This document shows, in pieces, positions 1-64,000 of a stretch of DNA of 64,000 nt. How positions within the stretch are numbered: position 1 is the first letter of the stretch; each line of letters starts with the position of its first letter. The notes beneath the pieces were generated by a model. That model saw only the letters and a program-made list of their open reading frames with translations, was not told where the DNA came from and did not search any database. A program made the translations under genes and the position numbers. This DNA is from Halobacteriales archaeon QS_4_69_225 (lineage in GTDB: Archaea > Halobacteriota > Halobacteria > Halobacteriales > Haloarculaceae). Location: assembly GCA_003020965.1 (NCBI GenBank), contig PXRL01000012.1:62001-126000 (forward strand), read 5' to 3'.

Positions 1-282
1 GCCGGTCGGCGGCTGCTCGAGCGACACGACCTGCCGGTCGACGACCTCGATACGGTCGTACTCGTGGTCGACGGGGAGTGTCACACGAAGTCGACGGCCG
101 CGCTGCGGGTGCTGCGACGGCTCGGCCTGCCGTACTCGCTGGGCTACCCGCTGGTCGCGGTGCCGCGGCGGCTCCGGGACCGCGCTTACGACCTCGTGGC
201 CGAGCACCGCTACGGCGCCTTCGGCCGCCGGGACGCCTGCATGCGGCCGGCGCCGGAGCGACAGGAGCGGTTCCTGGAGTGA
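1..282 (+). CDS. DCC/DUF393-family protein, 3' part only
   Basis: The frame is open from base 1 to a TGA at 280-282, so the 5' end lies outside the window. The visible C-terminal ~93 residues include VDGECHTKSTAALRVLRRLG and end with the family-typical pattern RYGAFGRRDACMRPAPE. This matches the thiol-disulfide oxidoreductase DCC family (DUF393), small proteins of about 110-140 residues whose exact role is unclear. The family's DxDGxCxxC-type N-terminal motif would lie partly off-window, so redox activity cannot be judged. The gene sits 26 bases before the TATA box of the L1 operon and is probably transcribed separately. Confidence 0.75.
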   Translation, partial: AGRRLLERHDLPVDDLDTVVLVVDGECHTKSTAALRVLRRLGLPYSLGYPLVAVPRRLRDRAYDLVAEHRYGAFGRRDACMRPAPERQERFLE

Positions 283-307
283 CGGCCGCACGGCGGCGGT
301 TCGACGC

Positions 308-316
308 GTTTAAGTG
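308..316 (+). promoter_or_regulatory. TATA-like box of the L1-L10-L12 operon
   Basis: The AT-rich motif gtttaagtg stands out in GC-rich sequence, 94 bases before the L1 start codon. It predicts a transcript start near 335-340 and therefore a leader of about 60-65 nt, unusually long for a haloarchaeal gene. Position inferred from sequence only. Confidence 0.5.
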
Positions 317-341
317 CGTCATCTTCCTCCGTACAGACGAG

Positions 342-356
342 ACAGGCAGCGCCTGT
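342..356 (+). promoter_or_regulatory. Leader hairpin upstream of L1, possible autoregulatory site
   Basis: A perfect 6-bp inverted repeat (acaggc / gcctgt) with a 3-nt loop lies in the predicted L1 mRNA leader, 45 bases before the start codon. In methanogens ribosomal protein L1 represses its own operon by binding an mRNA mimic of its rRNA site. Whether this hairpin plays that role is inference. Confidence 0.35.
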
Positions 357-401
357 TTCACGCCGTAGAAGCCGATCAGGCACCGACTACGGAGGTGAAC
401 G

Positions 402-1040
402 ATGCCAGATTCGATAGAGGACGCAGTATCTCGCGCGATCGACGAGGCCCCCGAGCGGAACTTCGAGGAGACGGTGGACCTCGCTGTCAACCTGCGCGAC
501 TTAGACTTAGACGACCCCAACAACCGGGTGGACGAGAGCATCGTCCTACCGTCGGGTACGGGCCAGGACACGCGTATCATCGTCTTCGCCGAGGGTGAAA
601 CCGCCATCCGTGCGGAGGAGGTGGCGGACGAGGTGCTCGGCGACGAGGACCTCGAGGACCTCGGCGACGACGACGACGCGGCGAAGGACCTCGCGGACGA
701 GACGGACTTCTTCATCGCGGAGGCCAACCTGATGCAGGACATCGGCCGCTATCTCGGGACCGTGCTCGGTCCCCGCGGGAAGATGCCGACGCCGCTGCAG
801 CCGGACGACGACGTCGTCGAGACGATCGAGCGGATGAAAAACACCGTCCAGGTGCGCTCCCGCGACCGACGGACGTTCCACACGCGCGTCGGCGCCGAGG
901 ACATGTCCGCCGACGAGATTTCGGACAACATCGACGTCATCCTGCGTCGGCTGTTCACGGACCTCGAGAAGGGACCGCAGAACATCGACGCGGTGTACGT
1001 GAAGACGACGATGGGGCCGGCCGTGGAGGTGCCCGCATGA
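402..1040 (+). CDS. rpl1: Large-subunit ribosomal protein L1
   Basis: 212 residues, the normal length for archaeal L1 (uL1), which forms the mobile L1 stalk beside the tRNA exit site. The protein starts [20 protein letters not shown] and contains the family segment [14 protein letters not shown] near residues 121-135. A strong Shine-Dalgarno sequence (ggaggtg, 391-397) lies just before ATG 402, which fixes the start; this operon is not leaderless. The stop overlaps the L10 start (ATGA at 1037-1040), implying translational coupling. The L11 gene, a common neighbour, is not directly upstream here. Confidence 0.97.
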
Positions 1041-2095
1041 GCGCCGAGGCCGACCGCCGGACCGAGACGATTCCGGAGTGGAAGCGCGAGGAGGTCGACG
1101 AGCTGACGGCCTTCATCGAGCGGTACGACTCCGTCGGAGTCGTCGACGTCACCGGCATCCCGAGCCGCCAGCTCCAGGACATGCGCCGGGGGCTGTACGG
1201 CACCGCCGCGCTGCGCATCTCGCGGAACACGCTCATCGAGCGGGCCCTCGAGGAGGCCGGCGGCGAACGGTCGTCGCTGACCGAGCACGTCTCCGGTCAG
1301 GTGGGGCTCATCGGGACCGACGACAACCCCTTCGGACTGTACCAGCAGCTCGAGGCCTCGAAGACGCCCGCGCCGATCAACGCGGGCGAGGTCGCCCCCA
1401 ACGACATCGTCGTCCCCGAGGGCGACACGGGGGTCGACCCCGGGCCGTTCGTCGGCGACCTCCAGCAGGTGGGTGCCAACGCCCGCATCGAGGGCGGCTC
1501 CATCACGGTCGTCGAGGACTCTACCGTCCTCGAGACCGGCGAGGAGGTCTCCGCCGACCTCGCGAACGTGCTGAGCGAGCTGGGCATCGAGCCCAAGGAG
1601 GTCGGGCTCGACCTCCGGAGCGTCTTCTCCGACGGCGTGCTGTTCGCCCCGGAGGAGCTCGACATCGACGTCGACGACTACCGCGCGGACGTCGAGTCGG
1701 CGGCCGCCGGGGCACGGAACCTCGCGGTCAACGCCGACTACCCGACCGCCCGGACCGCGCCGACGCTGCTGTCGAAGGCGACCGGCGAGGCCAAATCCGT
1801 CGGCCTCTCGGCGGCCGTCGAGAGCCCCGACCTCGCCGACGACCTCGTCTCGAAGGCCGACGCCCAGGTGCGGGCGCTCGCGGCGGCCGTCGACGACGAG
1901 GAGGCGCTGCCCGATGAACTTCGGGACGTCGAGGCCCCGGCCGCCGGCGCGGCGCCGGCCGCCGACGAGGAGGCCGACGAGGGCGAATCGAGCGACGAAG
2001 AACCTGCGGAAACCGAGTCCGAGACGGAAGCCGACGACGCCGACGACGACGACGGCGGCGACGGCGGCGACGCGCTCGGCGACATGTTCGGGTGA
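1037..2095 (+). CDS. rpl10: Large-subunit ribosomal protein L10 (P0)
   Basis: 352 residues, matching the long archaeal form of L10/P0 (uL10), which anchors L12 dimers at the stalk base and helps recruit elongation factors. The N-terminal part ([20 protein letters not shown]) is the rRNA-binding domain; helices near the C-terminus bind L12. A long Asp/Glu/Ala-rich linker leads to the tail [10 protein letters not shown], equivalent to the factor-binding tail also found in L12. It overlaps L1 by 4 bases and is followed by L12 after a 6-base gap, so the three genes form one operon. Confidence 0.96.
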
Positions 2096-2101
2096 TTCAC
2101 G

Positions 2102-2452
2102 ATGGAATACGTTTACGCAGCACTCATCCTGCACGAGACCGACGAAGAGATCAACGAAGACAACCTGACGGGCATCCTCGAGACGGCCGGCGCCGACGTC
2201 GAGGAGTCCCGCGTCAAGGCCCTCGTGGCCGCGCTGGAGGACGTCGACGTCGAGGAGGCCATCGAGTCGGCCGCGGCGGTCCCCGCCGGCGGTAGCGGCG
2301 GCGGTGCCGCGGCGGGCGGCGCGGCCGAGGAGGCCGACGCCGACGCCGACGACGAGGGGGCCGACGACGAGGCCGAGGAAGCGGAGGCCGACGACGGCGA
2401 CGACGACGACGGCGGCGACGGCGGCGAGGGCCTCGGCGAGCTGTTCGGCTGA
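2102..2452 (+). CDS. rpl12: Large-subunit ribosomal protein L12 (P1)
   Basis: 116 residues, normal for archaeal P1/L12. The N-terminal dimerisation and L10-binding domain ([20 protein letters not shown]) is followed by an Ala/Gly hinge and an extremely acidic tail ending [10 protein letters not shown]. The tail contacts translation factors. It is the last gene of the L1-L10-L12 operon. The L10 and L12 acidic linkers are nearly identical in DNA sequence (repeated gac-gac-ggc codons), which could favour recombination between the two genes. Confidence 0.96.
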
Positions 2453-2690
2453 CGACGCCATACGCCACACCTTCCCGGTTCTTTCGACGCTCGCCGCGTA
2501 GCGACGGCGCCGACTTGCCGGTGGGCGCGGCCGTGCGTGCGTCGGCTCACTTCGCGAGCAGTAGGGGCGCTCGGACGCGCCGTCGTCACCGCCGACGGCG
2601 GGACGACCACGACGCCGGGTTCCTCGACGTGAACCGAGTCGTGTGGCGTGGCTCGCGGGCCCGCCGACCTCGGGCGGTAGTTCAAGTACG

Positions 2691-3920
2691 ATGCCGGGGC
2701 CATCCCGCGGCGTGGTCGGAACCGGCAGCTTCCTCGTGCTCGCCTTCGTTACCGGGGGGATCGCCCTCGGGGCCGTCAGCGGCCTGACGCCGGGACTGCA
2801 CGCCAACAACATGGCGCTGCTGCTGGCGGGTGCCGCGCCGTCGGCTCCTGGGCCGCCGCTGTACGTCGCGATGGCGATGCTCGCGGCGGGCGTCGTTCAT
2901 ACGTTCCTCGACATCGTCCCGTCGCTGGCGCTGGGCGTGCCGGACGCCGCGATGGCCGCGGCCGCGCTGCCGGGGCACCGACTCGTCCTCAAGGGCCGCG
3001 GTCGTGAGGCGCTACGGCTCTCGGCGCTGGGCAGCGGCGGCGCGGCCGTCCTCGCGGCGCCGCTTTCGGTGCCGGTGACGCGGCTGATGACCGCCGCCTG
3101 GCCGCTGCTGCGGGCGAACCTCCGGGTGGTGCTCGCCGCCGTCGCGGTCCTGCTCGTGCTCACCGAGCGGACGCCGACGGCGGCGGTCGGGGCGACCGTC
3201 TCGCTTCTCGCCAGCGGCCTGCTCGGGCTGGCGGTGCTCGACCTGACGCCGGCGGCGCCGCTGGCCGCCGGCGGGATGCTCGCGCCGCTGTTCGCCGGGC
3301 TGTTCGGCGCGCCGGTCCTCGTCGACGCCGTCGGCGGCGGCGGCGTCCCGCCGCAGGACGACCCGGTTCTGGCCGTCTCCCGCCGCGAGGTCGGTGGGCT
3401 GACGGGCGTCGGCACCGTCGCCGGCGCCGTCGTCGGCTACGTACCGGCGGTCTCCAGCGCCGTCGCCGCGACGGCGGCACTGCTGGCCGTCCCCGGCCGG
3501 TACGGCGCCCGCGGGTTCGTCGTCGCCACCTCCGGCGTCAACACCTCGAACACCATCTTCGCGCTCTTCGCCCTCGTCGCGCTCGGCACCCCCCGGACGG
3601 GCGTGCTCGTCGCCGTCGACTCGGTCGGGGCGCCGCCGTCGCTGCCGCACCTGCTCGCGGCCGTCGCCGCGGCCGCGGCCGCCGGATTCGGCCTCGTCGT
3701 CACCGTCGGCGACCGCTATCTGGCCGTGGTCGGCCGGCTGGACGCGACGAAACTATCGCTCGGCATCCTCGTCGGCCTGGCGGGGCTGTCGTATCTCTTC
3801 GCCGGCGGGGTCGGCGTCGTCGTCTACCTCGCGGCGGCGGTCGTCGGCCTCGTCCCCGCGCGGTTCCGGGCCCGCCGGGCGAACCTGATGGGCGTGCTGC
3901 TGTTGCCGCTGGCCCTGTAG
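2691..3920 (+). CDS. TctA-like (DUF112) multi-pass membrane permease
   Basis: About 409 residues from ATG 2691. Roughly ten hydrophobic segments rich in Ala, Val and Leu cover the whole length. The N-terminal motif SGLTPGLHANN is diagnostic of the archaeal branch of the TctA/DUF112 family, related to the large membrane subunit of tripartite tricarboxylate transporters. No TctB or TctC partner gene lies nearby, as is usual for archaeal members, so the substrate is unknown. An upstream GTG would add 16 residues that look non-native, so the ATG just before MPGPSRGVVG is preferred. It is separated from L12 by 238 bases and probably has its own promoter. Confidence 0.8.
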   Translation: MPGPSRGVVGTGSFLVLAFVTGGIALGAVSGLTPGLHANNMALLLAGAAPSAPGPPLYVAMAMLAAGVVHTFLDIVPSLALGVPDAAMAAAALPGHRLVLKGRGREALRLSALGSGGAAVLAAPLSVPVTRLMTAAWPLLRANLRVVLAAVAVLLVLTERTPTAAVGATVSLLASGLLGLAVLDLTPAAPLAAGGMLAPLFAGLFGAPVLVDAVGGGGVPPQDDPVLAVSRREVGGLTGVGTVAGAVVGYVPAVSSAVAATAALLAVPGRYGARGFVVATSGVNTSNTIFALFALVALGTPRTGVLVAVDSVGAPPSLPHLLAAVAAAAAAGFGLVVTVGDRYLAVVGRLDATKLSLGILVGLAGLSYLFAGGVGVVVYLAAAVVGLVPARFRARRANLMGVLLLPLAL

Positions 3921-4112
3921 CTACTCGGGGTGCTCGACGCCGGCGTTCAGCCGGTCGACGGTGTCGCTCTCGTCGACGTCGGAAGGGTGAACGCCGACGG
4001 TGACGACGGAGTCCGGATCGCCGTCGGAGCGCTCGCTGCGGCCCCGTGCGACGTGGAGGTTCACCTCCGTCGGCTGGCCTTCCGTCTCGGCGTCGGTCCG
4101 GTAGCGGGTCAC
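3921..4112 (-). CDS. Small hypothetical protein, start uncertain
   Basis: A 63-residue acidic frame from a GTG at 4112, ending in TAG and convergent with the permease gene. The same frame stays open upstream to the TGA of the glycosyltransferase at 4320, but contains no ATG, GTG or TTG there. The untranslated-looking upstream part still reads like haloarchaeal protein (for example LDRVAHGVSYREAELLEETT). This suggests that a longer gene has lost its start through a mutation or a frameshift near 4205. I do not recognise the family. It could be the C-terminal remnant of a broken gene. Confidence 0.35.
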   Translation of the reverse strand: MTRYRTDAETEGQPTEVNLHVARGRSERSDGDPDSVVTVGVHPSDVDESDTVDRLNAGVEHPE

Positions 4113-4319
4113 CGTCGTCGTCTCTTCCAGCAGTTCGGCCTCCCGATAGCTGACCCCGTGAGCGACGCGGTCGAGGCCGTGCCGAGCGTCTTCGGCGAGG
4201 TGGGACGACGGGTCGACACGATTCGGTACCCGACGGTCGGCGTGCCGGCCGGCGGGTCGCCGGTCGTGACGCCCCGGTGTGTCTCCGACCCGGCCGCCGA
4301 CCGGAACCGGGCGCGGCCG

Positions 4320-5561
4320 TCAGCCCGCCGTCGCGATCAGCTCGAGGTGGTCCGCGAGGAGCCGCGGCGTCAGGAACCGCTCGCGGACGGTCTCGCGGCC
4401 CCGCTCGCCGAAGCGACGGCGGCGCGACGGCGACTCCAGCAGCCCGACGACGTCGTCGGCGACGGCCTCGAGGTCGTCGGGCGCCTCGAGGAAGCCGCTC
4501 TCGCCGTCGTCGACCTGCAGCGGGATCCCGCCGACGGTCGTCCCGACGACCGGCGTCTCCTTCCACAGCGCCTCCGAGACCGTCAGGGCGAACCCCTCCC
4601 GCAGCGACTTCTGGAGGACGACGTCGGCGCACCGCTGGAGCGCGTTGATCCCGGCGTCGGGCAGGTCCGTCAGCAGGTGGACGTCGGGGTCGCCGTCGGC
4701 CGCCGCCGTCACCTCGCGGTAGACCGCCTCGCCCTCGGGGTCGTCGTCCGGCATCGCGCCCGCCAGGACGAGCTGTGCGCCGGGGACGCGGTCGGCGACG
4801 CGGCGGTGGACCTCGAGGACGCCCAGGGGATCCTTCCAGGGGTCGAACCGCGACACCTGCGCGACGAGCGGCCGGTCGGGGTCGAACGGCCGATCGGCGG
4901 CGTCCGGGGGGTCCGACAGCGCCGACGGCGGCCGGTTCTTCGCCGTCAGCGGGTCGATGGCCGGGGGGACGACCGTCGCCGGGACGTCTCCGAGCGGGTC
5001 GGCGTACTCCGGCAGCGTCACCACCACGCGGTCGACCGCCTCGAGGTACGACCGCACGAACTCCAGCGCCGACGGGGCGGCGTCGGTGAGGTCGATGTGA
5101 CAGCGCCAGACAAGCGCCAGTTCGGGGAACCGCTCGGCCAGGGTCGGTGCCATCCCCAGCGTCTGTGGGTCGTGCAGCATCGCCACGTCGTAGCCGCCGG
5201 GCATCGCCTCGGCGGCCTCGACGGTCACCGACCGGTAGGTCTCGGTCATCCCGTCGGCGAAGGCGTCGCCGTCGCCCTGGAGGCCGTTGTGGATGGCCTT
5301 CGTCACGTCGAAAAACGACTCCGGGGCGTCCATCACCAGCCAGTCCGTCTCGACGCCGGCGTCGTCCAGCAGCGGGACGAGCGAGCCGAGCATCTCGGCG
5401 ACGCCGCCGCCGCTCGCCGTCGAGTTGACGTGGGCGACCCGGCAGTCCAGCGCCGCCGCTGTCTCCCGGATGCGACGGCGCCGCTCGGCGTCGGTGTACT
5501 CCTCGTAGGCCGCGACGCCGCGGCCGTCCGTCCGTTCGACGTGCACCCGTGTTGCATGCAC
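4320..5561 (-). CDS. treT: GT4-family glycosyltransferase, trehalose synthase TreT-like
   Basis: About 413 residues with two Rossmann-like halves. The N-terminal VNSTASGGGVAEML and the C-terminal KSLREGFALTVSEALWKETP segments are typical of the TreT/trehalose phosphorylase branch of GT4; the latter holds the E-x7-E motif (EGFALTVSE) that binds the donor nucleotide sugar. TreT makes trehalose from NDP-glucose and glucose, and trehalose is a compatible solute in some haloarchaea. The start is uncertain: a GTG at 5579 would add six residues, but the GTG at 5561 lies about 24 bases after an AT-rich box (cgataa near 5585) and fits a leaderless transcript. The exact substrate is inference. Confidence 0.75.
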   Translation of the reverse strand: MHATRVHVERTDGRGVAAYEEYTDAERRRRIRETAAALDCRVAHVNSTASGGGVAEMLGSLVPLLDDAGVETDWLVMDAPESFFDVTKAIHNGLQGDGDAFADGMTETYRSVTVEAAEAMPGGYDVAMLHDPQTLGMAPTLAERFPELALVWRCHIDLTDAAPSALEFVRSYLEAVDRVVVTLPEYADPLGDVPATVVPPAIDPLTAKNRPPSALSDPPDAADRPFDPDRPLVAQVSRFDPWKDPLGVLEVHRRVADRVPGAQLVLAGAMPDDDPEGEAVYREVTAAADGDPDVHLLTDLPDAGINALQRCADVVLQKSLREGFALTVSEALWKETPVVGTTVGGIPLQVDDGESGFLEAPDDLEAVADDVVGLLESPSRRRRFGERGRETVRERFLTPRLLADHLELIATAG

Positions 5562-5633
5562 GGTACGGCACTGTCGCACATTATCGTTGTGACGGGCGCG
5601 GGCGAGCGGCCGACGGCGACGGCGGCCGTCGGC

Positions 5634-7130
5634 TCAGAGGCCGTACGTCGGGCCGTCGTCGGTGTCCTGGACGTCGACGCCGAGGGCCTCGAGGTCGTCC
5701 CGAAGGGCGTCGGCGCGGTCGTAGTTGCCGGCCGCCCGCTCCCGCTCGCGGACGTCGAGGACGAGCTCGACCAACTCGCCGGTCAGCGTCGCCTCGCCGC
5801 CGCCGGCGTCGCCGCCGAAAGCGAAGCCCAGGACGTCCTCGCCCAGTTCCTCGAACGTCTCGACGACGGCCCGCAGCCCGCGGTAGTCGTAGGCGTCGGC
5901 GTCGTCGAGGTGTGTATTGACCGCGCCGGCGAGGTCGAACAGCGCCGCCAGCGCCTCTCGGGTGTTGAAGTCGTCGTTCATCGCCGCGGCGAAGGCATCG
6001 CGGCTCTCGGCGGCTCGCTCGTCGAGCGCCGAGTCGGCCGTCGTGCGGGCGTCGGCGCCGGCCAGCGCGTCGGTCGCCCGGTCGTAGGCGGTCGCCAGCC
6101 GTCGCCACCGCTCGATGGCTTCCTCGACGGCGGCGTCGCTGTAGGTCTGTGTCGAATTATATGACGCCGACAGGAAGAACATCCGCAGCGGGTTCGTGCC
6201 GAACCGCTCGACGGCCTCGTGGACGGTGACGAAGTTGCCGAGACTCGAGGACATCTTCTCGGCGTCCATCTCGAGGAGGTCCGCGTGCAGCCAGTAGCGG
6301 GCGAACGGCTCGCCGGTGACGGCCTCGCTCTGTGCGATCTCGTTTTCGTGGTGCGGGAACACGAGGTCGCGGCCGCCCATGTGGATGTCGAGCGTCTCCC
6401 CGAGGTGGGTCATCGACATCGCCGAGCACTCGACGTGCCAGCCGGGGCGGCCCTCGCCCCACGGCGACTCCCAGGTCTCGCCGGTCGGCGCCGCGGCCTC
6501 GTAGTCGCGGTCGTCGTGGCGGTGCTCCTCGATTGCGGCAGCGTCGGCGCCGCCGGCCTTCCACAGCGCGAAGTCCGCCGGATGTCGCTTCTCGGCGCGC
6601 TCCGCCTCGGGCCCCTGGGCCTCCACGTCGTCGAGCCGCTGGTTCGACAGCCTCCCGTAGTCCGGAAACGCCGTGACGTCGAAGTAGACGGAGCCGTCGG
6701 ACTCGTAGGCGTAGCCCTCCTCGACGAGCGTCTCCACGAGGTCGATTATCTCCGGGACGTGTTCGGTGACGCGAGGGTGGACCTCCGCGCGCCGGAGGTT
6801 CAGCGACCGCATGTCCGTCAGCAGGCGGTCGATGAACGTCGCGGCGACCTCGCGTTCGTCGTCGCCGAGCGTCCCGTCGCCGTCGCGCTCGCCGACCCGG
6901 GCGACGATCTTCTCGTTGACGTCCGTGACGTTCTCGACGTGGCGGACGTCGTAACCGAGGTGCTCGAGCCACCGGTGGATGGTGTCGACGTGGACCCAGG
7001 TCCGCGCGTGCCCGAGGTGCGGGTCGTCCGAGACGGTCAGCCCGCAGTAGTACAGCAGCACGTCGTCGGGGTCGGCCGGCTCGAACTCCTCGCGCTCGCC
7101 GGAGAGGGTGTTCAGCACGCGGAGCGTCAT
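5634..7130 (-). CDS. cysS: Cysteinyl-tRNA synthetase
   Basis: 498 residues from ATG 7130. This class I enzyme charges tRNA-Cys. The Zn-binding cysteine lies in [20 protein letters not shown], which also contains the HIGH-type motif (HLGH). Other signatures are [23 protein letters not shown] and the KMSKS-type [10 protein letters not shown]. The helical anticodon-binding domain follows. An in-frame ATG ten codons upstream was rejected because conserved sequence begins at [14 protein letters not shown]. The gene stands alone between two unrelated genes on the same strand. Confidence 0.96.
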
Positions 7131-7185
7131 GCCCGAGGGTCGACTCCCGTCGGCTTTCAACCCGTCGCTTGTACGCGACCCGTTC

Positions 7186-7668
7186 TCATAGCGCCGCCTC
7201 GACGGCCCGGACGGCGTCGGCGCCGTCCCGGCGCCCCACCACGACCGCGAGCGTCCCGTCGGCGGCAGCGGCGGCCTCGACGCCGACGCCGGCGGTCCGG
7301 AGCCGCCCGAGGACGTCGGCCAGCGCCGCCGCCCCGACGCTGCCCTCCGCGAGGACGGCCGTGTGGTCGCCGCCGTCGGCCACGAAGGCCGTCCCGCCGA
7401 CCGACAGCAGGCCGCCGTCGCCGGCGTCGGCGTCGGCGTCAGCGCCGGCGGGACCGACGCCGGACCGCATCGAGACGCTCGCCCGGCGGTCCGGCGGCGT
7501 GTGGTCGTGGTCGGCGGCGTAGCGGCGCAGCGCCGCCGCGACGGCCTCCTCCTCGCCCACGTCGAGGAAGCGGGCGGCGGCGGTGTAGTTGACGACGCCG
7601 GCGCGCAGTGCCGTTTCCAAGAACGGGTGGTCGCGGACGGCCTCCCGGGTCTCGGCGGCGACGGTCAT
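7186..7668 (-). CDS. Haloarchaeal hypothetical protein with HTH-like and ACT-like parts
   Basis: 160 residues from ATG 7668. The N-terminal half (AVRDHPFLETALRAGVVNYT...ARFLDVGEEEAVAAALRRYA) looks like the small helical domain found in several haloarchaeal regulatory proteins. The C-terminal half (DHTAVLAEGSV...VLGRLRTAGVGVEAAAAADG) has an ACT-like beta-alpha-beta pattern. Similar genes are widespread in haloarchaea but without known function. It is divergent from the VOC gene, with only 82 bases between the starts. Confidence 0.6.
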   Translation of the reverse strand: MTVAAETREAVRDHPFLETALRAGVVNYTAAARFLDVGEEEAVAAALRRYAADHDHTPPDRRASVSMRSGVGPAGADADADAGDGGLLSVGGTAFVADGGDHTAVLAEGSVGAAALADVLGRLRTAGVGVEAAAAADGTLAVVVGRRDGADAVRAVEAAL

Positions 7669-7750
7669 GCGCGTCGGCTCGCGCCGCCGACACATCGAGC
7701 TGTCGATCCCGCGGCGACGGGGTTTTGTCCCCGCCGGCCGAGCCGTCGGC

Positions 7751-8089
7751 ATGGACGGCATTGTCTTCTTCGGGACCGAACGGCTCGAGGCGGTCGTCGA
7801 GTTCTACCGGGACGTCGGCGCCGAGGTGTGGCTTGAACAGCCCGACTGCACCATCCTGCGGGTCGGCGACTTCCGGGTCGGCTTCTGCGCCCGGGAGACC
7901 GCCGAAACCGACGGGATCATCACCGTCGTCGTCGACTCCCGGGCGGCCGTCGACCGGCTCGCCGACGACCTCGGGGCGGCCGTCGAGGAGCCGCCGCGGT
8001 ACAACGACCGCTACGAGATCTACCAGTGCTTCGCGACCGACCCGGAGGGCCGGACCGTCGAGGTCCAGACGTTCGAACACGACGGGTAG
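7751..8089 (+). CDS. VOC-superfamily (glyoxalase-like) protein
   Basis: 112 residues, a single-length vicinal oxygen chelate protein with paired beta-alpha-beta-beta-beta units. MDGIVFFGTERLEAVVEFYR is the usual first strand-helix of the fold, and the last strand FATDPEGRTVEVQTFEHDG carries the typical Glu ligand. The fold supports metal-dependent lyases, dioxygenases and antibiotic-binding proteins, so the reaction cannot be named. ATG 7751 is preferred because residues encoded further upstream are Arg-rich out-of-frame sequence. Confidence 0.75.
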   Translation: MDGIVFFGTERLEAVVEFYRDVGAEVWLEQPDCTILRVGDFRVGFCARETAETDGIITVVVDSRAAVDRLADDLGAAVEEPPRYNDRYEIYQCFATDPEGRTVEVQTFEHDG

Positions 8090-8174
8090 CCCCGAACCGA
8101 GACGCCGTCCGTGGCTACCAGCAATCCGGCCGGGTCCCGAAGCCCCTAAGAGCGGGCTGACCGTTGTTTCGGAC

Positions 8175-9022
8175 ATGCAATCGCTCGTCATCGTCGCCCA
8201 CGGGTCCCACCTGTCCGCGAGGCGTTACGGACGGTCCAGGCCGAGGAGGTGTACGTCGTCCCGCTGTTCATCTCCGAGGGGTACTTCACGGAGCAGGTCA
8301 TCCCCCGCGAGCTCCGGCTCGACGACTGGGACGAAGAGGCCTGGGACTCCGACGGGACGAGCGCGACGCACGCGACCCTGGAGGCGACCGACGTCGGCAA
8401 GACCGTCCACTACTGCGGGCCGGTCGGCACCCACGACGCGATGAGCGACGTCATCGTCCGGCGGGCGGAGACGGTGACCGGCGACCCCGAGGTCGGCGAG
8501 CGCTTGGATTCTCCGGACTCCCGGGCGAGTCGAGCGGAGTCCGACGGCGGGGTCGGCCTCGCCGTCGTCGGCCACGGCACCGAGCGCAACGAGAACTCCG
8601 CGAAAGCAATCGAGTACCACGCCGACCGCATCGCCGAGCGGGACCGCTTCGAGGAGGTGCGGGCGCTGTTCATGGACGAGGACCCGGAGGTCGACGACGT
8701 CACCGACTTCTTCGACAGCGACGACATCGTCGTCGTCCCGCTGTTCGTCGCCGACGGCTACCACACCCAGGAGGACATCCCCGAGGACATGGGCCTGACC
8801 GACGACTACCGGACGGGGTGGGAGACCCCGGCCGAGGTCGACGGCCACGACGTCTGGTACGCCGGCGCCGTCGGTACGGAGGCGCTGATGGCCGAGGTCA
8901 TCCTGGAGCGGGCCGCGGAGGCCGGCGCCGACGTCGGCAACGCCGTCGAGACGGTCCGGCGTCGGACCCGCGTCGCCGGAGCCGACACCGGGACCGGCGC
9001 GGGCGCGGGCACGGGTGACTGA
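8175..9022 (+). pseudogene. cbiX: Sirohydrochlorin cobaltochelatase CbiX, internal out-of-frame deletion
   Basis: CbiX inserts Co2+ into sirohydrochlorin in anaerobic cobalamin synthesis. The gene starts correctly at 8175 (MQSLVIVAHGSHL, with the metal-binding His), but after about 13 codons the frame changes near 8214. From there a different frame reads REALRTVQAEEVYVVPLF and continues to 9022. Family members have about 35 more residues between these points, so roughly 100 bases are missing and the frame is broken. The second half (VVGHGTERNENSAKAIEYHA) is intact. A GTG at 8249 could start a 257-residue protein lacking the first active-site strand. Real decay or an assembly error are both possible. 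Confidence 0.8.
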
Positions 9023-10103
9023 CGTGAACGACCGACAGGTCGACGCCCTCGTCGCGGCGGCCGGCGGCGGCGTCGACTGCGACGGCCTCCGGGTCCGTCG
9101 GGGCGAGGACGGCTACCGGTTCGAGACGCCCGACGGCGCCGAGACGGGCCTCGACGAGCCGGCCCTGCGGTCGGTCGCCGCCGAGAACCCCTGGTTCGTC
9201 TCCAACTGGTACTACTGGCGGGAGATCGACCGCCCGGAGGTCGAGACGGCGTTTCTCCGCTGGCTGGAGGGCGCCGACGACCGCTCCGTCCCCGACCGCT
9301 ACGAGGCGCTGGCGGACGGCGTCGAGGCCTCGTGGGGGGAGTTAGCCATCGAGGTCACCCTCGGCGGCGACGGCCGCCGGACCTACGCCGTCCGGCACGA
9401 AGCGGACGCCGACCGACCGGTCGGCGAGCTGGAGGTTTACGCCGACCCGCTTTCGGCCCGCGAGCTGGTCACGTACGACGACCGCGGGCGCTACCGGCCG
9501 CTGAAGACCGCGCCGACGCTGCAGACCGGCTGGGCGCTCGTCGACCTCGACGGCCGGTCGCTCGTCCGGGCGGTCGACGTCGTCTATCCGGCGACGGTGA
9601 CCAACTGGCACCTCGAACGGCAGGGCGAACTCGACGTGAGCCACTGGCGGGAGACGATGGAGCGGCAGACCGGCATCTACGGCGTCATCCGGACGTGGGA
9701 CCGCGGCGAGGGATACGAACACGTCAACTGGGTCGCCGAGGCCTGCTGCGACGACTCCCAGTGTCTGAAGCGCCGCGAGTGGGAGTACGACGACGACACC
9801 GACCTCGACGTCGACGGCGGCGACGGCGCCTTCCCTTGCCGGGAGCCGTGTTCGCTGGTCGTCGCCGCCGCCCGCCAGTGGACGAAGCTGGAGGGCGAGC
9901 AGCCACGGACCTACGAGTTCGAGCTGACGCCCAGCGAGAAGGAGCAGGTGGAGGCGATCATCGACACCGTCGCCGACGGCGAGGCCGGCGACATCCGCGA
10001 GGCCGACGTCTACGAGGGCGCGAACCGCTACCGGGCGCGGTTCCTCCGGGCCAAGCGGTTCGACGAGGACGGCCGGCTCGGCGGCGTTTCGACCGACGAC
10101 TAA
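9015..10103 (+). CDS. DR2241-family putative Fe-S protein, partner of CbiX
   Basis: 362 residues. The N-terminal region (NPWFVSNWYYWREIDRPEVE) is typical of the DR2241 family, which is commonly linked to cbiX in haloarchaea. The middle contains a cysteine cluster, CCDDSQCLKRREWEYD, followed about 30 residues later by CREPCSLVVAAARQW, suggesting a [4Fe-4S] cluster. The role is probably as a stabilising or electron-carrying partner in cobalamin synthesis (inference from context). GTG 9015 overlaps the cbiX stop by 8 bases; a second GTG at 9024 is also possible. Its own frame is intact even though cbiX is broken. Confidence 0.75.
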   Translation: MTDVNDRQVDALVAAAGGGVDCDGLRVRRGEDGYRFETPDGAETGLDEPALRSVAAENPWFVSNWYYWREIDRPEVETAFLRWLEGADDRSVPDRYEALADGVEASWGELAIEVTLGGDGRRTYAVRHEADADRPVGELEVYADPLSARELVTYDDRGRYRPLKTAPTLQTGWALVDLDGRSLVRAVDVVYPATVTNWHLERQGELDVSHWRETMERQTGIYGVIRTWDRGEGYEHVNWVAEACCDDSQCLKRREWEYDDDTDLDVDGGDGAFPCREPCSLVVAAARQWTKLEGEQPRTYEFELTPSEKEQVEAIIDTVADGEAGDIREADVYEGANRYRARFLRAKRFDEDGRLGGVSTDD

Positions 10104-10696
10104 AGCAGGTAAGCGGTGGCGGCACACAGCGCCGCCGCGGCGACGGCGAAGCCGCCGAGCGCGAGGTCGACCTCGGTGCCGACGAGCGCGCCGGTCGCCA
10201 GCAGAACGGCCACGAGCCCGAGCGCGGCGACGGGGATCAGCCGCAGCGCCGACGTTCCGGCGCCGGCGGTCGACCGCGACCCGGAGCCGGAGCCAGAGCC
10301 GGAGCCGGACGCGGACGACCCGGAGGCCGCCAGTTCGGGGTCGATCTCGACGTGGTCGTCGTCGGTCGTCCGGTCGAAGACGACGTCGACGAACCGCCGA
10401 GTGTTGCCGTGGGCGACGACCACCTTCAGCTTCCCGCGGACGGTGTCGGCCGGCCACTCGTCGGGCTCCAGCGCCCGCACCCGCACCCGCCGGCTCCGGC
10501 CGCTCTCGACGTAGTGGTTCGACGCCTCCAGTCGGGCGACCTCCGAGAGGTCGTCGCCGAGATGGAGGTGGACGTGCGTCGCCTCCCCGTGGTTGATCAG
10601 CTTGACGACGAACGACCCGTCGGCCTCGAACCGGTCGTCGACCTCGAGGGTGTGGAGACCCTGCTGATTGACCGCGACGTCGAGGCTGTCCGTCAC
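10100..10696 (-). CDS. Haloarchaeal membrane-anchored hypothetical protein
   Basis: 198 residues from GTG 10696 (VTDSLDVAVNQQGLHTLEVD). The N-terminal ~115 residues form a beta-rich domain (FVVKLINHGEATHVHLHL) resembling an immunoglobulin-like fold. A Ser-Gly repeat linker (SGSGSGSGSG) follows, then two C-terminal membrane helices. There is no signal peptide, so the beta domain may face the cytoplasm or be inserted by the tail helices. The start is supported by a TATA-like box 27 bases upstream. It converges with the DR2241 gene, the two stop codons overlapping by 2 bases. Confidence 0.65.
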   Translation of the reverse strand: MTDSLDVAVNQQGLHTLEVDDRFEADGSFVVKLINHGEATHVHLHLGDDLSEVARLEASNHYVESGRSRRVRVRALEPDEWPADTVRGKLKVVVAHGNTRRFVDVVFDRTTDDDHVEIDPELAASGSSASGSGSGSGSGSRSTAGAGTSALRLIPVAALGLVAVLLATGALVGTEVDLALGGFAVAAAALCAATAYLL

Positions 10697-10718
10697 GGCC
10701 GGGCGGTGACGCGGTGAG

Positions 10719-10727
10719 AATAAAAAG
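10719..10727 (-). promoter_or_regulatory. TATA-like box for the gene starting at 10696
   Basis: The A-rich motif aataaaaag (TATA-like on the minus strand) is centred 27 bases upstream of GTG 10696, the classic spacing for a leaderless haloarchaeal transcript. It supports the chosen start. Confidence 0.6.
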
Positions 10728-10746
10728 CCTCGCCTCGCGGGGGCCC

Positions 10747-10941
10747 TCAGGCGGTCGCCTCGTCCCGCATGTCCGGCGGCAGTAGATTCGGAATGCCGTC
10801 CTCGATGGGGTACTCCTCGCCGCACTCCGTACAGACGAGACGGCCCTCCAGCACCTCTTCGTCGTTCTCGCGGATGACCTCCAGTTCGAGTTCGCTCTTG
10901 TCGAGCGGGCAGCACAGAACGTCCATCAGCGATTCTTTCAT
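10747..10941 (-). CDS. Trm112-like zinc-ribbon protein
   Basis: 64 residues, the usual size. MKESLMDVLCCPLDKSELEL followed by LVCTECGEEYPIEDGIPNLL gives two Cys pairs for a zinc ribbon and the conserved Trm112/UPF0434 ending. Trm112 activates several SAM-dependent methyltransferases acting on tRNA, rRNA and release factor; in Haloferax it has many partners. ATG 10941 starts the conserved sequence; an upstream in-frame start adds only Pro/Arg-rich residues. Confidence 0.85.
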   Translation of the reverse strand: MKESLMDVLCCPLDKSELELEVIRENDEEVLEGRLVCTECGEEYPIEDGIPNLLPPDMRDEATA

Positions 10942-10997
10942 GCCATCGTCTCGGGGTGGCCGGGGCAAAAACATGGCGGGTCACGGCGCGGTACTGC

Positions 10998-11284
10998 TTA
11001 GTTAAGAGTGAATACGGTGTGAACGGAGTAGACAAGACCTTGGAAGCCCCTGCGTTCTCGACGGCTGCGGCTCGCTGTCGTTCGAGAGAGCGGAGCTCTC
11101 TCGTGATGTCGTCAGAACGCGTCGCGTTCTGACTGCAAGCGGGAAATCTTCGATTTCCCGCAATGACGAAAGACGGCTCGCAGAGCCGTCTTTCGAACCA
11201 CGGTCCTCGGACTGCGTCCTGCGGTCTCCTCGCGCGGCTGCGCCGCGCGAGCGGCCGGATTTTCCCCCAGCATCGCTTAACTAA
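10998..11284. repeat. Hairpin-rich intergenic block C with 9-bp terminal inverted repeats
   Basis: A 287-bp non-coding block between divergent genes. It begins ttagttaag (10998-11006) and ends with its exact reverse complement cttaactaa (11276-11284). Inside are five perfect hairpins with 3-nt loops: 11083-11103 (9 bp), 11111-11133 (10 bp), 11139-11161 (10 bp, loop ttc), 11167-11195 (13 bp) and 11229-11251 (10 bp). Both flanking genes start about 55-60 bases outside the ends, so the terminal repeats could also be divergent TATA boxes. The part 11160-11255 resembles the reverse complement of block B near 36700-36790. Confidence 0.75.
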
Positions 11285-11339
11285 ACACGACCCACGGCGC
11301 GGACGACGCCGTTTTTCCGGCGGGCCGTCAAGCGACCCC

Positions 11340-11747
11340 GTGACCGACGGCACTTACACGCTGCTGCTGTGGCGCGCCGACCCGGCGACGCTCGAGGTGG
11401 GCGCCCTCGGCGAACGGGAGTTCCCGGCAGGGTGGTACGCGTACACCGGCAGCGCGCTCGGAGCCGGCGGGTTCGCCCGGGTCGACCGGCACTACGAACT
11501 CGCGGCCGGCGACCGGGAGACCCGCTACTGGCACGTCGACTACCTGCTCGGGCACCCGGAGACGGAACTCCGCGGCGACGTGCGCTCGCCCGGCGCGGAC
11601 CGCGAGTGCGCCGTCGCCCGCCGACTGCCGGACGGCCCGGTCGAGGGGTTCGGCGCCTCCGACTGTAGCTGTCGCTCGCATCTCGCACACGGAACGGAAC
11701 GGTTGCGCGAGCGCGTCGCCTCGCTCCACCGCCGGAACGGCGGGTGA
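11340..11747 (+). CDS. DUF123 (GIY-YIG-like) family protein
   Basis: 135 residues from GTG 11340. The family hallmarks are present: YAYTGSALGAGGFARVDRHY, a variant of the GIY-YIG strand and its following Arg/Tyr residues, then TRYWHVDYLL and the C-terminal FGASDCSCRSHLAH. DUF123 proteins occur alone or fused to endonuclease III and are assumed to act on DNA, but no activity has been firmly shown. The length agrees with stand-alone archaeal members. Hairpin block C lies upstream. Confidence 0.8.
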   Translation: MTDGTYTLLLWRADPATLEVGALGEREFPAGWYAYTGSALGAGGFARVDRHYELAAGDRETRYWHVDYLLGHPETELRGDVRSPGADRECAVARRLPDGPVEGFGASDCSCRSHLAHGTERLRERVASLHRRNGG

Positions 11748-11757
11748 GCGGGGGGCG

Positions 11758-13410
11758 CTACTCGCGGATGATGCGGACGCCGCTGATCAGCGCGACCGCG
11801 AAGACGGCAAACAGGAGCAGGTAGACCCACAGAGCGCCGTCGAGCGACCCGAGGAACACGCCCGAGCTCTGGATCGAGTTACCGTTGGCTGCCGTCGCCG
11901 TCACCATCCGGGTGACGCCGCCCTCGATGCCGACTTCGTACTCGCCCGGTGCGTCGAAGGCGTGTTCGAGGGAGACCTCGCGCGTCTCGCCGGCCGGCAC
12001 GGTGACCGTCTCGGAGTCGACGGTCTCGCCGTCGACCACCATCCGGACGACGACGGTCTCGTCGCCCTCGTCGGCGGCGTTCCCGAGCGTCGCATCGCCG
12101 GAGACGGTCTCGCCGGTGCCGACCTCGGCGGGGTCGATCGTCGAGTCGACGATCGTCACGCTCTCGACGTCGGCGACGCCCTGCTCGGTGTCGTCGCCGG
12201 GGGTGTCCGGGTCGAGGTAGTCGGGGACGCCGTCGTCGTCGGCGTCACCGGTTCCCTCCTCGGCGTCCGGGACCCCGTCACCGTCCGAGTCCTCGTCGAG
12301 GTAGTTCGGCGTGCCGTCGCCGTCGACGTCGCCGGTCCCTTCCTCCGAATCGAAGATGCCGTCGCCGTCCGAGTCCCCGTCGAGGTAGTTCGAAATGCCA
12401 TCACCATCGGTGTCGTCGGCCCCCTCTTCCGAATCGGGGACCCCGTCACCGTCCGAATCCTCGTCGAGGTAGTCCGGCGTGCCATCGCCATCGGTGTCGT
12501 CGATCCATTCCTCCGAATCGGGGATCCCGTCGCCGTCCGAGTCGGTGTCGTCGAAGTTCGGGTCGCCGTCGCCGTCGACGTCGTCGTCGCCCTCCTCGGA
12601 GTCGGAGATGCCGTCACCGTCGGTGTCCGTCTCGCCGGAACCGTCCGAACCGTCGGTGTTCCCGCCGTCGGTGCCTCCGTCGTCATCGTTACCGTCGTCA
12701 CCGCTGCTGCCGTCACCGTCACCGCTGTCGTCATTATCGTCGCCGCCGTCACCGCTGCTATCGTCTCCGCCTCCACCGTCATCCCCGTCGTCCGCGGAGG
12801 ACGAACAGCCGGTATCGGTCGTTGCATCCCACTCGCCTGTCGCCCGCAGGTAGGCCCTGACGGCGGCCGATTCGTCGCCGACCTGTACGCAAGCGTCGAC
12901 GTCGACGACGTCGTCCTCGGTGCCGTTCTCGCAACTGCTCCCGGCTGCGTCCGCGCAGACGTCGGCGTCGAACGTGTCGTTGTCGCTGTGGTTGTCCGCC
13001 GTCTCCGCGAGCCGGTCGGCGTCGTCGTCGGCCCCGGGCTCCTCGACGGAGTCATCGTCCCGGTCGACCGTCGGCGTCTCGTCGACGGTGTCCTCCTCGC
13101 CGTCGTCGGAGCTGGATGTCTCCGCCTCCGCGTCGTCGGCGCCTTCCTCGGCCCCGTCGGAGCTGGATGTCTCCGCCCCCGCGTCGTCGGCGTCTCCCTC
13201 GGCCTCGTCGGAGCCGGACGTCTCCGTTCCCGCATCGTCGGCGTCCCCCTGGACTTCGTCGTCGGTATCGACGGTGTCGGCGACCGTATCGGCCAGGCCG
13301 TCGTCGTCCGGGCTCTCGTTGAGAGACTGTGCACCGGTCACCGCGGGCGGCGCCGCGACGACCGACAGTAGCATTACTACTGAGAGTATCCCCACCTTCA
13401 TCCCATTCAT
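11758..13410 (-). CDS. Secreted, membrane-anchored calcium-repeat (thrombospondin type 3) protein
   Basis: 550 residues. An N-terminal signal segment ([20 protein letters not shown]) is followed by three near-repeats of acidic, Ser-rich sequence (about residues 60-110). A long stretch of DxDxDGxxD repeats separated by PDSEEG-type linkers covers roughly residues 260-390; each resembles the calcium-binding type 3 repeat of thrombospondin. Then comes a CARDB-like beta domain ([14 protein letters not shown]) and a final membrane helix with a short Arg tail ([20 protein letters not shown]). It is probably a cell-surface protein binding Ca2+ or Mg2+. A TATA-like box 27 bases upstream fixes the start. 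Confidence 0.75.
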
Positions 13411-13430
13411 CCCGGTTCAACTCCAGTGTT

Positions 13431-13445
13431 ACTTATAAAATAAGT
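13431..13445 (-). promoter_or_regulatory. TATA box of the calcium-repeat surface protein
   Basis: The AT-only core ttataaaataa is centred 27 bases before ATG 13410 on the minus strand, a strong leaderless promoter signal. On the other strand no gene starts nearby. Confidence 0.65.
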
Positions 13446-13467
13446 TCTGCCGTACATTACACGTCTT

Positions 13468-14358
13468 TTATGCCGACCGGGAGGTGACGTAGATGCCGAG
13501 CAGGACGACCGCGGCGCCGGCGAGGGTCGTCGGGCCGGGGGCCTCCCCCAGCAGGACCAGTGCCAACAGCGTCGCGCCGACCGGCTCGCCGAGCAGCGAG
13601 ACGCTGACGACCGACGACTCGACGTGCTCCAGCGCCCAGTTGACGACGGTGTGGCCGAACAGCCCCGGTCCGACCGCCAGCGCGAGGAAGATGAGCCACT
13701 CCCGGCGGCCGTAGCCGGTCAGGGGCAGCCCCTGTGCGACGGCGACGACGAGTAGCGTCGCCGCACACGCCGAGTAGACGACGAGGACGTAGGGGACGAC
13801 CGCGACCCGCTGGCGGAGCGACCGGCCGACGAGGACGTAGACGGCGGCCATGACGGCGCCGAGCACCGCCAGGGCGTTGCCGTACAGCGGGCGGGGCCCC
13901 CGGACGGCGGCACCGGCCAGCAGGTCGCCGGCCGACATCGCGATTATCCCGACGACGGCGACGCCGATACCGGCCGCCCGCCGGCGGCCGACCCGCTCGT
14001 CGAGGACGACGGCCGCACCGACGGCGACGAACAGCGGCTGGGACTGCACGAGCGTGACGCTGGCGGCGACGCTCGTCCAGGCGAGGCTCTCGAAGTAAGC
14101 GGCGAAGTGGACGGCCAGGGCCGCGCCGGTCGCCGTCGCGACGAGCCAGTCGCGGCGACGGAAGGCGCCGAACTCCCCGCGGTAGCGAGTGAAAATCAGC
14201 GGCACCAACAGCAGCGTCGTCAGCGCCACCCGGTAGAGAGCGAGCACGACCGCCGGTGCCGAGCTCCAGCGGACGAGGACCGCGCTCGTCGAGACGGCGG
14301 CGATGGCGACCGCCAGCGCGGCCGCCGGCGGCGTCCGTTCTTCGAGACGCGCGAGCAC
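13468..14358 (-). CDS. EamA/DMT-family transporter
   Basis: About 296 residues with ten predicted membrane helices in two repeated halves of five, the EamA arrangement. The typical segments are LYRVALTTLLLVPLIF in the first half and the conserved SLLGEPVGATLLALVLLGE near the end of the second. Members export amino acids or other small metabolites; the substrate is unknown. A TTG at 14385 could add nine residues, but the GTG at 14358 (VLARLEERTPP) is the more likely start. It stands alone between a convergent gene and a same-strand neighbour. Confidence 0.8.
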   Translation of the reverse strand: MLARLEERTPPAAALAVAIAAVSTSAVLVRWSSAPAVVLALYRVALTTLLLVPLIFTRYRGEFGAFRRRDWLVATATGAALAVHFAAYFESLAWTSVAASVTLVQSQPLFVAVGAAVVLDERVGRRRAAGIGVAVVGIIAMSAGDLLAGAAVRGPRPLYGNALAVLGAVMAAVYVLVGRSLRQRVAVVPYVLVVYSACAATLLVVAVAQGLPLTGYGRREWLIFLALAVGPGLFGHTVVNWALEHVESSVVSVSLLGEPVGATLLALVLLGEAPGPTTLAGAAVVLLGIYVTSRSA

Positions 14359-14464
14359 GACCGATCCTGGCGGGCGGGACGACAAGTCGGTTCCGCAACG
14401 GGCTCGTCCGGCGCCGCGGCGTCGCCGGTCACGTAGCTCACGTTTCCCCGTCCCGGCGGGCGGC

Positions 14465-14944
14465 TCACTCCAGCAGCGCCTTCGTCTTCCGGTGTCGGTC
14501 CCGGAACATCGGCTCGAAGCCGACCCAGCCGAGCGGCGACGCCGCCCGTCCGACGGCGCCGCCGGGGAGCTCGTATTCGACGCGGTCGGCGACGACCGTC
14601 GCCTCGCCGTCCGCGAGAAATCGGTGGGTGTGCTCCCAGGTCGGGAACGGACCGCCCTCCATGACGTCGCGGAACATCGCCCGGTCGTCGGGTTCGGTGC
14701 GCTCGGTGATGACGGAGGTCCACTCCTGCCGCGGGCCGACGCCGAAGGGCCGCATCGCGAGATCGATCTCCGCGCCGGTCTCGAGCACCTCGGGGTCGGC
14801 CTCGCCGTCGGGGCCGGTCACCTCGCGGATCTCGAGGTTCATGAAACCGGGCGTGAGCGCGTCGAGGCCGTCGACGGTCGAGTGAAACGACCACACCTCA
14901 TCGAGCGGCGCCAGAACCCGCGTCTCCCGTGCGTACGTAGCCAT
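14465..14944 (-). CDS. SRPBCC (START-like) domain protein
   Basis: 159 residues starting MATYARETRVLAPLDEVWSF, the usual first strand and helix of the SRPBCC/polyketide-cyclase fold. GPRQEWTSVITERTEPDDRA and TWEHTHRFLADGEATVVADR are typical middle strands, and the last helix ends FRDRHRKTKALLE. The fold forms a hydrophobic cavity for lipids or other non-polar ligands; the ligand cannot be told from sequence. It is separated from the upstream Lrp gene by 53 bases on the same strand. Confidence 0.75.
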   Translation of the reverse strand: MATYARETRVLAPLDEVWSFHSTVDGLDALTPGFMNLEIREVTGPDGEADPEVLETGAEIDLAMRPFGVGPRQEWTSVITERTEPDDRAMFRDVMEGGPFPTWEHTHRFLADGEATVVADRVEYELPGGAVGRAASPLGWVGFEPMFRDRHRKTKALLE

Positions 14945-14997
14945 GTCGGTGGTAGTGGTCTCGCCAACAAAACAAGCACGGACGACGGACCGCCGGA

Positions 14998-15423
14998 TTA
15001 CTTCAGCCGTTCCTGCAGGAAGGAGGGGTGGGCGGCCTCGATGCCGTCGACGGAGAGGATCTCCTCGCGGATGACGTCGCCGACGGCGTCGCCGTCGGAG
15101 GCCCGGACCTCCGCCATCAGCATGTGGTCGCCGCTGGAGGCGTACAGCGCCTCGACGGCGACCTTCTCCTGAAGCTCGCCCGTCACCTCGATGTAGCGGT
15201 CGCTGGCGACGTCGACGCCGACGAGGGCGATGGAGGTCTCGGAGAGCTTCTTCGGGTCGACGTCGGCGGAGTAGCCGACGATGACCCCCTCCGACTCCAA
15301 CTTGTCGATGTACTTCCGGACGGTCGGTTTCGACACGTCGGCCCGTTCGGCGATCTCGGCGTACGAGGCCTGGGCGTCCTCTTCCAGAACCGACAGTATC
15401 CGGTCTTCCGTCTCCGTGCTCAT
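14998..15423 (-). CDS. Lrp/AsnC-family transcriptional regulator
   Basis: 141 residues. The N-terminal winged helix (YAEIAERADVSKPTVRKYID) is followed by the ACT-like RAM domain (IALVGVDVASDRYIEVTGEL) that binds small molecules and assembles octamers. These proteins regulate amino-acid and central metabolism. ATG 15423 is supported by a strong TATA-like box at 15445-15455. A longer in-frame start exists but would read through that promoter. Confidence 0.85.
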   Translation of the reverse strand: MSTETEDRILSVLEEDAQASYAEIAERADVSKPTVRKYIDKLESEGVIVGYSADVDPKKLSETSIALVGVDVASDRYIEVTGELQEKVAVEALYASSGDHMLMAEVRASDGDAVGDVIREEILSVDGIEAAHPSFLQERLK

Positions 15424-15444
15424 GTGTCTCGATTTTCCGTCCGC

Positions 15445-15455
15445 GAAAAAATATC
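15445..15455 (-). promoter_or_regulatory. TATA box of the Lrp-family regulator
   Basis: The motif gaaaaaatatc (minus strand gatattttttc) lies 27 bases before ATG 15423, indicating a leaderless transcript. The whole 15425-15475 stretch is unusually AT-rich for this genome. Confidence 0.6.
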
Positions 15456-15559
15456 TTCCGAATTTGAAAATACATCGCTCGGACCCTCGGAAGCAGCGGT
15501 CGACGGCCGCCAGCAGGGGGCAGACGCCACCGCCGAGCCCCAGGTCGGCCGCCGTTGAA

Positions 15560-16025
15560 GTGACGTCCAAATGAGCGATGGCCGGCGAGCCGGCTTCCGC
15601 CGGTCAGTCGACCGGCTCCCGGCGGACCGGACGGGCGAGACGCTGCGTGGCGGCGACGCCGTGGTCCGAGAGAGCGACGTTCTTTCGTCGTCTGCTCACG
15701 GGCGGCGGCGCCGCCCGTCCGCACGGTCCGCGGGACCGGAGGTCCCGCTCACTCACGAACGGCGCTTCGGGCCTTTCGAACGACCACGGAATAGGGCGCC
15801 GGCAATACCGGCAACCCGCGCGGCGACGCCGCGCGAGGACACCGCAGCGACGCGAGAAGCGTCGTTCGGAAGACTTCCGGTCGTCCGTGAGCACGAACCT
15901 CTCCGATTTTCGGACGACAGCGAGCGGTAGCGAGACGCGACCTGCGAGGCCGACCGGAGGGACCCGCGAGGCAGCGAGCGCCTCGGCGCGAACGGAAAGC
16001 GGGAGGTCGACCGAAGCGGAACGAC
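15560..16025. repeat. Hairpin-rich intergenic block A
   Basis: About 465 bases with no supported gene. Perfect palindromes with 3-nt loops include 15698-15718 (9 bp), 15730-15748 (8 bp, loop gga) and 15817-15835 (8 bp, loop gac). Bases 15861-15924 match 36931-36994 in block B at 58 of 64 positions, including the shared run gattttcggacgacagcgag. It looks like a decayed array of dispersed palindromic repeats. Frames crossing it are Arg/Pro-rich artefacts of GC content. Confidence 0.7.
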
Positions 16026-16032
16026 GAACCGT

Positions 16033-16212
16033 ATGGGTCGTGCGATTCGGGCCGTCGTCTCCGTGCTGGGCGGCCTCTTCGGCGGCTTCAGTCTCGGCTT
16101 CCTACTCAGTCCGGACCCGACCGGCAGGACGCCGATGCCCGTCGGCACGGTTCTCGCCGTCGGGGTCGCGGTCGCTCTCTACGTGGTACTCGGCGAGGAG
16201 GCGACGGCGTAG
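16033..16212 (+). CDS. Small two-helix membrane protein
   Basis: 59 residues from ATG 16033 (MGRAIRAVVSVLGGLFGGFS) to TAG 16210-16212. Two hydrophobic segments, about residues 6-25 and 37-54, are separated by a short loop containing SPDPTGRTPMPVG. The N-terminal Arg residues suggest an inside-facing N-terminus. Codon use fits a real gene, with GC at most third positions. Family unknown. It converges on the HTH gene, with four bases between the stops. Confidence 0.6.
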   Translation: MGRAIRAVVSVLGGLFGGFSLGFLLSPDPTGRTPMPVGTVLAVGVAVALYVVLGEEATA

Positions 16213-16216
16213 AAGG

Positions 16217-16873
16217 TCAGCTCACGAGCGACCGCAGCACCGTCGATTCGGCCTTCCGGAGGTGCTCGTCGATCGTCGAGGGGGCACACTCCAGCCGGTT
16301 GGCGATCTCCTCGTGGGTCGCCCGCCGCGGGATCTCGTAGTAGCCGGCCTCCACGGCGGTCCGGAACACCTCCAACTGCCTGTCGGTGAGCGACGACAGC
16401 ATGTCCCGGCGGTCGGGCGCGTAGTTGCCGACCTGGTCGATGCCGACCGACAGCGACTCCGGTAGTTCGTCGATGGCCGATCGGAGCATCTCGTGGTCGC
16501 CGATGACGGTCATCCGGGCGGTGTCCCCGTGGACGAACTCGATCGGCGTCTCGATGATGAGCGCGTACGTCTCGGCCAGTTCCATCAGCTCCCGGGCGGG
16601 CGACCCCGGCGCGACGTGGAGGTAGAGGTGAAACTCCGCGTCGTCGTCCAGCTCCATCAGGTCGTACGACAGCAGGCTGTGGTGGTCCTCGAGGCGCTCC
16701 AGCAGGCGCTCGGCGTCGCCGTCGAGCCGGTACAACAGGACCGTCGAGCCGTCGCCCAACGCCTCGAAGTGCATGATTGCCTCCCGGTCGACGGCCGTAC
16801 CGGCGGCTATCGCCCGGTCTATCGGGTGGAGCCCACCGCCGTTCGGCGTCAACCGCAGGTCGAAGTATCGCAT
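16217..16873 (-). CDS. Bat-type helix-turn-helix regulator (HTH_10)
   Basis: 218 residues. The N-terminal ~150 residues form an alpha/beta domain common in haloarchaeal regulators (MRYFDLRLTPNGGGLHPIDR). The C-terminal domain (LTDRQLEVFRTAVEAGYYEI ... EEIANRLECAPSTIDEHLRK) is the HTH_10 domain first defined in the bacterio-opsin activator Bat. No PAS or GAF sensor is present, so the ligand is unknown. It lies just downstream of the spoVR operon on the same strand, 113 bases away, with its own possible AT-rich box near 16918. Confidence 0.85.
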   Translation of the reverse strand: MRYFDLRLTPNGGGLHPIDRAIAAGTAVDREAIMHFEALGDGSTVLLYRLDGDAERLLERLEDHHSLLSYDLMELDDDAEFHLYLHVAPGSPARELMELAETYALIIETPIEFVHGDTARMTVIGDHEMLRSAIDELPESLSVGIDQVGNYAPDRRDMLSSLTDRQLEVFRTAVEAGYYEIPRRATHEEIANRLECAPSTIDEHLRKAESTVLRSLVS

Positions 16874-16986
16874 TCTGAGCGCCCGAGCGGACAGGACAAC
16901 AGACAGAGCAAACGCGTTTAGACCTTTCGACAGGATCGGGACGCCGAACGGCACCGGGTAGTCGGCGGAATCGAGCGCCGCGCGGC

Positions 16987-19900
16987 CTACAGCCAGTCGT
17001 CCGGCTTGGTGTCGTAGTCGATCTCCGTGGCGGCGATGTTTTCGATTTCCTCGTCGGGGAGGTCCTCGGTCTCGAAGCTCTCGCCGTCGAAGCGGATCAG
17101 CTTGCCCTGCTCGGTCGGCTCCGGCTCCTTGTCGCGGCGCCGCGCCACCTCGATGTCGTGTTCGTCCAGCTCCTTGACGACCGTTTTCAGCGCCACCGGC
17201 CGCCCCCACAGCTCGAACACCCGCTCGAGGGTCTGTTTGGCCTCCCGGACGTCCAGCTGGACGCCGTTGTACTGGTGGGCCAGGAGTAGCTCGTTGCGGT
17301 TCCGGAAGTTGCCGTCCTCGACCGCGACGGTCGGCTTCCCGAAGTTGGTGAACTGCAGCATCAGCTTCTTCTTCACGTCGGCGGCCTCCGAGGAGGTCAC
17401 CCGGAAGTCCTGAGTCGTGTGGGTGTACTCGTAGGTGAAGTAGTCGTTCTCGTCGACGAACTCGGGGGTGAGGAACTCGTCGAGGAACGTCACGTCGTTG
17501 TGGCTCTCGCGGATCTCCCGCATCCGGTTCCAGCCGGCCGTCCGGTCGACGTCGGCGACGGCCGCCTCGGCGTCGTCGTACCGCCCGGTGTCGAAGAGGT
17601 ACCGCGAGGTCTGTTCCAGTTCCTCCTGGCCGACCCGCTTGAGGAACCCCCGGTTCTGGGGCTTCGCCAGCGAGTAGTGCCGCTCGGCGAGCCCCTCGTA
17701 CGTCAGCAGCTTCCAGGGGTACTGCTCGACGTCGATCTCGCCCGCACGGGCGGCCTCGAGGTTCTCGGCGTCGACCCGGGGGTCGTCGGCCTCCAACTCC
17801 TCGAGGAAGGCGACGGGGTCGGCCATCTCCGGCGCCGGCTCCAGGGCCGACAGCACCGCGTCCAGATCCACCGTGTCGGAGAAGTTCCGCCAGGTGACGC
17901 CCTCCACGCGGAGCAGGTGCTCGACGACCTCCCGGCGGTTCTGCCGGTTTTCGATATACTGCCACAGCTCGAACCCCAGCTTGTAGGGGTTCAGCCCCGG
18001 CGAGCCGAGCACCTGCGCCATGTGGTCGGCGTAGGAGATGAACTCGTCGGCGGCCGCGAACCGCTCGTCGGCCATCATCATCGACTCGTGGTAGGAGTTG
18101 TGGTTGACGAGCCCGGCGGCGGCGTACCTGTGGGTCTCCTCGACGGAGATGTCGTACACCGTTCCCGTCCCCTCCTCGATGGCGACGATCTCGTCGGTCC
18201 ACGACTCGTCCTCGAACCACTCGAGCCCGTCGAGGTACTCCGCCAGCGCGTCCGCCTTCGACGGGTATCCGAACCCGATCTCGTCGGCGAAGACCGACGC
18301 CGACTCGCCGGTGAGATGGACGTGATAGCAGCCGTCGTGCTGTTCGCGGCGCCGCGAGAGGACCCCGAAGTTGGTCAGAAGCAACTGGACCAACTTGCCG
18401 AGCGCCTCGCTTTTCGTGCTCAGTATCGCGCCCTGCTCGCCGGCGTAGCCGTCGGCGTCGAACAGCCCCCGGATGAACTCGGCGACGACCGACTTCGGCG
18501 AGCGACGGATACAGGCCGGAACCGTCTTCTCGCCGGCGGCTTCGCCAACCGGAAGACCGACCTCCTCGGTCAGGAACTCCTTCAGATTCTCGGAGTACGC
18601 GTAAACGCGCCACCGAGACCCCTGCTCGGAGACGGTCGGCTGGACGCCGAACAGCTCGTCGACGAGGCCGGCGAACTCCTCGGCGTGTTCCTGCGTTCCG
18701 CTCGTGAACCCGACGTGTCTGGAGTTCGAAGACAGGTGGCCGTCGCCGACCAGCAGGCCGAGGAACCGACCCATCGGCTCGCGGACCTCCTCCGGGGTCA
18801 GTATCGGGTCGCGCCCGCTGATGCTCTGGTCTTCGCCCGCATAGGACTCCAGGGCCGTCGATATCTCGTCGGCTCGGCGCGCACGACCGGTCCGTCGGTA
18901 CCGGAGTACCGTCGAGACGGAGACGCCGGCCGTCTCCGCGACGTCGTCGAGGGTTTTCCGGGTGGGATTCGACCACTCCAGCGGGACGTACTCGTCGGGC
19001 CAGGTTCCGTTCCCGCCCGACACCGCTATCTCGTCGCCGGTCGACAGCTCGTCGAGCCGTATCCAGCTCCCGTCGGGGCGCCTGATCCGGTGGTTGTTCG
19101 ACCCGGTCAGCTCGAAGCCGCGCCGGGTCTCCACCGTCACCGTGTCGTGGCCCTCGATGACGTTCGAGTCGTACACGTCCCGGGTCGTCTCGCCGTCGGA
19201 AACCGGGCGGTGTCCGTCGACGACGTCCCGCATCGGAACGAGCCCCGCCGTCGAGAACACCGGCGTGTCCGGGTCCACGCAGGCCCACCCCTCGTTCATC
19301 ACCTTCGTCGTCGGCCCGCCGTCGTCGTCGCTCATCTCGTCGACGAACTCCTCGTCGAACACCTCCCGGCGGACGTCCTCCGAGAGGTCCATCTCCTCGA
19401 GCTTCTCGGCGAACTCCTCCGGGGTGGCGGCGTCGTCCTGCCACTCCTGGGCCGTCGAGAACTCCCGGTGCTGGTCGACGTTGTCCTCCAGACACAGCAC
19501 GTGGTCGATCCACTCCTCGACGGCCTCCCGGGAGATCTCCGGGTCGTCCATGTACTCGGCGACGGTCTCGGAGTGCCGCTCCAACATTGCGGCGGCGTCC
19601 GGCGACGCGCCGAACATCCGGAACCACTCGTTGTTCTTGAAGAAGTCCGCGTGGGCCTCGACGTGGGTGATGACCGCCTTTTGATCCGCCATGTCGTTCG
19701 ATTCCTGCAGGAAGGCGTTGGAAGGGTCGTCGTTGTTGACGATCTCGAAGGCCTTCCCGCCGAGGAACTGCGTCTGTTTCTGCTGGCGGTCGTAGCCCAT
19801 CCCCCACCGCCAGTGGGGGTAGCGGTGCTGGAAGCCGCCGTAGGCGATCAGTTCGTTCATCTCGTCGTAGTCGATCACCCAGTAGTTGACGTCGAAGGGC

Positions 19901-19998
19901 TCGAGCCCGAGCTTCTCGGCCAGCCGGTTGGCCTCCCGGGCCGGCTCCTCCAGCTCCTCGGCGATGCGCTGCTTTCTGATGCGGTCGTCGGTGCTCAT
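16987..19998 (-). CDS. spoVR: SpoVR-family protein interrupted by an intein
   Basis: The precursor has 1003 residues; after removal of a 395-residue intein the mature SpoVR would have 608, the normal length. The N-extein (residues 1-239) starts [20 protein letters not shown] and ends at the strongly conserved NEGWA; the C-extein resumes [13 protein letters not shown] at residue 635. SpoVR proteins accompany PrkA kinase and YeaH in stress and starvation responses, but their biochemical role is not established. The start overlaps the yeaH stop (ATGA), so the gene is the last of the prkA-prkA-yeaH-spoVR operon. Confidence 0.93.
18097..19281 (-). mobile_element. Intein with LAGLIDADG homing endonuclease inside SpoVR
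   Basis: 395 residues. It begins with Cys240 ([20 protein letters not shown], block A) and has a block B TGSNNHRI. The endonuclease motifs are [11 protein letters not shown] (block C, about 412-422) and [11 protein letters not shown] (block E, about 508-518), with a block D Lys-Pro pair between (EKTVPACI). It ends [21 protein letters not shown] followed by Ser +1, so Cys1, penultimate His, terminal Asn and Ser+1 are all present and splicing should work. Between blocks B and C lies a LacI-like helix-turn-helix ([20 protein letters not shown]), probably for target recognition. The insertion falls inside the most conserved SpoVR motif, as expected for homing. Confidence 0.93.
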
Positions 19999-21317
19999 GA
20001 CTCGTCGTCCTCCGTGCTGAGGATGGTGTAAATCGCGTCGACGACGTCCTCCGGGCCGTTGACGTAGGCGACGGCGACGTTGCCCCGCTCGTCGAAGTGG
20101 TCGTCGACCTCCTTTGCGTGCGTGGCGTTGATGGCGTTGCCCGACGGCTGCGTCTCCACGTAGGCGTGGAGGTTCGCCGGGATCTCCGCCATCATCGGGA
20201 TGACGTTCTTCTCGGTGTCGTTCGAGGAGTTCTCCGAGTCGCCCGCGGCGAACACGTAGCGGTTCCACTCGCTCCAGGGGTACCGCTCCTCCAGCACCGC
20301 CGCCGCCAGCTCGTAGGCGCTGGAGATGCGCGTGCCGCCGCCCGACCGGATGCCGAAGAACTCCTCGCGTTCGACCTCCCAGGCGTCGGCGTCGTGGGCG
20401 ATGTAGACGAACTCGGCGTTGTCGTACTTGCCGGTGAGGTACCAGTCGAGCGGCGTGAACGTCCGCTCGACCAGCTCCCGTTTGGCCTGTCGCATCGACC
20501 CCGAGACGTCCCGGATGTTGACGACGACGACGTTCTTCTCCCGTTCCTCGATTATCTCGGGGTAGCGGTAGCGTTCGTCCTCCCGGCGGAAGGGGATCTG
20601 GTCGACGCCCTCCCGGCGGATGCGGGCCGCCGTCGACTCGCGGTCGACCTCGGCTTCCATCTCCTCGATGGAGTCCCAGCGGCCCCGCTCGTCGGCCGGC
20701 AGCGAGTCGTAGGCCTCCTCGATCCAGGCCCGCGAGACGGGGACGTTGTTCCGGCGGGTCCACTCGTACACCCTCGCCGGCCCCCAGCCGTCGACCCGCA
20801 GGCCCTCCCGGACGTACTCCTCGTCGAAGTCCATCGCCAGCTTCCGCTTGAGGCCCTTTTTGAACAGCTGCTCGAAGTCCAGCGTGCTCGCCGGCCCCGT
20901 CCGGGTCATGTCCGTGAAGTCGCCTTCCTTCTCCTCGACGACCTTCTTGCCTTTCGGCTCCAGGTCGAGGCCGAGCTCCTCGTCGAGCTCCTGGGCGAAC
21001 TCCTCGGGATCCATCTCGTAGTACTCGTGCTCGCCGGGTTCCTCGCCTGGATCGCCGTCCTCGTCGCCGTCGCCGGGCTGGGGTTCGGGCTCGCCGACCG
21101 GGTCGCCGACGTCCGGCGTCCCGCCCTGGCCCTGGCCGACCCCGCCCTGGTCGCGGGGGTCGTAGACGAACTCCGGCAGGTCGACGATCTTGATGGGGAT
21201 CTTCACCTCGTCCGGCCGGGACTGCCCCAGGTCGCCGTACTGGATGAACTCCGAGAGGTCCTCCCGCTTCGCCTCGCCGACCTCGCGGTACCGGTCGAGG
21301 TCGTCTCTCAGTCCCAT
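19995..21317 (-). CDS. yeaH: YeaH/YhbH family (DUF444) VWA-domain protein
   Basis: 440 residues. An acidic N-terminal half with a Gly/Pro/Gln-rich linker (about residues 55-95) is followed by a von Willebrand A domain from about residue 240. The metal-ion site reads [14 protein letters not shown], with later conserved [12 protein letters not shown]. In E. coli yeaG (PrkA)-yeaH are induced together in starvation; YeaH is thought to act with the kinase. The ATG at 21317 overlaps the prkA stop by 10 bases, and its own stop overlaps spoVR. Confidence 0.92.
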
Positions 21318-23587
21318 CGGTAGCTCACCTGGCCCATGACGTGTCTGCTGGTCAGCTCCGCCGACGCCGGCGAGTAGCCGAACATCTCCTGGAGGTTCTC
21401 GATGGTCTTTTCCTTGATGCGCTCGGTTTCGGTGCCGGACGGCGGGTCGTCCCACTGGCTCGGCTCGAGGTCCTCGTAGGTCCGGCCGACGTCGTCCCAG
21501 TCGTGGCTCCCCAGAACGGTCTCGATGACCGGAATCTCCCGGGGATCGACGTCCGACACCCGGAAGTCGGCGTCGCGGTTCCGCCAGGCGTGGCGGTTCA
21601 GCGCCGTGATCACCTTCTCCTCGCGGAACTGTCGGGGGCCCTGCTCGGCGACGGCGCCGTCGTAGTCGCTCTCGTCGAACCGGCCGAGGTGCTCGATCTC
21701 GAACACCTTCATCTTCAGCGGGTCCGGCTCCTCGAGTTCGCCCCGCTCGTTGGTGATCTGCTCGCCCTCGACGGCGGCGTACACGTGCTCGATGTACTCC
21801 TCGACGGTCGCCTCGTCGACCCGCTTGTCCCGCATGATGGCGTCGACGACGTCGTCCTCCTGGCGGCCGAAGACGTGGTTCTTCACCGGCACCAGCCGGT
21901 TCTCGTACTCCGTCCGTTCGGTACCGGAAAACACCGGCGCCTCGTCGAGTCGCTCGGCCATCGCGTTCAGCAGGTCCCGCGGCATGATCACCTCCTCGAC
22001 GTCGAGGTCGGCGTGGTGGCGGTCCGTCTCCTCGTGCAGCAGGTCCGCGATGACGTCGCGGGTGTAGGTCACGGGGATGCCGCCGTCGCCTTCGTCGGCG
22101 TCGCCGAAGTCGAACTCCTCCTCGTAGCGGCGCTCGTCGCCGTCCTGGAGGTAGCCGCGGTCGTACACCAGCGCCTTGTCGACGAGGTCCAGCCCCGGCG
22201 GCAGCGACTCGGCATCGAGCCGCGTCACCACCGCGTACAGCGCCGCCGCCTCGATGGCGTGCGGCGCCAGCTCCCGCTCCCGGACCGCGCCGTCGGCGCC
22301 CCGCACCGAGATGGACACCGGCTCGCGGATGCGCGTTTCGAGCTGCTCGTAGCTGCCGGCCTCCCAGATTTCCGTCTCGTTGGTCAGCTCCCGCCGGACG
22401 AGCTCGGCCTCCAGCGAGAGGTTCAACAGGTAGGTGAACTCGTGTTTGTCCAGCCGGCGCTTCAGCGCCTTCAGCGGGTCCGACCCCTCCATCTCGGCGT
22501 GTTTGTTCAGCTGTGCCTCCAGGTCCGGGTTCGAGATGATCACCATCTGGGTGTCGACGTCCATCCCGATGCCCTTGTCCAGCTTCACCGACCCCTCGTC
22601 GGGGACGTTCAGCAGCTTCTGTAACAGGTCGGCGTGCTGGGCGGCGTCCTCGACGACGGTGAGCAGGCCGTTGCCCTGCGAGAGCACGCCGTCGTAGCTG
22701 AACGCCTGGGGGTTCTTCCGGCCCCTCGAATCGAGCTGCTGTAACATGCCGGCCATCCAGGAGCCGACGAGCCGCTCCTTCGGGGAGCCGTCGTCCTCGC
22801 TGTGGAGGACGCCGATGCCCTGGCCGACGTCGACGACGAAGTTCTTCACCCGGAGGTGTCGCTCGTCGGTGATCGTCGAAAACAGGTCCTCGACGCCCTG
22901 CCGGCGGTACTGCTCCTCGAGGTGGTCGTAGGCCTCCCGGCTGAAGGGGTCCAGCTCGGTCTCGAGGTGGACCGGGATGTGGTCGTCGAGCCCCTCGTTG
23001 AGGTCCGCGAGCAGCGCCTCCCGGACCTCCGGCGGGAACACCGACAGCGGGTGCGCCTGCACCGGCGACTCGTACCAGTCGTTTTCGTCCGGCTCCGGGT
23101 CGTCGCCGTAGGTGAGCCCCGCGGAGCTGTCGACGCCGGAGATGTTCCACTCGACGGTGTAGCGGCGCCCGGCCTCGGTCTTGGAGTACTCCCGGAGGCC
23201 GTTGATGAGACACCGCTTCAGCTCCGATTTGCCCGTCGCCGTCGGCCCGTCGAGCCAGAGGATCTTCTCTTCCTTGCCGCGGCGGGCGGCGATCGACCGG
23301 AGGTCGTCGACGAAGCTGTTCAGTACCTCGGTGTTGCCGAGGATGGCGTGTTCGCCGTCGTTGTGCGGGTCGTCGAAGAAACGGTATCGCTCCTTCCGCT
23401 CGCCCTCCTCGACGACGGTCCGGGTGCCGGCGGCCTCGATGGCCGACAGCAGGTACTTCGAGGCGTGGGCCGCCGAGGCGGGGGTCTCGAAGATGCGCTC
23501 CAGGTACGCCGAGATCGACATCGGCGGCTCGTACGTCTCCTGCAGGGAGTCGTCGGCCCGCTCGATGTACGAGTCCTCGACGGTCAT
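21308..23587 (-). CDS. prkA: PrkA-family serine protein kinase (second copy in operon)
   Basis: 759 residues, intact. It starts [20 protein letters not shown], has an AAA+ Walker A motif GPTATGKS at residues 114-121, and the PrkA C-terminal domain. The family phosphorylates proteins on Ser/Thr and is ATP-dependent; AAA+ protease-like activity has also been proposed for bacterial PrkA. Haloarchaea usually carry two adjacent prkA genes followed by yeaH and spoVR, as here. A hairpin-rich block of 513 bases separates it from the other, damaged prkA, and one hairpin (23607-23626) ends only 20 bases before the start codon, which could affect translation. Confidence 0.93.
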
Positions 23588-24100
23588 CTTTCCTCTAAGC
23601 CGGAAACCCCGCCGTTCACGGTGGGGAGGAAGCTGACGCAGTACTGTGCAACTGCCGGAACCGGCAGGGCTGGTCTCCCTGCCGGTGCGAAACTGTTAGA
23701 TAGCATGGTATCGTATCCCATAATGCAGTTCACGGCCTCCAAAACGGACGCCGTGGACGGGCCGTCGTAACCCGGCCCCCAAGTCGGGAGCCGCCGACGG
23801 ATGCCGCTCCCATCGGTGACAGGAGGGACGTTCCGAACCTGCCCGTCGAGGCAGGGTACACCCGGTACTGCACCGCCAGACGGCGGGTGAGAAATCCCCT
23901 GCTCACTCCCGAGGTGACGCGCCCGAGGCTCATCGACAATTAAAGAGGTGTGAGCCAGCCCCCCAACCACTCCGTGTTGGAGCAGGGGGAGTCGCCTCAT
24001 CATGGGCCCGTGGCTGGTCGTGCAACCCGCGTCCGCCGTTCCAAGGTCGGTGTGGAAGCCCATCATGGGTGAAAGCCCCGCCCTTCAGGGCGGGCGTAGG
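23588..24100. mobile_element. Structured non-coding insertion between the two prkA genes (PATE/MITE-like)
   Basis: 513 bases lie between genes that normally sit close together. Near each end is a hairpin with a TTCA loop: 23607-23626 (8 bp with one G-T pair) and 24077-24094 (cccgccc / gggcggg). The first, with its flanks ggaaa and aggaag, resembles the terminal hairpin of the TnpB element at 32994-33013; the second has the same stem as the hairpin at 31739-31756 before that element. Inside are more stems, including two that exclude each other (23652-23667 and 23661-23685). A minus-strand frame spans it but does not look protein-like. I interpret it as a non-autonomous relative of IS200/IS605 elements (inference). 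Confidence 0.5.
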
Positions 24101-26090
24101 TTACTCGTCTTCCATCTCGGCTTTGGCCACCTCGGCGCCGGCGAACTCGAGTACTTCCTTCGCCCCCTCGGTGCTGTAGCCCTGCTCTTCGAGGGCGTCG
24201 ACCCAGGCGTTGCGCTCCTCGTCGTCGAGTTCGCCCGACGACACCAGCGCCGAGAAGTTGATGTTGTGCTTTTTGTCCTCCCAGAGCTTCCGCTCCAGGG
24301 CCCGCCGCAGCCGGTCGTTGTCCTGCGGCTCGAACGGCTCTCCCTCGCGGGCCCGCCGGGAGACCCAGTTGGCGACCTCCTGGCGGAAGTCGTCCTTGCG
24401 GTCCTCGGGGACGTCGAGTTTCTCCTCGACGTCCCGCAGGAACTTCTCGTCGGGCTCCTGCTCGCGGCCGGTGATCTCGTCCTCGACGGTGTCGTCGTCG
24501 ATGTAGGCCATGACGTGGTCCATGTACTTCTCGCCCTGCCGCTGTATCTCGTCGAGGTCGTACGCCAGCGCGTGACGGACGTCCTCGATGGCCCGCTCTT
24601 TGTACTCCTCGCGGACGAGCTCGAGGTACCGGTAGTAGGTCTCGAAGTTCTCCTCGGGGATGGAGCCGTGGTTCTCGAGGTTCTCCTCGAGGTGGTTGAA
24701 CGTCGTCAGCGGCGAGAGGAACTCCCGGCCGCGGTGCATCGAGTCCATGATGGCCTCGGCGATCTCGTCGCCGATGAACCGCGGGGAGATGCCGTCCATC
24801 CCCTCGCCGATGTCGGCGACGTCGTCGGCCTCGTCCCGCAGCTTCTTGACGTCGATATCCTCGGCCTCGTCGATCTCGCCGTTGTAAGCCTTGGCCTTCT
24901 GGGTGACGGAGATGGTGCCGCTGTCCGGCTCGGTGATGCGTGTCAGCACGCCGAACAGCCCGGCCATCTCCAGGGTGTGGGGCTCGACGTGGATGTTCGG
25001 CACGTCGGCGCTGTCCAGCATCTTCCGGTAGATACGTGACTCCTCGGCGTACTGGAGGACGTACGGGAAGTCGATGCGCTTGGTCCGGTCGTTGAACGCC
25101 TCCATCTTCTCGTCGCCCTTCTTGTCCCGGTACTCGGGGCAGGAAGTCGTAGAGGAACTCCCGCTGCAGCTTGAGGAGCTCCTCGCCGGAGAAGATGCCG
25201 CGGTTGGCGTTGCAGAACGCCCCCGAGTAGTCGAACGCGCGGGGGTCGGACTCGCCGTAGACGGCGATCTTCGAGTAGTTGACGTCGCCCGTCAGTTCGG
25301 TTTCGTCCTGGTTCTTCTTGTCCTTCGGCTCGAACGTCTCGATGGCCTGTCGTTTGTTCTCGTCGGCCAGCAGCCGGACCACCTCGATGTGGGTCTCCAG
25401 CACCGTCTGGAGGTCGTCGTCGTAGTGCTCCAACAGGGCGTCCATGTAGAACTCGCTCGCCGGATCGAGCGCCTGCTCGTTGCGGATGGTGTAGGGGGCG
25501 TCGAACGCGGCGTTGATGTCCTCGATGACCGCGTCGCGCTGCTCCTGGGGCAACAGCACGATGGGGTCCTGGTTCATCGGCGACCGGACGACGTCGTCGG
25601 CGGGGTCCTGGTCCGGCAGGACGTCGCACAGCCCCGTCCAGCGGAAGGTGTACATCCGGCCCTCCCGGCGGGTGGTGTAGTCCTCGAAGTACCGCCGGAT
25701 CTGGCGGTCGAAGTCGGACTTCCCGGAGCCGACCGGCCCGAGCAGCAGCTTGATGCGCTTTTCGGGGCCGAGCCCGCGGGCACCGGATTTCACCTTGTTG
25801 ATGAACTCGTGGATGGCCTCGTGGATGACCCGACCGTAGAACGTGTTCTCGCCGTCCCCGAGCGGGTCCTCCGAGGCGAGTTCGTACTCGACGACACCCG
25901 CGTCCTCGTCGTACTGGGTGCCGTAGTAGTCGAACATGTCCGCGACCCGCTGGTTGGCGTTGCGGGCGATCTTCGGGTCGTCGTACAGCTGTTCGAGATA
26001 CCAGTCGAACGACCGCGTCTCGCGGAGGTCCGACGGGATCGAGTTCCTGTACTCCTTGCTGAGTTCCTCGAGGGATTCCATGTTGCTCAT
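24101..26090 (-). pseudogene. prkA: PrkA-family serine protein kinase (first copy), frame broken by internal deletion
   Basis: The gene starts at ATG 26090 (MSNMESLEELSKEYRNSIPS), with Walker A GPVGSGKS at about residues 118-125, and reads normally to LQREFLYDFL near 25145. It then jumps, out of frame, to EYRDKKGDEKMEAFNDRTKR, which continues to 24101 and ends KAEMEDE. Relatives have about 28 extra residues at this point, so about 85 bases are missing. A TGC at the junction could be the microhomology used. As written it would yield a ~315-residue truncated AAA+ part; a second start at 25105 could give the 334-residue C-terminal part. Real loss or an assembly error are both possible. Confidence 0.85.
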
Positions 26091-26452
26091 TCTATCACGG
26101 GGACGCTCACACGTCCCACCCGGCGGAGCCGGGCTGGCTGCGGGGCCAGGGTCTCGGTCAGGTGCCACGCCGACACGTACCACACCCGTCCGGCGGGCCG
26201 AATCGCGGGGAACGGCGACCACGTACGAGACAGGAGCGGAGCGCGGGGACAGTCCTACCGATACTATGAAATAGGTTTGTCCTCTGCCTTTATAAAACTT
26301 CGCGACAACAGTCATTCACTCGGAGCCGCCGATCGGTGCAAAAACGCAATCTTGCGACGGTTCTCCCTCGTGCACGACGGCCGATGTCAGAGGAACGTCG
26401 ACCGCGATTTATGAACCGGGAGGCTGATACGCCCCGACGCCGAACGCCGGAC
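26091..26452. promoter_or_regulatory. Divergent intergenic region upstream of the prkA operon
   Basis: 362 bases without a gene. An AT-rich cluster lies at 26262-26298, including ctatgaaatagg and ctttataaaac, the latter palindromic enough to serve either strand. If used for prkA this gives a leader of about 160-180 nt, long enough for regulation. A second AT-rich box (gatttatgaa, 26406-26415) is about 42 bases before ATG 26453 on the plus strand. Confidence 0.45.
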
Positions 26453-26842
26453 ATGGACGAGACGGCCCTCGGCGACGGCTGGCGGGTCTGGAACGCGGAA
26501 GACGACCGCATCGTCCTTGCCTACCGGCCCGACGTCTTCGACGGCGGCGAGTTCCCGGCGCCGTGTCTGCCGACGCTGTACGTCACCCGCGGCCGCCGGA
26601 CCCGCCGGCCCGAGGGCACCCGCAACCTCCCGCCCGACGCCCCCTGGATGGTGACGCTGTACCTCGAGCCCGAGGTCAGCCGCGAGCCGGACGCCCACGA
26701 CGGCTTCGCGGCGGCGCGTTCGGCCGCCGAGACGCTGACCCGGCGGTTCGCCGCCGGCGACGTCGACTACCGGTCGCTGTACCAGGTGCCGCGCGAGCGG
26801 TACCTCGAGACGTTGGACGAACTGACCGGCCGCCGGGCGTGA
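26453..26842 (+). CDS. DUF5820-like haloarchaeal protein
   Basis: 129 residues from ATG 26453 (MDETALGDGWRVWNAEDDRI). The segments VLAYRPDVFDGGEFPAPCLP, TLYVTRG, WMVTLYLEPEV and the ending YQVPRERYLETLDELTGR are conserved in a haloarchaea-only family annotated as DUF5820; function unknown. Earlier in-frame ATGs (26384, 26411) add 14-23 Arg-rich residues and are less likely. Confidence 0.7.
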   Translation: MDETALGDGWRVWNAEDDRIVLAYRPDVFDGGEFPAPCLPTLYVTRGRRTRRPEGTRNLPPDAPWMVTLYLEPEVSREPDAHDGFAAARSAAETLTRRFAAGDVDYRSLYQVPRERYLETLDELTGRRA

Positions 26843-26846
26843 CACA

Positions 26847-26896
26847 GGCGTGTCGACGTACCGGCGTGCCGGCGTGTCGACGCACCGGCGTGCCGA
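26847..26896. repeat. 24-bp tandem repeat, about two copies
   Basis: The unit cgtgtcgacgtaccggcgtg plus ccgg is repeated about twice with one or two changes, and each unit is itself made of two related 12-mers (gtgtcgacg and ccggcgtgc). It lies in the 89-base gap before the UPF0179 gene. It may affect promoter spacing; the AT-rich box tgcttaac (26898-26905) follows it 27 bases before ATG 26932. Confidence 0.5.
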
Positions 26897-26931
26897 CGTG
26901 CTTAACACGCCCCCGGTGGTAGCGGGGGTCC

Positions 26932-27378
26932 ATGCCGACGGTCACGCTCATCGGCGAGCGGCTCGCGGAGGTGGGCACGGAGTTCGTCTACGGCGGCGAG
27001 TCGTCCGCCTGCGAGGGCTGTCCGTACCGCGAGCAGTGTCTCAACCTGACGGAGAACCGCCGTTACCGCGTGACCGGCGTCCGCGACTCCGGCACCCTGG
27101 AGTGTGCCGTCCACGACACCGGCGTCACCGCCGTCGAGGTCGAGCCCGCTCCCGTTCTGGTGAACGTCTCCTCGAACGTCGCCTACGCCGGCAGCAAGGC
27201 CGAACTCGCCGGGCCCTGCCCGCACACCGAGTGTCCGAGCCACGAGTTCTGCGAGCCCGCCGGCGCCGACTTCGACGAGGAGTACCAGATCACCGAGGTC
27301 GTCGGCGACCCGCCGCACGACCACTGCATGCTCGACCGGGAGCTGACGCTCGTGGAGTTCGCGACCGACGAGGAGTGA
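26932..27378 (+). CDS. UPF0179-family cysteine-rich protein
   Basis: 148 residues, the normal size. Conserved cysteines lie in SACEGCPYREQCLN near residue 25 and in GPCPHTECPSHEFCEPAG near residue 100, suggesting metal binding, probably zinc or Fe-S. The family is confined to archaea and lacks a known function. The start MPTVTLIGERLAEVGTEFVY matches the family start, and tgcttaac 27 bases upstream is a plausible TATA box. Confidence 0.88.
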   Translation: MPTVTLIGERLAEVGTEFVYGGESSACEGCPYREQCLNLTENRRYRVTGVRDSGTLECAVHDTGVTAVEVEPAPVLVNVSSNVAYAGSKAELAGPCPHTECPSHEFCEPAGADFDEEYQITEVVGDPPHDHCMLDRELTLVEFATDEE

Positions 27379-27379
27379 A

Positions 27380-28231
27380 TCACCGGTTGCGGCCGTCGGT
27401 TCTCGTCGACCGCTCCTCGCCGACCCGCCCGGTGACGCCGTCGCCGTCGAGCCGGTCGACGAGGTCGCCCGCGTAGCCGAAGACGTTCTCGTAGCCGTAC
27501 GCCGACAGCAGCACCGGGTAGAACGGCCGTTCGGCCCGCAGTAGCTCGCCGTCGGCGGCGGCGAACGCCTCTCCCTCCGCGATCCGCTCGAAGTTCTCGA
27601 CGAACACCTCGTAGCCGTCGGCGGTCTCCTTCGGGATCCGCTGGTCGAGCCGGAACACCGACAGCGGGTGGTGCCGCGGCCGCTCGCCGTCGCCCGCGAG
27701 CACGCCCGTCGCCACCAGGAACTCCCGGACGAGTGACTTGGCGTTTTCCGCGGCGACGGCCGACCGCTGGAGGCCGCACTCCAGCTCGATCACGTCCGGG
27801 TAGGCGATGAGCCGGCCCTCGCTGTACTGGGCGGTCTCGACGACCGCCTCCACGGAGAGGTACGGACACACCGACCGGGCGTGGCCGTCCATCTCGTCGA
27901 CGAGCGCGAACGGCGCCGCGTACGACCGCGTCGAGTGTAGCGACAGGATCTCGCAGCCGCGCAGCTCGGCGAGCAGTTCGTGGGCGAGCCGCCCCTCGTG
28001 GGTGTCGGCGTCGGGACTGCCCGGGAACGCGCGGTTGAGATCCTCGTCGACGTACCGGTCGCCCGCATCGATGGCCCGCTCGTTGGCGACGATGAGCTTC
28101 ACCGGCCGCTCGACGGCCAAGTTGGCGTCGACGAGCGACTCCACGGCGACCGACCCGCACGGCTCGTCGCCGTGTATCGCCCCCACGACCGCCACCTCCG
28201 GCTCTCCCTCGCCCAGCGTCTCGACGCGCAT
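27380..28231 (-). CDS. Succinylglutamate desuccinylase/aspartoacylase-family protein
   Basis: 283 residues. The zinc carboxypeptidase-like core shows VVGAIHGDEPCG (metal His and Glu), DEDLNRAFPGSPDAD (substrate-binding Asn-Arg) and LSLHSTRSY (third zinc ligand His). These enzymes cleave N-acyl groups from amino acids or related amides; haloarchaeal members are uncharacterised, so the substrate is not known. It converges on the UPF0179 gene, one base apart. Confidence 0.82.
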   Translation of the reverse strand: MRVETLGEGEPEVAVVGAIHGDEPCGSVAVESLVDANLAVERPVKLIVANERAIDAGDRYVDEDLNRAFPGSPDADTHEGRLAHELLAELRGCEILSLHSTRSYAAPFALVDEMDGHARSVCPYLSVEAVVETAQYSEGRLIAYPDVIELECGLQRSAVAAENAKSLVREFLVATGVLAGDGERPRHHPLSVFRLDQRIPKETADGYEVFVENFERIAEGEAFAAADGELLRAERPFYPVLLSAYGYENVFGYAGDLVDRLDGDGVTGRVGEERSTRTDGRNR

Positions 28232-28316
28232 CTATCTTCACTAATGTCTCCGGGGGTATGAAAGACGCGCTTCGGCCCCGGAGGGGTGCGCGCCCGCCGC
28301 CGCACGGCCGGCGGTG

Positions 28317-28889
28317 TCAGTCGTCGCGGCCCATCGCGTAGAACTCCTCGTTCGGCCGCATGTCGGCGACAATCGCCATCCGGTTGGAGAGGTTGAACAG
28401 CGAGACGACGCTCGCGATGTCCCAGATCTCCTCGTCGCCGAAGCCGGCCGCCCGCAGCGCATCGAGATCGTCGCCGTCGACCCGGCCGGGCGTCTCGGTC
28501 AGCGTCACCGCGAAGTCCAGCATCTCGCGGTGGGGGTCCGAGAGGTCGGCCGTCCGGTGGTTGGTCGCCAGCTGGTCGGCGAGCGTCGGCGCCTCCGCGA
28601 AGATCCGCAGCAGCGCCCCGTGGGCGACGACGCAGTACAGACAGTCGTTGACCCCGGAGACGGTGACGACGAGCATCTCGACCTCCTCGCGGGCCAGCGG
28701 TGTCTCCTCGGTGAGCGCGTCGTGGTAGGCGAAAAAGGCCCTGAAGTGACTCGGCTTGTAGGCGAAGGCTTCGAAAACGTTCGGGGTGAAGCCGGCGCGG
28801 TCGGTCTCCTCGTCGATGCGCTCGCGGACGTCCTCGGGCAGGTCGTCGCCGTCGGGGACGGGGAACCGCCCCATCGCCTCGTCGCTCAT
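28317..28889 (-). CDS. Carboxymuconolactone decarboxylase/AhpD-like peroxidase-related protein
   Basis: 190 residues. The all-helical AhpD-like core has the active-site pattern DCLYCVVAHG, with Cys83, Cys86 and His90, preceded by an acidic residue of the relay (EEVEMLVV). The C-terminal part (PNEEFYAMGR) is typical of the peroxidase-related subgroup. It may detoxify peroxides using an unknown thiol donor. It is alone on its strand, with 85 bases to the next gene. Confidence 0.83.
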   Translation of the reverse strand: MSDEAMGRFPVPDGDDLPEDVRERIDEETDRAGFTPNVFEAFAYKPSHFRAFFAYHDALTEETPLAREEVEMLVVTVSGVNDCLYCVVAHGALLRIFAEAPTLADQLATNHRTADLSDPHREMLDFAVTLTETPGRVDGDDLDALRAAGFGDEEIWDIASVVSLFNLSNRMAIVADMRPNEEFYAMGRDD

Positions 28890-28932
28890 ACCCGTCGGTC
28901 GGACGGCGGCCCCAAAACTCGTTCCCTGTTCT

Positions 28933-29058
28933 CTACTCTGCGCGGTAATCCTCGCCGTTCCAGAACCGGTTCAACAGCACTACCACCATGTAACCGACCA
29001 GCCCGAGGATGAAGAGCACGCCGGGGATGAGGAACGGCCCGAAGAGGTCCACGACCAT
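28933..29058 (-). CDS. Small single-helix membrane protein
   Basis: 41 residues, MVVDLFGPFLIPGVLFILGL then a charged tail RFWNGEDYRAE. One hydrophobic helix covers residues 5-29. ATG 29058 is supported by a TATA-like box (agatatac, 29077-29084) about 24 bases upstream. The function is unknown; similar short proteins are common in haloarchaea. It is divergent from the next gene. Confidence 0.55.
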   Translation of the reverse strand: MVVDLFGPFLIPGVLFILGLVGYMVVVLLNRFWNGEDYRAE

Positions 29059-29076
29059 ATCGGCCGTTGCGGGGCC

Positions 29077-29084
29077 AGATATAC
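29077..29084. promoter_or_regulatory. TATA-like box between divergent genes
   Basis: The near-palindrome agatatac lies 24 bases from ATG 29058 (minus) and 36 bases from GTG 29117 (plus), so it may serve either or both genes. Confidence 0.45.
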
Positions 29085-29116
29085 AGCTTCTTCCCTTCCG
29101 CCGTCGACCGGCGGGT

Positions 29117-29596
29117 GTGTACAAGACGGGCCACTACGGCGCGGCGCTGCTGGTGTACGCGCCGGTCGGCTACCTGCTGTTGGCGGTCGACCCGGCGCTG
29201 GCCGTCGTCGGCGCCGCCAGAGCGGTCGCTCTCTCGCGGCTCCCGGACTGCGACCTGCGGGTCCCGTTTCTCGACCACCGCGGCGTCACCCACACGCTGG
29301 CGTTTCTCGCGGTCGTCGTCGCGGCGCTCGGCGGCGCGGGCTACGCCGTCGCCGGTGCGGTCGAGACGTCGCCGCTCCGGGGGGCCGGACTCGCGGCCGT
29401 CGCCGCCGCCGTCGGCGTCGGCTCGCACCTGCTCGCGGACGCGCTCACGCCGGCCGGCGTCCCGCTGCTGTGGCCGCTGTCGGGCCGTCGGATCTCGCTG
29501 GACGTCGCGACGGCGTCGAACCCGCTCGCCAACTACGGCCTGCTGGCGCTGGGGACGGCCGCCTGCCTGGCGGTCGGCTCGCTGGCGGCGCCGTAA
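29117..29596 (+). CDS. DUF457/YdjM-like membrane-bound metal-dependent hydrolase
   Basis: 159 residues from GTG 29117 (VYKTGHYGAALLVYAPVGYL). Four hydrophobic helices carry the family's His/Asp motifs: TGHY near the start, PDCDLRVPFLDHRGVTHT in the first loop and VGSHLLADALTPAGVPLLWP later. The family includes E. coli YdjM (LexA-regulated) and many archaeal relatives annotated as metal-dependent hydrolases; no substrate is established. Confidence 0.8.
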   Translation: MYKTGHYGAALLVYAPVGYLLLAVDPALAVVGAARAVALSRLPDCDLRVPFLDHRGVTHTLAFLAVVVAALGGAGYAVAGAVETSPLRGAGLAAVAAAVGVGSHLLADALTPAGVPLLWPLSGRRISLDVATASNPLANYGLLALGTAACLAVGSLAAP

Positions 29597-29996
29597 GCGG
29601 TCACTCCGGCCGCTCGACGACCGCGATGTCGCCGGGCTCGACGACCGCCCGTTCGGACTCGTTTTTCCACCCACCGGTCCGTCCGTAGACCCTCGAGACG
29701 CCCCCGGTACCCCGCGAGCGCGCCAGCGGCCGCCGCCACTGCGGACGCGAACGGGCGCTGCCGACGGTCCACGCGGGCGGCTGTCGTCGACGCATACGGC
29801 TCGTGAGGTCGACCCGAGCGGTGAGACGGCCGTCTCGTCGTTTTCGTGGCACTGCCTTGTTCAGTTGAGCGAGAGCCGACCGGTCAGTCGGCGCCGGGCG
29901 GGACCTCGAGCGGTCGGGGGCGTTCGAAAACGCCACCGTTACCGCCGAAAGACGCTATTTCCTCATAATAGACGCTACCAGCGGTACCGGGCGAAT
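29597..29996. other. 400-base region without a supported gene
   Basis: A minus-strand frame ends at 29601 with a protein-like tail (YGRTGGWKNESERAVVEPGD), and an overlapping frame (29533-29772) starts with a helix-like segment (ASAVAAAAGALAGYRGRLEG). Together they may be a small gene broken by a frameshift near 29700, but I cannot name a family. The rest is GC-rich sequence without hairpins of note. Confidence 0.3.
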
Positions 29997-30009
29997 GTTT
30001 AATAATTTT
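29997..30009 (+). promoter_or_regulatory. TATA box of the acyl-CoA ligase gene
   Basis: The AT-only run tttaataatttt is centred 25 bases before ATG 30028. It selects ATG 30028 over an upstream in-frame ATG at 29995 that would include the promoter itself in the coding sequence. Confidence 0.65.
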
Positions 30010-30027
30010 CCACGGTACGTCCGGCGC

Positions 30028-31701
30028 ATGGAGTATCACAATGGCGAGCCGCTGCAGCACATGGGCGTCCTGCCGTCGATGGCCGCCCACCGGTACGGCG
30101 ACAAGACCGCTCTCACGTTCATGGGCCAGGAGACGTCGTTCGCGGAGCTGGAAGCCCAGGCCAACGCCGTTGCGAACGTCCTCGTCGACAACGGCGTCGA
30201 GGCCGGCGACCGCGTCGGGCTGTACATCCCCAACACCGACCAGTTCCCGGAGGCGTACTTCGGCGCGCACAAGGCCGGCGCCATCCCGGTGCCGCTGAAC
30301 CTCCGGATGGACCCCAACACGCTGGAGTTCGTTCTGGAGGACGGCGACGTCGACCACGTGGTCGGCTCGCCGCTGCTCGCGGGCGGGATGGACACCGAGG
30401 AGGGCCGCATCGTCGGCCCGACCGACCTCGCCGAGCGGGCCGGCGTCGCGAACGTCTACGTCTCCGGCGTGAGCGACGACGGCGTCGTCAACTACTCCCA
30501 GGCGGTCGCGGCGGCCGACGACGAGTTCGACGTCGTCGACCGCGCCCCCGACGACGTCGCCTGCCAGCCGTACACCTCCGGGACGACCGGCAAGCCGAAG
30601 GGCGTCCTACTGACCCACGAGAACCTGCTGTCGACCATCGAATCCTACGACAAGGGCGGGCTGCCGGTCGACCCCGACGACAGCATCGTCCTCGTGCTCC
30701 CGATGTTCCACATCTACGCGCTGAACGCCATCCAGGGGACGTACCTCCACGGCGGCGCGACGATGCATCTCATCCCGCGGCCCGACCCCGAGATGATACT
30801 ACAGACCATCTCCCGACGCGACGTGACGAACTTCGCTGGGGTGCCTGCGCTTTACAACATGATGTGGCAGACCTACCGCCAGGAGCCCGACGCCTACGAC
30901 ATGGAGTCGCTGACGGACGTCATCTGTGCGGCGGCGCCGCTGGCCGATGACACCCGCCGGACCATCGAGGAGGCGTGGGGCGTCCCGATGACCGAAGGGT
31001 GGGGGATGACCGAAACCGGCCCCGCCGGCTGCGTCGAGCCGGCCCGCGGCGTGCGCAAGTCCGCCGGCTGTATCGGGCCGGCGCTGCGGGGCGTCGAGCT
31101 GAAGCTCGTCGACCCCGAGAGCCGCGAGACCCGTGTCGGACCCGACGACCTCGAGCCGCACCCGACCGACGACATCGACTTCGACGACGAGGAGCAGGTG
31201 ACCGGCGAGATCGCCGTCCGCGGGCCGAACGTCTTCGAGGGGTACTACCGGCGGCCGGAGAAGACCGACGCTGTCTTCGACGACGACGGCTGGTTTTACA
31301 CAGAGGACATCGCCCGCGTCGACGAGGACGGCTACTTCTGGATGGTCGACCGCGCCGACGACATGATCATCGCCGGCGGCGAGAACATCTACCCCGCCGA
31401 GGTCGAGGACGCCCTCTACGAACATCCGGCCGTCGCCGAGGCCGCCGTCGTCGGCGCCGCCCACGAGATCAAGGGCGAGGCGCCGGTCGCCTACGTCGTC
31501 CTCGAGGCCGGCGCCGACGCGTCCGAGGCGGACCTCCGGGAGTTCTCGCTGGACCACGTCGCCACCTACGCCCACCCGCGGCGGATCTTCTTCCTCGACG
31601 AGTTGCCGCGCAGCGCGACCCAGAAGGTCCAGCGGTTCAAGCTCGAGGAGGACGTCGAGACACGCCTCGACGGCTCGCTGGGCTCCAGCGAGGATCTGTA
31701 G
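30028..31701 (+). CDS. AMP-forming acyl-CoA ligase (fatty-acid CoA ligase type)
   Basis: 557 residues. The adenylate-forming signature YTSGTTGKPKGVLLTHEN (A3) lies at about residues 186-203, followed by EGWGMTETGP (A5), DGWFYTEDIARVDEDGYFWM (A7) and the hinge region VDRADDMIIAGGENIYPAEV (A8). The catalytic Lys is in RSATQKVQRFKL (A10). It activates a carboxylic acid to an acyl-adenylate and then the CoA thioester; the length and motifs fit medium- or long-chain fatty-acid ligases. Start set by the TATA box 25 bases upstream. A TnpB element begins 30-40 bases after the stop. Confidence 0.92.
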   Translation: MEYHNGEPLQHMGVLPSMAAHRYGDKTALTFMGQETSFAELEAQANAVANVLVDNGVEAGDRVGLYIPNTDQFPEAYFGAHKAGAIPVPLNLRMDPNTLEFVLEDGDVDHVVGSPLLAGGMDTEEGRIVGPTDLAERAGVANVYVSGVSDDGVVNYSQAVAAADDEFDVVDRAPDDVACQPYTSGTTGKPKGVLLTHENLLSTIESYDKGGLPVDPDDSIVLVLPMFHIYALNAIQGTYLHGGATMHLIPRPDPEMILQTISRRDVTNFAGVPALYNMMWQTYRQEPDAYDMESLTDVICAAAPLADDTRRTIEEAWGVPMTEGWGMTETGPAGCVEPARGVRKSAGCIGPALRGVELKLVDPESRETRVGPDDLEPHPTDDIDFDDEEQVTGEIAVRGPNVFEGYYRRPEKTDAVFDDDGWFYTEDIARVDEDGYFWMVDRADDMIIAGGENIYPAEVEDALYEHPAVAEAAVVGAAHEIKGEAPVAYVVLEAGADASEADLREFSLDHVATYAHPRRIFFLDELPRSATQKVQRFKLEEDVETRLDGSLGSSEDL

Positions 31702-31852
31702 CGGTCGGAGTTCGCTCTACCTTTTGCAGTAAGAGAGTCCCGCCCTTTAGGGCGGGCGTGAATCGCGTTGACTTAGGAGAACAACCAATGATGGCCCTCC
31801 GACTGGACATTCCACCAGAAGTTACTTGTCTGCTGAGCTATACAGTCTACGT

Positions 31853-32971
31853 ATGGCGAATCGAACGGTCACGCGCACCCACGTCGCCTCTATCCGCAAT
31901 CAGCGACAGGTGCGTGACGGCCTCGATTCGCTCGGGTTCGCCGTCCTCAGGAAATCTTCGATTTCTGATGGGCTGCACGAGAGCTTCGCTCTCGTGAACG
32001 CCTCGAAACTCTGGAACATCGCTCGGTGGACTGCCGAGCGTATCTGGAGTGAAACAGGCCACATTCCCGGCCACGCCGAGCTTTCCTCGTACCTCAAATC
32101 CAACAAACGCTACGCGGACCTCAACGCACAGTCCAGTTCGTTCGAAACGGCGGAGCCGTTTCGTGATGCCAAAAATCTTCGATTTTTGAGCACAGCGAGT
32201 CATCGCCAACATACCGCAAACGCGGCGACCAGCACCCACGCTCGACGGTCACGTTCAAAGAGGACGGGTTTAAGCACGACACCGAGAACGGGCGCGTCCG
32301 CCTCTCGAAAGGCCGCAACCTCAAAGACGGGTGGAGCGACTTCATTCTCTGCGAGTACGCTGCTGACCCCGACGTAAGCATTGAGAACGTCCAGCAGGTC
32401 CGGGCGGTGTATGACCGCGGCGAGTGGCGGTTGCACTTCGTCTGCCGCCACGAAATCGACCCGGAGCCACCGGGCGACGAGGTGGCAGGTGTTGACCTCG
32501 GCATCTCGAACTTCGCCGCCATGTCGTTCGGTGACGAGGGTATCCTGTACCCCGGTGGTGCACTCAAAGAGGACGAATACTGGTTCCAGAAAGAGCGCGC
32601 CAAGTGCGACGACTCGGCGTCCGCCGAGGCCGTCCGTCTCGACCGAAAGCGCACCGAGCGGGTCCGAGGAACACCGCATCAACGTGGAGCAGGTTGACGA
32701 GCGGGGTACGTCCAAGTCCTGCTCGGTCTGTAGTACCAAGGACGGAAGCCAGCGCGTCGAGCGCGGGTTGTACGTCTGCGAGTCGTGTGGAACGGTTGCT
32801 AACGCGGACATCAACGGCGCGGAGAACATCCGCGAGAAGGTACTCCCGAGTCTCGCCTGCGACGGAGGAGATAGGGATAACGGCTGGATGGCACAGCCAG
32901 CGGTCCGCCTGTTCGACAAATCGACGGGCCAAGTACGCCCACAAGAACAGGTCGTGGGCCGCAAACCATAA
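31853..32971 (+). pseudogene. tnpB: TnpB RNA-guided nuclease, degraded and invaded by hairpins
   Basis: It starts MANRTVTRTHVASIRNQRQV like intact haloarchaeal TnpB. A 60-base insertion (31940-31999, 20 residues, in frame) splits LDSLGF from ASKLWN and contains two palindromes. A second palindrome pair (32143-32163 and 32170-32188) replaces about 30 residues and shifts the frame. The middle then reads VDLGISNFAAMSF (RuvC-I Asp). A further deletion near 32670 removes the RuvC-II Glu region and shifts frame again to the zinc finger (CSVCSTKDGS...CESCG) and NADINGAENIRE (RuvC-III Asp). It cannot make an active nuclease. Confidence 0.88.
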
Positions 32972-32993
32972 TATCCCAACTGCGGTCGGGAAA

Positions 32994-33013
32994 CCGCGCC
33001 GCGAACGGCGCGG
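32994..33013 (+). ncRNA. Terminal hairpin of a TnpB guide (omega) RNA
   Basis: An 8-bp perfect stem (ccgcgccg / cggcgcgg) with loop cgaa, preceded by gggaaa and followed by aggatgtca. This matches the conserved 3' end of IS1341-type omegaRNAs, whose guide begins just after the element. The RNA body would overlap the 3' end of tnpB (about 32800-32990). With tnpB broken it could only act with a TnpB supplied elsewhere. Confidence 0.55.
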
Positions 33014-33022
33014 AGGATGTCA

Positions 33023-33871
33023 TCACTCGACGTAGGTGACGTACTCCTCGTTCTCGTAGCTGAGCAGCCACGTCCCGTAAAAGTCGTCGACGTCCAGCCC
33101 CTCGTGGTCCCGGACCCGGTCGACCACCGACCGAAAGGCGTCGTCGTCCTCGTAGTAGGCGCCGTCGATGGCCTCCTCGACCACCTCGCGTTCGGCCGCC
33201 GAGAGGCCGGTCAGCGCGAACAGGTACTCCTCGCGGACCTGGTCGGCGAAGGCTCCGACGTCGGGGGCGACCTCCGTCACCTCGTAGCGGTACTCGTTCT
33301 CCGGGACCGTCTGCGACTCGACCTCGACCCGGTAGCGGTCCCCTCCGTGGGTGACGATGTCGTACTCCTGTTCGGGGACGAGCGCCGACCGGTCGCCGAC
33401 CGCCCCGGCGGTGCCGTAGTCGACGTTGTACCCTTCCTCGTCCGCCGGTTCCCGGCCGTCGGCGACGAACGACAGTCGCTCCCGGTCGTACTCCGGGAGG
33501 TCGTCGTAGGCGACCTCGCCGACCGCCGCCTTCGTGTCGTCCGGGTTGAACGCGACGTCGACATCGTACACCGTCGCCTCGCCGCTCTCGACTCGGGTCT
33601 CCGAGACCTCGTAGAACGCCCCGTCGACACGGACGGTGTCGGTCCGGTCGAACAGTTCCTCCCGGCCGCGTCGCGTGGCCGACCCGTCGTCGCGGGCCGA
33701 CGCGAGGACCCGGCGCTCCTCGGAGCCGGGGTCGGCGGTCGTCGACGCTTTGTCGGCGATGTTCTCGTCGGACGCCGCTTCCAGGTCGAGCTCGACGTCC
33801 GGGTGACCGCATCCGGCGACAGCGACCGAGAGGAGGGCGGTTCCGCCCGCGAGGAACTGGCGGCGCTCCAT
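33023..33871 (-). CDS. Haloarchaeal lipoprotein, function unknown
   Basis: 282 residues from ATG 33871. The N-terminus MERRQFLAGGTALLSVAVAGC has a twin-arginine-like ERRQF start, a hydrophobic core and a lipobox (AVAGC), so it is probably exported and lipid-anchored at Cys21. The mature part is acidic and has no repeats I recognise; it may include an alpha/beta domain around VAFNPDDTKAAVGEVAYDDL. A TATA-like sequence (cacttaccc) lies about 25 bases upstream. Its stop codon abuts the right end of the TnpB element, so the insertion barely missed it. Confidence 0.7.
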   Translation of the reverse strand: MERRQFLAGGTALLSVAVAGCGHPDVELDLEAASDENIADKASTTADPGSEERRVLASARDDGSATRRGREELFDRTDTVRVDGAFYEVSETRVESGEATVYDVDVAFNPDDTKAAVGEVAYDDLPEYDRERLSFVADGREPADEEGYNVDYGTAGAVGDRSALVPEQEYDIVTHGGDRYRVEVESQTVPENEYRYEVTEVAPDVGAFADQVREEYLFALTGLSAAEREVVEEAIDGAYYEDDDAFRSVVDRVRDHEGLDVDDFYGTWLLSYENEEYVTYVE

Positions 33872-33924
33872 ACCGACCGGGAGGCGGAATCCGGGTAAGT
33901 GTTTTCCGGTGGTCGGTCGTCCGG

Positions 33925-34749
33925 TCACTCCGGGAGCGACATGTCGGCGGTCCAGCGGTCGACGTCGGCCTCCGCCTTCCGCCGGTCCATCTGCGCGAGG
34001 ATGGCGGCGGCAAGCGAGGCCGTCTCGGCGGCCTTCGCCTCGCCCTCCGTGCGGAACTCGCCGGTGACGCGGTTGGCGTACACCGTACAGACGGCGCCCG
34101 CACGCAGGCCGTACAGCCCCGCCAGCGTCAGGATGGCGCTGGCCTCCATCTCGAAGTTGACGACGCCGGCCTCCTGCAGTTCCTCGATGCGCGCTTCGGC
34201 GCCGGCCGCCCGGAACCCCTCGAATCCAGGCCGGGACTGGCCGGCGTAGAACGAATCGGTCGAGCAGGTGACCCCGAGGTGGTAGTCGTATCCCAGTCGC
34301 TCGGCGGCCGTGACCAGTGCCGTCACCACCTCGTCGTCGGCGGCGGCGGGGTACTCCGGGCGGACGTACTCGTCGCTGGTGCCCTCCTGGCGGACCGCGG
34401 CGGTCGTGATGACGAGGTCGCCGACGGACGCCTCCTCGCGGATGGCGCCGCAGGAGCCGACCCGGATGAACGTCTCGGCGCCGACCCTGGCCAGCTCCTC
34501 GACGGCGATGGCCGCCGACGGCGAGCCGATACCCGTCGACGTGACCGTCACCGGCTCGCCGTCGTAGCTGCCGACCAGCGTCCGGTACTCGCGGTGGCTG
34601 GCCCGCTCGGTGTGGTCGTCCCAGCGGTCGGCGACGACGTCGACGCGGTCGGGGTCGCCGGGCAACAGCACCGGCCCCTCGACGTCGCCGTTGCCCAGCT
34701 CGACGTGGTACTGGACTTCGTCGCTCGGGTTCTCGCTGTCGTCCGTCAC
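33925..34749 (-). CDS. udp: Uridine/nucleoside phosphorylase
   Basis: 274 residues from GTG 34749. The family 1 nucleoside phosphorylase motifs are VLLPGDPDRVDVVADRWDDH (phosphate-binding Gly-Asp), STGIGSPSAAIAVEELARVG and FIRVGSCGAIREEASVGDLV, and the substrate site VVNFEMEASAILTLAGLYGL with the Glu-Met-Glu triad. It cleaves uridine or related nucleosides with phosphate for pyrimidine salvage. It overlaps the cytidine deaminase gene by 4 bases (GTGA), so the pair forms a salvage operon: deamination of cytidine, then phosphorolysis of uridine. Confidence 0.9.
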   Translation of the reverse strand: MTDDSENPSDEVQYHVELGNGDVEGPVLLPGDPDRVDVVADRWDDHTERASHREYRTLVGSYDGEPVTVTSTGIGSPSAAIAVEELARVGAETFIRVGSCGAIREEASVGDLVITTAAVRQEGTSDEYVRPEYPAAADDEVVTALVTAAERLGYDYHLGVTCSTDSFYAGQSRPGFEGFRAAGAEARIEELQEAGVVNFEMEASAILTLAGLYGLRAGAVCTVYANRVTGEFRTEGEAKAAETASLAAAILAQMDRRKAEADVDRWTADMSLPE

Positions 34750-35138
34750 GTCAGGTCCTCCCGTCCGATGGCCCGCGGCAGCAGCTCGCCGAGCGTGTAG
34801 GTCGTCGGGCCGTCGGCGCCCTCGCAGATCACCCGCAGGTCGGCCTCGCAGAACTCCGACAGCGACTGCCGGCACATCCCGCAGGGGGTGACGCCGTCCC
34901 GGTCGGCGGAGCTGACGGCGACCCGGCGGAACGAGCGGTGACCGTCGGCGACGGCCGTCGACAGCGCCAGCTCCTCGGCGTGGACGCTGTTGGAGTAGTT
35001 GGCGTTCTCGACATTGCAGCCGGTGTAGACGGTCCCGTCGGCCGTCTCGAGGGCCGCCCCGACTCTGTACTCCGAGTAGGGGGCGTACGAGCGGTCGACG
35101 GCCGCCCGCGCCCGCTCGAGCAGGTCCGTGTCCTCCAT
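34746..35138 (-). CDS. cdd: Cytidine deaminase
   Basis: 130 residues, the normal size for the tetrameric enzyme. The zinc ligands are Cys86 and Cys89 in TPCGMCRQSL plus Cys or His at the HAEE site (SVHAEELALS, His53, catalytic Glu55); FG-type substrate residues CNVENANYSN come before. It converts cytidine or deoxycytidine to uridine. It is translationally coupled to the phosphorylase gene downstream. The phosphohexomutase gene starts the same strand series, 30 bases upstream. Confidence 0.93.
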   Translation of the reverse strand: MEDTDLLERARAAVDRSYAPYSEYRVGAALETADGTVYTGCNVENANYSNSVHAEELALSTAVADGHRSFRRVAVSSADRDGVTPCGMCRQSLSEFCEADLRVICEGADGPTTYTLGELLPRAIGREDLT

Positions 35139-35168
35139 GCCGACGCCTCGGCCGGCGCGTGCAAATAG

Positions 35169-36578
35169 CTACTCCCCGGTGTCATCTGCATCCACGGCAT
35201 TCGCGGCGTCGGCGGCGTCGGCAACACCCGCGGCGTCCTCGACGGCCCGCTCGACGACGGCGACCACCTCCGAGACCAGCCGGTCGACGGCCTCGCTCTC
35301 GGCGTAGGCCCGGACGTACGGTTCGGTTCCGCTCGGCCGCACCAGCGTCCAGGCGCCGCCGTCGAGGGTCAGCCTGACGCCGTACTTGGTGTCGACGCCG
35401 GCGCCGGGGAACTCCGCGGGCAGCCGCTCCCGCAACAGCGCCATCACCCGCTCCTTGTGGTCGTCCGGGCACTCGACGCTGGCCTTCCGGTAGGGTCGCT
35501 CCGTGACCGGGTCCCGGAGGGCCGAGAGGCCGTCGCGGGCGACCAGCGCCGAGACGACGGCGGCGCCGGCGACGCCGTCGATCCACGGCCCGAAGGCGGT
35601 GTGGACGTGCTTCCACGGCTCGCCGGCGAACACGACGTCCGTCCCGTCGCCGCCGCCGGTCCGTGCGTCGGCGATTCCCTCGTGGAGCGCGCCGAGTCGG
35701 ACCCGCTCGACGCGGCCGGAGGCGGCGTCGACCCGCTCGTCGACCCGGGCGGAGGCGTTCGGCGTCGTCACCACCACGGGGTCGTCGGCGTCGCTGGCCC
35801 GGGTGTAGAACTCGGCGAGAATCGCCAGAACGGTGTCCTCGTGGACCACCTCGCCGTCGGCGTCGACGACGACCGTCCGGTCGGCGTCGCCGTCGTGGCC
35901 GATTCCGAGGTCGACGTCGCCGTCGGCGACGAACGACCGCAGGGCTGCGAGGCTCTCCGGCGTCGGCTTCGACTCCCGGCCGGGGAAGTGGCCGTCGACG
36001 TTGGCTTCCAGGGCGCGGACGTCGGCGCCGAGGGCCCGGAGCACCTGCGGCGTCGCCAGCCCCGCGACGCCGTTGCCGCAGTCGACGGCGACGGTCAGCC
36101 CCTCGCAGCCGCCGACCCGCCGGCGGGCGTAGTCGACGACGGCGTCGCGGTAGTCGTCGAGCACCGCCGCCCGGGTGACCGTCCCCCATCGGTCCGGGTC
36201 GACGGCACCGACGCCGTCAACCCGGTCGGCGACCGCGCGCTCGGCGTCGCGGTCGTACTCGGTGCCGTCGACGAACAGTTTCAGCCCGTTATCCGACGGC
36301 GGGTTGTGGCTGGCGGTCACCATCACACCCCGACGGCCGCGGGCGGCGAAGGCCAGCGCCGGCGTCGGGACACGTCCCACCCTGACGACGTCGGCGCCGC
36401 CGCTGGTCAGCCCGGCCTCGACGGCGGCCGCGAGCGCCGGGCCCGTCCCGCGGCCGTCCCGACCGACGACGAACTCCGCGCCGTCGACGGCGGCCGCCCG
36501 CCCGACCGACAGCGCCAGCGACGGCGTCACCTCGGCGGCGGCGTCTCCCCGGATACCGGCCGTCCCGAACAGACTCAT
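35169..36578 (-). CDS. glmM: Phosphohexomutase (phosphoglucosamine/phosphomannomutase family)
   Basis: 469 residues from ATG 36578 (MSLFGTAGIRGDAAAEVTPS). The four family sites are present: the phosphoserine loop TASHNPPSDNG (Ser90), the metal loop GHDGDADRTVV, the sugar loop GEPWKHVHTA and the phosphate loop RPSGTEPYVRAYAE. It moves phosphate between positions 1 and 6 of a hexose or hexosamine for surface glycan synthesis. GlmM versus phosphomannomutase specificity is not certain. A short Ala/Asp/Val-rich tail follows the last domain. It is probably co-transcribed with cdd and udp. Confidence 0.85.
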   Translation of the reverse strand: MSLFGTAGIRGDAAAEVTPSLALSVGRAAAVDGAEFVVGRDGRGTGPALAAAVEAGLTSGGADVVRVGRVPTPALAFAARGRRGVMVTASHNPPSDNGLKLFVDGTEYDRDAERAVADRVDGVGAVDPDRWGTVTRAAVLDDYRDAVVDYARRRVGGCEGLTVAVDCGNGVAGLATPQVLRALGADVRALEANVDGHFPGRESKPTPESLAALRSFVADGDVDLGIGHDGDADRTVVVDADGEVVHEDTVLAILAEFYTRASDADDPVVVTTPNASARVDERVDAASGRVERVRLGALHEGIADARTGGGDGTDVVFAGEPWKHVHTAFGPWIDGVAGAAVVSALVARDGLSALRDPVTERPYRKASVECPDDHKERVMALLRERLPAEFPGAGVDTKYGVRLTLDGGAWTLVRPSGTEPYVRAYAESEAVDRLVSEVVAVVERAVEDAAGVADAADAANAVDADDTGE

Positions 36579-36599
36579 ACCCACAGGTGGGTGTCGGAC

Positions 36600-37160
36600 C
36601 CACTTCAAACGGCCCGGTGTCGCGGGGTGGTGGCCGGACGCGCCGAGACGTCCTCCACGAGTCACCGCCGGGTGTGATCGAACGGGCCCGAGCGCTCGAT
36701 CCGGCGCAGCCGCGCGAGAAGACCGCGGGACCGGCTCCGAGGACCGCGGGTCGAAAGACGGCTCCGCGAGCCGTCGTCCGTCATCCCGGCAACCGCTGAT
36801 CGCCGGAGACAGCGAGGCCGACCGACCGAAAGAAGGGAGGCCCCTGAGGCGGAGCAGCGTCCTCGCGAGTGAAGCGAGCGAGCGCTCGACAGAGCGTCGC
36901 GCTGCCGGTGACCGCGGGGAGCCGCGGAGCATCGTTCGGAAGACCGCCGGTCGTCCGTGGTCACGAACCTCTTCGATTTTCGGACGACAGCGAGGCCGAG
37001 CGAGCACAGCGAGAGCGGCTTCGTCAGGAAGCGAGCGGGAGGAGCGACGACGCGCGAGCACGGCGAATCGCACCCGGTCGAACGCGGGGGGAGCTTTCGA
37101 GGCGTCGTACCGTCCCGGCTCCGTTTTCCGTCCGTGTCCGGACACGACTGCCGTGGCACG
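36600..37160. repeat. Hairpin-rich intergenic block B
   Basis: About 560 bases with no supported gene. A perfect 8-bp hairpin with loop cgc is at 36757-36775; several imperfect ones lie around 36860-36930. Bases 36931-36994 match block A (15861-15924) at 58 of 64 positions, and 36700-36790 resembles the reverse complement of block C (11160-11255), including the shared agccgtctttcga stretch. The sharing shows that the three blocks belong to one dispersed repeat family. Confidence 0.7.
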
Positions 37161-37163
37161 GCG

Positions 37164-37174
37164 CGGTTTTATCC
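37164..37174 (+). promoter_or_regulatory. TATA box for the gene at 37198
   Basis: The motif cggttttatcc is centred 29 bases before ATG 37198. A purine-rich ggaggcgg immediately precedes the ATG, but its spacing is too short for a normal Shine-Dalgarno site. Confidence 0.5.
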
Positions 37175-37197
37175 GGGTCGACGACGACGGAGGCGGT

Positions 37198-37890
37198 ATG
37201 TCGGCCAAACGGTCGGGCCAGGGGTCGTTCATCCCCGTCGACGAGTTCGACGGCGGCGTCGGCTGGCTCGCCCACCCGGAGGAGACCATGCAACGGGCGG
37301 GACACGCCCTCGTCGACGACGGCCGGGTGTGGCTCGTCGACCCGGTCGACGCGAAGGGCCTCGACGGCCGGCTCGCCGACCTCGGGACGGTCGCCGGCGT
37401 AGTGGTCCTCTACGACTACCACCGCCGGGACGCCGCCGCGATCGCGACCCGCCACGACGCGCCGGTGCTGTTGCCGGCAGGGATGACTACCCTGGCCGAC
37501 GACGACGTCGCCGCGCCGGTCCGGCGGCTGGAGGGCCGGCTCGACGACACCGGCTACTACCTCCGGCCGGTGACGCAGAAGCGGTTCTGGCAGGAGTGGG
37601 CGCTGTTCGACGGCGAGACGCTCGTCGTCGCCGAGTCGCTCGGTACCGCCGACTACTTTCTCGCGCCGGGCGAGCGGCTCGGCGTGTCGCTGGCCCGCCG
37701 GGCGGTGCCGCCGGGCGGGCTCGCCGACCTGGAGCCGGAGCGGGTACTCTGCGGCCACGGCGCGGGCGTCGAGACCGATGCCGCCGGCGAGTTGCAGCGG
37801 GCGCTGGCGGCGGCCCGCCGGACGGCGCCGCGGATGTACCTCCGGCACGCGCCGACGCTGCTGCGGAACATGGCTGCGGCCCTGCGATGA
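37198..37890 (+). CDS. Degenerate metallo-beta-lactamase-fold protein
   Basis: 230 residues. The pattern of strands (HALVDDGRVWLVDPVDAKGL, VAGVVVLYDYHRRDAAAIAT, DGETLVVAESLGTADYF and VLCGHGAGV) follows the MBL fold, but the usual HxHxDH metal motif is replaced by DYHRRD and only isolated histidines remain. Catalytic metal binding is therefore doubtful. Relatives are common in haloarchaea with no known role. The gene is followed by thioredoxin reductase 90 bases downstream. Confidence 0.65.
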   Translation: MSAKRSGQGSFIPVDEFDGGVGWLAHPEETMQRAGHALVDDGRVWLVDPVDAKGLDGRLADLGTVAGVVVLYDYHRRDAAAIATRHDAPVLLPAGMTTLADDDVAAPVRRLEGRLDDTGYYLRPVTQKRFWQEWALFDGETLVVAESLGTADYFLAPGERLGVSLARRAVPPGGLADLEPERVLCGHGAGVETDAAGELQRALAAARRTAPRMYLRHAPTLLRNMAAALR

Positions 37891-37980
37891 GCCGTCGCGT
37901 CGACGACCCGCCGCGCCGGCGGTGCGGCGGCCGTACTGCCGAGCACAAGCTACAAAGCCCGCGGCCGGCAACGCTATTGT

Positions 37981-39030
37981 ATGACGGACGACGCCGACCA
38001 CCGTCGCCTCATCGTCGCCGGCTCCGGCATCGCCGGGCTGACCGCGGCCATCTACGCGGCCCGCTCGAACGACGACCCGCTCGTGCTCGAGGGCTCGGAG
38101 CCCGGCGGCCAGCTGACGCTGACGGCCGACGTCGCCAACTACCCCGGCTTCCCGGACGGCGTCGGCGGCACCGAACTGGTCCAGAACATGAAAGAACAGG
38201 CCAGAGGGTTCGGCGCCGAGGTCGAACACGGCGTCGTCGCCGACGTCGAGGCCGGCCCGCCGCACCGCGTCGAGCTGCGGGACGGCACCGTCTACACGAC
38301 GGACGCGCTCATCGCCGCCTCCGGCGCCTCCGCCCGGACGCTCGGCGTCCCCGGCGAGGACGAGCTGATGGGCTACGGCGTCTCCACCTGTGCCACCTGC
38401 GACGGCGCCTTCTTCCGCGGCGAGGACATGCTCGTCGTCGGCGGCGGCGACGCCGCCTGCGAGGAGGCAAGCTTCCTCACCAAGTTCGCCGACACCGTCT
38501 ATCTCGCCCACCGCCGGGAGAACTTCCGCGCCGAGGACTACTGGGTCGACCGGGTCCGCGAACTCGAAGGCGACGGCGAGATCGAGATCATGACTAACAC
38601 CGAGCTGCTGGAGATCCACGGTACCGCCGACGACGGCGTCGAGGCCGTCACCCTCGCGCGAAACGACGACGGCTACCCCAAGGAGAACCTCGACGACGAC
38701 GCCACCGAGACCTTCGAACAGGATCTCGGCGCCGTCTTCATGGCCATCGGCCACACGCCGAACACCGACTACCTCGAGGACACGCCGGTCGAGATGGACG
38801 ACGCCGGCTACATCCGGACCGAGGGCGGCGACGGCGCCGGCCAGACGGAAACCGACGTGCCGGGGGTCTTCGGCGCTGGCGACGTCGTCGACCACCACTA
38901 CCAGCAGGCCATCACCGCCGGCGGCATGGGCTGCAAGGCGGCGATGGACGCCGACGAGTACCTCGAGGAGCTGGAGCGCGGCGGAACGGCCGCCGGTAGC
39001 GACGCCGACACCGCCGCCGCGGACGACTGA
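37981..39030 (+). CDS. trxB: Thioredoxin reductase-type FAD-dependent disulfide reductase
   Basis: 349 residues. FAD binding: LIVAGSGIAGLTAAIYAARS. Redox-active pair CATC at Cys137 and Cys140 (STCATCDGAFFRG). NAD(P)H binding: LVVGGGDAACEEASFLTKFA. A second FAD contact is FGAGDVVDHHYQQAITAGGM. It passes electrons from NAD(P)H through FAD to a thioredoxin or similar dithiol protein. The HRRENFRA segment after the NAD(P)H loop resembles NADPH-using forms. An Ala/Asp-rich tail of about 20 residues follows the core. Confidence 0.92.
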   Translation: MTDDADHRRLIVAGSGIAGLTAAIYAARSNDDPLVLEGSEPGGQLTLTADVANYPGFPDGVGGTELVQNMKEQARGFGAEVEHGVVADVEAGPPHRVELRDGTVYTTDALIAASGASARTLGVPGEDELMGYGVSTCATCDGAFFRGEDMLVVGGGDAACEEASFLTKFADTVYLAHRRENFRAEDYWVDRVRELEGDGEIEIMTNTELLEIHGTADDGVEAVTLARNDDGYPKENLDDDATETFEQDLGAVFMAIGHTPNTDYLEDTPVEMDDAGYIRTEGGDGAGQTETDVPGVFGAGDVVDHHYQQAITAGGMGCKAAMDADEYLEELERGGTAAGSDADTAAADD

Positions 39031-39110
39031 CGGCGCCGACGACGAGGCGAGCGGGACCGGGCCGTACGCGCGATCGGAACTGGCTTCCGTCGCGCGGCGG
39101 AACGATCGGT

Positions 39111-39395
39111 ATGGTAGACGACACCGTCACGTTCCGGGTCGAAGGCGAGACAGCCGACGACGAGGTCACCATTCCGGCCGAGATGCTGGATATGCTCCGC
39201 GAGGGCGACGAGTCCGACGCCGAGATCGTCGGCGACCTGGCGCTGTTTTCCTGTGCCCAGCGCATCCACGCGACCGTCCACCACGCCGAGGGCGGCGACA
39301 CCGAGCGGTACCGGGACGTCGAGGCGGCGACGATGGAGCTGTTCGAGGAGCGGTTCGGGGCCAGCTACGCCGAGCTGACCGGCCACCAGCACTGA
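39111..39395 (+). CDS. Small conserved haloarchaeal protein
   Basis: 94 residues, MVDDTVTFRVEGETADDEVT, then IPAEMLDMLREGDESDAEIV and an alpha-helical C-terminal half ending LTGHQH. The N-terminal part has an all-beta look reminiscent of small AbrB-like or DNA-binding folds, but I cannot assign a family with confidence. Codon bias supports a real gene. It follows trxB by 80 bases on the same strand and converges with the reductase gene. Confidence 0.6.
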   Translation: MVDDTVTFRVEGETADDEVTIPAEMLDMLREGDESDAEIVGDLALFSCAQRIHATVHHAEGGDTERYRDVEAATMELFEERFGASYAELTGHQH

Positions 39396-39400
39396 CCTCC

Positions 39401-40066
39401 CTACCGGCCGACGACCTCCCACTCCAGGACGACGCCGTCGTCGAGCCGCCGGACGTCGTCGAGCGTTAGCTCCGGGAACGCCTCGAGGAAGCCGTCGCCG
39501 TCGGTCAGCGTCGGCGCCTCCCGGCCGCCGACGACCAGCCCGCCGACGTAGATCGACAGCTCGTCGACCAGCCCGGCCTCGAACAGCGAGAAGATGAGTT
39601 CGCCGCCGCCTTCGACCATCAGGCGATCGACGCCCTCCTCGGCCAGCGCCCCGAGGGCGGCCGGCAGGTCGACGCGGTCGTCGCCGGCGGCGAGGAGCGT
39701 CGCGCCGGCCGCCGCGAGCGCCTCCCGGCGGTCGTCGGGGGCGGCCTCGCTCGTCAGGACGTACGTGTCGGGGACGCCGTCCAGTATCGCGGCGTCCGCC
39801 GGCGTCCGACAGCGGGAGTCGACGACGACGCGGGTCGGCGGCGCCGCCTCGGGGCCACGGTGGTCGGCGCGGTGGGCCTCGTCGTGGCGGACCAAGGAGG
39901 GGTCGTCGGCGAGGACGGTCCCGACGCCGACGGCGACGGCGTCGGCCTCGGCCCGCAGTCGGTCGACGCGGGCGAAGTCCTCGTCGCCGCTGATGGCGAT
40001 CTGCTCGCGGCGGCGCGAGGAGAGCTTCCCGTCGGCGCTCGTGGCGGCGTTGACGACGACGTACAC
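39401..40066 (-). CDS. Riboflavin-pathway reductase (RibD C-terminal domain type)
   Basis: 221 residues. The dihydrofolate-reductase-like fold shows MYVVVNAATSADGKLSSRRR at the start, ADAVAVGVGTVLADDPSLVR for NADPH binding, TRVVVDSRCRTP, and VDRLMVEGGGELIFSLFEAG. This fits the archaeal 2,5-diamino-6-ribosylamino-pyrimidinone 5'-phosphate reductase (ArfC/Rib7), which reduces the ribose side chain in riboflavin and F420-deazaflavin supply. No other riboflavin genes lie nearby, as is normal in haloarchaea. Confidence 0.85.
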   Translation of the reverse strand: MYVVVNAATSADGKLSSRRREQIAISGDEDFARVDRLRAEADAVAVGVGTVLADDPSLVRHDEAHRADHRGPEAAPPTRVVVDSRCRTPADAAILDGVPDTYVLTSEAAPDDRREALAAAGATLLAAGDDRVDLPAALGALAEEGVDRLMVEGGGELIFSLFEAGLVDELSIYVGGLVVGGREAPTLTDGDGFLEAFPELTLDDVRRLDDGVVLEWEVVGR

Positions 40067-40106
40067 GCCGGCCGTCGGGCCGCCGGCGTCAAAAGCCCCC
40101 CGACAA

Positions 40107-40857
40107 TCAGTTGCGGAGCGCGGCCAGCGGTCGCAGCGGCAGCGGCACGTAGTCGGCGTCCGGCTCGTAGCGGGCGAACAGCAGGCTGTCGGACATCGCC
40201 GAGACGCTGGAGGCCGACATCGCGGCGCCGGCCAATGCGGGGTTCAGCAGGCCGAGCGAGGCGACCGGGATCAGCGCCGCGTTGTAGCCGAACGCCCAGA
40301 ACAGGTTCTGCCACACCTCCGCGATGGTGGCCTCCGACAGCCGGACGGCCCGGACGACGTCGCCGGGGTCCGACCGCATCAGCGTCACGTCGGCGGACTC
40401 GATGGCGACGTCGGTGCCGGAGCCGACGGCGACGCCGACGGCGGCGGTCGTCAGCGCCGGCGCGTCGTTGACGCCGTCGCCGACCATCATCGCCCGGGTG
40501 CCGTCGGCCTGGATCGCGTCGACGGCGTCGGCCTTCTCGCCCGGCAGAACGCCGGCCCAGACGTCGTCGTCGTGAATGTTGACCGCTTCCGCGACCGCGC
40601 GGGCCGTCCGCTCGTCGTCGCCGGTGAGCATGTGGACCTCAAGGCCGCGGCCCCGGAAGTCGGCGACGGTGTCGGCGGCGGTCTCCCGGACCGTGTCGGC
40701 GGCCGCGACGACGCCGAGCTCCCGGAGCCGGTCGACGCGGTCGCTGACCGCCGGCGCCGAGAGGTCGACGGCCTCGACCAGCTCGCTGTACGGCCGCCGG
40801 GCGTCCGCCAGCAGCAGCCTGATCAGCCGCCGGTCGGTGTCGTCGAGGTTCGCACAT
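40107..40857 (-). pseudogene. Fused remnant of an Lrp-type copper regulator and a copper P-type ATPase
   Basis: One frame joins the N-terminal winged helix of an Lrp/AsnC-type regulator (DDTDRRLIRLLLADARRPYS ... LSAPAVSDRVDRLRELGV) to the C-terminal part of a CopA-like ATPase (DTVRETAADTVADFRGRGLE, MVGDGVNDAPAL, last two membrane helices). The join is near 40700-40715, where both genes would read ELGV(V/L). The ATPase lacks its metal-binding domains, CPC helix and DKTGT phosphorylation site; the regulator lacks its effector domain. The natural ATG (40855-40857) is one base out of frame with the rest. Both genes normally sit side by side in copper-export loci, so one deletion explains the fusion. 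Confidence 0.82.
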
Positions 40858-40943
40858 CGGCCGTCCCTCGGCGGCCGACGACGAGCCGCTTCCGCCGTGC
40901 CGCGACCCGGCGATACAAGCTCCTCGCGAGCCGAGTGACGGAC

Positions 40944-41612
40944 ATGCGCGAGTCTCCGTGGGCGCGACGCAAGGACGGCCCGCGATCCGGCGACGCGACC
41001 CTCGGGCGGCGTGATCTCCTGCGGGCCGGCGCCGGCGCCGCCGGCGTCGCGACGGTCGGCGACCCTGCGGCCGCACAGTCGTACGACGGCTGGCTGTCGG
41101 GTGTGAGCAACTACGAGGGGACGGTCGACTACACCGGCCGCGAGGAGGTGGCCGTCTCGGTCGGCGCCGGCGAGAACGGCCTGTTGTTCGACCCGCCGGC
41201 GGTCCTCGTCGACCCCGGGACGACCGTCGTCTGGGAGTGGATGGGCGCGGACGGGGATCACGGCGTCGCCCACGAGCCGGGCGACGGCGAGCCGGCCTTC
41301 GAATCCGAGGTCGTCGAGGACGCCGACCACACGTTCAGTCACGAGTTCCAGGACCGGGCGACGTTCCGGTACTACTGTCCGTCGCACCGCGGCGCCGACA
41401 TGAAGGGGGTCGTCGCCGTCGGCTCTACGGACGACGCCCTCGTCCAGCCCGAGGGCGGTGACAACGGCGGCGACGACGGGGGCGGGTCGCTCACGACCGT
41501 CGACCTCGTCGTCGCGGGGACGGCGGTGGCGCTCGGGGTCGTGCTCGTACTGATGGCCGCCTCGGCGGTCTCGAGTCCGGGCCCGGGCCCCGACCGCGAC
41601 CGTCCGGAGTGA
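40944..41612 (+). CDS. Halocyanin-type blue copper protein
   Basis: 222 residues. A twin-arginine signal (LGRRDLLRAGAGAAGVATVG) leads to a cupredoxin domain. The copper ligands are His in GDHGVAHEPG and Cys-x2-His-x4-Met in YYCPSHRGADMKG. A Gly/Asp linker and a C-terminal membrane helix (VVAGTAVALGVVLVLMAASA) anchor it outside the cytoplasmic membrane. Halocyanins carry electrons to terminal oxidases or other acceptors. It is divergent from the copper regulator/ATPase remnant, and a TATA-like gatacaagc lies 27 bases upstream of ATG 40944. Confidence 0.9.
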   Translation: MRESPWARRKDGPRSGDATLGRRDLLRAGAGAAGVATVGDPAAAQSYDGWLSGVSNYEGTVDYTGREEVAVSVGAGENGLLFDPPAVLVDPGTTVVWEWMGADGDHGVAHEPGDGEPAFESEVVEDADHTFSHEFQDRATFRYYCPSHRGADMKGVVAVGSTDDALVQPEGGDNGGDDGGGSLTTVDLVVAGTAVALGVVLVLMAASAVSSPGPGPDRDRPE

Positions 41613-41615
41613 CCG

Positions 41616-42191
41616 TCAGCGGGGGTCGCCCTCGTCGACGACGGTCGCCAGCGTCTCCGCGGCCGTCTCCGCGGCCGCCTCGTTCTCGACGAGTCGGACG
41701 GGACAGCCGACCGCGAGGGCGTGGTTCATCGCCGCCGCCCGGGTGAGGTCCTGGTGGAGGTCGATCGAGCGGACGCCCTGCTCGCGGTACTCCCGGTGGT
41801 CGACGTCGCCGCGGCGGTCGGCGATCGTCTCCGGGTCGGCCTCGACGAGCACCAGTCGCGTCGGGTCGACGTCGGCGAGCACCTCCGACCGGAGCCCCGG
41901 CAGGAAGCCGTGGGCGGTGGCGACCGCCAGGTGCGTGTTGACGAGCACCGCGTTCGTCCGGGCGACGTCGGCGACGAACTCGCCGGCCCGCCGCTGGAGC
42001 CGCTCGACGTCCCGTCGCGACAGCGTCCCGAGGTCGGCCCGGTCGGTGACCAGCCCCTCGGCGATGGCCTCCTCGAGCATCACGTCCCCGACGTTCAGGA
42101 GCGTGTACCCCTCGCCGAGCCGCTTCCTGGCGAGCCGACACACCTCCGAGGCGCCGACGCCGGGGACCCCGGTGACGACCGTCGTATCCAT
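41616..42191 (-). CDS. adkA: Archaeal-type adenylate kinase
   Basis: 191 residues, the archaeal AdkA type. The P-loop VVTGVPGVGASEVCRLARKR lacks the usual Lys, as in other archaeal AdkA (GVPGVGxTT). The motifs LNVGDVMLEEAIAEGLVTDR and HLAVATAHGFLPGLRSEVLA, and the late Arg-rich helix, are typical. It equilibrates ATP + AMP with 2 ADP. The start overlaps the upstream gene's stop, so the two are translationally coupled. Confidence 0.9.
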   Translation of the reverse strand: MDTTVVTGVPGVGASEVCRLARKRLGEGYTLLNVGDVMLEEAIAEGLVTDRADLGTLSRRDVERLQRRAGEFVADVARTNAVLVNTHLAVATAHGFLPGLRSEVLADVDPTRLVLVEADPETIADRRGDVDHREYREQGVRSIDLHQDLTRAAAMNHALAVGCPVRLVENEAAAETAAETLATVVDEGDPR

Positions 42192-42481
42192 CAGAGCGAC
42201 ACCTCGTCGTCGTAGCCGGGGTTATCGCCGCGGTCGTCGTAGCCGATCCGGCCGACGTAGTCCTCGCTGACGTACATCATCAGCGTGTCCACGAGCTCGT
42301 CCGTCGAGTCGAACTCCGTCGACTCACAGCGGTCGAACACGTCGGCGATGGTGTCGTCGACGCCGCCCGGCCCCTGGAGCCTGACGTCGCCGCAGTCCTC
42401 GATGACCTCCTCGCAGGTCACCGGGAAGGTCAGCTCCCGGCTGAACAGGTCCCGCGTCTCGGAGAGGCGGATTTCCGGCAT
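42191..42481 (-). CDS. Small acidic haloarchaeal protein (DUF5789-like)
   Basis: 96 residues from ATG 42481: MPEIRLSETRDLFSRELTFP, then VRLQGPGGVDDTIADVFDRC and a helical C-terminal half. The conserved beginning and central QGPGGVDDTI stretch are those of a haloarchaeal family resembling DUF5789; function unknown. It overlaps adkA (TGATG), so the pair is an operon. A TATA-like box (acaataaatc, 42504-42513) is centred 27 bases upstream. Confidence 0.65.
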   Translation of the reverse strand: MPEIRLSETRDLFSRELTFPVTCEEVIEDCGDVRLQGPGGVDDTIADVFDRCESTEFDSTDELVDTLMMYVSEDYVGRIGYDDRGDNPGYDDEVSL

Positions 42482-42503
42482 GCCCGAACCTGCGTTCCAC
42501 GTC

Positions 42504-42513
42504 ACAATAAATC
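42504..42513 (-). promoter_or_regulatory. TATA box of the adkA operon
   Basis: The motif acaataaatc (minus strand gatttattgt) lies 27 bases before ATG 42481, indicating a leaderless start for the DUF5789-like/adkA pair. Confidence 0.6.
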
Positions 42514-42566
42514 ATCATACATCGACTACCGTTCCGGCGGAGCCGCCGCGGCCGTCGCGGGCGGGG

Positions 42567-43814
42567 TCACTCCACGCGGAACACCAGCGTCAGCGCCAGC
42601 GCCAGCGACACCGCCCCGAGCCCGGCCAAAAGTGGGAAGACGGCGGCCGGCGAGGCGTAGGTGAGCACGGCCCCGGCGAGCGACGCGCCGAGGGCGCCGA
42701 CGCCGAAGATGGCGAGGTAGGTGTAGCCGAACGACAGCCCGCGGCGGTCCGGCGGCGAGTAGGCGGCGATCGTGGCCTGGCTGAGCGGCTGGAGGCCGAA
42801 CAGCGTGAACCCGAGGGCGGCGCCGACGAGGAGGAGCGACCAGGCGGCGCCGGTCGCGGGGACGAACAGCAGCGCCACGACGACGAGCACGGCCACCGCC
42901 GCCGCCAGGCCCCGTTCCGGTTCGACCGCGTCGGTGAGCCGGCCGCCGACGTACTGGCCGGCGATACCGACCACCAGCAGGCCGGTGAACAGGTACCGCG
43001 AGAGGTCCAACTCCGCCGCGGCCGGGCCGCCAGCGAGCGGTCCGAGCGACGCCGCCTCGACCAGCGGCGCCAGGAACTCCCCGAGCAGTTCCGGCAGGAA
43101 CGTCAGGGCCGCCCGGTAGTAGAGACCGTTGAACAGGACGATACCGAACACGACCAGGAAGCCGGCGGTGAACAGCCCCCGGGAGGCGGCGAGGAAGTCC
43201 CGGGGCGACGCCACCTCCATCGTCGGCGCGTCGCCGCCGTCGGCGACGGCGTCGACGGCGGCGGTCTCGTCGAAGTCGACGCGGGAGCCGGCGACGGCCG
43301 CCACGAGCCCCGGGACGGCGAGTACGGCGACGGCCGTCCGCCAGTCGAACGGCACCAGTAGCAGCGCCGTGAGGAAGGGCCCGCCGGCGATGCCGGCATT
43401 GCCGGCCATACCGTGGTAGGCGAAGGCGGCGCCGCGGCGCTCGACGCCGTTGCTGATCAGCGCCAGCCCGGCGGGGTGGTAGGCGCTGGCCGCCAGCCCC
43501 CAGGCCCCGAGGGCGACGACCACCCCGACGACGCCGCCGGCGACGCTCAACAGGGCGAACGACAGCCCCATGCCGAACAGACAGCCGGCGATGAGCCGCC
43601 GGGAGCCGAACCGGTCGGCCAGCAGGCCGCCGGGGATGGCGCCGGCGCCGAACAGCGCGTAACCGACCGAGACGGCCGCCCCCAGCGTCGCCGCCGTGGC
43701 CGAGAACTCCGCCAGCCAGACCGTCACCAAGATTGGCACCGCCAGCTCGTAGGTGTGGACCATCGCGTGGCCGACCATCGCGTAGCCGGTGATGCGGCGG
43801 TCGTTGGGGTTCAC
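42567..43814 (-). CDS. Major facilitator superfamily transporter
   Basis: About 415 residues from GTG 43814 (VNPNDRRITGYAMVGHAMVH); a longer start at 43910 adds 32 polar residues. Twelve helices in two halves. The loop-2 motif LLADRFGSRRLIAGCLFGMG is the MFS signature, and GYALFGAGAIPGGLLADRF lies before it. The HAMVHTYELAVPILVTVWL start is typical of a haloarchaeal MFS group of unknown substrate. It is alone on its strand; the 180 bases upstream of 43910 hold no gene I can see. Confidence 0.82.
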   Translation of the reverse strand: MNPNDRRITGYAMVGHAMVHTYELAVPILVTVWLAEFSATAATLGAAVSVGYALFGAGAIPGGLLADRFGSRRLIAGCLFGMGLSFALLSVAGGVVGVVVALGAWGLAASAYHPAGLALISNGVERRGAAFAYHGMAGNAGIAGGPFLTALLLVPFDWRTAVAVLAVPGLVAAVAGSRVDFDETAAVDAVADGGDAPTMEVASPRDFLAASRGLFTAGFLVVFGIVLFNGLYYRAALTFLPELLGEFLAPLVEAASLGPLAGGPAAAELDLSRYLFTGLLVVGIAGQYVGGRLTDAVEPERGLAAAVAVLVVVALLFVPATGAAWSLLLVGAALGFTLFGLQPLSQATIAAYSPPDRRGLSFGYTYLAIFGVGALGASLAGAVLTYASPAAVFPLLAGLGAVSLALALTLVFRVE

Positions 43815-44091
43815 CGGCCGACCCCCCGGCCGTCCGTCGCTCCCGTGGTCCGCGGCGGCGATGCCGTCGTCGTGTCGTCCATCGGGTAGACGGACGTACG
43901 CCTCACTCAACCAGCTTTCCGTTGTGACTCCACGGTGGCGACGGTAGGTGACTTCGGATTCCGATTTCGAGATACTAGCGGAGAGGTCGCCGAATCCGAA
44001 CCGAGGGTAACCGCCGGTCGTCTCGAGACATGCAGGGCTTCCGGGTCGACGTCACGGCCCGCCGTCGGGTCGTCGAGAGCGACCGATACGG

Positions 44092-44586
44092 TCAGTCGAG
44101 CCCCTCGGCGTACTCGTAGTCCGCCGGTCTCGCCTCGGGCCGTCTCCCGTCCAGTTCGATCCGCCAGCCGTCCAGTACGCTCGGGTCGTCGAGGGCGTTC
44201 GCGAGCGTGGTCCTCACGTCGAGGACGTCCACCCCGTAGTAGTCGCCCGGGACGCCCTCGAGGTACTGCAGCGCCGTCCCGAAGAGGTTCCGCATTCCGT
44301 CGTCGTTCTCGAAGTCGAAGTGCTTGTACGCGCCCGCCGCGACCTGCACCATTCCGTGAGCGAAGGCACTTTCGGCCGTTCCGTGACCGTAGTTGTACCA
44401 CTCGGCCTCGAAACAATCGTGTGATTCGTGGTACTCGCCGGCGTTGTACAGCCGGACGCCGTGGATCACCGCCCGCCGGAGGGTGCCGTGCTCCCAGCCG
44501 TTCGACCGGGCCCGGTCGGCCCGCCAGCCGGCCGGGTCCCCGCCCGTCGGCGGCCCGACGCCGGCGTCTCGCGTATGATCGTTCAT
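44092..44586 (-). CDS. DUF309-family protein
   Basis: 164 residues. The helical core has the family motif [20 protein letters not shown] followed by [20 protein letters not shown]; conserved His and Glu residues face each other in the fold. The function of DUF309 is unknown, although it has been reported beside riboflavin and other cofactor genes. ATG 44586 agrees with the family start. It is followed by a short intergenic gap and the next minus-strand gene. Confidence 0.8.
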
Positions 44587-44652
44587 GTGTCGGCACCCTG
44601 TCGCGGCGCCGTTACGGCGCGACCCCTCTAAGTCCCGTCGGCCGCGCCGAGG

Positions 44653-45102
44653 TCACAGGTCCTTGGCGATGTCTCGGAGACCCCGGTTACGCTCGCGCTT
44701 GCTCCGAACCGCGCCCGGCGAGACGACCGCCGACAGTCGCGTCGAGCGGACGTGGTCGCGAAGCGTCTCGACGGCGTGGTCGTCCACCTCGAGGCCGTCG
44801 AGGTACTCGCCGACCTGTCGGAGTTCCTCGTCGGTCGCCTCCCGGCCGCCGTCGGCGCCGGTGATGGACCACGACGTCCGCCGGGCGTCGGCCTTCTCGT
44901 CGCGGAGGTACGCCCCGCCGGTCAGCACGAGCGTCCGCGTCGTCACCCACGGCACCACGTCGCGGTTGCCGTACTCCAGGTCGTCGACCAGCAGCGCGGT
45001 CGCCCGCTCGGAGAGGGCGAACTGCTTGCGACCGGCCTGTCCGACGGAGACATCGAGGTGCAACTCGCCGTTGACGTCGACGAGGTGGGGCGGCGTGGCC
45101 AT
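44653..45102 (-). CDS. Haloarchaeal hypothetical protein
   Basis: 149 residues from ATG 45102 (MATPPHLVDVNGELHLDVSV). A mixed beta domain (VVPWVTTRTLVLTGGAYLRD) is followed by a long C-terminal helix with many Arg and Lys residues (VRSKRERNRGLRDIAKDL), which could bind nucleic acid. I do not recognise the family. It is divergent from the restriction-modification gene, with 100 bases between the starts, and is probably the last resident gene before the island. Confidence 0.55.
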   Translation of the reverse strand: MATPPHLVDVNGELHLDVSVGQAGRKQFALSERATALLVDDLEYGNRDVVPWVTTRTLVLTGGAYLRDEKADARRTSWSITGADGGREATDEELRQVGEYLDGLEVDDHAVETLRDHVRSTRLSAVVSPGAVRSKRERNRGLRDIAKDL

Positions 45103-45202
45103 GTTCGTCGTAGGTAGTGGAGCCACTTTGGTGTCGGGTCTCGGATAACCGTACCCTCCGTCATTTACTTATGACTCCCGGAGACGAGTATGGATACTCT
45201 AT

Positions 45203-48200
45203 ATGAGCCAGGCCACGCTCCCCGAGCGCCCGTACGTAAATTCCAACCTGTTCTCCGGTCACTATCTCGACGAACGGGTCCGCGAACGGGGAGAGTGGGA
45301 ATGTGACGACGACGCGGAGGACGCGATGGAGGAACTTCGGTCGCTCTACGAGCTGGAGGGCTCGCTGGTGGACGGATACAGCGAGGACGCACTCATCGAC
45401 AACTGGGTAGACGAAGTGCTCGATGTGCTTGGGTTCGGAACCCAGGATGAGGTGACCCTTCCCGATGGCGGCGGGTTCGTGGACGAACTGCTCTTCGAGA
45501 CCACGACCGCCCGCCGCGATGCTGCGGAGGTGTACCTCGACACGGAAGACACAACCGACCTATTCGAGCGCGGTGTCGGCATCGTTGAGGCCAAGCAGTG
45601 GGATGCCGCGTTCGACATTCAGTTCAGCGAACAGCGGCCCTACCGCAACGCCTCACATCAGACCAAACACTATCTGGAAAAAACCCCGGCGGATATTCAG
45701 TGGGGCGTACTCACGAACGGACGCAAATGGCGGCTCTACGGCACCAACGACTACGAGACTCAGACCTACTACGAGGTCGACCTCCCCGAACTGCTCGAAC
45801 GCGGGGACCTGGAGGCGTTCAAGTACTTCTACGTCTTCTTTCGGCCCGAAGCGTTCCGCGAGTCGGCGGGGACGACATTTCTGGACGGGGTCTGGTCCGA
45901 GAGCGAAACCGTCTCACAGGAACTCGGAGGGAACCTCCAGGACAACGTCTTTACTGCCCTCCGCGTGCTCGGGCGTGGGTTCGTCGAGACCGACGACGGC
46001 CTCGACGTCGACCCCGACGACGAGGAGGCGCTGGACGAACTGAAAGAGCAGTCGCTCGTGTTCCTCTACCGGCTGATGTTCGTCCTGTACGCGGAAGCGC
46101 GGGGACTCATCCACCCCGAGGACCAGCGAGCACGGGACGACTACGAGGAGAACTTCAGCCTCGATGCGCTCCGGCTCGACATCCACGAAGAGATCGGTGA
46201 GGTCGACGACGGCTTCGAGGACGAGTTCAGCACCTACTCGACCGGGATGTGGAGTCGGCTCGAAGACCTGTTCCGGCTCATCGACGAGGGCGAGGAAAAC
46301 CTGGGTGTCCCGCCGTACAACGGCGGGCTGTTCGACCGAGAGGAGCACGACTTCCTGACCGAACACGAGGTAAGCAACCGGTATCTCGCGGAGGTCATCT
46401 ACCGGCTGTCGACCACGCAGAATGACGAGGGCCGGTACGTGCTCGCGGACTACGCCGACCTCGATACGCGGCACCTCGGGAGTGTCTACGAAGGTTTGCT
46501 CGAACACCAGTTCCGTATCGCGCCCGAACAGTACGCGGCGGTCGCGGAAGACGGCGGCCAAGTCTGGAAGCCCGCCACCGAGGTCAGCGTGGCCGACGCC
46601 GTCGAGACCGTCCCCGAAGGTGGGCTGTACGTCGTCAACGACGAGGGCGAGCGCAAGGCCACCGGCGCGTACTACACGCCGGACTACGTAGTGACGTACA
46701 TCGTCGAGGAGACGGTCGAGCCGTTAGTCGAGGAGATACGCGAGGACCTTGTCGACAAGGGATTCGAGCCGGGCACGCAGGAGTACATCGGGCCGTTCTT
46801 CCGGCGCGTGACCGACCTACGGATTCTCGACCCCGCGATGGGGAGCGGGCACTTCCTGACGAAGGCGACCGGCTACCTCTCCGAGCAGGTGATGGCAGAG
46901 GTCCGCGAGGCCGAAGAGGAGTTCGGCGTGGCGTTCGACGAACAGCACGTCCGGCGGCAGATCGCCAAGGAGTGCATCTACGGCGTGGATCTGAACGGGA
47001 TGGCCGTCGAGTTGGCGAAACTCTCGATGTGGTTAGAGACGCTGGCTGCCGACCGTCCGCTGGCGTTTCTCGACCACCACTTCAAGCAGGGTAATTCGCT
47101 GGTGGGGTCGGACATTGAGGCCATCGAGGAACTGGAGTCCGATACGAACGGGGAAGACGAACAGGCGTCGCTGGCGGAGTTCGGCGCGGCACGCGAGGGG
47201 ACCATCGAGCGCCTGATGGACATCTACAGTGAGTTCCTCGCCATCGAGAACGAGACCGTCGAGGACGTGCGCGATATGAAACGGAAGTACGCTGAAATCG
47301 AGCAGGACGAACTCCGGCGACGGCTCGTTTCGATGGCCCACGTCCACACCGCCGAGGGATTCGGGCTTGATATTCCGGGGGGCGCTTACGAGCGAATGGC
47401 GAAGGCATTAGAGAATGACAAGGAGTGGGGGGTTGTTACGGGAAAAGATTGGTTTGAGGCAGCACAGTCATTGGCTGACGAACAGGATTTTTTCTATTGG
47501 AAATTAGCGTTCCCGGAGGCGTTCTATCAGGAAGAGGGTCCGAATAGGTCCAAGTCTGGATTTGATGTTGTTATTGGGAACCCCCCATATGTCAAAATAC
47601 AAAATATCCCGGAGGGTATCAAACCGTATTTCGAGTCAGAGTTTCAGTCCGCACAAGAACGATACGACCTATATGGCCTCTTTACTGAACGAGCGTATGA
47701 ACTTACGAACGACCAAGTGGGATTTATTATACCAAATAAGTTCTTTGAATCAAGCGCGGGCGAAGGACTTCGATCATATCTCTCCCGGACAGGAGACGTT
47801 GCTTCAATTGTCGATTTCAATAAGAATCAAGTATTTGAGGGGGTTTCCATTTACACCTGTTTGCTCTTTCTTGATTGTAATAAAACCGAGGAGGGCGTTC
47901 GCTATACTTCAGTTCGAGAATCTCCAAAACAAATCCAGTTTAGTATCGAATCAATTACAGCATCAATCCCGTTCCAAGGTGAACGGTGGTCATTAGTAGA
48001 CCCAAGCGAGAGACAGATCCTCGATAAAATTGAGAATGTTGGTATTGAATTTGAATCTGTCGCAGAGCACATCTTCGTTGGTATCCAAACAAGTGCGAAC
48101 GACGTTTTCGTACTTGAGGACTGTGAGTGGAATAATGGTATCGTAGAAGGATACTCGCGCGAGCTTGGTGAACGAGTTAGTATTAAAGCCGAGTTAATTA

Positions 48201-49420
48201 AGCCATACGTTGAAGGACAGGATCTCGGGAGGTATTCGCCGATTGACTCCACCCTTGGTTTGATTTATCCATATGACGAGGATGCTGATGTCTTACCTGA
48301 GAATGTTCTCAGAGAGAAATTTGAGTCTACTTACGAGTATCTTGAGAGGAATAGATCCACTTTGGAAAATAGAGGTGGGGAAGGAGACGAATTCGATACA
48401 TGGTATGCTCATTGGCGTCAGAGACATCCAGATACGTTTGAACGCGAGAAAATAATTGTTGCTCAGATTGTGAATCAGGGTCAAGCAACATATGACAATA
48501 CGGGAGCCACATACTATTCTAATATGTTGTATAGTCCTGGAATCAACAAAAAATATGAATCCGATACTATGCTAATTCTTGGGATACTAAACTCGTCACT
48601 CATTTGGTATTATATCTCGAACACGAGTTCAGTACTCCGTGGCGGATACTATCGATATACCTCAGATTATTTATCATCAATTAGCTTTCCCCTCCAATCA
48701 GATACGAATAGCCTGAACAAAAAAGTAGATGAAATATTAGAATACAAAGAAGAACGGTCTACGATTTCAACAGCTCTGCTCGAATATTTGGGACACTACT
48801 CTGAGGGACAATCATTAGCGAATTCTGGCTTCTATCAACCGGAAGCATCAGCCGACTCCCTCCTCCATTCAACCTCGGAGGACTACGAGAAACTCCGCGT
48901 CGGGACCGTGACGTGCGAACGCGAGGACGAGAACACGGTCGTCATCCACGTTACAGCCCGGTACAAGCCCGAAGACGAGGACAGCGAGACGCGACCGAAG
49001 GGAGCGTCTCGAAACGGTGGAACGGGCGAAGCCCGTGGAACCGCCTACGAGACCGACCAGTGGGGCTACACCGAGACCGAGCCGATGCCAGCGATGCGCC
49101 TGACCGACCTCACCGAGACCGAGGCCGACCTCGTGGAGGCGTTCGTCCCGGTCGCCGTCGAGGAAGCCGGTGGCTTCGCCGGATTCCGCGAGACGGCCAC
49201 GAAGACGAACTCGCTGGTCGACCGCCTGGAGGCGATAACGCTTCCCGACCCCGACGATGTGGCCGACGACCTCCGGCGGTACCGCGAGGCCGTCGAGCGA
49301 GCCGACGAACTCGACGAGAAGATTCAGCGCACCGACGACCTGATCGACGAAATCGTCTACGACCTCTACGGACTAACCGACGAGGAAATCGAGATCGTCG
49401 AGGACGCTGTCGGGGATTAG
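45203..49420 (+). CDS. Type IIG restriction-modification enzyme (Eco57I-like methylase with N-terminal nuclease)
   Basis: 1405 residues. The N-terminal ~210 residues resemble a PD-(D/E)xK nuclease, with GIVEAKQWDAAF (Glu129, Lys131). The methyltransferase core has motif I DPAMGSGHFL (from Asp543) and motif IV VIGNPPYV (Asn793), so it makes N6-methyladenine. From about residue 730 to 1215 (nt 47400-48850) the DNA becomes strikingly AT-rich and holds the target-recognition domain. The C-terminal coiled region (RADELDEKIQRTDDLIDEIV) is GC-rich again. One polypeptide combines modification, cleavage and specificity, so a single gene is enough for defence. The sequence change shows recent domain exchange. 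Confidence 0.9.
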   Translation: MSQATLPERPYVNSNLFSGHYLDERVRERGEWECDDDAEDAMEELRSLYELEGSLVDGYSEDALIDNWVDEVLDVLGFGTQDEVTLPDGGGFVDELLFETTTARRDAAEVYLDTEDTTDLFERGVGIVEAKQWDAAFDIQFSEQRPYRNASHQTKHYLEKTPADIQWGVLTNGRKWRLYGTNDYETQTYYEVDLPELLERGDLEAFKYFYVFFRPEAFRESAGTTFLDGVWSESETVSQELGGNLQDNVFTALRVLGRGFVETDDGLDVDPDDEEALDELKEQSLVFLYRLMFVLYAEARGLIHPEDQRARDDYEENFSLDALRLDIHEEIGEVDDGFEDEFSTYSTGMWSRLEDLFRLIDEGEENLGVPPYNGGLFDREEHDFLTEHEVSNRYLAEVIYRLSTTQNDEGRYVLADYADLDTRHLGSVYEGLLEHQFRIAPEQYAAVAEDGGQVWKPATEVSVADAVETVPEGGLYVVNDEGERKATGAYYTPDYVVTYIVEETVEPLVEEIREDLVDKGFEPGTQEYIGPFFRRVTDLRILDPAMGSGHFLTKATGYLSEQVMAEVREAEEEFGVAFDEQHVRRQIAKECIYGVDLNGMAVELAKLSMWLETLAADRPLAFLDHHFKQGNSLVGSDIEAIEELESDTNGEDEQASLAEFGAAREGTIERLMDIYSEFLAIENETVEDVRDMKRKYAEIEQDELRRRLVSMAHVHTAEGFGLDIPGGAYERMAKALENDKEWGVVTGKDWFEAAQSLADEQDFFYWKLAFPEAFYQEEGPNRSKSGFDVVIGNPPYVKIQNIPEGIKPYFESEFQSAQERYDLYGLFTERAYELTNDQVGFIIPNKFFESSAGEGLRSYLSRTGDVASIVDFNKNQVFEGVSIYTCLLFLDCNKTEEGVRYTSVRESPKQIQFSIESITASIPFQGERWSLVDPSERQILDKIENVGIEFESVAEHIFVGIQTSANDVFVLEDCEWNNGIVEGYSRELGERVSIKAELIKPYVEGQDLGRYSPIDSTLGLIYPYDEDADVLPENVLREKFESTYEYLERNRSTLENRGGEGDEFDTWYAHWRQRHPDTFEREKIIVAQIVNQGQATYDNTGATYYSNMLYSPGINKKYESDTMLILGILNSSLIWYYISNTSSVLRGGYYRYTSDYLSSISFPLQSDTNSLNKKVDEILEYKEERSTISTALLEYLGHYSEGQSLANSGFYQPEASADSLLHSTSEDYEKLRVGTVTCEREDENTVVIHVTARYKPEDEDSETRPKGASRNGGTGEARGTAYETDQWGYTETEPMPAMRLTDLTETEADLVEAFVPVAVEEAGGFAGFRETATKTNSLVDRLEAITLPDPDDVADDLRRYREAVERADELDEKIQRTDDLIDEIVYDLYGLTDEEIEIVEDAVGD

Positions 49421-49459
49421 CATCCGCGCCGAGCGGAGCGAGGCGCGGTTCACCGGCGG
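49420..49459 (+). repeat. 40-bp direct repeat, copy 1
   Basis: It begins gcatccgcgccgagcggagc at the end of the restriction gene. It matches 50243-50282 at 37 of 40 positions. The two copies bracket the HTH/TumE pair. Confidence 0.7.
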
Positions 49460-49460
49460 T

Positions 49461-49505
49461 GAGGCCGAAGGCCGAGCCGCCGGCCTTTTTTCATCGACGT
49501 TTTTT
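49461..49505 (+). terminator. Poly-T terminator after the restriction gene
   Basis: Two T6 runs (49486-49491 and 49500-49505) follow a GC-rich stem (ggccgaaggccgag...ccggcc), the usual archaeal termination signal. A run of seven A at 49547-49553 may serve as a terminator for the opposite strand. Confidence 0.55.
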
Positions 49506-49594
49506 AACGAGCGGTTCGCGAGCAAAGCGAGCGAACCCGACGCAAAAAAAGGTCGGGCGTGGTGTTTTTGACCTTCGACATCAAAACGACGGTC

Positions 49595-49915
49595 ATGGCC
49601 GTCGAACCCACCCAACGGAAGGCAGAGTTTGCAAGGCGGCTCGCATCGGCCGGCTATGAAGATTTTCTCGTCCTCGAGCGTGGGACGGCCGAGACCATCC
49701 TCACCGACCGGCGGCTCGAACTCGTCGACGCGATTCGTAAGACCGAACCGGCATCAATCACCGACCTCGCCGACGACATCGAGCGGGACGTAGCAGCGGT
49801 CCACCGTGATCTCAACACGCTGTTCGAGGTCGGGGTCATCGCGTACGAGGCTGACGGCGGGCGCAAGCGACCGCGGCTCAAACACGAACACGTCTTCGTG
49901 GAGCCGATCGTCTGA
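49595..49915 (+). CDS. Winged-helix antitoxin/regulator (HVO_A0114-like), partner of TumE
   Basis: 106 residues from ATG 49595; a GTG at 49559 would add twelve. The helix-turn-helix (ASITDLADDIERDVAAVHRD) and the wing (VIAYEADGGRKRPRLKHEHV) match the haloarchaeal HVO_A0114-type DNA-binding family. It overlaps the next gene (TGATG), a pairing seen repeatedly with TumE toxins. It probably binds the toxin and represses the shared promoter (inference from pairing). Confidence 0.8.
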   Translation: MAVEPTQRKAEFARRLASAGYEDFLVLERGTAETILTDRRLELVDAIRKTEPASITDLADDIERDVAAVHRDLNTLFEVGVIAYEADGGRKRPRLKHEHVFVEPIV

Positions 49916-50229
49916 TGGCGGAGGCGACGTTCGAATACGAACTCGGCGAGCACGCAGGCCGAACGTTTCTTTTGACTGCACGTGCAGTACCGGGGTTCGA
50001 CGACCCGGCGGAGTTCGCGGTCGTCGTCCACTACAACAACCCCGAGGCGGACCAAGTAGAGCAGGTCGCACGGATCGATACCGCTCACGGAGGGGTCCAT
50101 TTCGACCGGCTCTACAGGCGCGACGAACCGAAAGACGATCTCGAGATCAACTTTTGGGAGGCGGTTGAACGTCTCGAAGCCAATTGGCGGACGTACGCTC
50201 GCGGGTACGAGCGGATGAGCGATGAGTGA
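49915..50229 (+). CDS. TumE-family (DUF6516) putative toxin
   Basis: 104 residues. The segments VVVHYNNPEADQVEQVARID, GGVHFDRLYRRDEPKDDLEI and FWEAVERLEANWRTYARGYE are typical of the TumE/DUF6516 toxin family found with HTH antitoxins. Mechanism unknown in archaea. It is coupled to the HTH gene. A 40-bp repeat lies just after it. Confidence 0.78.
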   Translation: MAEATFEYELGEHAGRTFLLTARAVPGFDDPAEFAVVVHYNNPEADQVEQVARIDTAHGGVHFDRLYRRDEPKDDLEINFWEAVERLEANWRTYARGYERMSDE

Positions 50230-50242
50230 ACGGCCGTCAAAA

Positions 50243-50282
50243 GCATCCGCGCCGAGCGGAGCAAGGGGCGGTTCCCCGGCGG
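50243..50282 (+). repeat. 40-bp direct repeat, copy 2
   Basis: It matches 49420-49459 at 37 of 40 bases, in the same orientation. Together the copies suggest that the HTH/TumE module (about 820 bases) was inserted or duplicated as a cassette. Confidence 0.7.
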
Positions 50283-50315
50283 CAGACGTAGCCCAGTAAT
50301 TCTTGACTCGGAGGT

Positions 50316-50331
50316 GTGTATCTCGATACAC
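50316..50331 (+). promoter_or_regulatory. 16-bp palindromic operator of the vapBC-like pair
   Basis: The perfect palindrome gtgtatctcgatacac ends one base before ATG 50333. Toxin-antitoxin operons are usually repressed by the antitoxin complex on such sites; placement over the start of transcription or translation fits autoregulation. Confidence 0.55.
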
Positions 50332-50332
50332 G

Positions 50333-50566
50333 ATGAAAACGGTCAAAGTAGACGAGTGGTTCCACGAGTACCTGAAAACTGAAAAAAGAGCGGACGAGAC
50401 GATGGGTGAGGCGTTGGTCCGACTGACGGGCGCACCGGGACCGGACCCCGAACTCGTGGCTGGTATCATCTCCGAGGAGAAGGGCGAAGCCATGCTGAGA
50501 CGAATCGAGGAGCAGGACAAATCGAGCGTCGGCGAGGTACGCCGGGAGATAGCGGATGATTCTTGA
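50333..50566 (+). CDS. vapB: VapB-like antitoxin
   Basis: 77 residues, MKTVKVDEWFHEYLKTEKRA, with a short N-terminal strand and helix of ribbon-helix-helix type (KVDEWFHEYLKTEKRADETM) and an acidic C-terminal part that would wrap the toxin (ISEEKGEAMLRRIEEQDKSS). It overlaps vapC by 11 bases, the standard arrangement. Confidence 0.75.
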   Translation: MKTVKVDEWFHEYLKTEKRADETMGEALVRLTGAPGPDPELVAGIISEEKGEAMLRRIEEQDKSSVGEVRREIADDS

Positions 50567-50951
50567 CACGAGTTACCTTATCAAGCTCTTTGACGGACAT
50601 CCCGGCGCTCACGAGAAAGCCCGGGAACTCCACGATGAAAGAGAACTTCAGCGCGTTCCTGCGCCGGTGTTCACGGAAATCGAGTACGGTGCAGAGTACG
50701 AACTCGAGGAAGACGAGCGGCGTCGGATTCGGAACGTGAGTCGGATGTATTCTGTTACACGACTGGATGAGAAGATGGCGAGGCGGGCAGGTCAACTCTG
50801 TGCACAGGCAGACAAAGAACAGGGTGGTAGCTCGGGCGCGGATGCGATCGACGCGATGGTAGCAGCGGTAGCAGAGACCGCTGGAGAGACGGTGATAACG
50901 GAGAACGTCACGGATTTTCGGCAACTCGGTGTTGGCGTCGAGTCTTTCTGA
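50556..50951 (+). CDS. vapC: VapC-type PIN-domain ribonuclease toxin
   Basis: 131 residues. The acidic catalytic residues are Asp4 in MILDTSYLIKLF, Glu41 in VFTEIEYGAEYE, Asp in GADAIDAMVAAVA and Asp in TENVTDFRQLGV. PIN toxins cut tRNA or rRNA. All four positions are intact. It overlaps the antitoxin gene. Confidence 0.85.
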   Translation: MILDTSYLIKLFDGHPGAHEKARELHDERELQRVPAPVFTEIEYGAEYELEEDERRRIRNVSRMYSVTRLDEKMARRAGQLCAQADKEQGGSSGADAIDAMVAAVAETAGETVITENVTDFRQLGVGVESF

Positions 50952-51010
50952 ACGGTTTCACGACTAGTCGACTGTACCGCGCCCACGTCGCTACGCGTCG
51001 GAAGAATCTT

Positions 51011-51080
51011 TGCGAGGGAAGACGCCCCGGAGAGGCGGTCTTCCGCACTGCCGAGCAGTGCGAGGGAGGGGATTTGAACC
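51011..51080. repeat. 70-bp direct repeat carrying tRNA 3'-end pieces, copy 1
   Basis: It runs from tgcgagggaagacg to gatttgaacc and matches 51365-51435 at about 94 percent with a one-base indel. Within it, tgcgaggg occurs twice (51011 and 51059); this is the acceptor 3' end of the nearby tRNA-Leu, read on the opposite strand. Confidence 0.75.
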
Positions 51081-51182
51081 ACGGAAAGACGGTCGGGCTC
51101 ACTACGTTCGCCCGCTGCGACTTTCCTGGCCCAAACCCCTTCGTGCATCTTGCCGCGCCCCGGTGTGGCGGCGCGGCGGCGA

Positions 51183-51324
51183 TGCGAGGGAAGGGATTCG
51201 AACCCTTGGACCACCGGGAGACGCTTCCTGCTCGCTTCGCTCGCAGGACTGCGACTCCCGTGGTCTCGTTCGCTCCCGCTGGTCGCTCACGAGACCTCTA
51301 CAGGAGCGGATTTCGAGTCCGACG
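51183..51324 (-). pseudogene. Decayed tRNA-Leu: T-arm/acceptor and anticodon arm split by an insertion
   Basis: On the minus strand the anticodon-arm and variable-arm piece (51293-51324) is followed, after about 80 inserted bases (51211-51292), by an intact T-arm and acceptor 3' end (51183-51210). The D-arm and 5' acceptor are absent. The anticodon would read CGA instead of CAA. The insert contains complementary gtctcg/cgagac segments. It cannot give a functional tRNA and looks like a relic of integration at the tRNA. Confidence 0.6.
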
Positions 51325-51364
51325 TGGACGCATCGCTGTCTGCTTCAATTACACACGGAATCTA

Positions 51365-51435
51365 TGCGAGGGAAGAGCGCCCCAGAGAGGCGGTCTTCCG
51401 CACTGCCGAGCAGTGCGAGGGAAGGGATTTGAACC
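51365..51435. repeat. 70-bp direct repeat, copy 2, overlapping the tRNA 3' end
   Basis: It matches 51011-51080. Its right part (51414-51435) is the 3' end of the intact tRNA-Leu. The two copies enclose about 285 bases containing the decayed tRNA. Confidence 0.75.
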
Positions 51436-51497
51436 CTTGGACCTCTACAGGAGCGGATCTTGAGTCCGCCGCCGTTTCCAGGCTTGGCTACCCTCGC
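51414..51497 (-). tRNA. tRNA-Leu, anticodon CAA
   Basis: 84 bases. The acceptor stem is GCGAGGG paired with CCCTCGC, discriminator A, no encoded CCA. Anticodon stem GCGGA/TCCGC with loop CTCAAGA gives anticodon CAA (reads UUG). A long variable arm, as in class II tRNAs, is followed by T-stem AAGGG/CCCTT. No intron. It is the likely integration target for the island to its left; its 3' end is repeated four more times in the preceding 400 bases. Confidence 0.9.
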
Positions 51498-51699
51498 ACG
51501 CGTCTCGGATTCTTCGCCGTCCGTGACCTCACAGTCGCTCACGACACCTGTCGCGGTCCCGAACGGAAGGCACTTGAAGTTCAGCCTTCGCTATCTTAAA
51601 CTCCTCGGGTTCCCGGAGTCGGGGCACCGAACGGGAGACGGATAGTCGTTCTGCGCGACGAACCGGTGTGGCTTTCCGGACCGGCCCCGCACGGCGGGT

Positions 51700-52485
51700 A
51701 TGAGCGACAGAGCCGACTGTGCGCTGCGGGCGGCCGAGGCGGGCGCCGAGGTCGCGGCGGCGGCCTTCCGCGGCGACCTCGACGTCGAGCGGAAGGCCGG
51801 CAAGACGGACCTGGTCACGGACGCCGACCGCGACGCACAGCGGCAGATCGCCGCGACCGTCCGGGAGGCGTACCCCGACGATCCCGTGGTCGGCGAGGAG
51901 AACGAGGAGGCCTCGGCCGTCCCCGATGAGGGGCCGGCGTGGATAATCGACCCCATCGACGGGACGAACAACTTCGTCCGCGGCGTGCCGGTCTGGACGA
52001 CGAGCGTGGCGGCGACCGTCGACGGCGAGACCGTCGCCGGCGCGTCGGTCTGTCCGGCGCTGGGCGACACCTTCCGGCTCGACGGCGGGACGGCGACGGT
52101 GAACGGCGAGGTCGCGTCGGTCAGCGACCGGACCGACCCCGAGACGTTCGCCGTCGTCCCGACGATGTGGTGGGGGTTCGACCGCCGCGAGGAGTACGCC
52201 GGCATCTGCCGGGGCGTCGTCGAGCGGTTCGGCGATCTGCGGCGCTACGGCTCCGCGCAGTACGCCTTGGCGCTGTGTGCGACCGGCGCCGTCGACGGCG
52301 TGGTGACGAACGTTCGGGCGGCGCCGTGGGACAGCGTCGTCGGTGCCGGGCTGGTCGAGGCCGCCGGCGGGACGGTCACCGACATCCACGGCGACCCCTG
52401 GCGGCACGACAGCACGGGACTGGTGGCCTCCAACGGCGAGGCCCACGGGGCCGTTCTCGAGGCGGCGCGGGCGGCCGAGCGGTAA
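51700..52485 (+). CDS. Inositol monophosphatase-family phosphatase
   Basis: 261 residues. Metal sites: KAGKTDLVTDADRDAQRQIA, VVGEENEEA (Glu) and WIIDPIDGTNNFVRGVPVWT (the DPIDGT signature); the third is APWDSVVGAGLVEAAGGTVT. Archaeal members often hydrolyse both inositol phosphate and fructose-1,6-bisphosphate, so the exact substrate is open. ATG 51700 begins MSDRADCALRAAEAGAEVAA, the family start. Confidence 0.9.
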   Translation: MSDRADCALRAAEAGAEVAAAAFRGDLDVERKAGKTDLVTDADRDAQRQIAATVREAYPDDPVVGEENEEASAVPDEGPAWIIDPIDGTNNFVRGVPVWTTSVAATVDGETVAGASVCPALGDTFRLDGGTATVNGEVASVSDRTDPETFAVVPTMWWGFDRREEYAGICRGVVERFGDLRRYGSAQYALALCATGAVDGVVTNVRAAPWDSVVGAGLVEAAGGTVTDIHGDPWRHDSTGLVASNGEAHGAVLEAARAAER

Positions 52486-52550
52486 GCGGCCGTGCCGACG
52501 TCGTGCCCGCGACCGGAAGGGTGAAACCGGCGGTGGCCGGAGGGGGGAAT

Positions 52551-53714
52551 ATGGAACTGACCGACGACGTCGACCCCGCCCGTGCGTGGTCGACGGCGTT
52601 CGTCGCCGGCGTCGTCGCGACCGCCGCCGCGGCCGTCGCCTTCCCCCGTCGGGTCGCCGACGGCTTCCTGTGGCGGTACTTCTGGGGGCCGGTCGACGCC
52701 GACGCCCACGGTGCGACCTGTGCCGTCCGGTCCAGCGGCGCTACGGAGCGACTCTACAGCCGATCGGCCTGTGCGGCGGCCGACGGCGTCGTCGCCCAGC
52801 CCGGATACACGACCGTCTCGACGGCCAGCTACGCCGTCGTACTGGTGTTCATGCTCGTCGGCGTGCTGCTGTTGCTCCGGAAACTCGAAATCGAGATGTC
52901 GCCGGGATTCTACGCCGCGCTGTTCCCGTTCATGCTGTTGGGCGGCGCCCTGCGCGTCGTCGAGGACGTCAACGCGGAGTTCCTCCGGGAGGGACTCGGC
53001 ACGTTCATCTCCTTTCCGGCGGTCGCGCTCATCATCAGTCCGTTCATCTACTTCGTGATGTTCGGATTCACGCTGGCGGCGCTCGTGACGACGGTCGCGC
53101 TCGACCGCCGCGGCGCGCTCGACGAGTTCGAACCGGCGCTCGCGGCCGCGGGCGTCGCCGGCCTCGCGGCCACCTTCAGCGTACTCGGCTACGCCTCCGT
53201 CACCCGCGACATCGTCGGCTTCAACCCCCTGTTCTTGGCCATCGTCGCCGTCGGCGCCACCCTCGTCGCCGCGCTGTTTTGGGCCGGCACCGAGCGGTTC
53301 GCCCCGGTCGTCAACGAGGGGACCGGCATGATGGGGATTCTCGTCGTGTGGGGTCACTCGGTCGACGGCATCGCCAACGTGCTGAGTCTCGACTGGGGGC
53401 CACAGTTGGTCGGTCGATCCTACGGCTCGAAACACGTCGTCAACCGCGCGACGGTCCGCGTCACCGAGGCGGCGTACGTGCGCTTCGAGGAATGGGGGCT
53501 CGTCGAAAGTTCGCAGTACCTCGTCGACACCTTCGGCACCGCCTGGCCGTTCCTCCTCATCAAGATCGGCGCGGCGAGCGCCGTCGTCTGGGTGTTCGAC
53601 CGCCAGATCTTCGAGGAGAGCCCCCGGTACGCGTACCTGCTGCTCATCGCCATCCTCGCGGTTGGGCTCGGCCCCGGCACACGCGACACCCTCCGGGCGA
53701 CGCTGGGTATCTGA
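52551..53714 (+). CDS. DUF63-family membrane protein
   Basis: 387 residues with about eight membrane helices. The family features include FLWRYFWGPVDADAHGA, LLGGALRVVEDVNAEFL and VVWGHSVDGIANVLSLDW; conserved Asp, Arg and His residues lie within or next to helices. DUF63 is found across Euryarchaeota with no known function. A purine-rich ribosome-binding site (ggagggggg) precedes ATG 52551. It follows the IMPase gene by 65 bases and could share its transcript. Confidence 0.85.
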   Translation: MELTDDVDPARAWSTAFVAGVVATAAAAVAFPRRVADGFLWRYFWGPVDADAHGATCAVRSSGATERLYSRSACAAADGVVAQPGYTTVSTASYAVVLVFMLVGVLLLLRKLEIEMSPGFYAALFPFMLLGGALRVVEDVNAEFLREGLGTFISFPAVALIISPFIYFVMFGFTLAALVTTVALDRRGALDEFEPALAAAGVAGLAATFSVLGYASVTRDIVGFNPLFLAIVAVGATLVAALFWAGTERFAPVVNEGTGMMGILVVWGHSVDGIANVLSLDWGPQLVGRSYGSKHVVNRATVRVTEAAYVRFEEWGLVESSQYLVDTFGTAWPFLLIKIGAASAVVWVFDRQIFEESPRYAYLLLIAILAVGLGPGTRDTLRATLGI

Positions 53715-53819
53715 CCGAAAGTTACCCTCGACCCCAGCGTGAGTACGCCGCTAAGTCGGCCCCAGCCAACGGCTTCCAGCAGTAGGTAGATTCGACCCGG
53801 CCGGCCCCCTACGGAACGC

Positions 53820-54066
53820 ACGACCGACGGGGACGACCTCCGCCGGCAGGTGATCGACGCCTTCGCGCGCGCCGACTACCCGATCAACGACCCGATGGAC
53901 CTCTCCACGCGCCGCCGAACGGCCCGGGACCGACGTTCGAGTCGGGCGAGTTCTCGATGACCGCCACGGAGCTAGACGCGGAGCTCGACGGCGGGAAGTT
54001 CCCCTGTGACTCCGCCGAGGCGTTCGTCGACGACGTGATGGGCCAGTTCGAAGGCCGGGACCCGGG
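53820..54066 (+). pseudogene. MTH865-family protein, frameshifted and without start codon
   Basis: The sequence reads DDLRRQVIDAFARADYPIND then PMDL, as in MTH865-family proteins, and then shifts frame near 53912 to PPNGPGPTFESGEFSMTA and LDAELDGGKFPCDSAEAFVD. The family's ATG is replaced by acg at 53820, and no other start lies between it and the upstream stop. The natural end is also lost, since the frame runs into the convergent gene. Such proteins are about 80 residues and of unknown function. Confidence 0.75.
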
Positions 54067-54143
54067 GGTGATCCACCGATTCTCGACGGAGCAGAACCGG
54101 ACGGCGACGGGTTCGAGCGGTAGTGCGTCGACCGCTCGGCGTC

Positions 54144-55307
54144 TCACATGTCGGGAAAGGCCTTCGCGGCGTCGGCGAAGCCGTTGACGGTGCGGATCCA
54201 GCGGGCGGCGACGGTCTTCTTCAGCGCCTTCGCGGCCGGGCCGCCGAAGGTGTCGACCGGCAGCCCCTTGACGTTGTGGGCGACGGCCTTCTCGCCGACC
54301 GAGATGAGCGTCCCTTTGTCGTCGTAGGTCCACTCCGTCAGCGGCTGGCCGCGGATCGCACGGGCGATGTTCTCGCCGGCGACCTCGGCGGCCTGCCAGG
54401 CGGCCTGTGCGGTCGGCGGCGCCGGCCGGTCGCCGGACTGGTCGATGAACGCGGCGTCGCCGATGGCGAAGACGCGCCCGTCGGAGGTCCGGAAGTCGCG
54501 GCCGGACTCGATGCGATCGTCGCGATCGTGGCAGTCGAGCGCCGCCGTCGCGGCGGCCTCTCGGCCGGTGATGCCGCCGGTCCACAGCAGGACGTCGTGG
54601 TCGAGTTCCGTTTCGTCGCCGATGTACACCGTCTCGTCGTCGACCTCGCCGATGAACTCTCCGGTGTGGATCCGGACGTCCCTCTCCTCGAGGAGCGTCC
54701 GGAGCTTCCGCTGGACGGTCGCGTCGTTGTTCGGGAACACCTCGTCGAGCCCCTCGACGAGGTGGATCTCCAGCGGTGCGCGGTGCTCGTCGCGGTACTC
54801 GGCGATCTCGCCGGCCGACTGGATACCCGACAGCCCGGCGCCGCCGACGACGATCTGCGCCGGGTCCTCGCGGGAGGCCTCCCGGGCCGCCTCGGCGACG
54901 GCGTCGTGGATCTCGAGGACGTCCTCGAGGCTCTTCAGCGTCAGCGAGTGCTCCTCGAGGCCGTCGATGCCGAAGAAGGCGGTCCGCGAGCCGATGCCGA
55001 CCAGCAGGTAGTCGTAGGTGATCGTCGAGCCGTCCGCGAGGGTGACGCTGCGGTCGTCGCAGTCGACGGCCTCGACGCGCCCCTGGACGAACCGCGTCGA
55101 GGGCGATTTGATCTCCGCGACGTCGAAGGTGATCTTCTCCCGGATCGACGGGTCCCGGATGCAGCGGTGTGACTCGTGGAGAACGAGATGGTGGTCGACG
55201 TCCGACACCCAGGTGATGTCCGCCTCGCCGTCGAGCTCCGATTCGAGCTGTTTGATCGCACCGGTGCCGGCGTACCCCGACCCGAGTACGACTACGTCGT
55301 CCGTCAT
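54144..55307 (-). CDS. FAD-dependent NAD(P)H dehydrogenase (NDH-2-like)
   Basis: 387 residues. FAD site VVVLGSGYAGTGAIKQLESE, NAD(P)H site IVVGGAGLSGIQSAGEIAEY, and the second FAD contact RVFAIGDAAFIDQSGDRPAP followed by PTAQAAWQAAEVAGENIARA. This matches type II NADH dehydrogenase/sulfide-quinone reductase-like flavoproteins. The absence of the Cys pairs of sulfide:quinone reductase favours NADH:quinone oxidation. The C-terminal amphipathic part may bind the membrane. Conserved sequence starts at ATG 55307. Confidence 0.85.
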   Translation of the reverse strand: MTDDVVVLGSGYAGTGAIKQLESELDGEADITWVSDVDHHLVLHESHRCIRDPSIREKITFDVAEIKSPSTRFVQGRVEAVDCDDRSVTLADGSTITYDYLLVGIGSRTAFFGIDGLEEHSLTLKSLEDVLEIHDAVAEAAREASREDPAQIVVGGAGLSGIQSAGEIAEYRDEHRAPLEIHLVEGLDEVFPNNDATVQRKLRTLLEERDVRIHTGEFIGEVDDETVYIGDETELDHDVLLWTGGITGREAAATAALDCHDRDDRIESGRDFRTSDGRVFAIGDAAFIDQSGDRPAPPTAQAAWQAAEVAGENIARAIRGQPLTEWTYDDKGTLISVGEKAVAHNVKGLPVDTFGGPAAKALKKTVAARWIRTVNGFADAAKAFPDM

Positions 55308-55389
55308 GTCGAAACCTGAGGGACCCACCGACACAAAGCTGTTGGAACCGACTCGGCGGCCCGGACGGCGGGCGACCCGCGGCCGCCGT

Positions 55390-55929
55390 TCAGTGGGCGG
55401 GCTCCTCGTCGCCGGCCGGCGCGGCCATCTCGTCGATCGTCAGGATGAGGCTGTTGCCGGTGTCGTCTTTCCCCTCGAGGGTTCCCTCGATGAGCAGCCT
55501 CGACAGCGGCGTCGGGCCGACGCTGATGTCGTCGCCCTCGTCGAAGTCGGCGATCGACCCCTGGAGCTTGATCTCGGCGCGGCACAGCTCCGGGTGGTGG
55601 ACGCTCGTCAGGTCGATCTCCTGGACGTTGGCGCTTTCGACGGCCTCCCCGTCGTGCCGCAGCGGGACGTCGGCGGGCTGGTCCATCTCCTGGATCTGCA
55701 GGGCGTCGTAGGCGTTGGCCGTCGGCTTGTAGCCGCCTTTCGGCCCCGGGACGCCCTCGACCAACTGCAGCGCCTTCAGGCTCTGCATCTGGTTCCGGAT
55801 CGTCCCCGGATTCCGGTCGACCTGCTCGGCGATGTCCTCGCCTTTCACCGCGCTTTCGGACTCCCGGAAGAGGTTGATCAGCTCCTGGAGGATCGTCTTC
55901 TGGCTCGGGGTGAGCTCGATCGATGACAT
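55390..55929 (-). CDS. Rrf2-like winged-helix transcription regulator
   Basis: 179 residues. The winged helix spans about residues 8-75 (KTILQELINLFRESESAVKG, NPGTIRNQMQSLKALQLVEG, PGPKGGYKPTANAYDAL). The C-terminal half is a beta-rich domain containing a single Cys (HHPELCRAEIKLQGSI) that might sense redox state. The genes regulated are unknown. Start supported by a TATA-like box 27 bases upstream, with a possible operator between. Confidence 0.75.
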   Translation of the reverse strand: MSSIELTPSQKTILQELINLFRESESAVKGEDIAEQVDRNPGTIRNQMQSLKALQLVEGVPGPKGGYKPTANAYDALQIQEMDQPADVPLRHDGEAVESANVQEIDLTSVHHPELCRAEIKLQGSIADFDEGDDISVGPTPLSRLLIEGTLEGKDDTGNSLILTIDEMAAPAGDEEPAH

Positions 55930-55930
55930 G

Positions 55931-55960
55931 AACTATCATTGTGTAGTTTCGGATTTAAAC
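55931..55960 (-). promoter_or_regulatory. Promoter and possible operator of the Rrf2-like regulator
   Basis: A TATA-like box (gatttaaac, 55952-55960) is 27 bases before ATG 55929. Between them lies an inverted repeat, aacta-8 nt-tagtt (55931-55948), well placed for autorepression. Confidence 0.5.
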
Positions 55961-55994
55961 CCGGCGGTGCGGCCGATGGCAGGGCAAACGGCAG

Positions 55995-56003
55995 GGTTTA
56001 ATC
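55995..56003 (+). promoter_or_regulatory. TATA box of the arginase gene
   Basis: The motif ggtttaatc is centred 26 bases before ATG 56025 and defines a leaderless start. It lies only 35 bases from the divergent regulator's TATA box, so the two promoters could influence each other. Confidence 0.6.
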
Positions 56004-56024
56004 TCGGGCCGGCCGAGTAATGGT

Positions 56025-56924
56025 ATGAACCTACGCGTCATCGGCGCGCCGATGGACCTCGGCTCGGATCGGCGTGGCGTCGACATGGGGCCGTCGGCCA
56101 TCAGGTACGCCGGCCTCGCGGAGGCGGTCAGGGACGTCGGGATCTCCTACGACGACGCCGGCGACCTGCCGGTGCCGCAGCCGGAGGGGCGCGACCCCGA
56201 CGCCGAGCGGCCCGAGACCGGCAGCGCGAACTACCTCAAGGAGACACGGTGGGTCTGCCGTCGCGTCGAGAGCGCCGTCGCCGACGCCCTCGACGACGGC
56301 GAGACGCCGCTGGTGCTCGGCGGCGACCACTCCATCGCCGTCGGCAGCGTCGCCGGCGCCAGCCGCGACCGGCAGGTGGGGGTGCTGTGGCTCGACGCCC
56401 ACGGCGACTTCAACACCCCCGAGACGACCCCCAGCGGCAACGTCCACGGGATGCCGGCCGCGGCCTTTCTCGGCCGCGGTGCCTTCGGCGAGATGACCTG
56501 GACGCGGGCCAACGTCGACGCCGAGAACGTCGCCATGGTCGGGCTCCGCGACCTCGACGACGCCGAGGCCGACGCCGTCCGGGACAGCGCCGTCGACGCC
56601 CACACGATGAGCGACGTCGACAGACGCGGCATCGTCCCGGTCGTCGAGGAGGCCCTCGCGTCGGCGCTGGACGGCGTCGACGCGCTCCACGTCAGCCTCG
56701 ACATGGACTTCCTCGATCCCGACGAGGCGCCCGGCGTCGGCACGCCCGTCACCGGCGGCGTCACGTACAGGGAGGCCCACGCCGTGATGGAGCTGATCGC
56801 CGAGACGGAGGCGTTGACGTCGATCGAGGTCGTCGAGGTCAACCCCATCCTCGACTCCCACAACCGGACCGCCGACCTGGCCGTCGAACTCGTCTCCAGC
56901 GCACTCGGCGGCCGCATCCTGTAG
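56025..56924 (+). CDS. rocF: Arginase
   Basis: 299 residues, ureohydrolase fold. The binuclear manganese ligands are His102 in GGDHSIAVGS, Asp124, His126 and Asp128 in WLDAHGDFN, and two Asp in SLDMDFLDPDEAPGVGTPVT. The loop TPETTPSGNVHGMPAAAFLG (SGNxHG) is the arginase type rather than the agmatinase type. It hydrolyses arginine to ornithine and urea. The divergent Rrf2-like regulator 95 bases away is a candidate controller. Confidence 0.92.
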   Translation: MNLRVIGAPMDLGSDRRGVDMGPSAIRYAGLAEAVRDVGISYDDAGDLPVPQPEGRDPDAERPETGSANYLKETRWVCRRVESAVADALDDGETPLVLGGDHSIAVGSVAGASRDRQVGVLWLDAHGDFNTPETTPSGNVHGMPAAAFLGRGAFGEMTWTRANVDAENVAMVGLRDLDDAEADAVRDSAVDAHTMSDVDRRGIVPVVEEALASALDGVDALHVSLDMDFLDPDEAPGVGTPVTGGVTYREAHAVMELIAETEALTSIEVVEVNPILDSHNRTADLAVELVSSALGGRIL

Positions 56925-57037
56925 CCCCCGGCGGTTCCGCGTCGACGCTCGCGGCCCCGCCGCTCACCGCTGCCGGCCGAGCCCGCCCCGGGCCGCGGTG
57001 GTATTATACGGCTCGAACCGGATTTGTTGCACGCCGT

Positions 57038-57409
57038 ATGAGCCCGGAGGTAGCGCGCATCACTGAGTTCGTGCAGGAACAGGTCGGCGACGGGCTGCGG
57101 ACCGTCGCCGTCGTCACGCCCGGGGGGTGGGAGCTACACTACCTCCGGTCGGACCTCAAACGGGAGTACGACGAGGACGCGTACGGAGAGGTCGTCGAGA
57201 GCTTCCGTCTGGAGGAGTCGTCGCTCGCGCCGGCGACCGGCGACCGACCGGTCGGCGACCGCCTCGCCGTCGTCCACTACCACGAGAACGCCTTCGTTCT
57301 GCAGTTCCCGGTCGAGGAGCGACGGTCCGTTCTGGTCAGCGTGACCAGCGACGCCGGCCGCGAACTGCTGGAGTTCATCGAGGAGTGCCGCTCCCGGGTC
57401 GACGACTGA
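57038..57409 (+). CDS. Small conserved haloarchaeal protein
   Basis: 123 residues from ATG 57038 ([20 protein letters not shown]). An alpha/beta arrangement: [40 protein letters not shown], then [20 protein letters not shown]. The last part resembles proteins that bind small ligands or act as sensors, but I cannot assign a function. A TATA-like gtattatac lies about 30 bases upstream. It converges on gyrA. Confidence 0.65.
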
Positions 57410-57413
57410 GGCG

Positions 57414-61953
<4,540 letters not shown>

Positions 61954-62082
61954 CCGTCCCCTCGAGCAGTCCGGCCGACAGGGCCACCGTACCGACTTCC
62001 CGCCCGGCGTGGTGTCAGTTCCCACGGCTCCCGTGGAGGCAGTTCCAGTTTCAGTTCCACTTCCACCCGCCGCCCGACGAGG

Positions 62083-62091
62083 TTTTACGTT
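62083..62091 (+). promoter_or_regulatory. TATA box of top6B
   Basis: The motif ggttttacg is centred 28 bases before ATG 62115 and supports that ATG over the one at 62111, which is out of frame with the protein. Confidence 0.55.
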
Positions 62092-62114
62092 CCGGGAAGG
62101 TTATTTCGAGATGA

Positions 62115-64000
62115 ATGACTTCGTTTCAGTCGCAACTCGGCGAGGGCGGCGGGAGCGGCGCCACCGCCGAGGAACTCGCCGAGGGCCAGCGCTCCATCTC
62201 CATCGCCGAGTTCTTCGAGAAGAACAAGCAGATGCTCGGCTTCGACAGCGACGCGAAGGCGCTCGTCACCGCCGTCAAGGAAGCCGTGGACAATTCCTTG
62301 GACGCCACCGAGGAAGCCAACATCCTCCCGGACATCTACGTCGAAATCGAGGACCGCGGCGACTACTACCGGCTGGTGGTCGAGGACAACGGTCCGGGCA
62401 TCACGAAAGAACAGGTGCCGAAGGTCTTCGGCAAACTGCTGTACGGCTCCCGTTTTCATGCCCGTGAACAGAAACGTGGCCAGCAGGGAATCGGTATTTC
62501 GGCGTCCGTGCTGTACGCTCAGCTGACTTCCGGGAAACCAGCGAAGATCACCTCCAAGACCGAGACCGGCGACGGCGCGCGCTACTTCGAGCTGACCATC
62601 GACACCGACACCAACGAGCCGGAGATCGACGTCGACGAGCCGGCGACCTGGGAGCGGCCCCACGGCACCCGCATCGAGCTGGAGATGGAGGCCAACATGC
62701 GGGCCCGCCGGCAGCTCCGCGACTACGTCAAGTACACCGCGGTCGTCAACCCCCACGCCCGCATCGAGTTCCACGAGCCGGCCGACTCCTTCAAGTTCGA
62801 GCGGGCCACCGACGAACTGCCGCCGGAGACCGAGGAGATACGGCCCCACCCTCACGGCGTCGAGCTGGGGACGCTGCTGAAGATGCTGGATGCGACCGAC
62901 TCCTACTCGACGTCGGGCTTTCTCCAGGAGGAGTTCACGCGGGTCGGCGCCAAGACGGCCGACGGCGTCTGCGACCGGTTCCGCGACCGGCAGTTCGGCC
63001 GGGAGCTGACGTGGCGGCCGCCGCGTTCGACGGACGGCGGTGCGCTGGAGGCGCACCGAAACGGAGGCGGCGAGGCCGCCGTCACGCCGGCCGTCCGGGA
63101 GGCCGTCGCCAACAAAAGCGCCGAGGCGACGACCGGCTTCGCCGACCGCGTCGCCGACGCGCTCGCCGACCGCGACGAACTCGCCCACGCGACGGTCGTC
63201 GAGGTCGTCGACGAGGTCGCCGACGGGATCGCCGACGACCACGGCGAGACGTTCGGCGAGACGGTCCGAAAGAAGGCCGTCGCGGCCGCCTGGGGCGAGG
63301 TGACCGACGGGCGGGCCGCCGACTGCTACGAGCTGGTCGACGGGGCGACGACGACCCGAAAGGACGACGCGGCCGTCGAGGGGCTCGCGACCCGGCTGGC
63401 CGAGCGGTTCGCCGACCGGGACGACGACCGCGGCCGGCTGACCCGCGAGGAGCTGCGGGCGTCGGTCGATCGGGCGGCCGACGCGACCGAGGAGTACGAC
63501 GACGCCACCTTCGGCGACACCGCCCGGGAGAACGTCACCGACGCCTTCTGGGAGCGGGCCCGGACCGTCCCGGACGAGCTGCCGTCGGTGAGTGCGGTCG
63601 CCGACGACCGCGACGCCGCCGCCCGGCTGCTGGAGGCGATGCGGGCGACGGACATCCTCTCGCCGCCGACGGGCTGTCTGGCGCCGATCTCCGAGGAGCT
63701 GGTCGAGGCCGGGCTCCGCAAGGAGTACGACGCGGACTTCTACGCCGCCGCCACCCGGGACGCGGAGGTCCACGGCGGCGACCCGTTCGTGGTCGAGGCC
63801 GGCATCGCCTACGGCGGCGACGTCGACGGCGACGGCGACGTCGACGTGCTGCGGTTCGCCAACCGGGTGCCGCTGGTCTACCAGCGCGGCGCCTGCGCCA
63901 CCGTCGACGTGGTCAAGGACATCAACTGGCGCAACTACGGCCTCGACCAGCCCGGCGGCTCCGGCATCCCGACCGACCCCGCCGTGTTGATGATCCACGT
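62115..64000 (+). CDS. top6B: DNA topoisomerase VI subunit B, 3' end outside the window
   Basis: At least 628 residues, continuing past the window. The GHKL ATPase shows [20 protein letters not shown] (N box), [20 protein letters not shown] and the Gly loop [14 protein letters not shown] haloarchaea-specific acidic, helical insertion follows [11 protein letters not shown] (from about residue 298). The frame ends with the conserved [19 protein letters not shown]. Topo VI relaxes and decatenates DNA by double-strand passage with subunit A, expected directly downstream. No intein occurs in the visible part. Confidence 0.95.

Follow-up and report, generated by a model that had tools for sequence, protein, structure and literature searches.

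The question raised by this locus is how a 395-residue segment comes to lie within the conserved NEGWA/SYHES motif of a haloarchaeal SpoVR protein, and what keeps it there. The window, i.e. the whole 64,000-nucleotide stretch that was analysed, carries a spoVR precursor gene of 1003 amino acids, insert included (16,987-19,998; this and all other features below are on the minus strand), whose product contains the conserved motif and was assigned to the SpoVR family PF04293 (Pfam, 2.4e-53); this agrees with the preliminary description, which had placed the host outside replication and nucleotide metabolism. The gene is preceded on the same strand by a YeaH/DUF444 gene (440 amino acids; 19,995-21,317), which overlaps the spoVR start, and by a PrkA (YeaG-type) gene (759 amino acids; 21,308-23,587), forming a prkA-yeaH-spoVR operon. 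In the available text of one study YcgB is grouped with YeaG and YeaH, and antimicrobial-peptide sensitivity is mentioned there as unpublished (PMC2375023). The insert corresponds to precursor residues 240-634 (Cys1 to Asn395; 18,097-19,281) and lies between an N-extein ending in TKVMNEGWA (19,282-19,998) and a C-extein beginning with SYHES (16,987-18,096, stop codon included), with a host serine at position +1. It is read here as an intein predicted to self-splice and to invade empty spoVR genes by cutting them, a reading to which a probability of about 0.8 is given on the basis of the sequences compared below.

The residues characteristic of inteins were present at both ends of the insert. 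The N-terminal splicing (Hint) part (approximately residues 1-100; 18,982-19,281) contains C1 and S61-N-N-H64, in which serine replaces the threonine of the TxxH-like block B, and the C-terminal splicing part (approximately residues 360-395; 18,097-18,204) contains THRY and VNHN, with H394-N395 at its end. Between them, the LAGLIDADG endonuclease part (approximately residues 163-355; 18,217-18,795) has two motifs of 11 residues, one with D180 (18,733-18,765) and one with D275 and D277 (18,442-18,474), D180 and D277 being the catalytic aspartates. When the intein alone was screened against Pfam, LAGLIDADG_3 was matched in two stretches (3.9e-20) and Intein_splicing was matched at 4.5e-9 (36.7 bits, with a cut-off of 35.8), while of the NCBIfam models TIGR01443 (C-terminus) scored above its cut-off and TIGR01445 (N-terminus) below; endonucleases of the I-DmoI and PI-SceI type were also matched. 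A complete intein at 18,097-19,281 had been proposed in the preliminary description, and its boundaries proved exact, with C1, H394-N395 and Ser+1 intact and both endonuclease motifs apparently so. Judging from these residues, splicing would follow the standard route through Cys1, Asn395 and Ser+1. The GC content of the intein was 67.6% compared to 65-66% for the exteins, and third-position GC was 90% compared to 96%.

An AlphaFold model of the intein, built from an alignment of 47 same-site inteins (pLDDT 93.8, pTM 0.89), placed three helices (residues 111-118, 122-131 and 137-148; pLDDT 73-89 by blocks) after the N-terminal splicing part and before the endonuclease, which they adjoin as a helix-turn-helix (HTH)-like module. 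This predicted LacI-like HTH (residues 108-148; 18,838-18,960) scored 22.0 bits (1.4e-4) against the PF00356 cut-off of 27, while PF00356 does appear in the precomputed annotation of two relatives, P0046 and P0274; the LacI-like domain described earlier was thus borne out as a set of model helices and fell short as a Pfam assignment. The top fold matches among solved structures were the TliVMA inteins 7qss (E 2.6e-24) and 7qsu, followed by PI-PkoII, PI-PfuI, PI-SceI and I-DmoI, and 7qsu was also the top sequence match among solved inteins (2.8e-8). The TliVMA intein of Thermococcus litoralis likewise combines a Hint part, a LAGLIDADG endonuclease and an HTH-like accessory domain (TMq 0.67), but its host is an A-type ATPase subunit, identity to the SpoVR intein is approximately 20%, and its accessory domain links the endonuclease to the C-terminal Hint part according to the available text of PMC8966425, whereas the HTH of the SpoVR intein precedes the endonuclease. 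The same text reports that HTH-like accessory domains in the TliVMA and PI-TkoII inteins alter DNA cutting. The HTH of the SpoVR intein is an accessory module of this known type. Similar endonucleases (21-33% identity) occur in ribonucleotide reductase (RNR) and other inteins (L092-L110, and viral L131-L143), which differ in host, several of their downstream flanks resembling ribonucleotide reductase by eye. The window's own genome (G000) gave 11 LAGLIDADG_3 matches in all, that of the window included; besides L147, loci L145, L148-L151 and L153 lie in inteins whose hosts are MCM (at two places), A-type ATPase subunit A (on two contigs), an enzyme resembling PEP synthase and a helicase of the XPB type.

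Same-site inteins were collected by motif, giving 192 distinct sequences (127 from protein matches, 64 from loci, and the window). Since all 192 could be aligned along the window intein, chance is excluded as the source of the intein call. C1, H64, H394 and N395 were kept in 192/192, D180 and D277 were each present in 185, and the HTH region was filled in 181. Homing is not active everywhere, because 10 of the 192 were without one or both catalytic aspartates. Values of dN/dS for the HTH and endonuclease were 0.08-0.15 in all nine pairs tried, dS being saturated in some, and these codon comparisons indicate purifying selection on the endonuclease part in 9/9 pairs. Four same-site inteins with a decayed endonuclease or a lost HTH (P0264, P0276, P0319 and P0307) were observed and resemble stages of a homing cycle: in P0264 (336 amino acids) and P0319 (323 amino acids) the HTH is gone and the endonuclease motifs are damaged while the splicing ends are kept, and in P0307 (369 amino acids) the HTH is gone and the LAGLIDADG motifs are kept.

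Within the window's family the insert was held by 13 of 146 genomes, while 117 had an empty site as judged by pattern, including the homologous alleles G133 and G127, from which the in-frame insert is missing; 14 further genomes lacked a strong SpoVR match, judged by best E-value, and G139 and G140 fell in neither count. The insert is not, then, a general domain of haloarchaeal SpoVR, which upholds the preliminary description on this point. One family genome showed two empty spoVR sites (G112:C232 and G112:C324), representing either two copies or contamination. A count by the pattern NEGW[AS]C, which gave 8/392 phylum genomes (window included) compared to 3 for a reversed control pattern, was set aside.

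In wider searches, 119 of the best 120 of 617 protein matches were SpoVR-bearing according to Pfam, and in the genome collection SpoVR was the host in 58 of 77 matching loci, with both splice flanks visible in 54 and one flank in four (L084, L088, L090 and L091). By record title these 58 comprised 21 from Halobacteria, 22 from Myxococcota, seven from Planctomycetota, two from Acidobacteriota, and one each from Pseudomonadota, Bdellovibrionota, Armatimonadota, Chloroflexota, Actinomycetota and a bacterium without a phylum name; the bacterial records are mostly metagenome bins whose names are possibly wrong, and those from Chloroflexota and Actinomycetota are one-flank loci. YeaH and PrkA were upstream in 21/21 haloarchaeal loci, while of the 37 bacterial loci, many on short contigs, 14 had both, nine had YeaH only and 14 had neither. 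Among viral contigs in IMG/VR, 33 loci were matched; in 20 of them, representing 10 distinct inteins, the intein is preceded by NEGWA or NEGHA and followed by serine, with YeaH upstream in 20/20 and PrkA in 10/20. The phage tail sheath family PF04984 was found in three of the 13 viral records examined (of these 20 loci), and terminase PF03237 in none of the 13, a fragment with no match being uninformative. A tblastn search of 50,697 phage records with a viral intein returned 31 weak matches (<60% identity), none annotated as SpoVR, and plasmids returned 241 weak matches (<60%), the matches listed being LAGLIDADG or RecA inteins. In viral contigs such as L117 (3-5911) the prkA-yeaH-spoVR operon is present with the intein within spoVR; past the operon in L117 (7065-9209) is a long open frame which by eye resembles RuvC-type nucleases such as Cas12 or TnpB.

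Such a distribution could have arisen by transfer, or the intein could have entered haloarchaeal SpoVR long ago and been inherited vertically, with loss from most lineages. In an unrooted intein tree of 65 sequences, one branch (support 100/100) separated all 22 from haloarchaea from the others, and as a single clade they are what vertical inheritance would give. The presence of the intein, however, required at least 10 changes on a tree of 209 exteins, and the nearest bacterial copies were 59% identical to the haloarchaeal ones as inteins compared to 36% as exteins; in addition, the nearest empty alleles have alanine at +1 and tryptophan at +3, whereas precise loss would leave serine and histidine. 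We regard vertical inheritance as improbable. Intein identity exceeded extein identity in 704/704 bacterium-haloarchaeon pairs (22 x 32 rows, after removal of a bacterial row whose extein was short), in 220/220 haloarchaeon-phage pairs and in 269/320 bacterium-phage pairs, while the corresponding figures within groups were 152/496 for bacteria, 13/45 for phages and 174/231 for haloarchaea. Appearing across domains, this excess implies that the intein is not simply slower-evolving than its host and matches the prediction of transfer; these identities suggest transfer between archaea and bacteria. The haloarchaeal inteins shared a branch (support 100/98) with those of three Myxococcales bins named CSSed, a label which we take to denote soda-lake sediment. 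The simplest reading of the tree is that the intein came into haloarchaea from a myxobacterial relative.

The flanks of the window copy were compared with those of the two nearest empty alleles. Outside a 21-nucleotide patch around the insertion point the window gene was 97.2% identical to G127 and 94.9% identical to G133 (51/1806 and 93/1806 nucleotides differing, respectively), while within the patch it differed at 9/21 positions from G127 and at 4/21 from G133. The firm signal is the downstream one only, because the two empty alleles themselves differ at 5/21 positions, all upstream. In the first 12 nucleotides of the C-extein (18,085-18,096) the window had four differences from both G127 and G133 (P 2.6e-4 and 2.5e-3); both empty alleles read AYWES where the window reads SYHES, i.e. 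alanine is replaced by serine at +1 and tryptophan by histidine at +3. The nearest inteins among the matches listed, P0002 and P0003 (80% identity), are flanked by NEGWA/SYHES. Under the mechanism proposed, the endonuclease would cut an empty spoVR, repair would copy the intein from an intein-bearing allele, and a very short co-conversion tract would exchange alanine for the serine required at +1. The flank pattern fits recent homing of this kind, with a tract of about ten bases. An older polymorphism, in a recipient which already read SYHES, can also explain the patch: SYHES or SFHES was found in empty alleles of the window's genus (the empty G121 reads SYHES), and the five upstream differences from G127, which also separate the two empty alleles, may be G127's own.

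Among empty sites of the family the +1 residue was alanine or valine in 61/118 and serine or threonine in 57/118, while occupied sites had serine in 13/13 (Fisher 1.9e-4, a test which is partly tautological, as splicing needs serine, and which ignores kinship); of 88 empty sites in the bacterial set, 85 had serine or threonine. A similar situation is described for the haloarchaeal MCM-d intein, for which the available text of PMC10643990 gives proline at +1 in most empty sites and serine in occupied ones. Both are haloarchaeal homing inteins whose empty sites often carry a non-splicing +1 residue; they differ in that the MCM-d host is a replicative helicase and in that spoVR empties have alanine rather than proline.

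The window allele also lacks 159 nucleotides (53 codons) relative to its relatives, with a junction at 19,309-19,310 showing 1 nucleotide of microhomology. The gap corresponds to residues 231-283 of the relatives, is in frame and ends 28 nucleotides upstream of the insertion point. The spliced product would be of the 608 residues predicted earlier, which stands as a length, but is 53 residues shorter than the 661 of the two closest empty alleles. The missing segment holds 10 of the 90 columns that are invariant across 42 SpoVR proteins, so that not all blocks of PF04293 are present, and internal loss of the segment was seen in the window protein alone among 231 scored (those of 235 proteins with the motif; of the four in which the segment seemed absent, three were fragments starting at the motif). 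Because 53 conserved residues are lost, the spliced SpoVR is probably impaired. No clear sign of relaxed selection was detected on the window spoVR (10 synonymous and nine nonsynonymous changes, compared to 20 and 12 on the G127 branch). A separate anomaly, possibly an artefact of assembly, was noted in P0236, a SpoVR of 725 residues in which a large internal stretch is duplicated up to the NEGWATYWHSYM motif.

The 53-codon loss may stem from faulty repair of the cut made in homing, an account to which we would give somewhat less than even odds. Shortened target plasmids, reflecting end-joining losses after endonuclease cutting, are reported for Haloferax in the available text of PMC10643990; plain end joining, however, takes out the cut site itself, whereas this gap lies 28 nucleotides off the insertion point. 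The loss could also belong to the metagenome assembly, the true allele giving a normal 661-residue SpoVR after splicing. The allele is known from a single assembly of 28 contigs, approximately 89% complete, and the loss is in frame and unique among the 231 proteins. Apart from short chance matches, the segment was found nowhere else in the window's assembly, while it was of full length in 4/4 relatives, and a junction with 1 nucleotide of microhomology is unlike repeat collapse. Assembly error is a possibility to be taken seriously, at less than even odds.

The same deletion bears on whether the intein is kept as a switch, with splicing of SpoVR set by salt, redox or temperature and so gating the stress operon. 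The insert does interrupt a motif whose conservation extends from bacteria to phages, in a gene of the prkA-yeaH-spoVR operon, and conditional splicing is recorded for other inteins in the available text of PMC5790916. The patchy presence of the intein in its family, the purifying selection on its endonuclease part and a window host protein without 53 conserved residues all argue against a regulatory role, which we consider highly improbable; nothing was found in support of the dependence on salt, redox or temperature suggested in the preliminary description. A reading of the SpoVR active site was dropped, as the AlphaFold model of the intein-free relative P0122 had a pLDDT of 60.7 and a pTM of 0.38.

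Two tryptophans, W291 and W295 (P0122 numbering), frame the insertion site and are invariant in 87 bacterial SpoVR proteins, while in Natronomonas-like empty alleles each has repeatedly changed to histidine, the two changes occurring together in none of 114 proteins. Among 85 columns without variation in bacteria whose majority residue is unchanged in 114 haloarchaeal empties, the most changeable were W295 (16 changes) and W291 (nine); the next had five, and 67 had none. Altered sites occurred in 9/17 cases in the window's genus compared to 2/101 elsewhere in the family, in a search set biased to the genus, and NEGHA at the splice motif was also found in viral intein-bearing copies. Two of the Natronomonas-like SpoVR proteins, P0122 and P0152, are publicly recorded as 'AbrB family transcriptional regulator', likely a misnomer. 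A wider scenario could be drawn in which one selfish allele moves among Halobacteria, bacteria and tail-sheath phages, empty alleles repeatedly shed Ser+1 and in Natronomonas also both tryptophans in an arms race, and the window is an invasion caught in the act, with Ser+1 restored by co-conversion, botched repair, and a host protein that splices yet is broken. As a whole this scenario is speculative and rather unlikely, and because of the clustering in one genus, the viral NEGHA and the biased search set the arms race is retained as a lead only.

In the open-access literature searched, no paper was found in which SpoVR and an intein are paired. The survey of Soucy et al. (2014) lists 24 halobacterial intein alleles in 13 genes, with patchy presence and horizontal spread as seen here, and SpoVR is absent from the 13 genes of Table 1 in its available text (PMC4071816); some same-site proteins are already labelled as SpoVR with an intein in databases. 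The SpoVR intein is a new allele, in a new host, of a known type of element, with an unusually broad spread. Annotated SpoVR proteins of 900-1,080 residues are often intein precursors. Occupied and empty alleles that are 97% identical, together with the flank differences and the deletion, make homing and its cost testable in a haloarchaeon. The list of intein hosts gains one outside replication and nucleotide metabolism, and a single site occupied in archaea, in several phyla of bacteria and in viral contigs provides a tracer of cross-domain gene flow.
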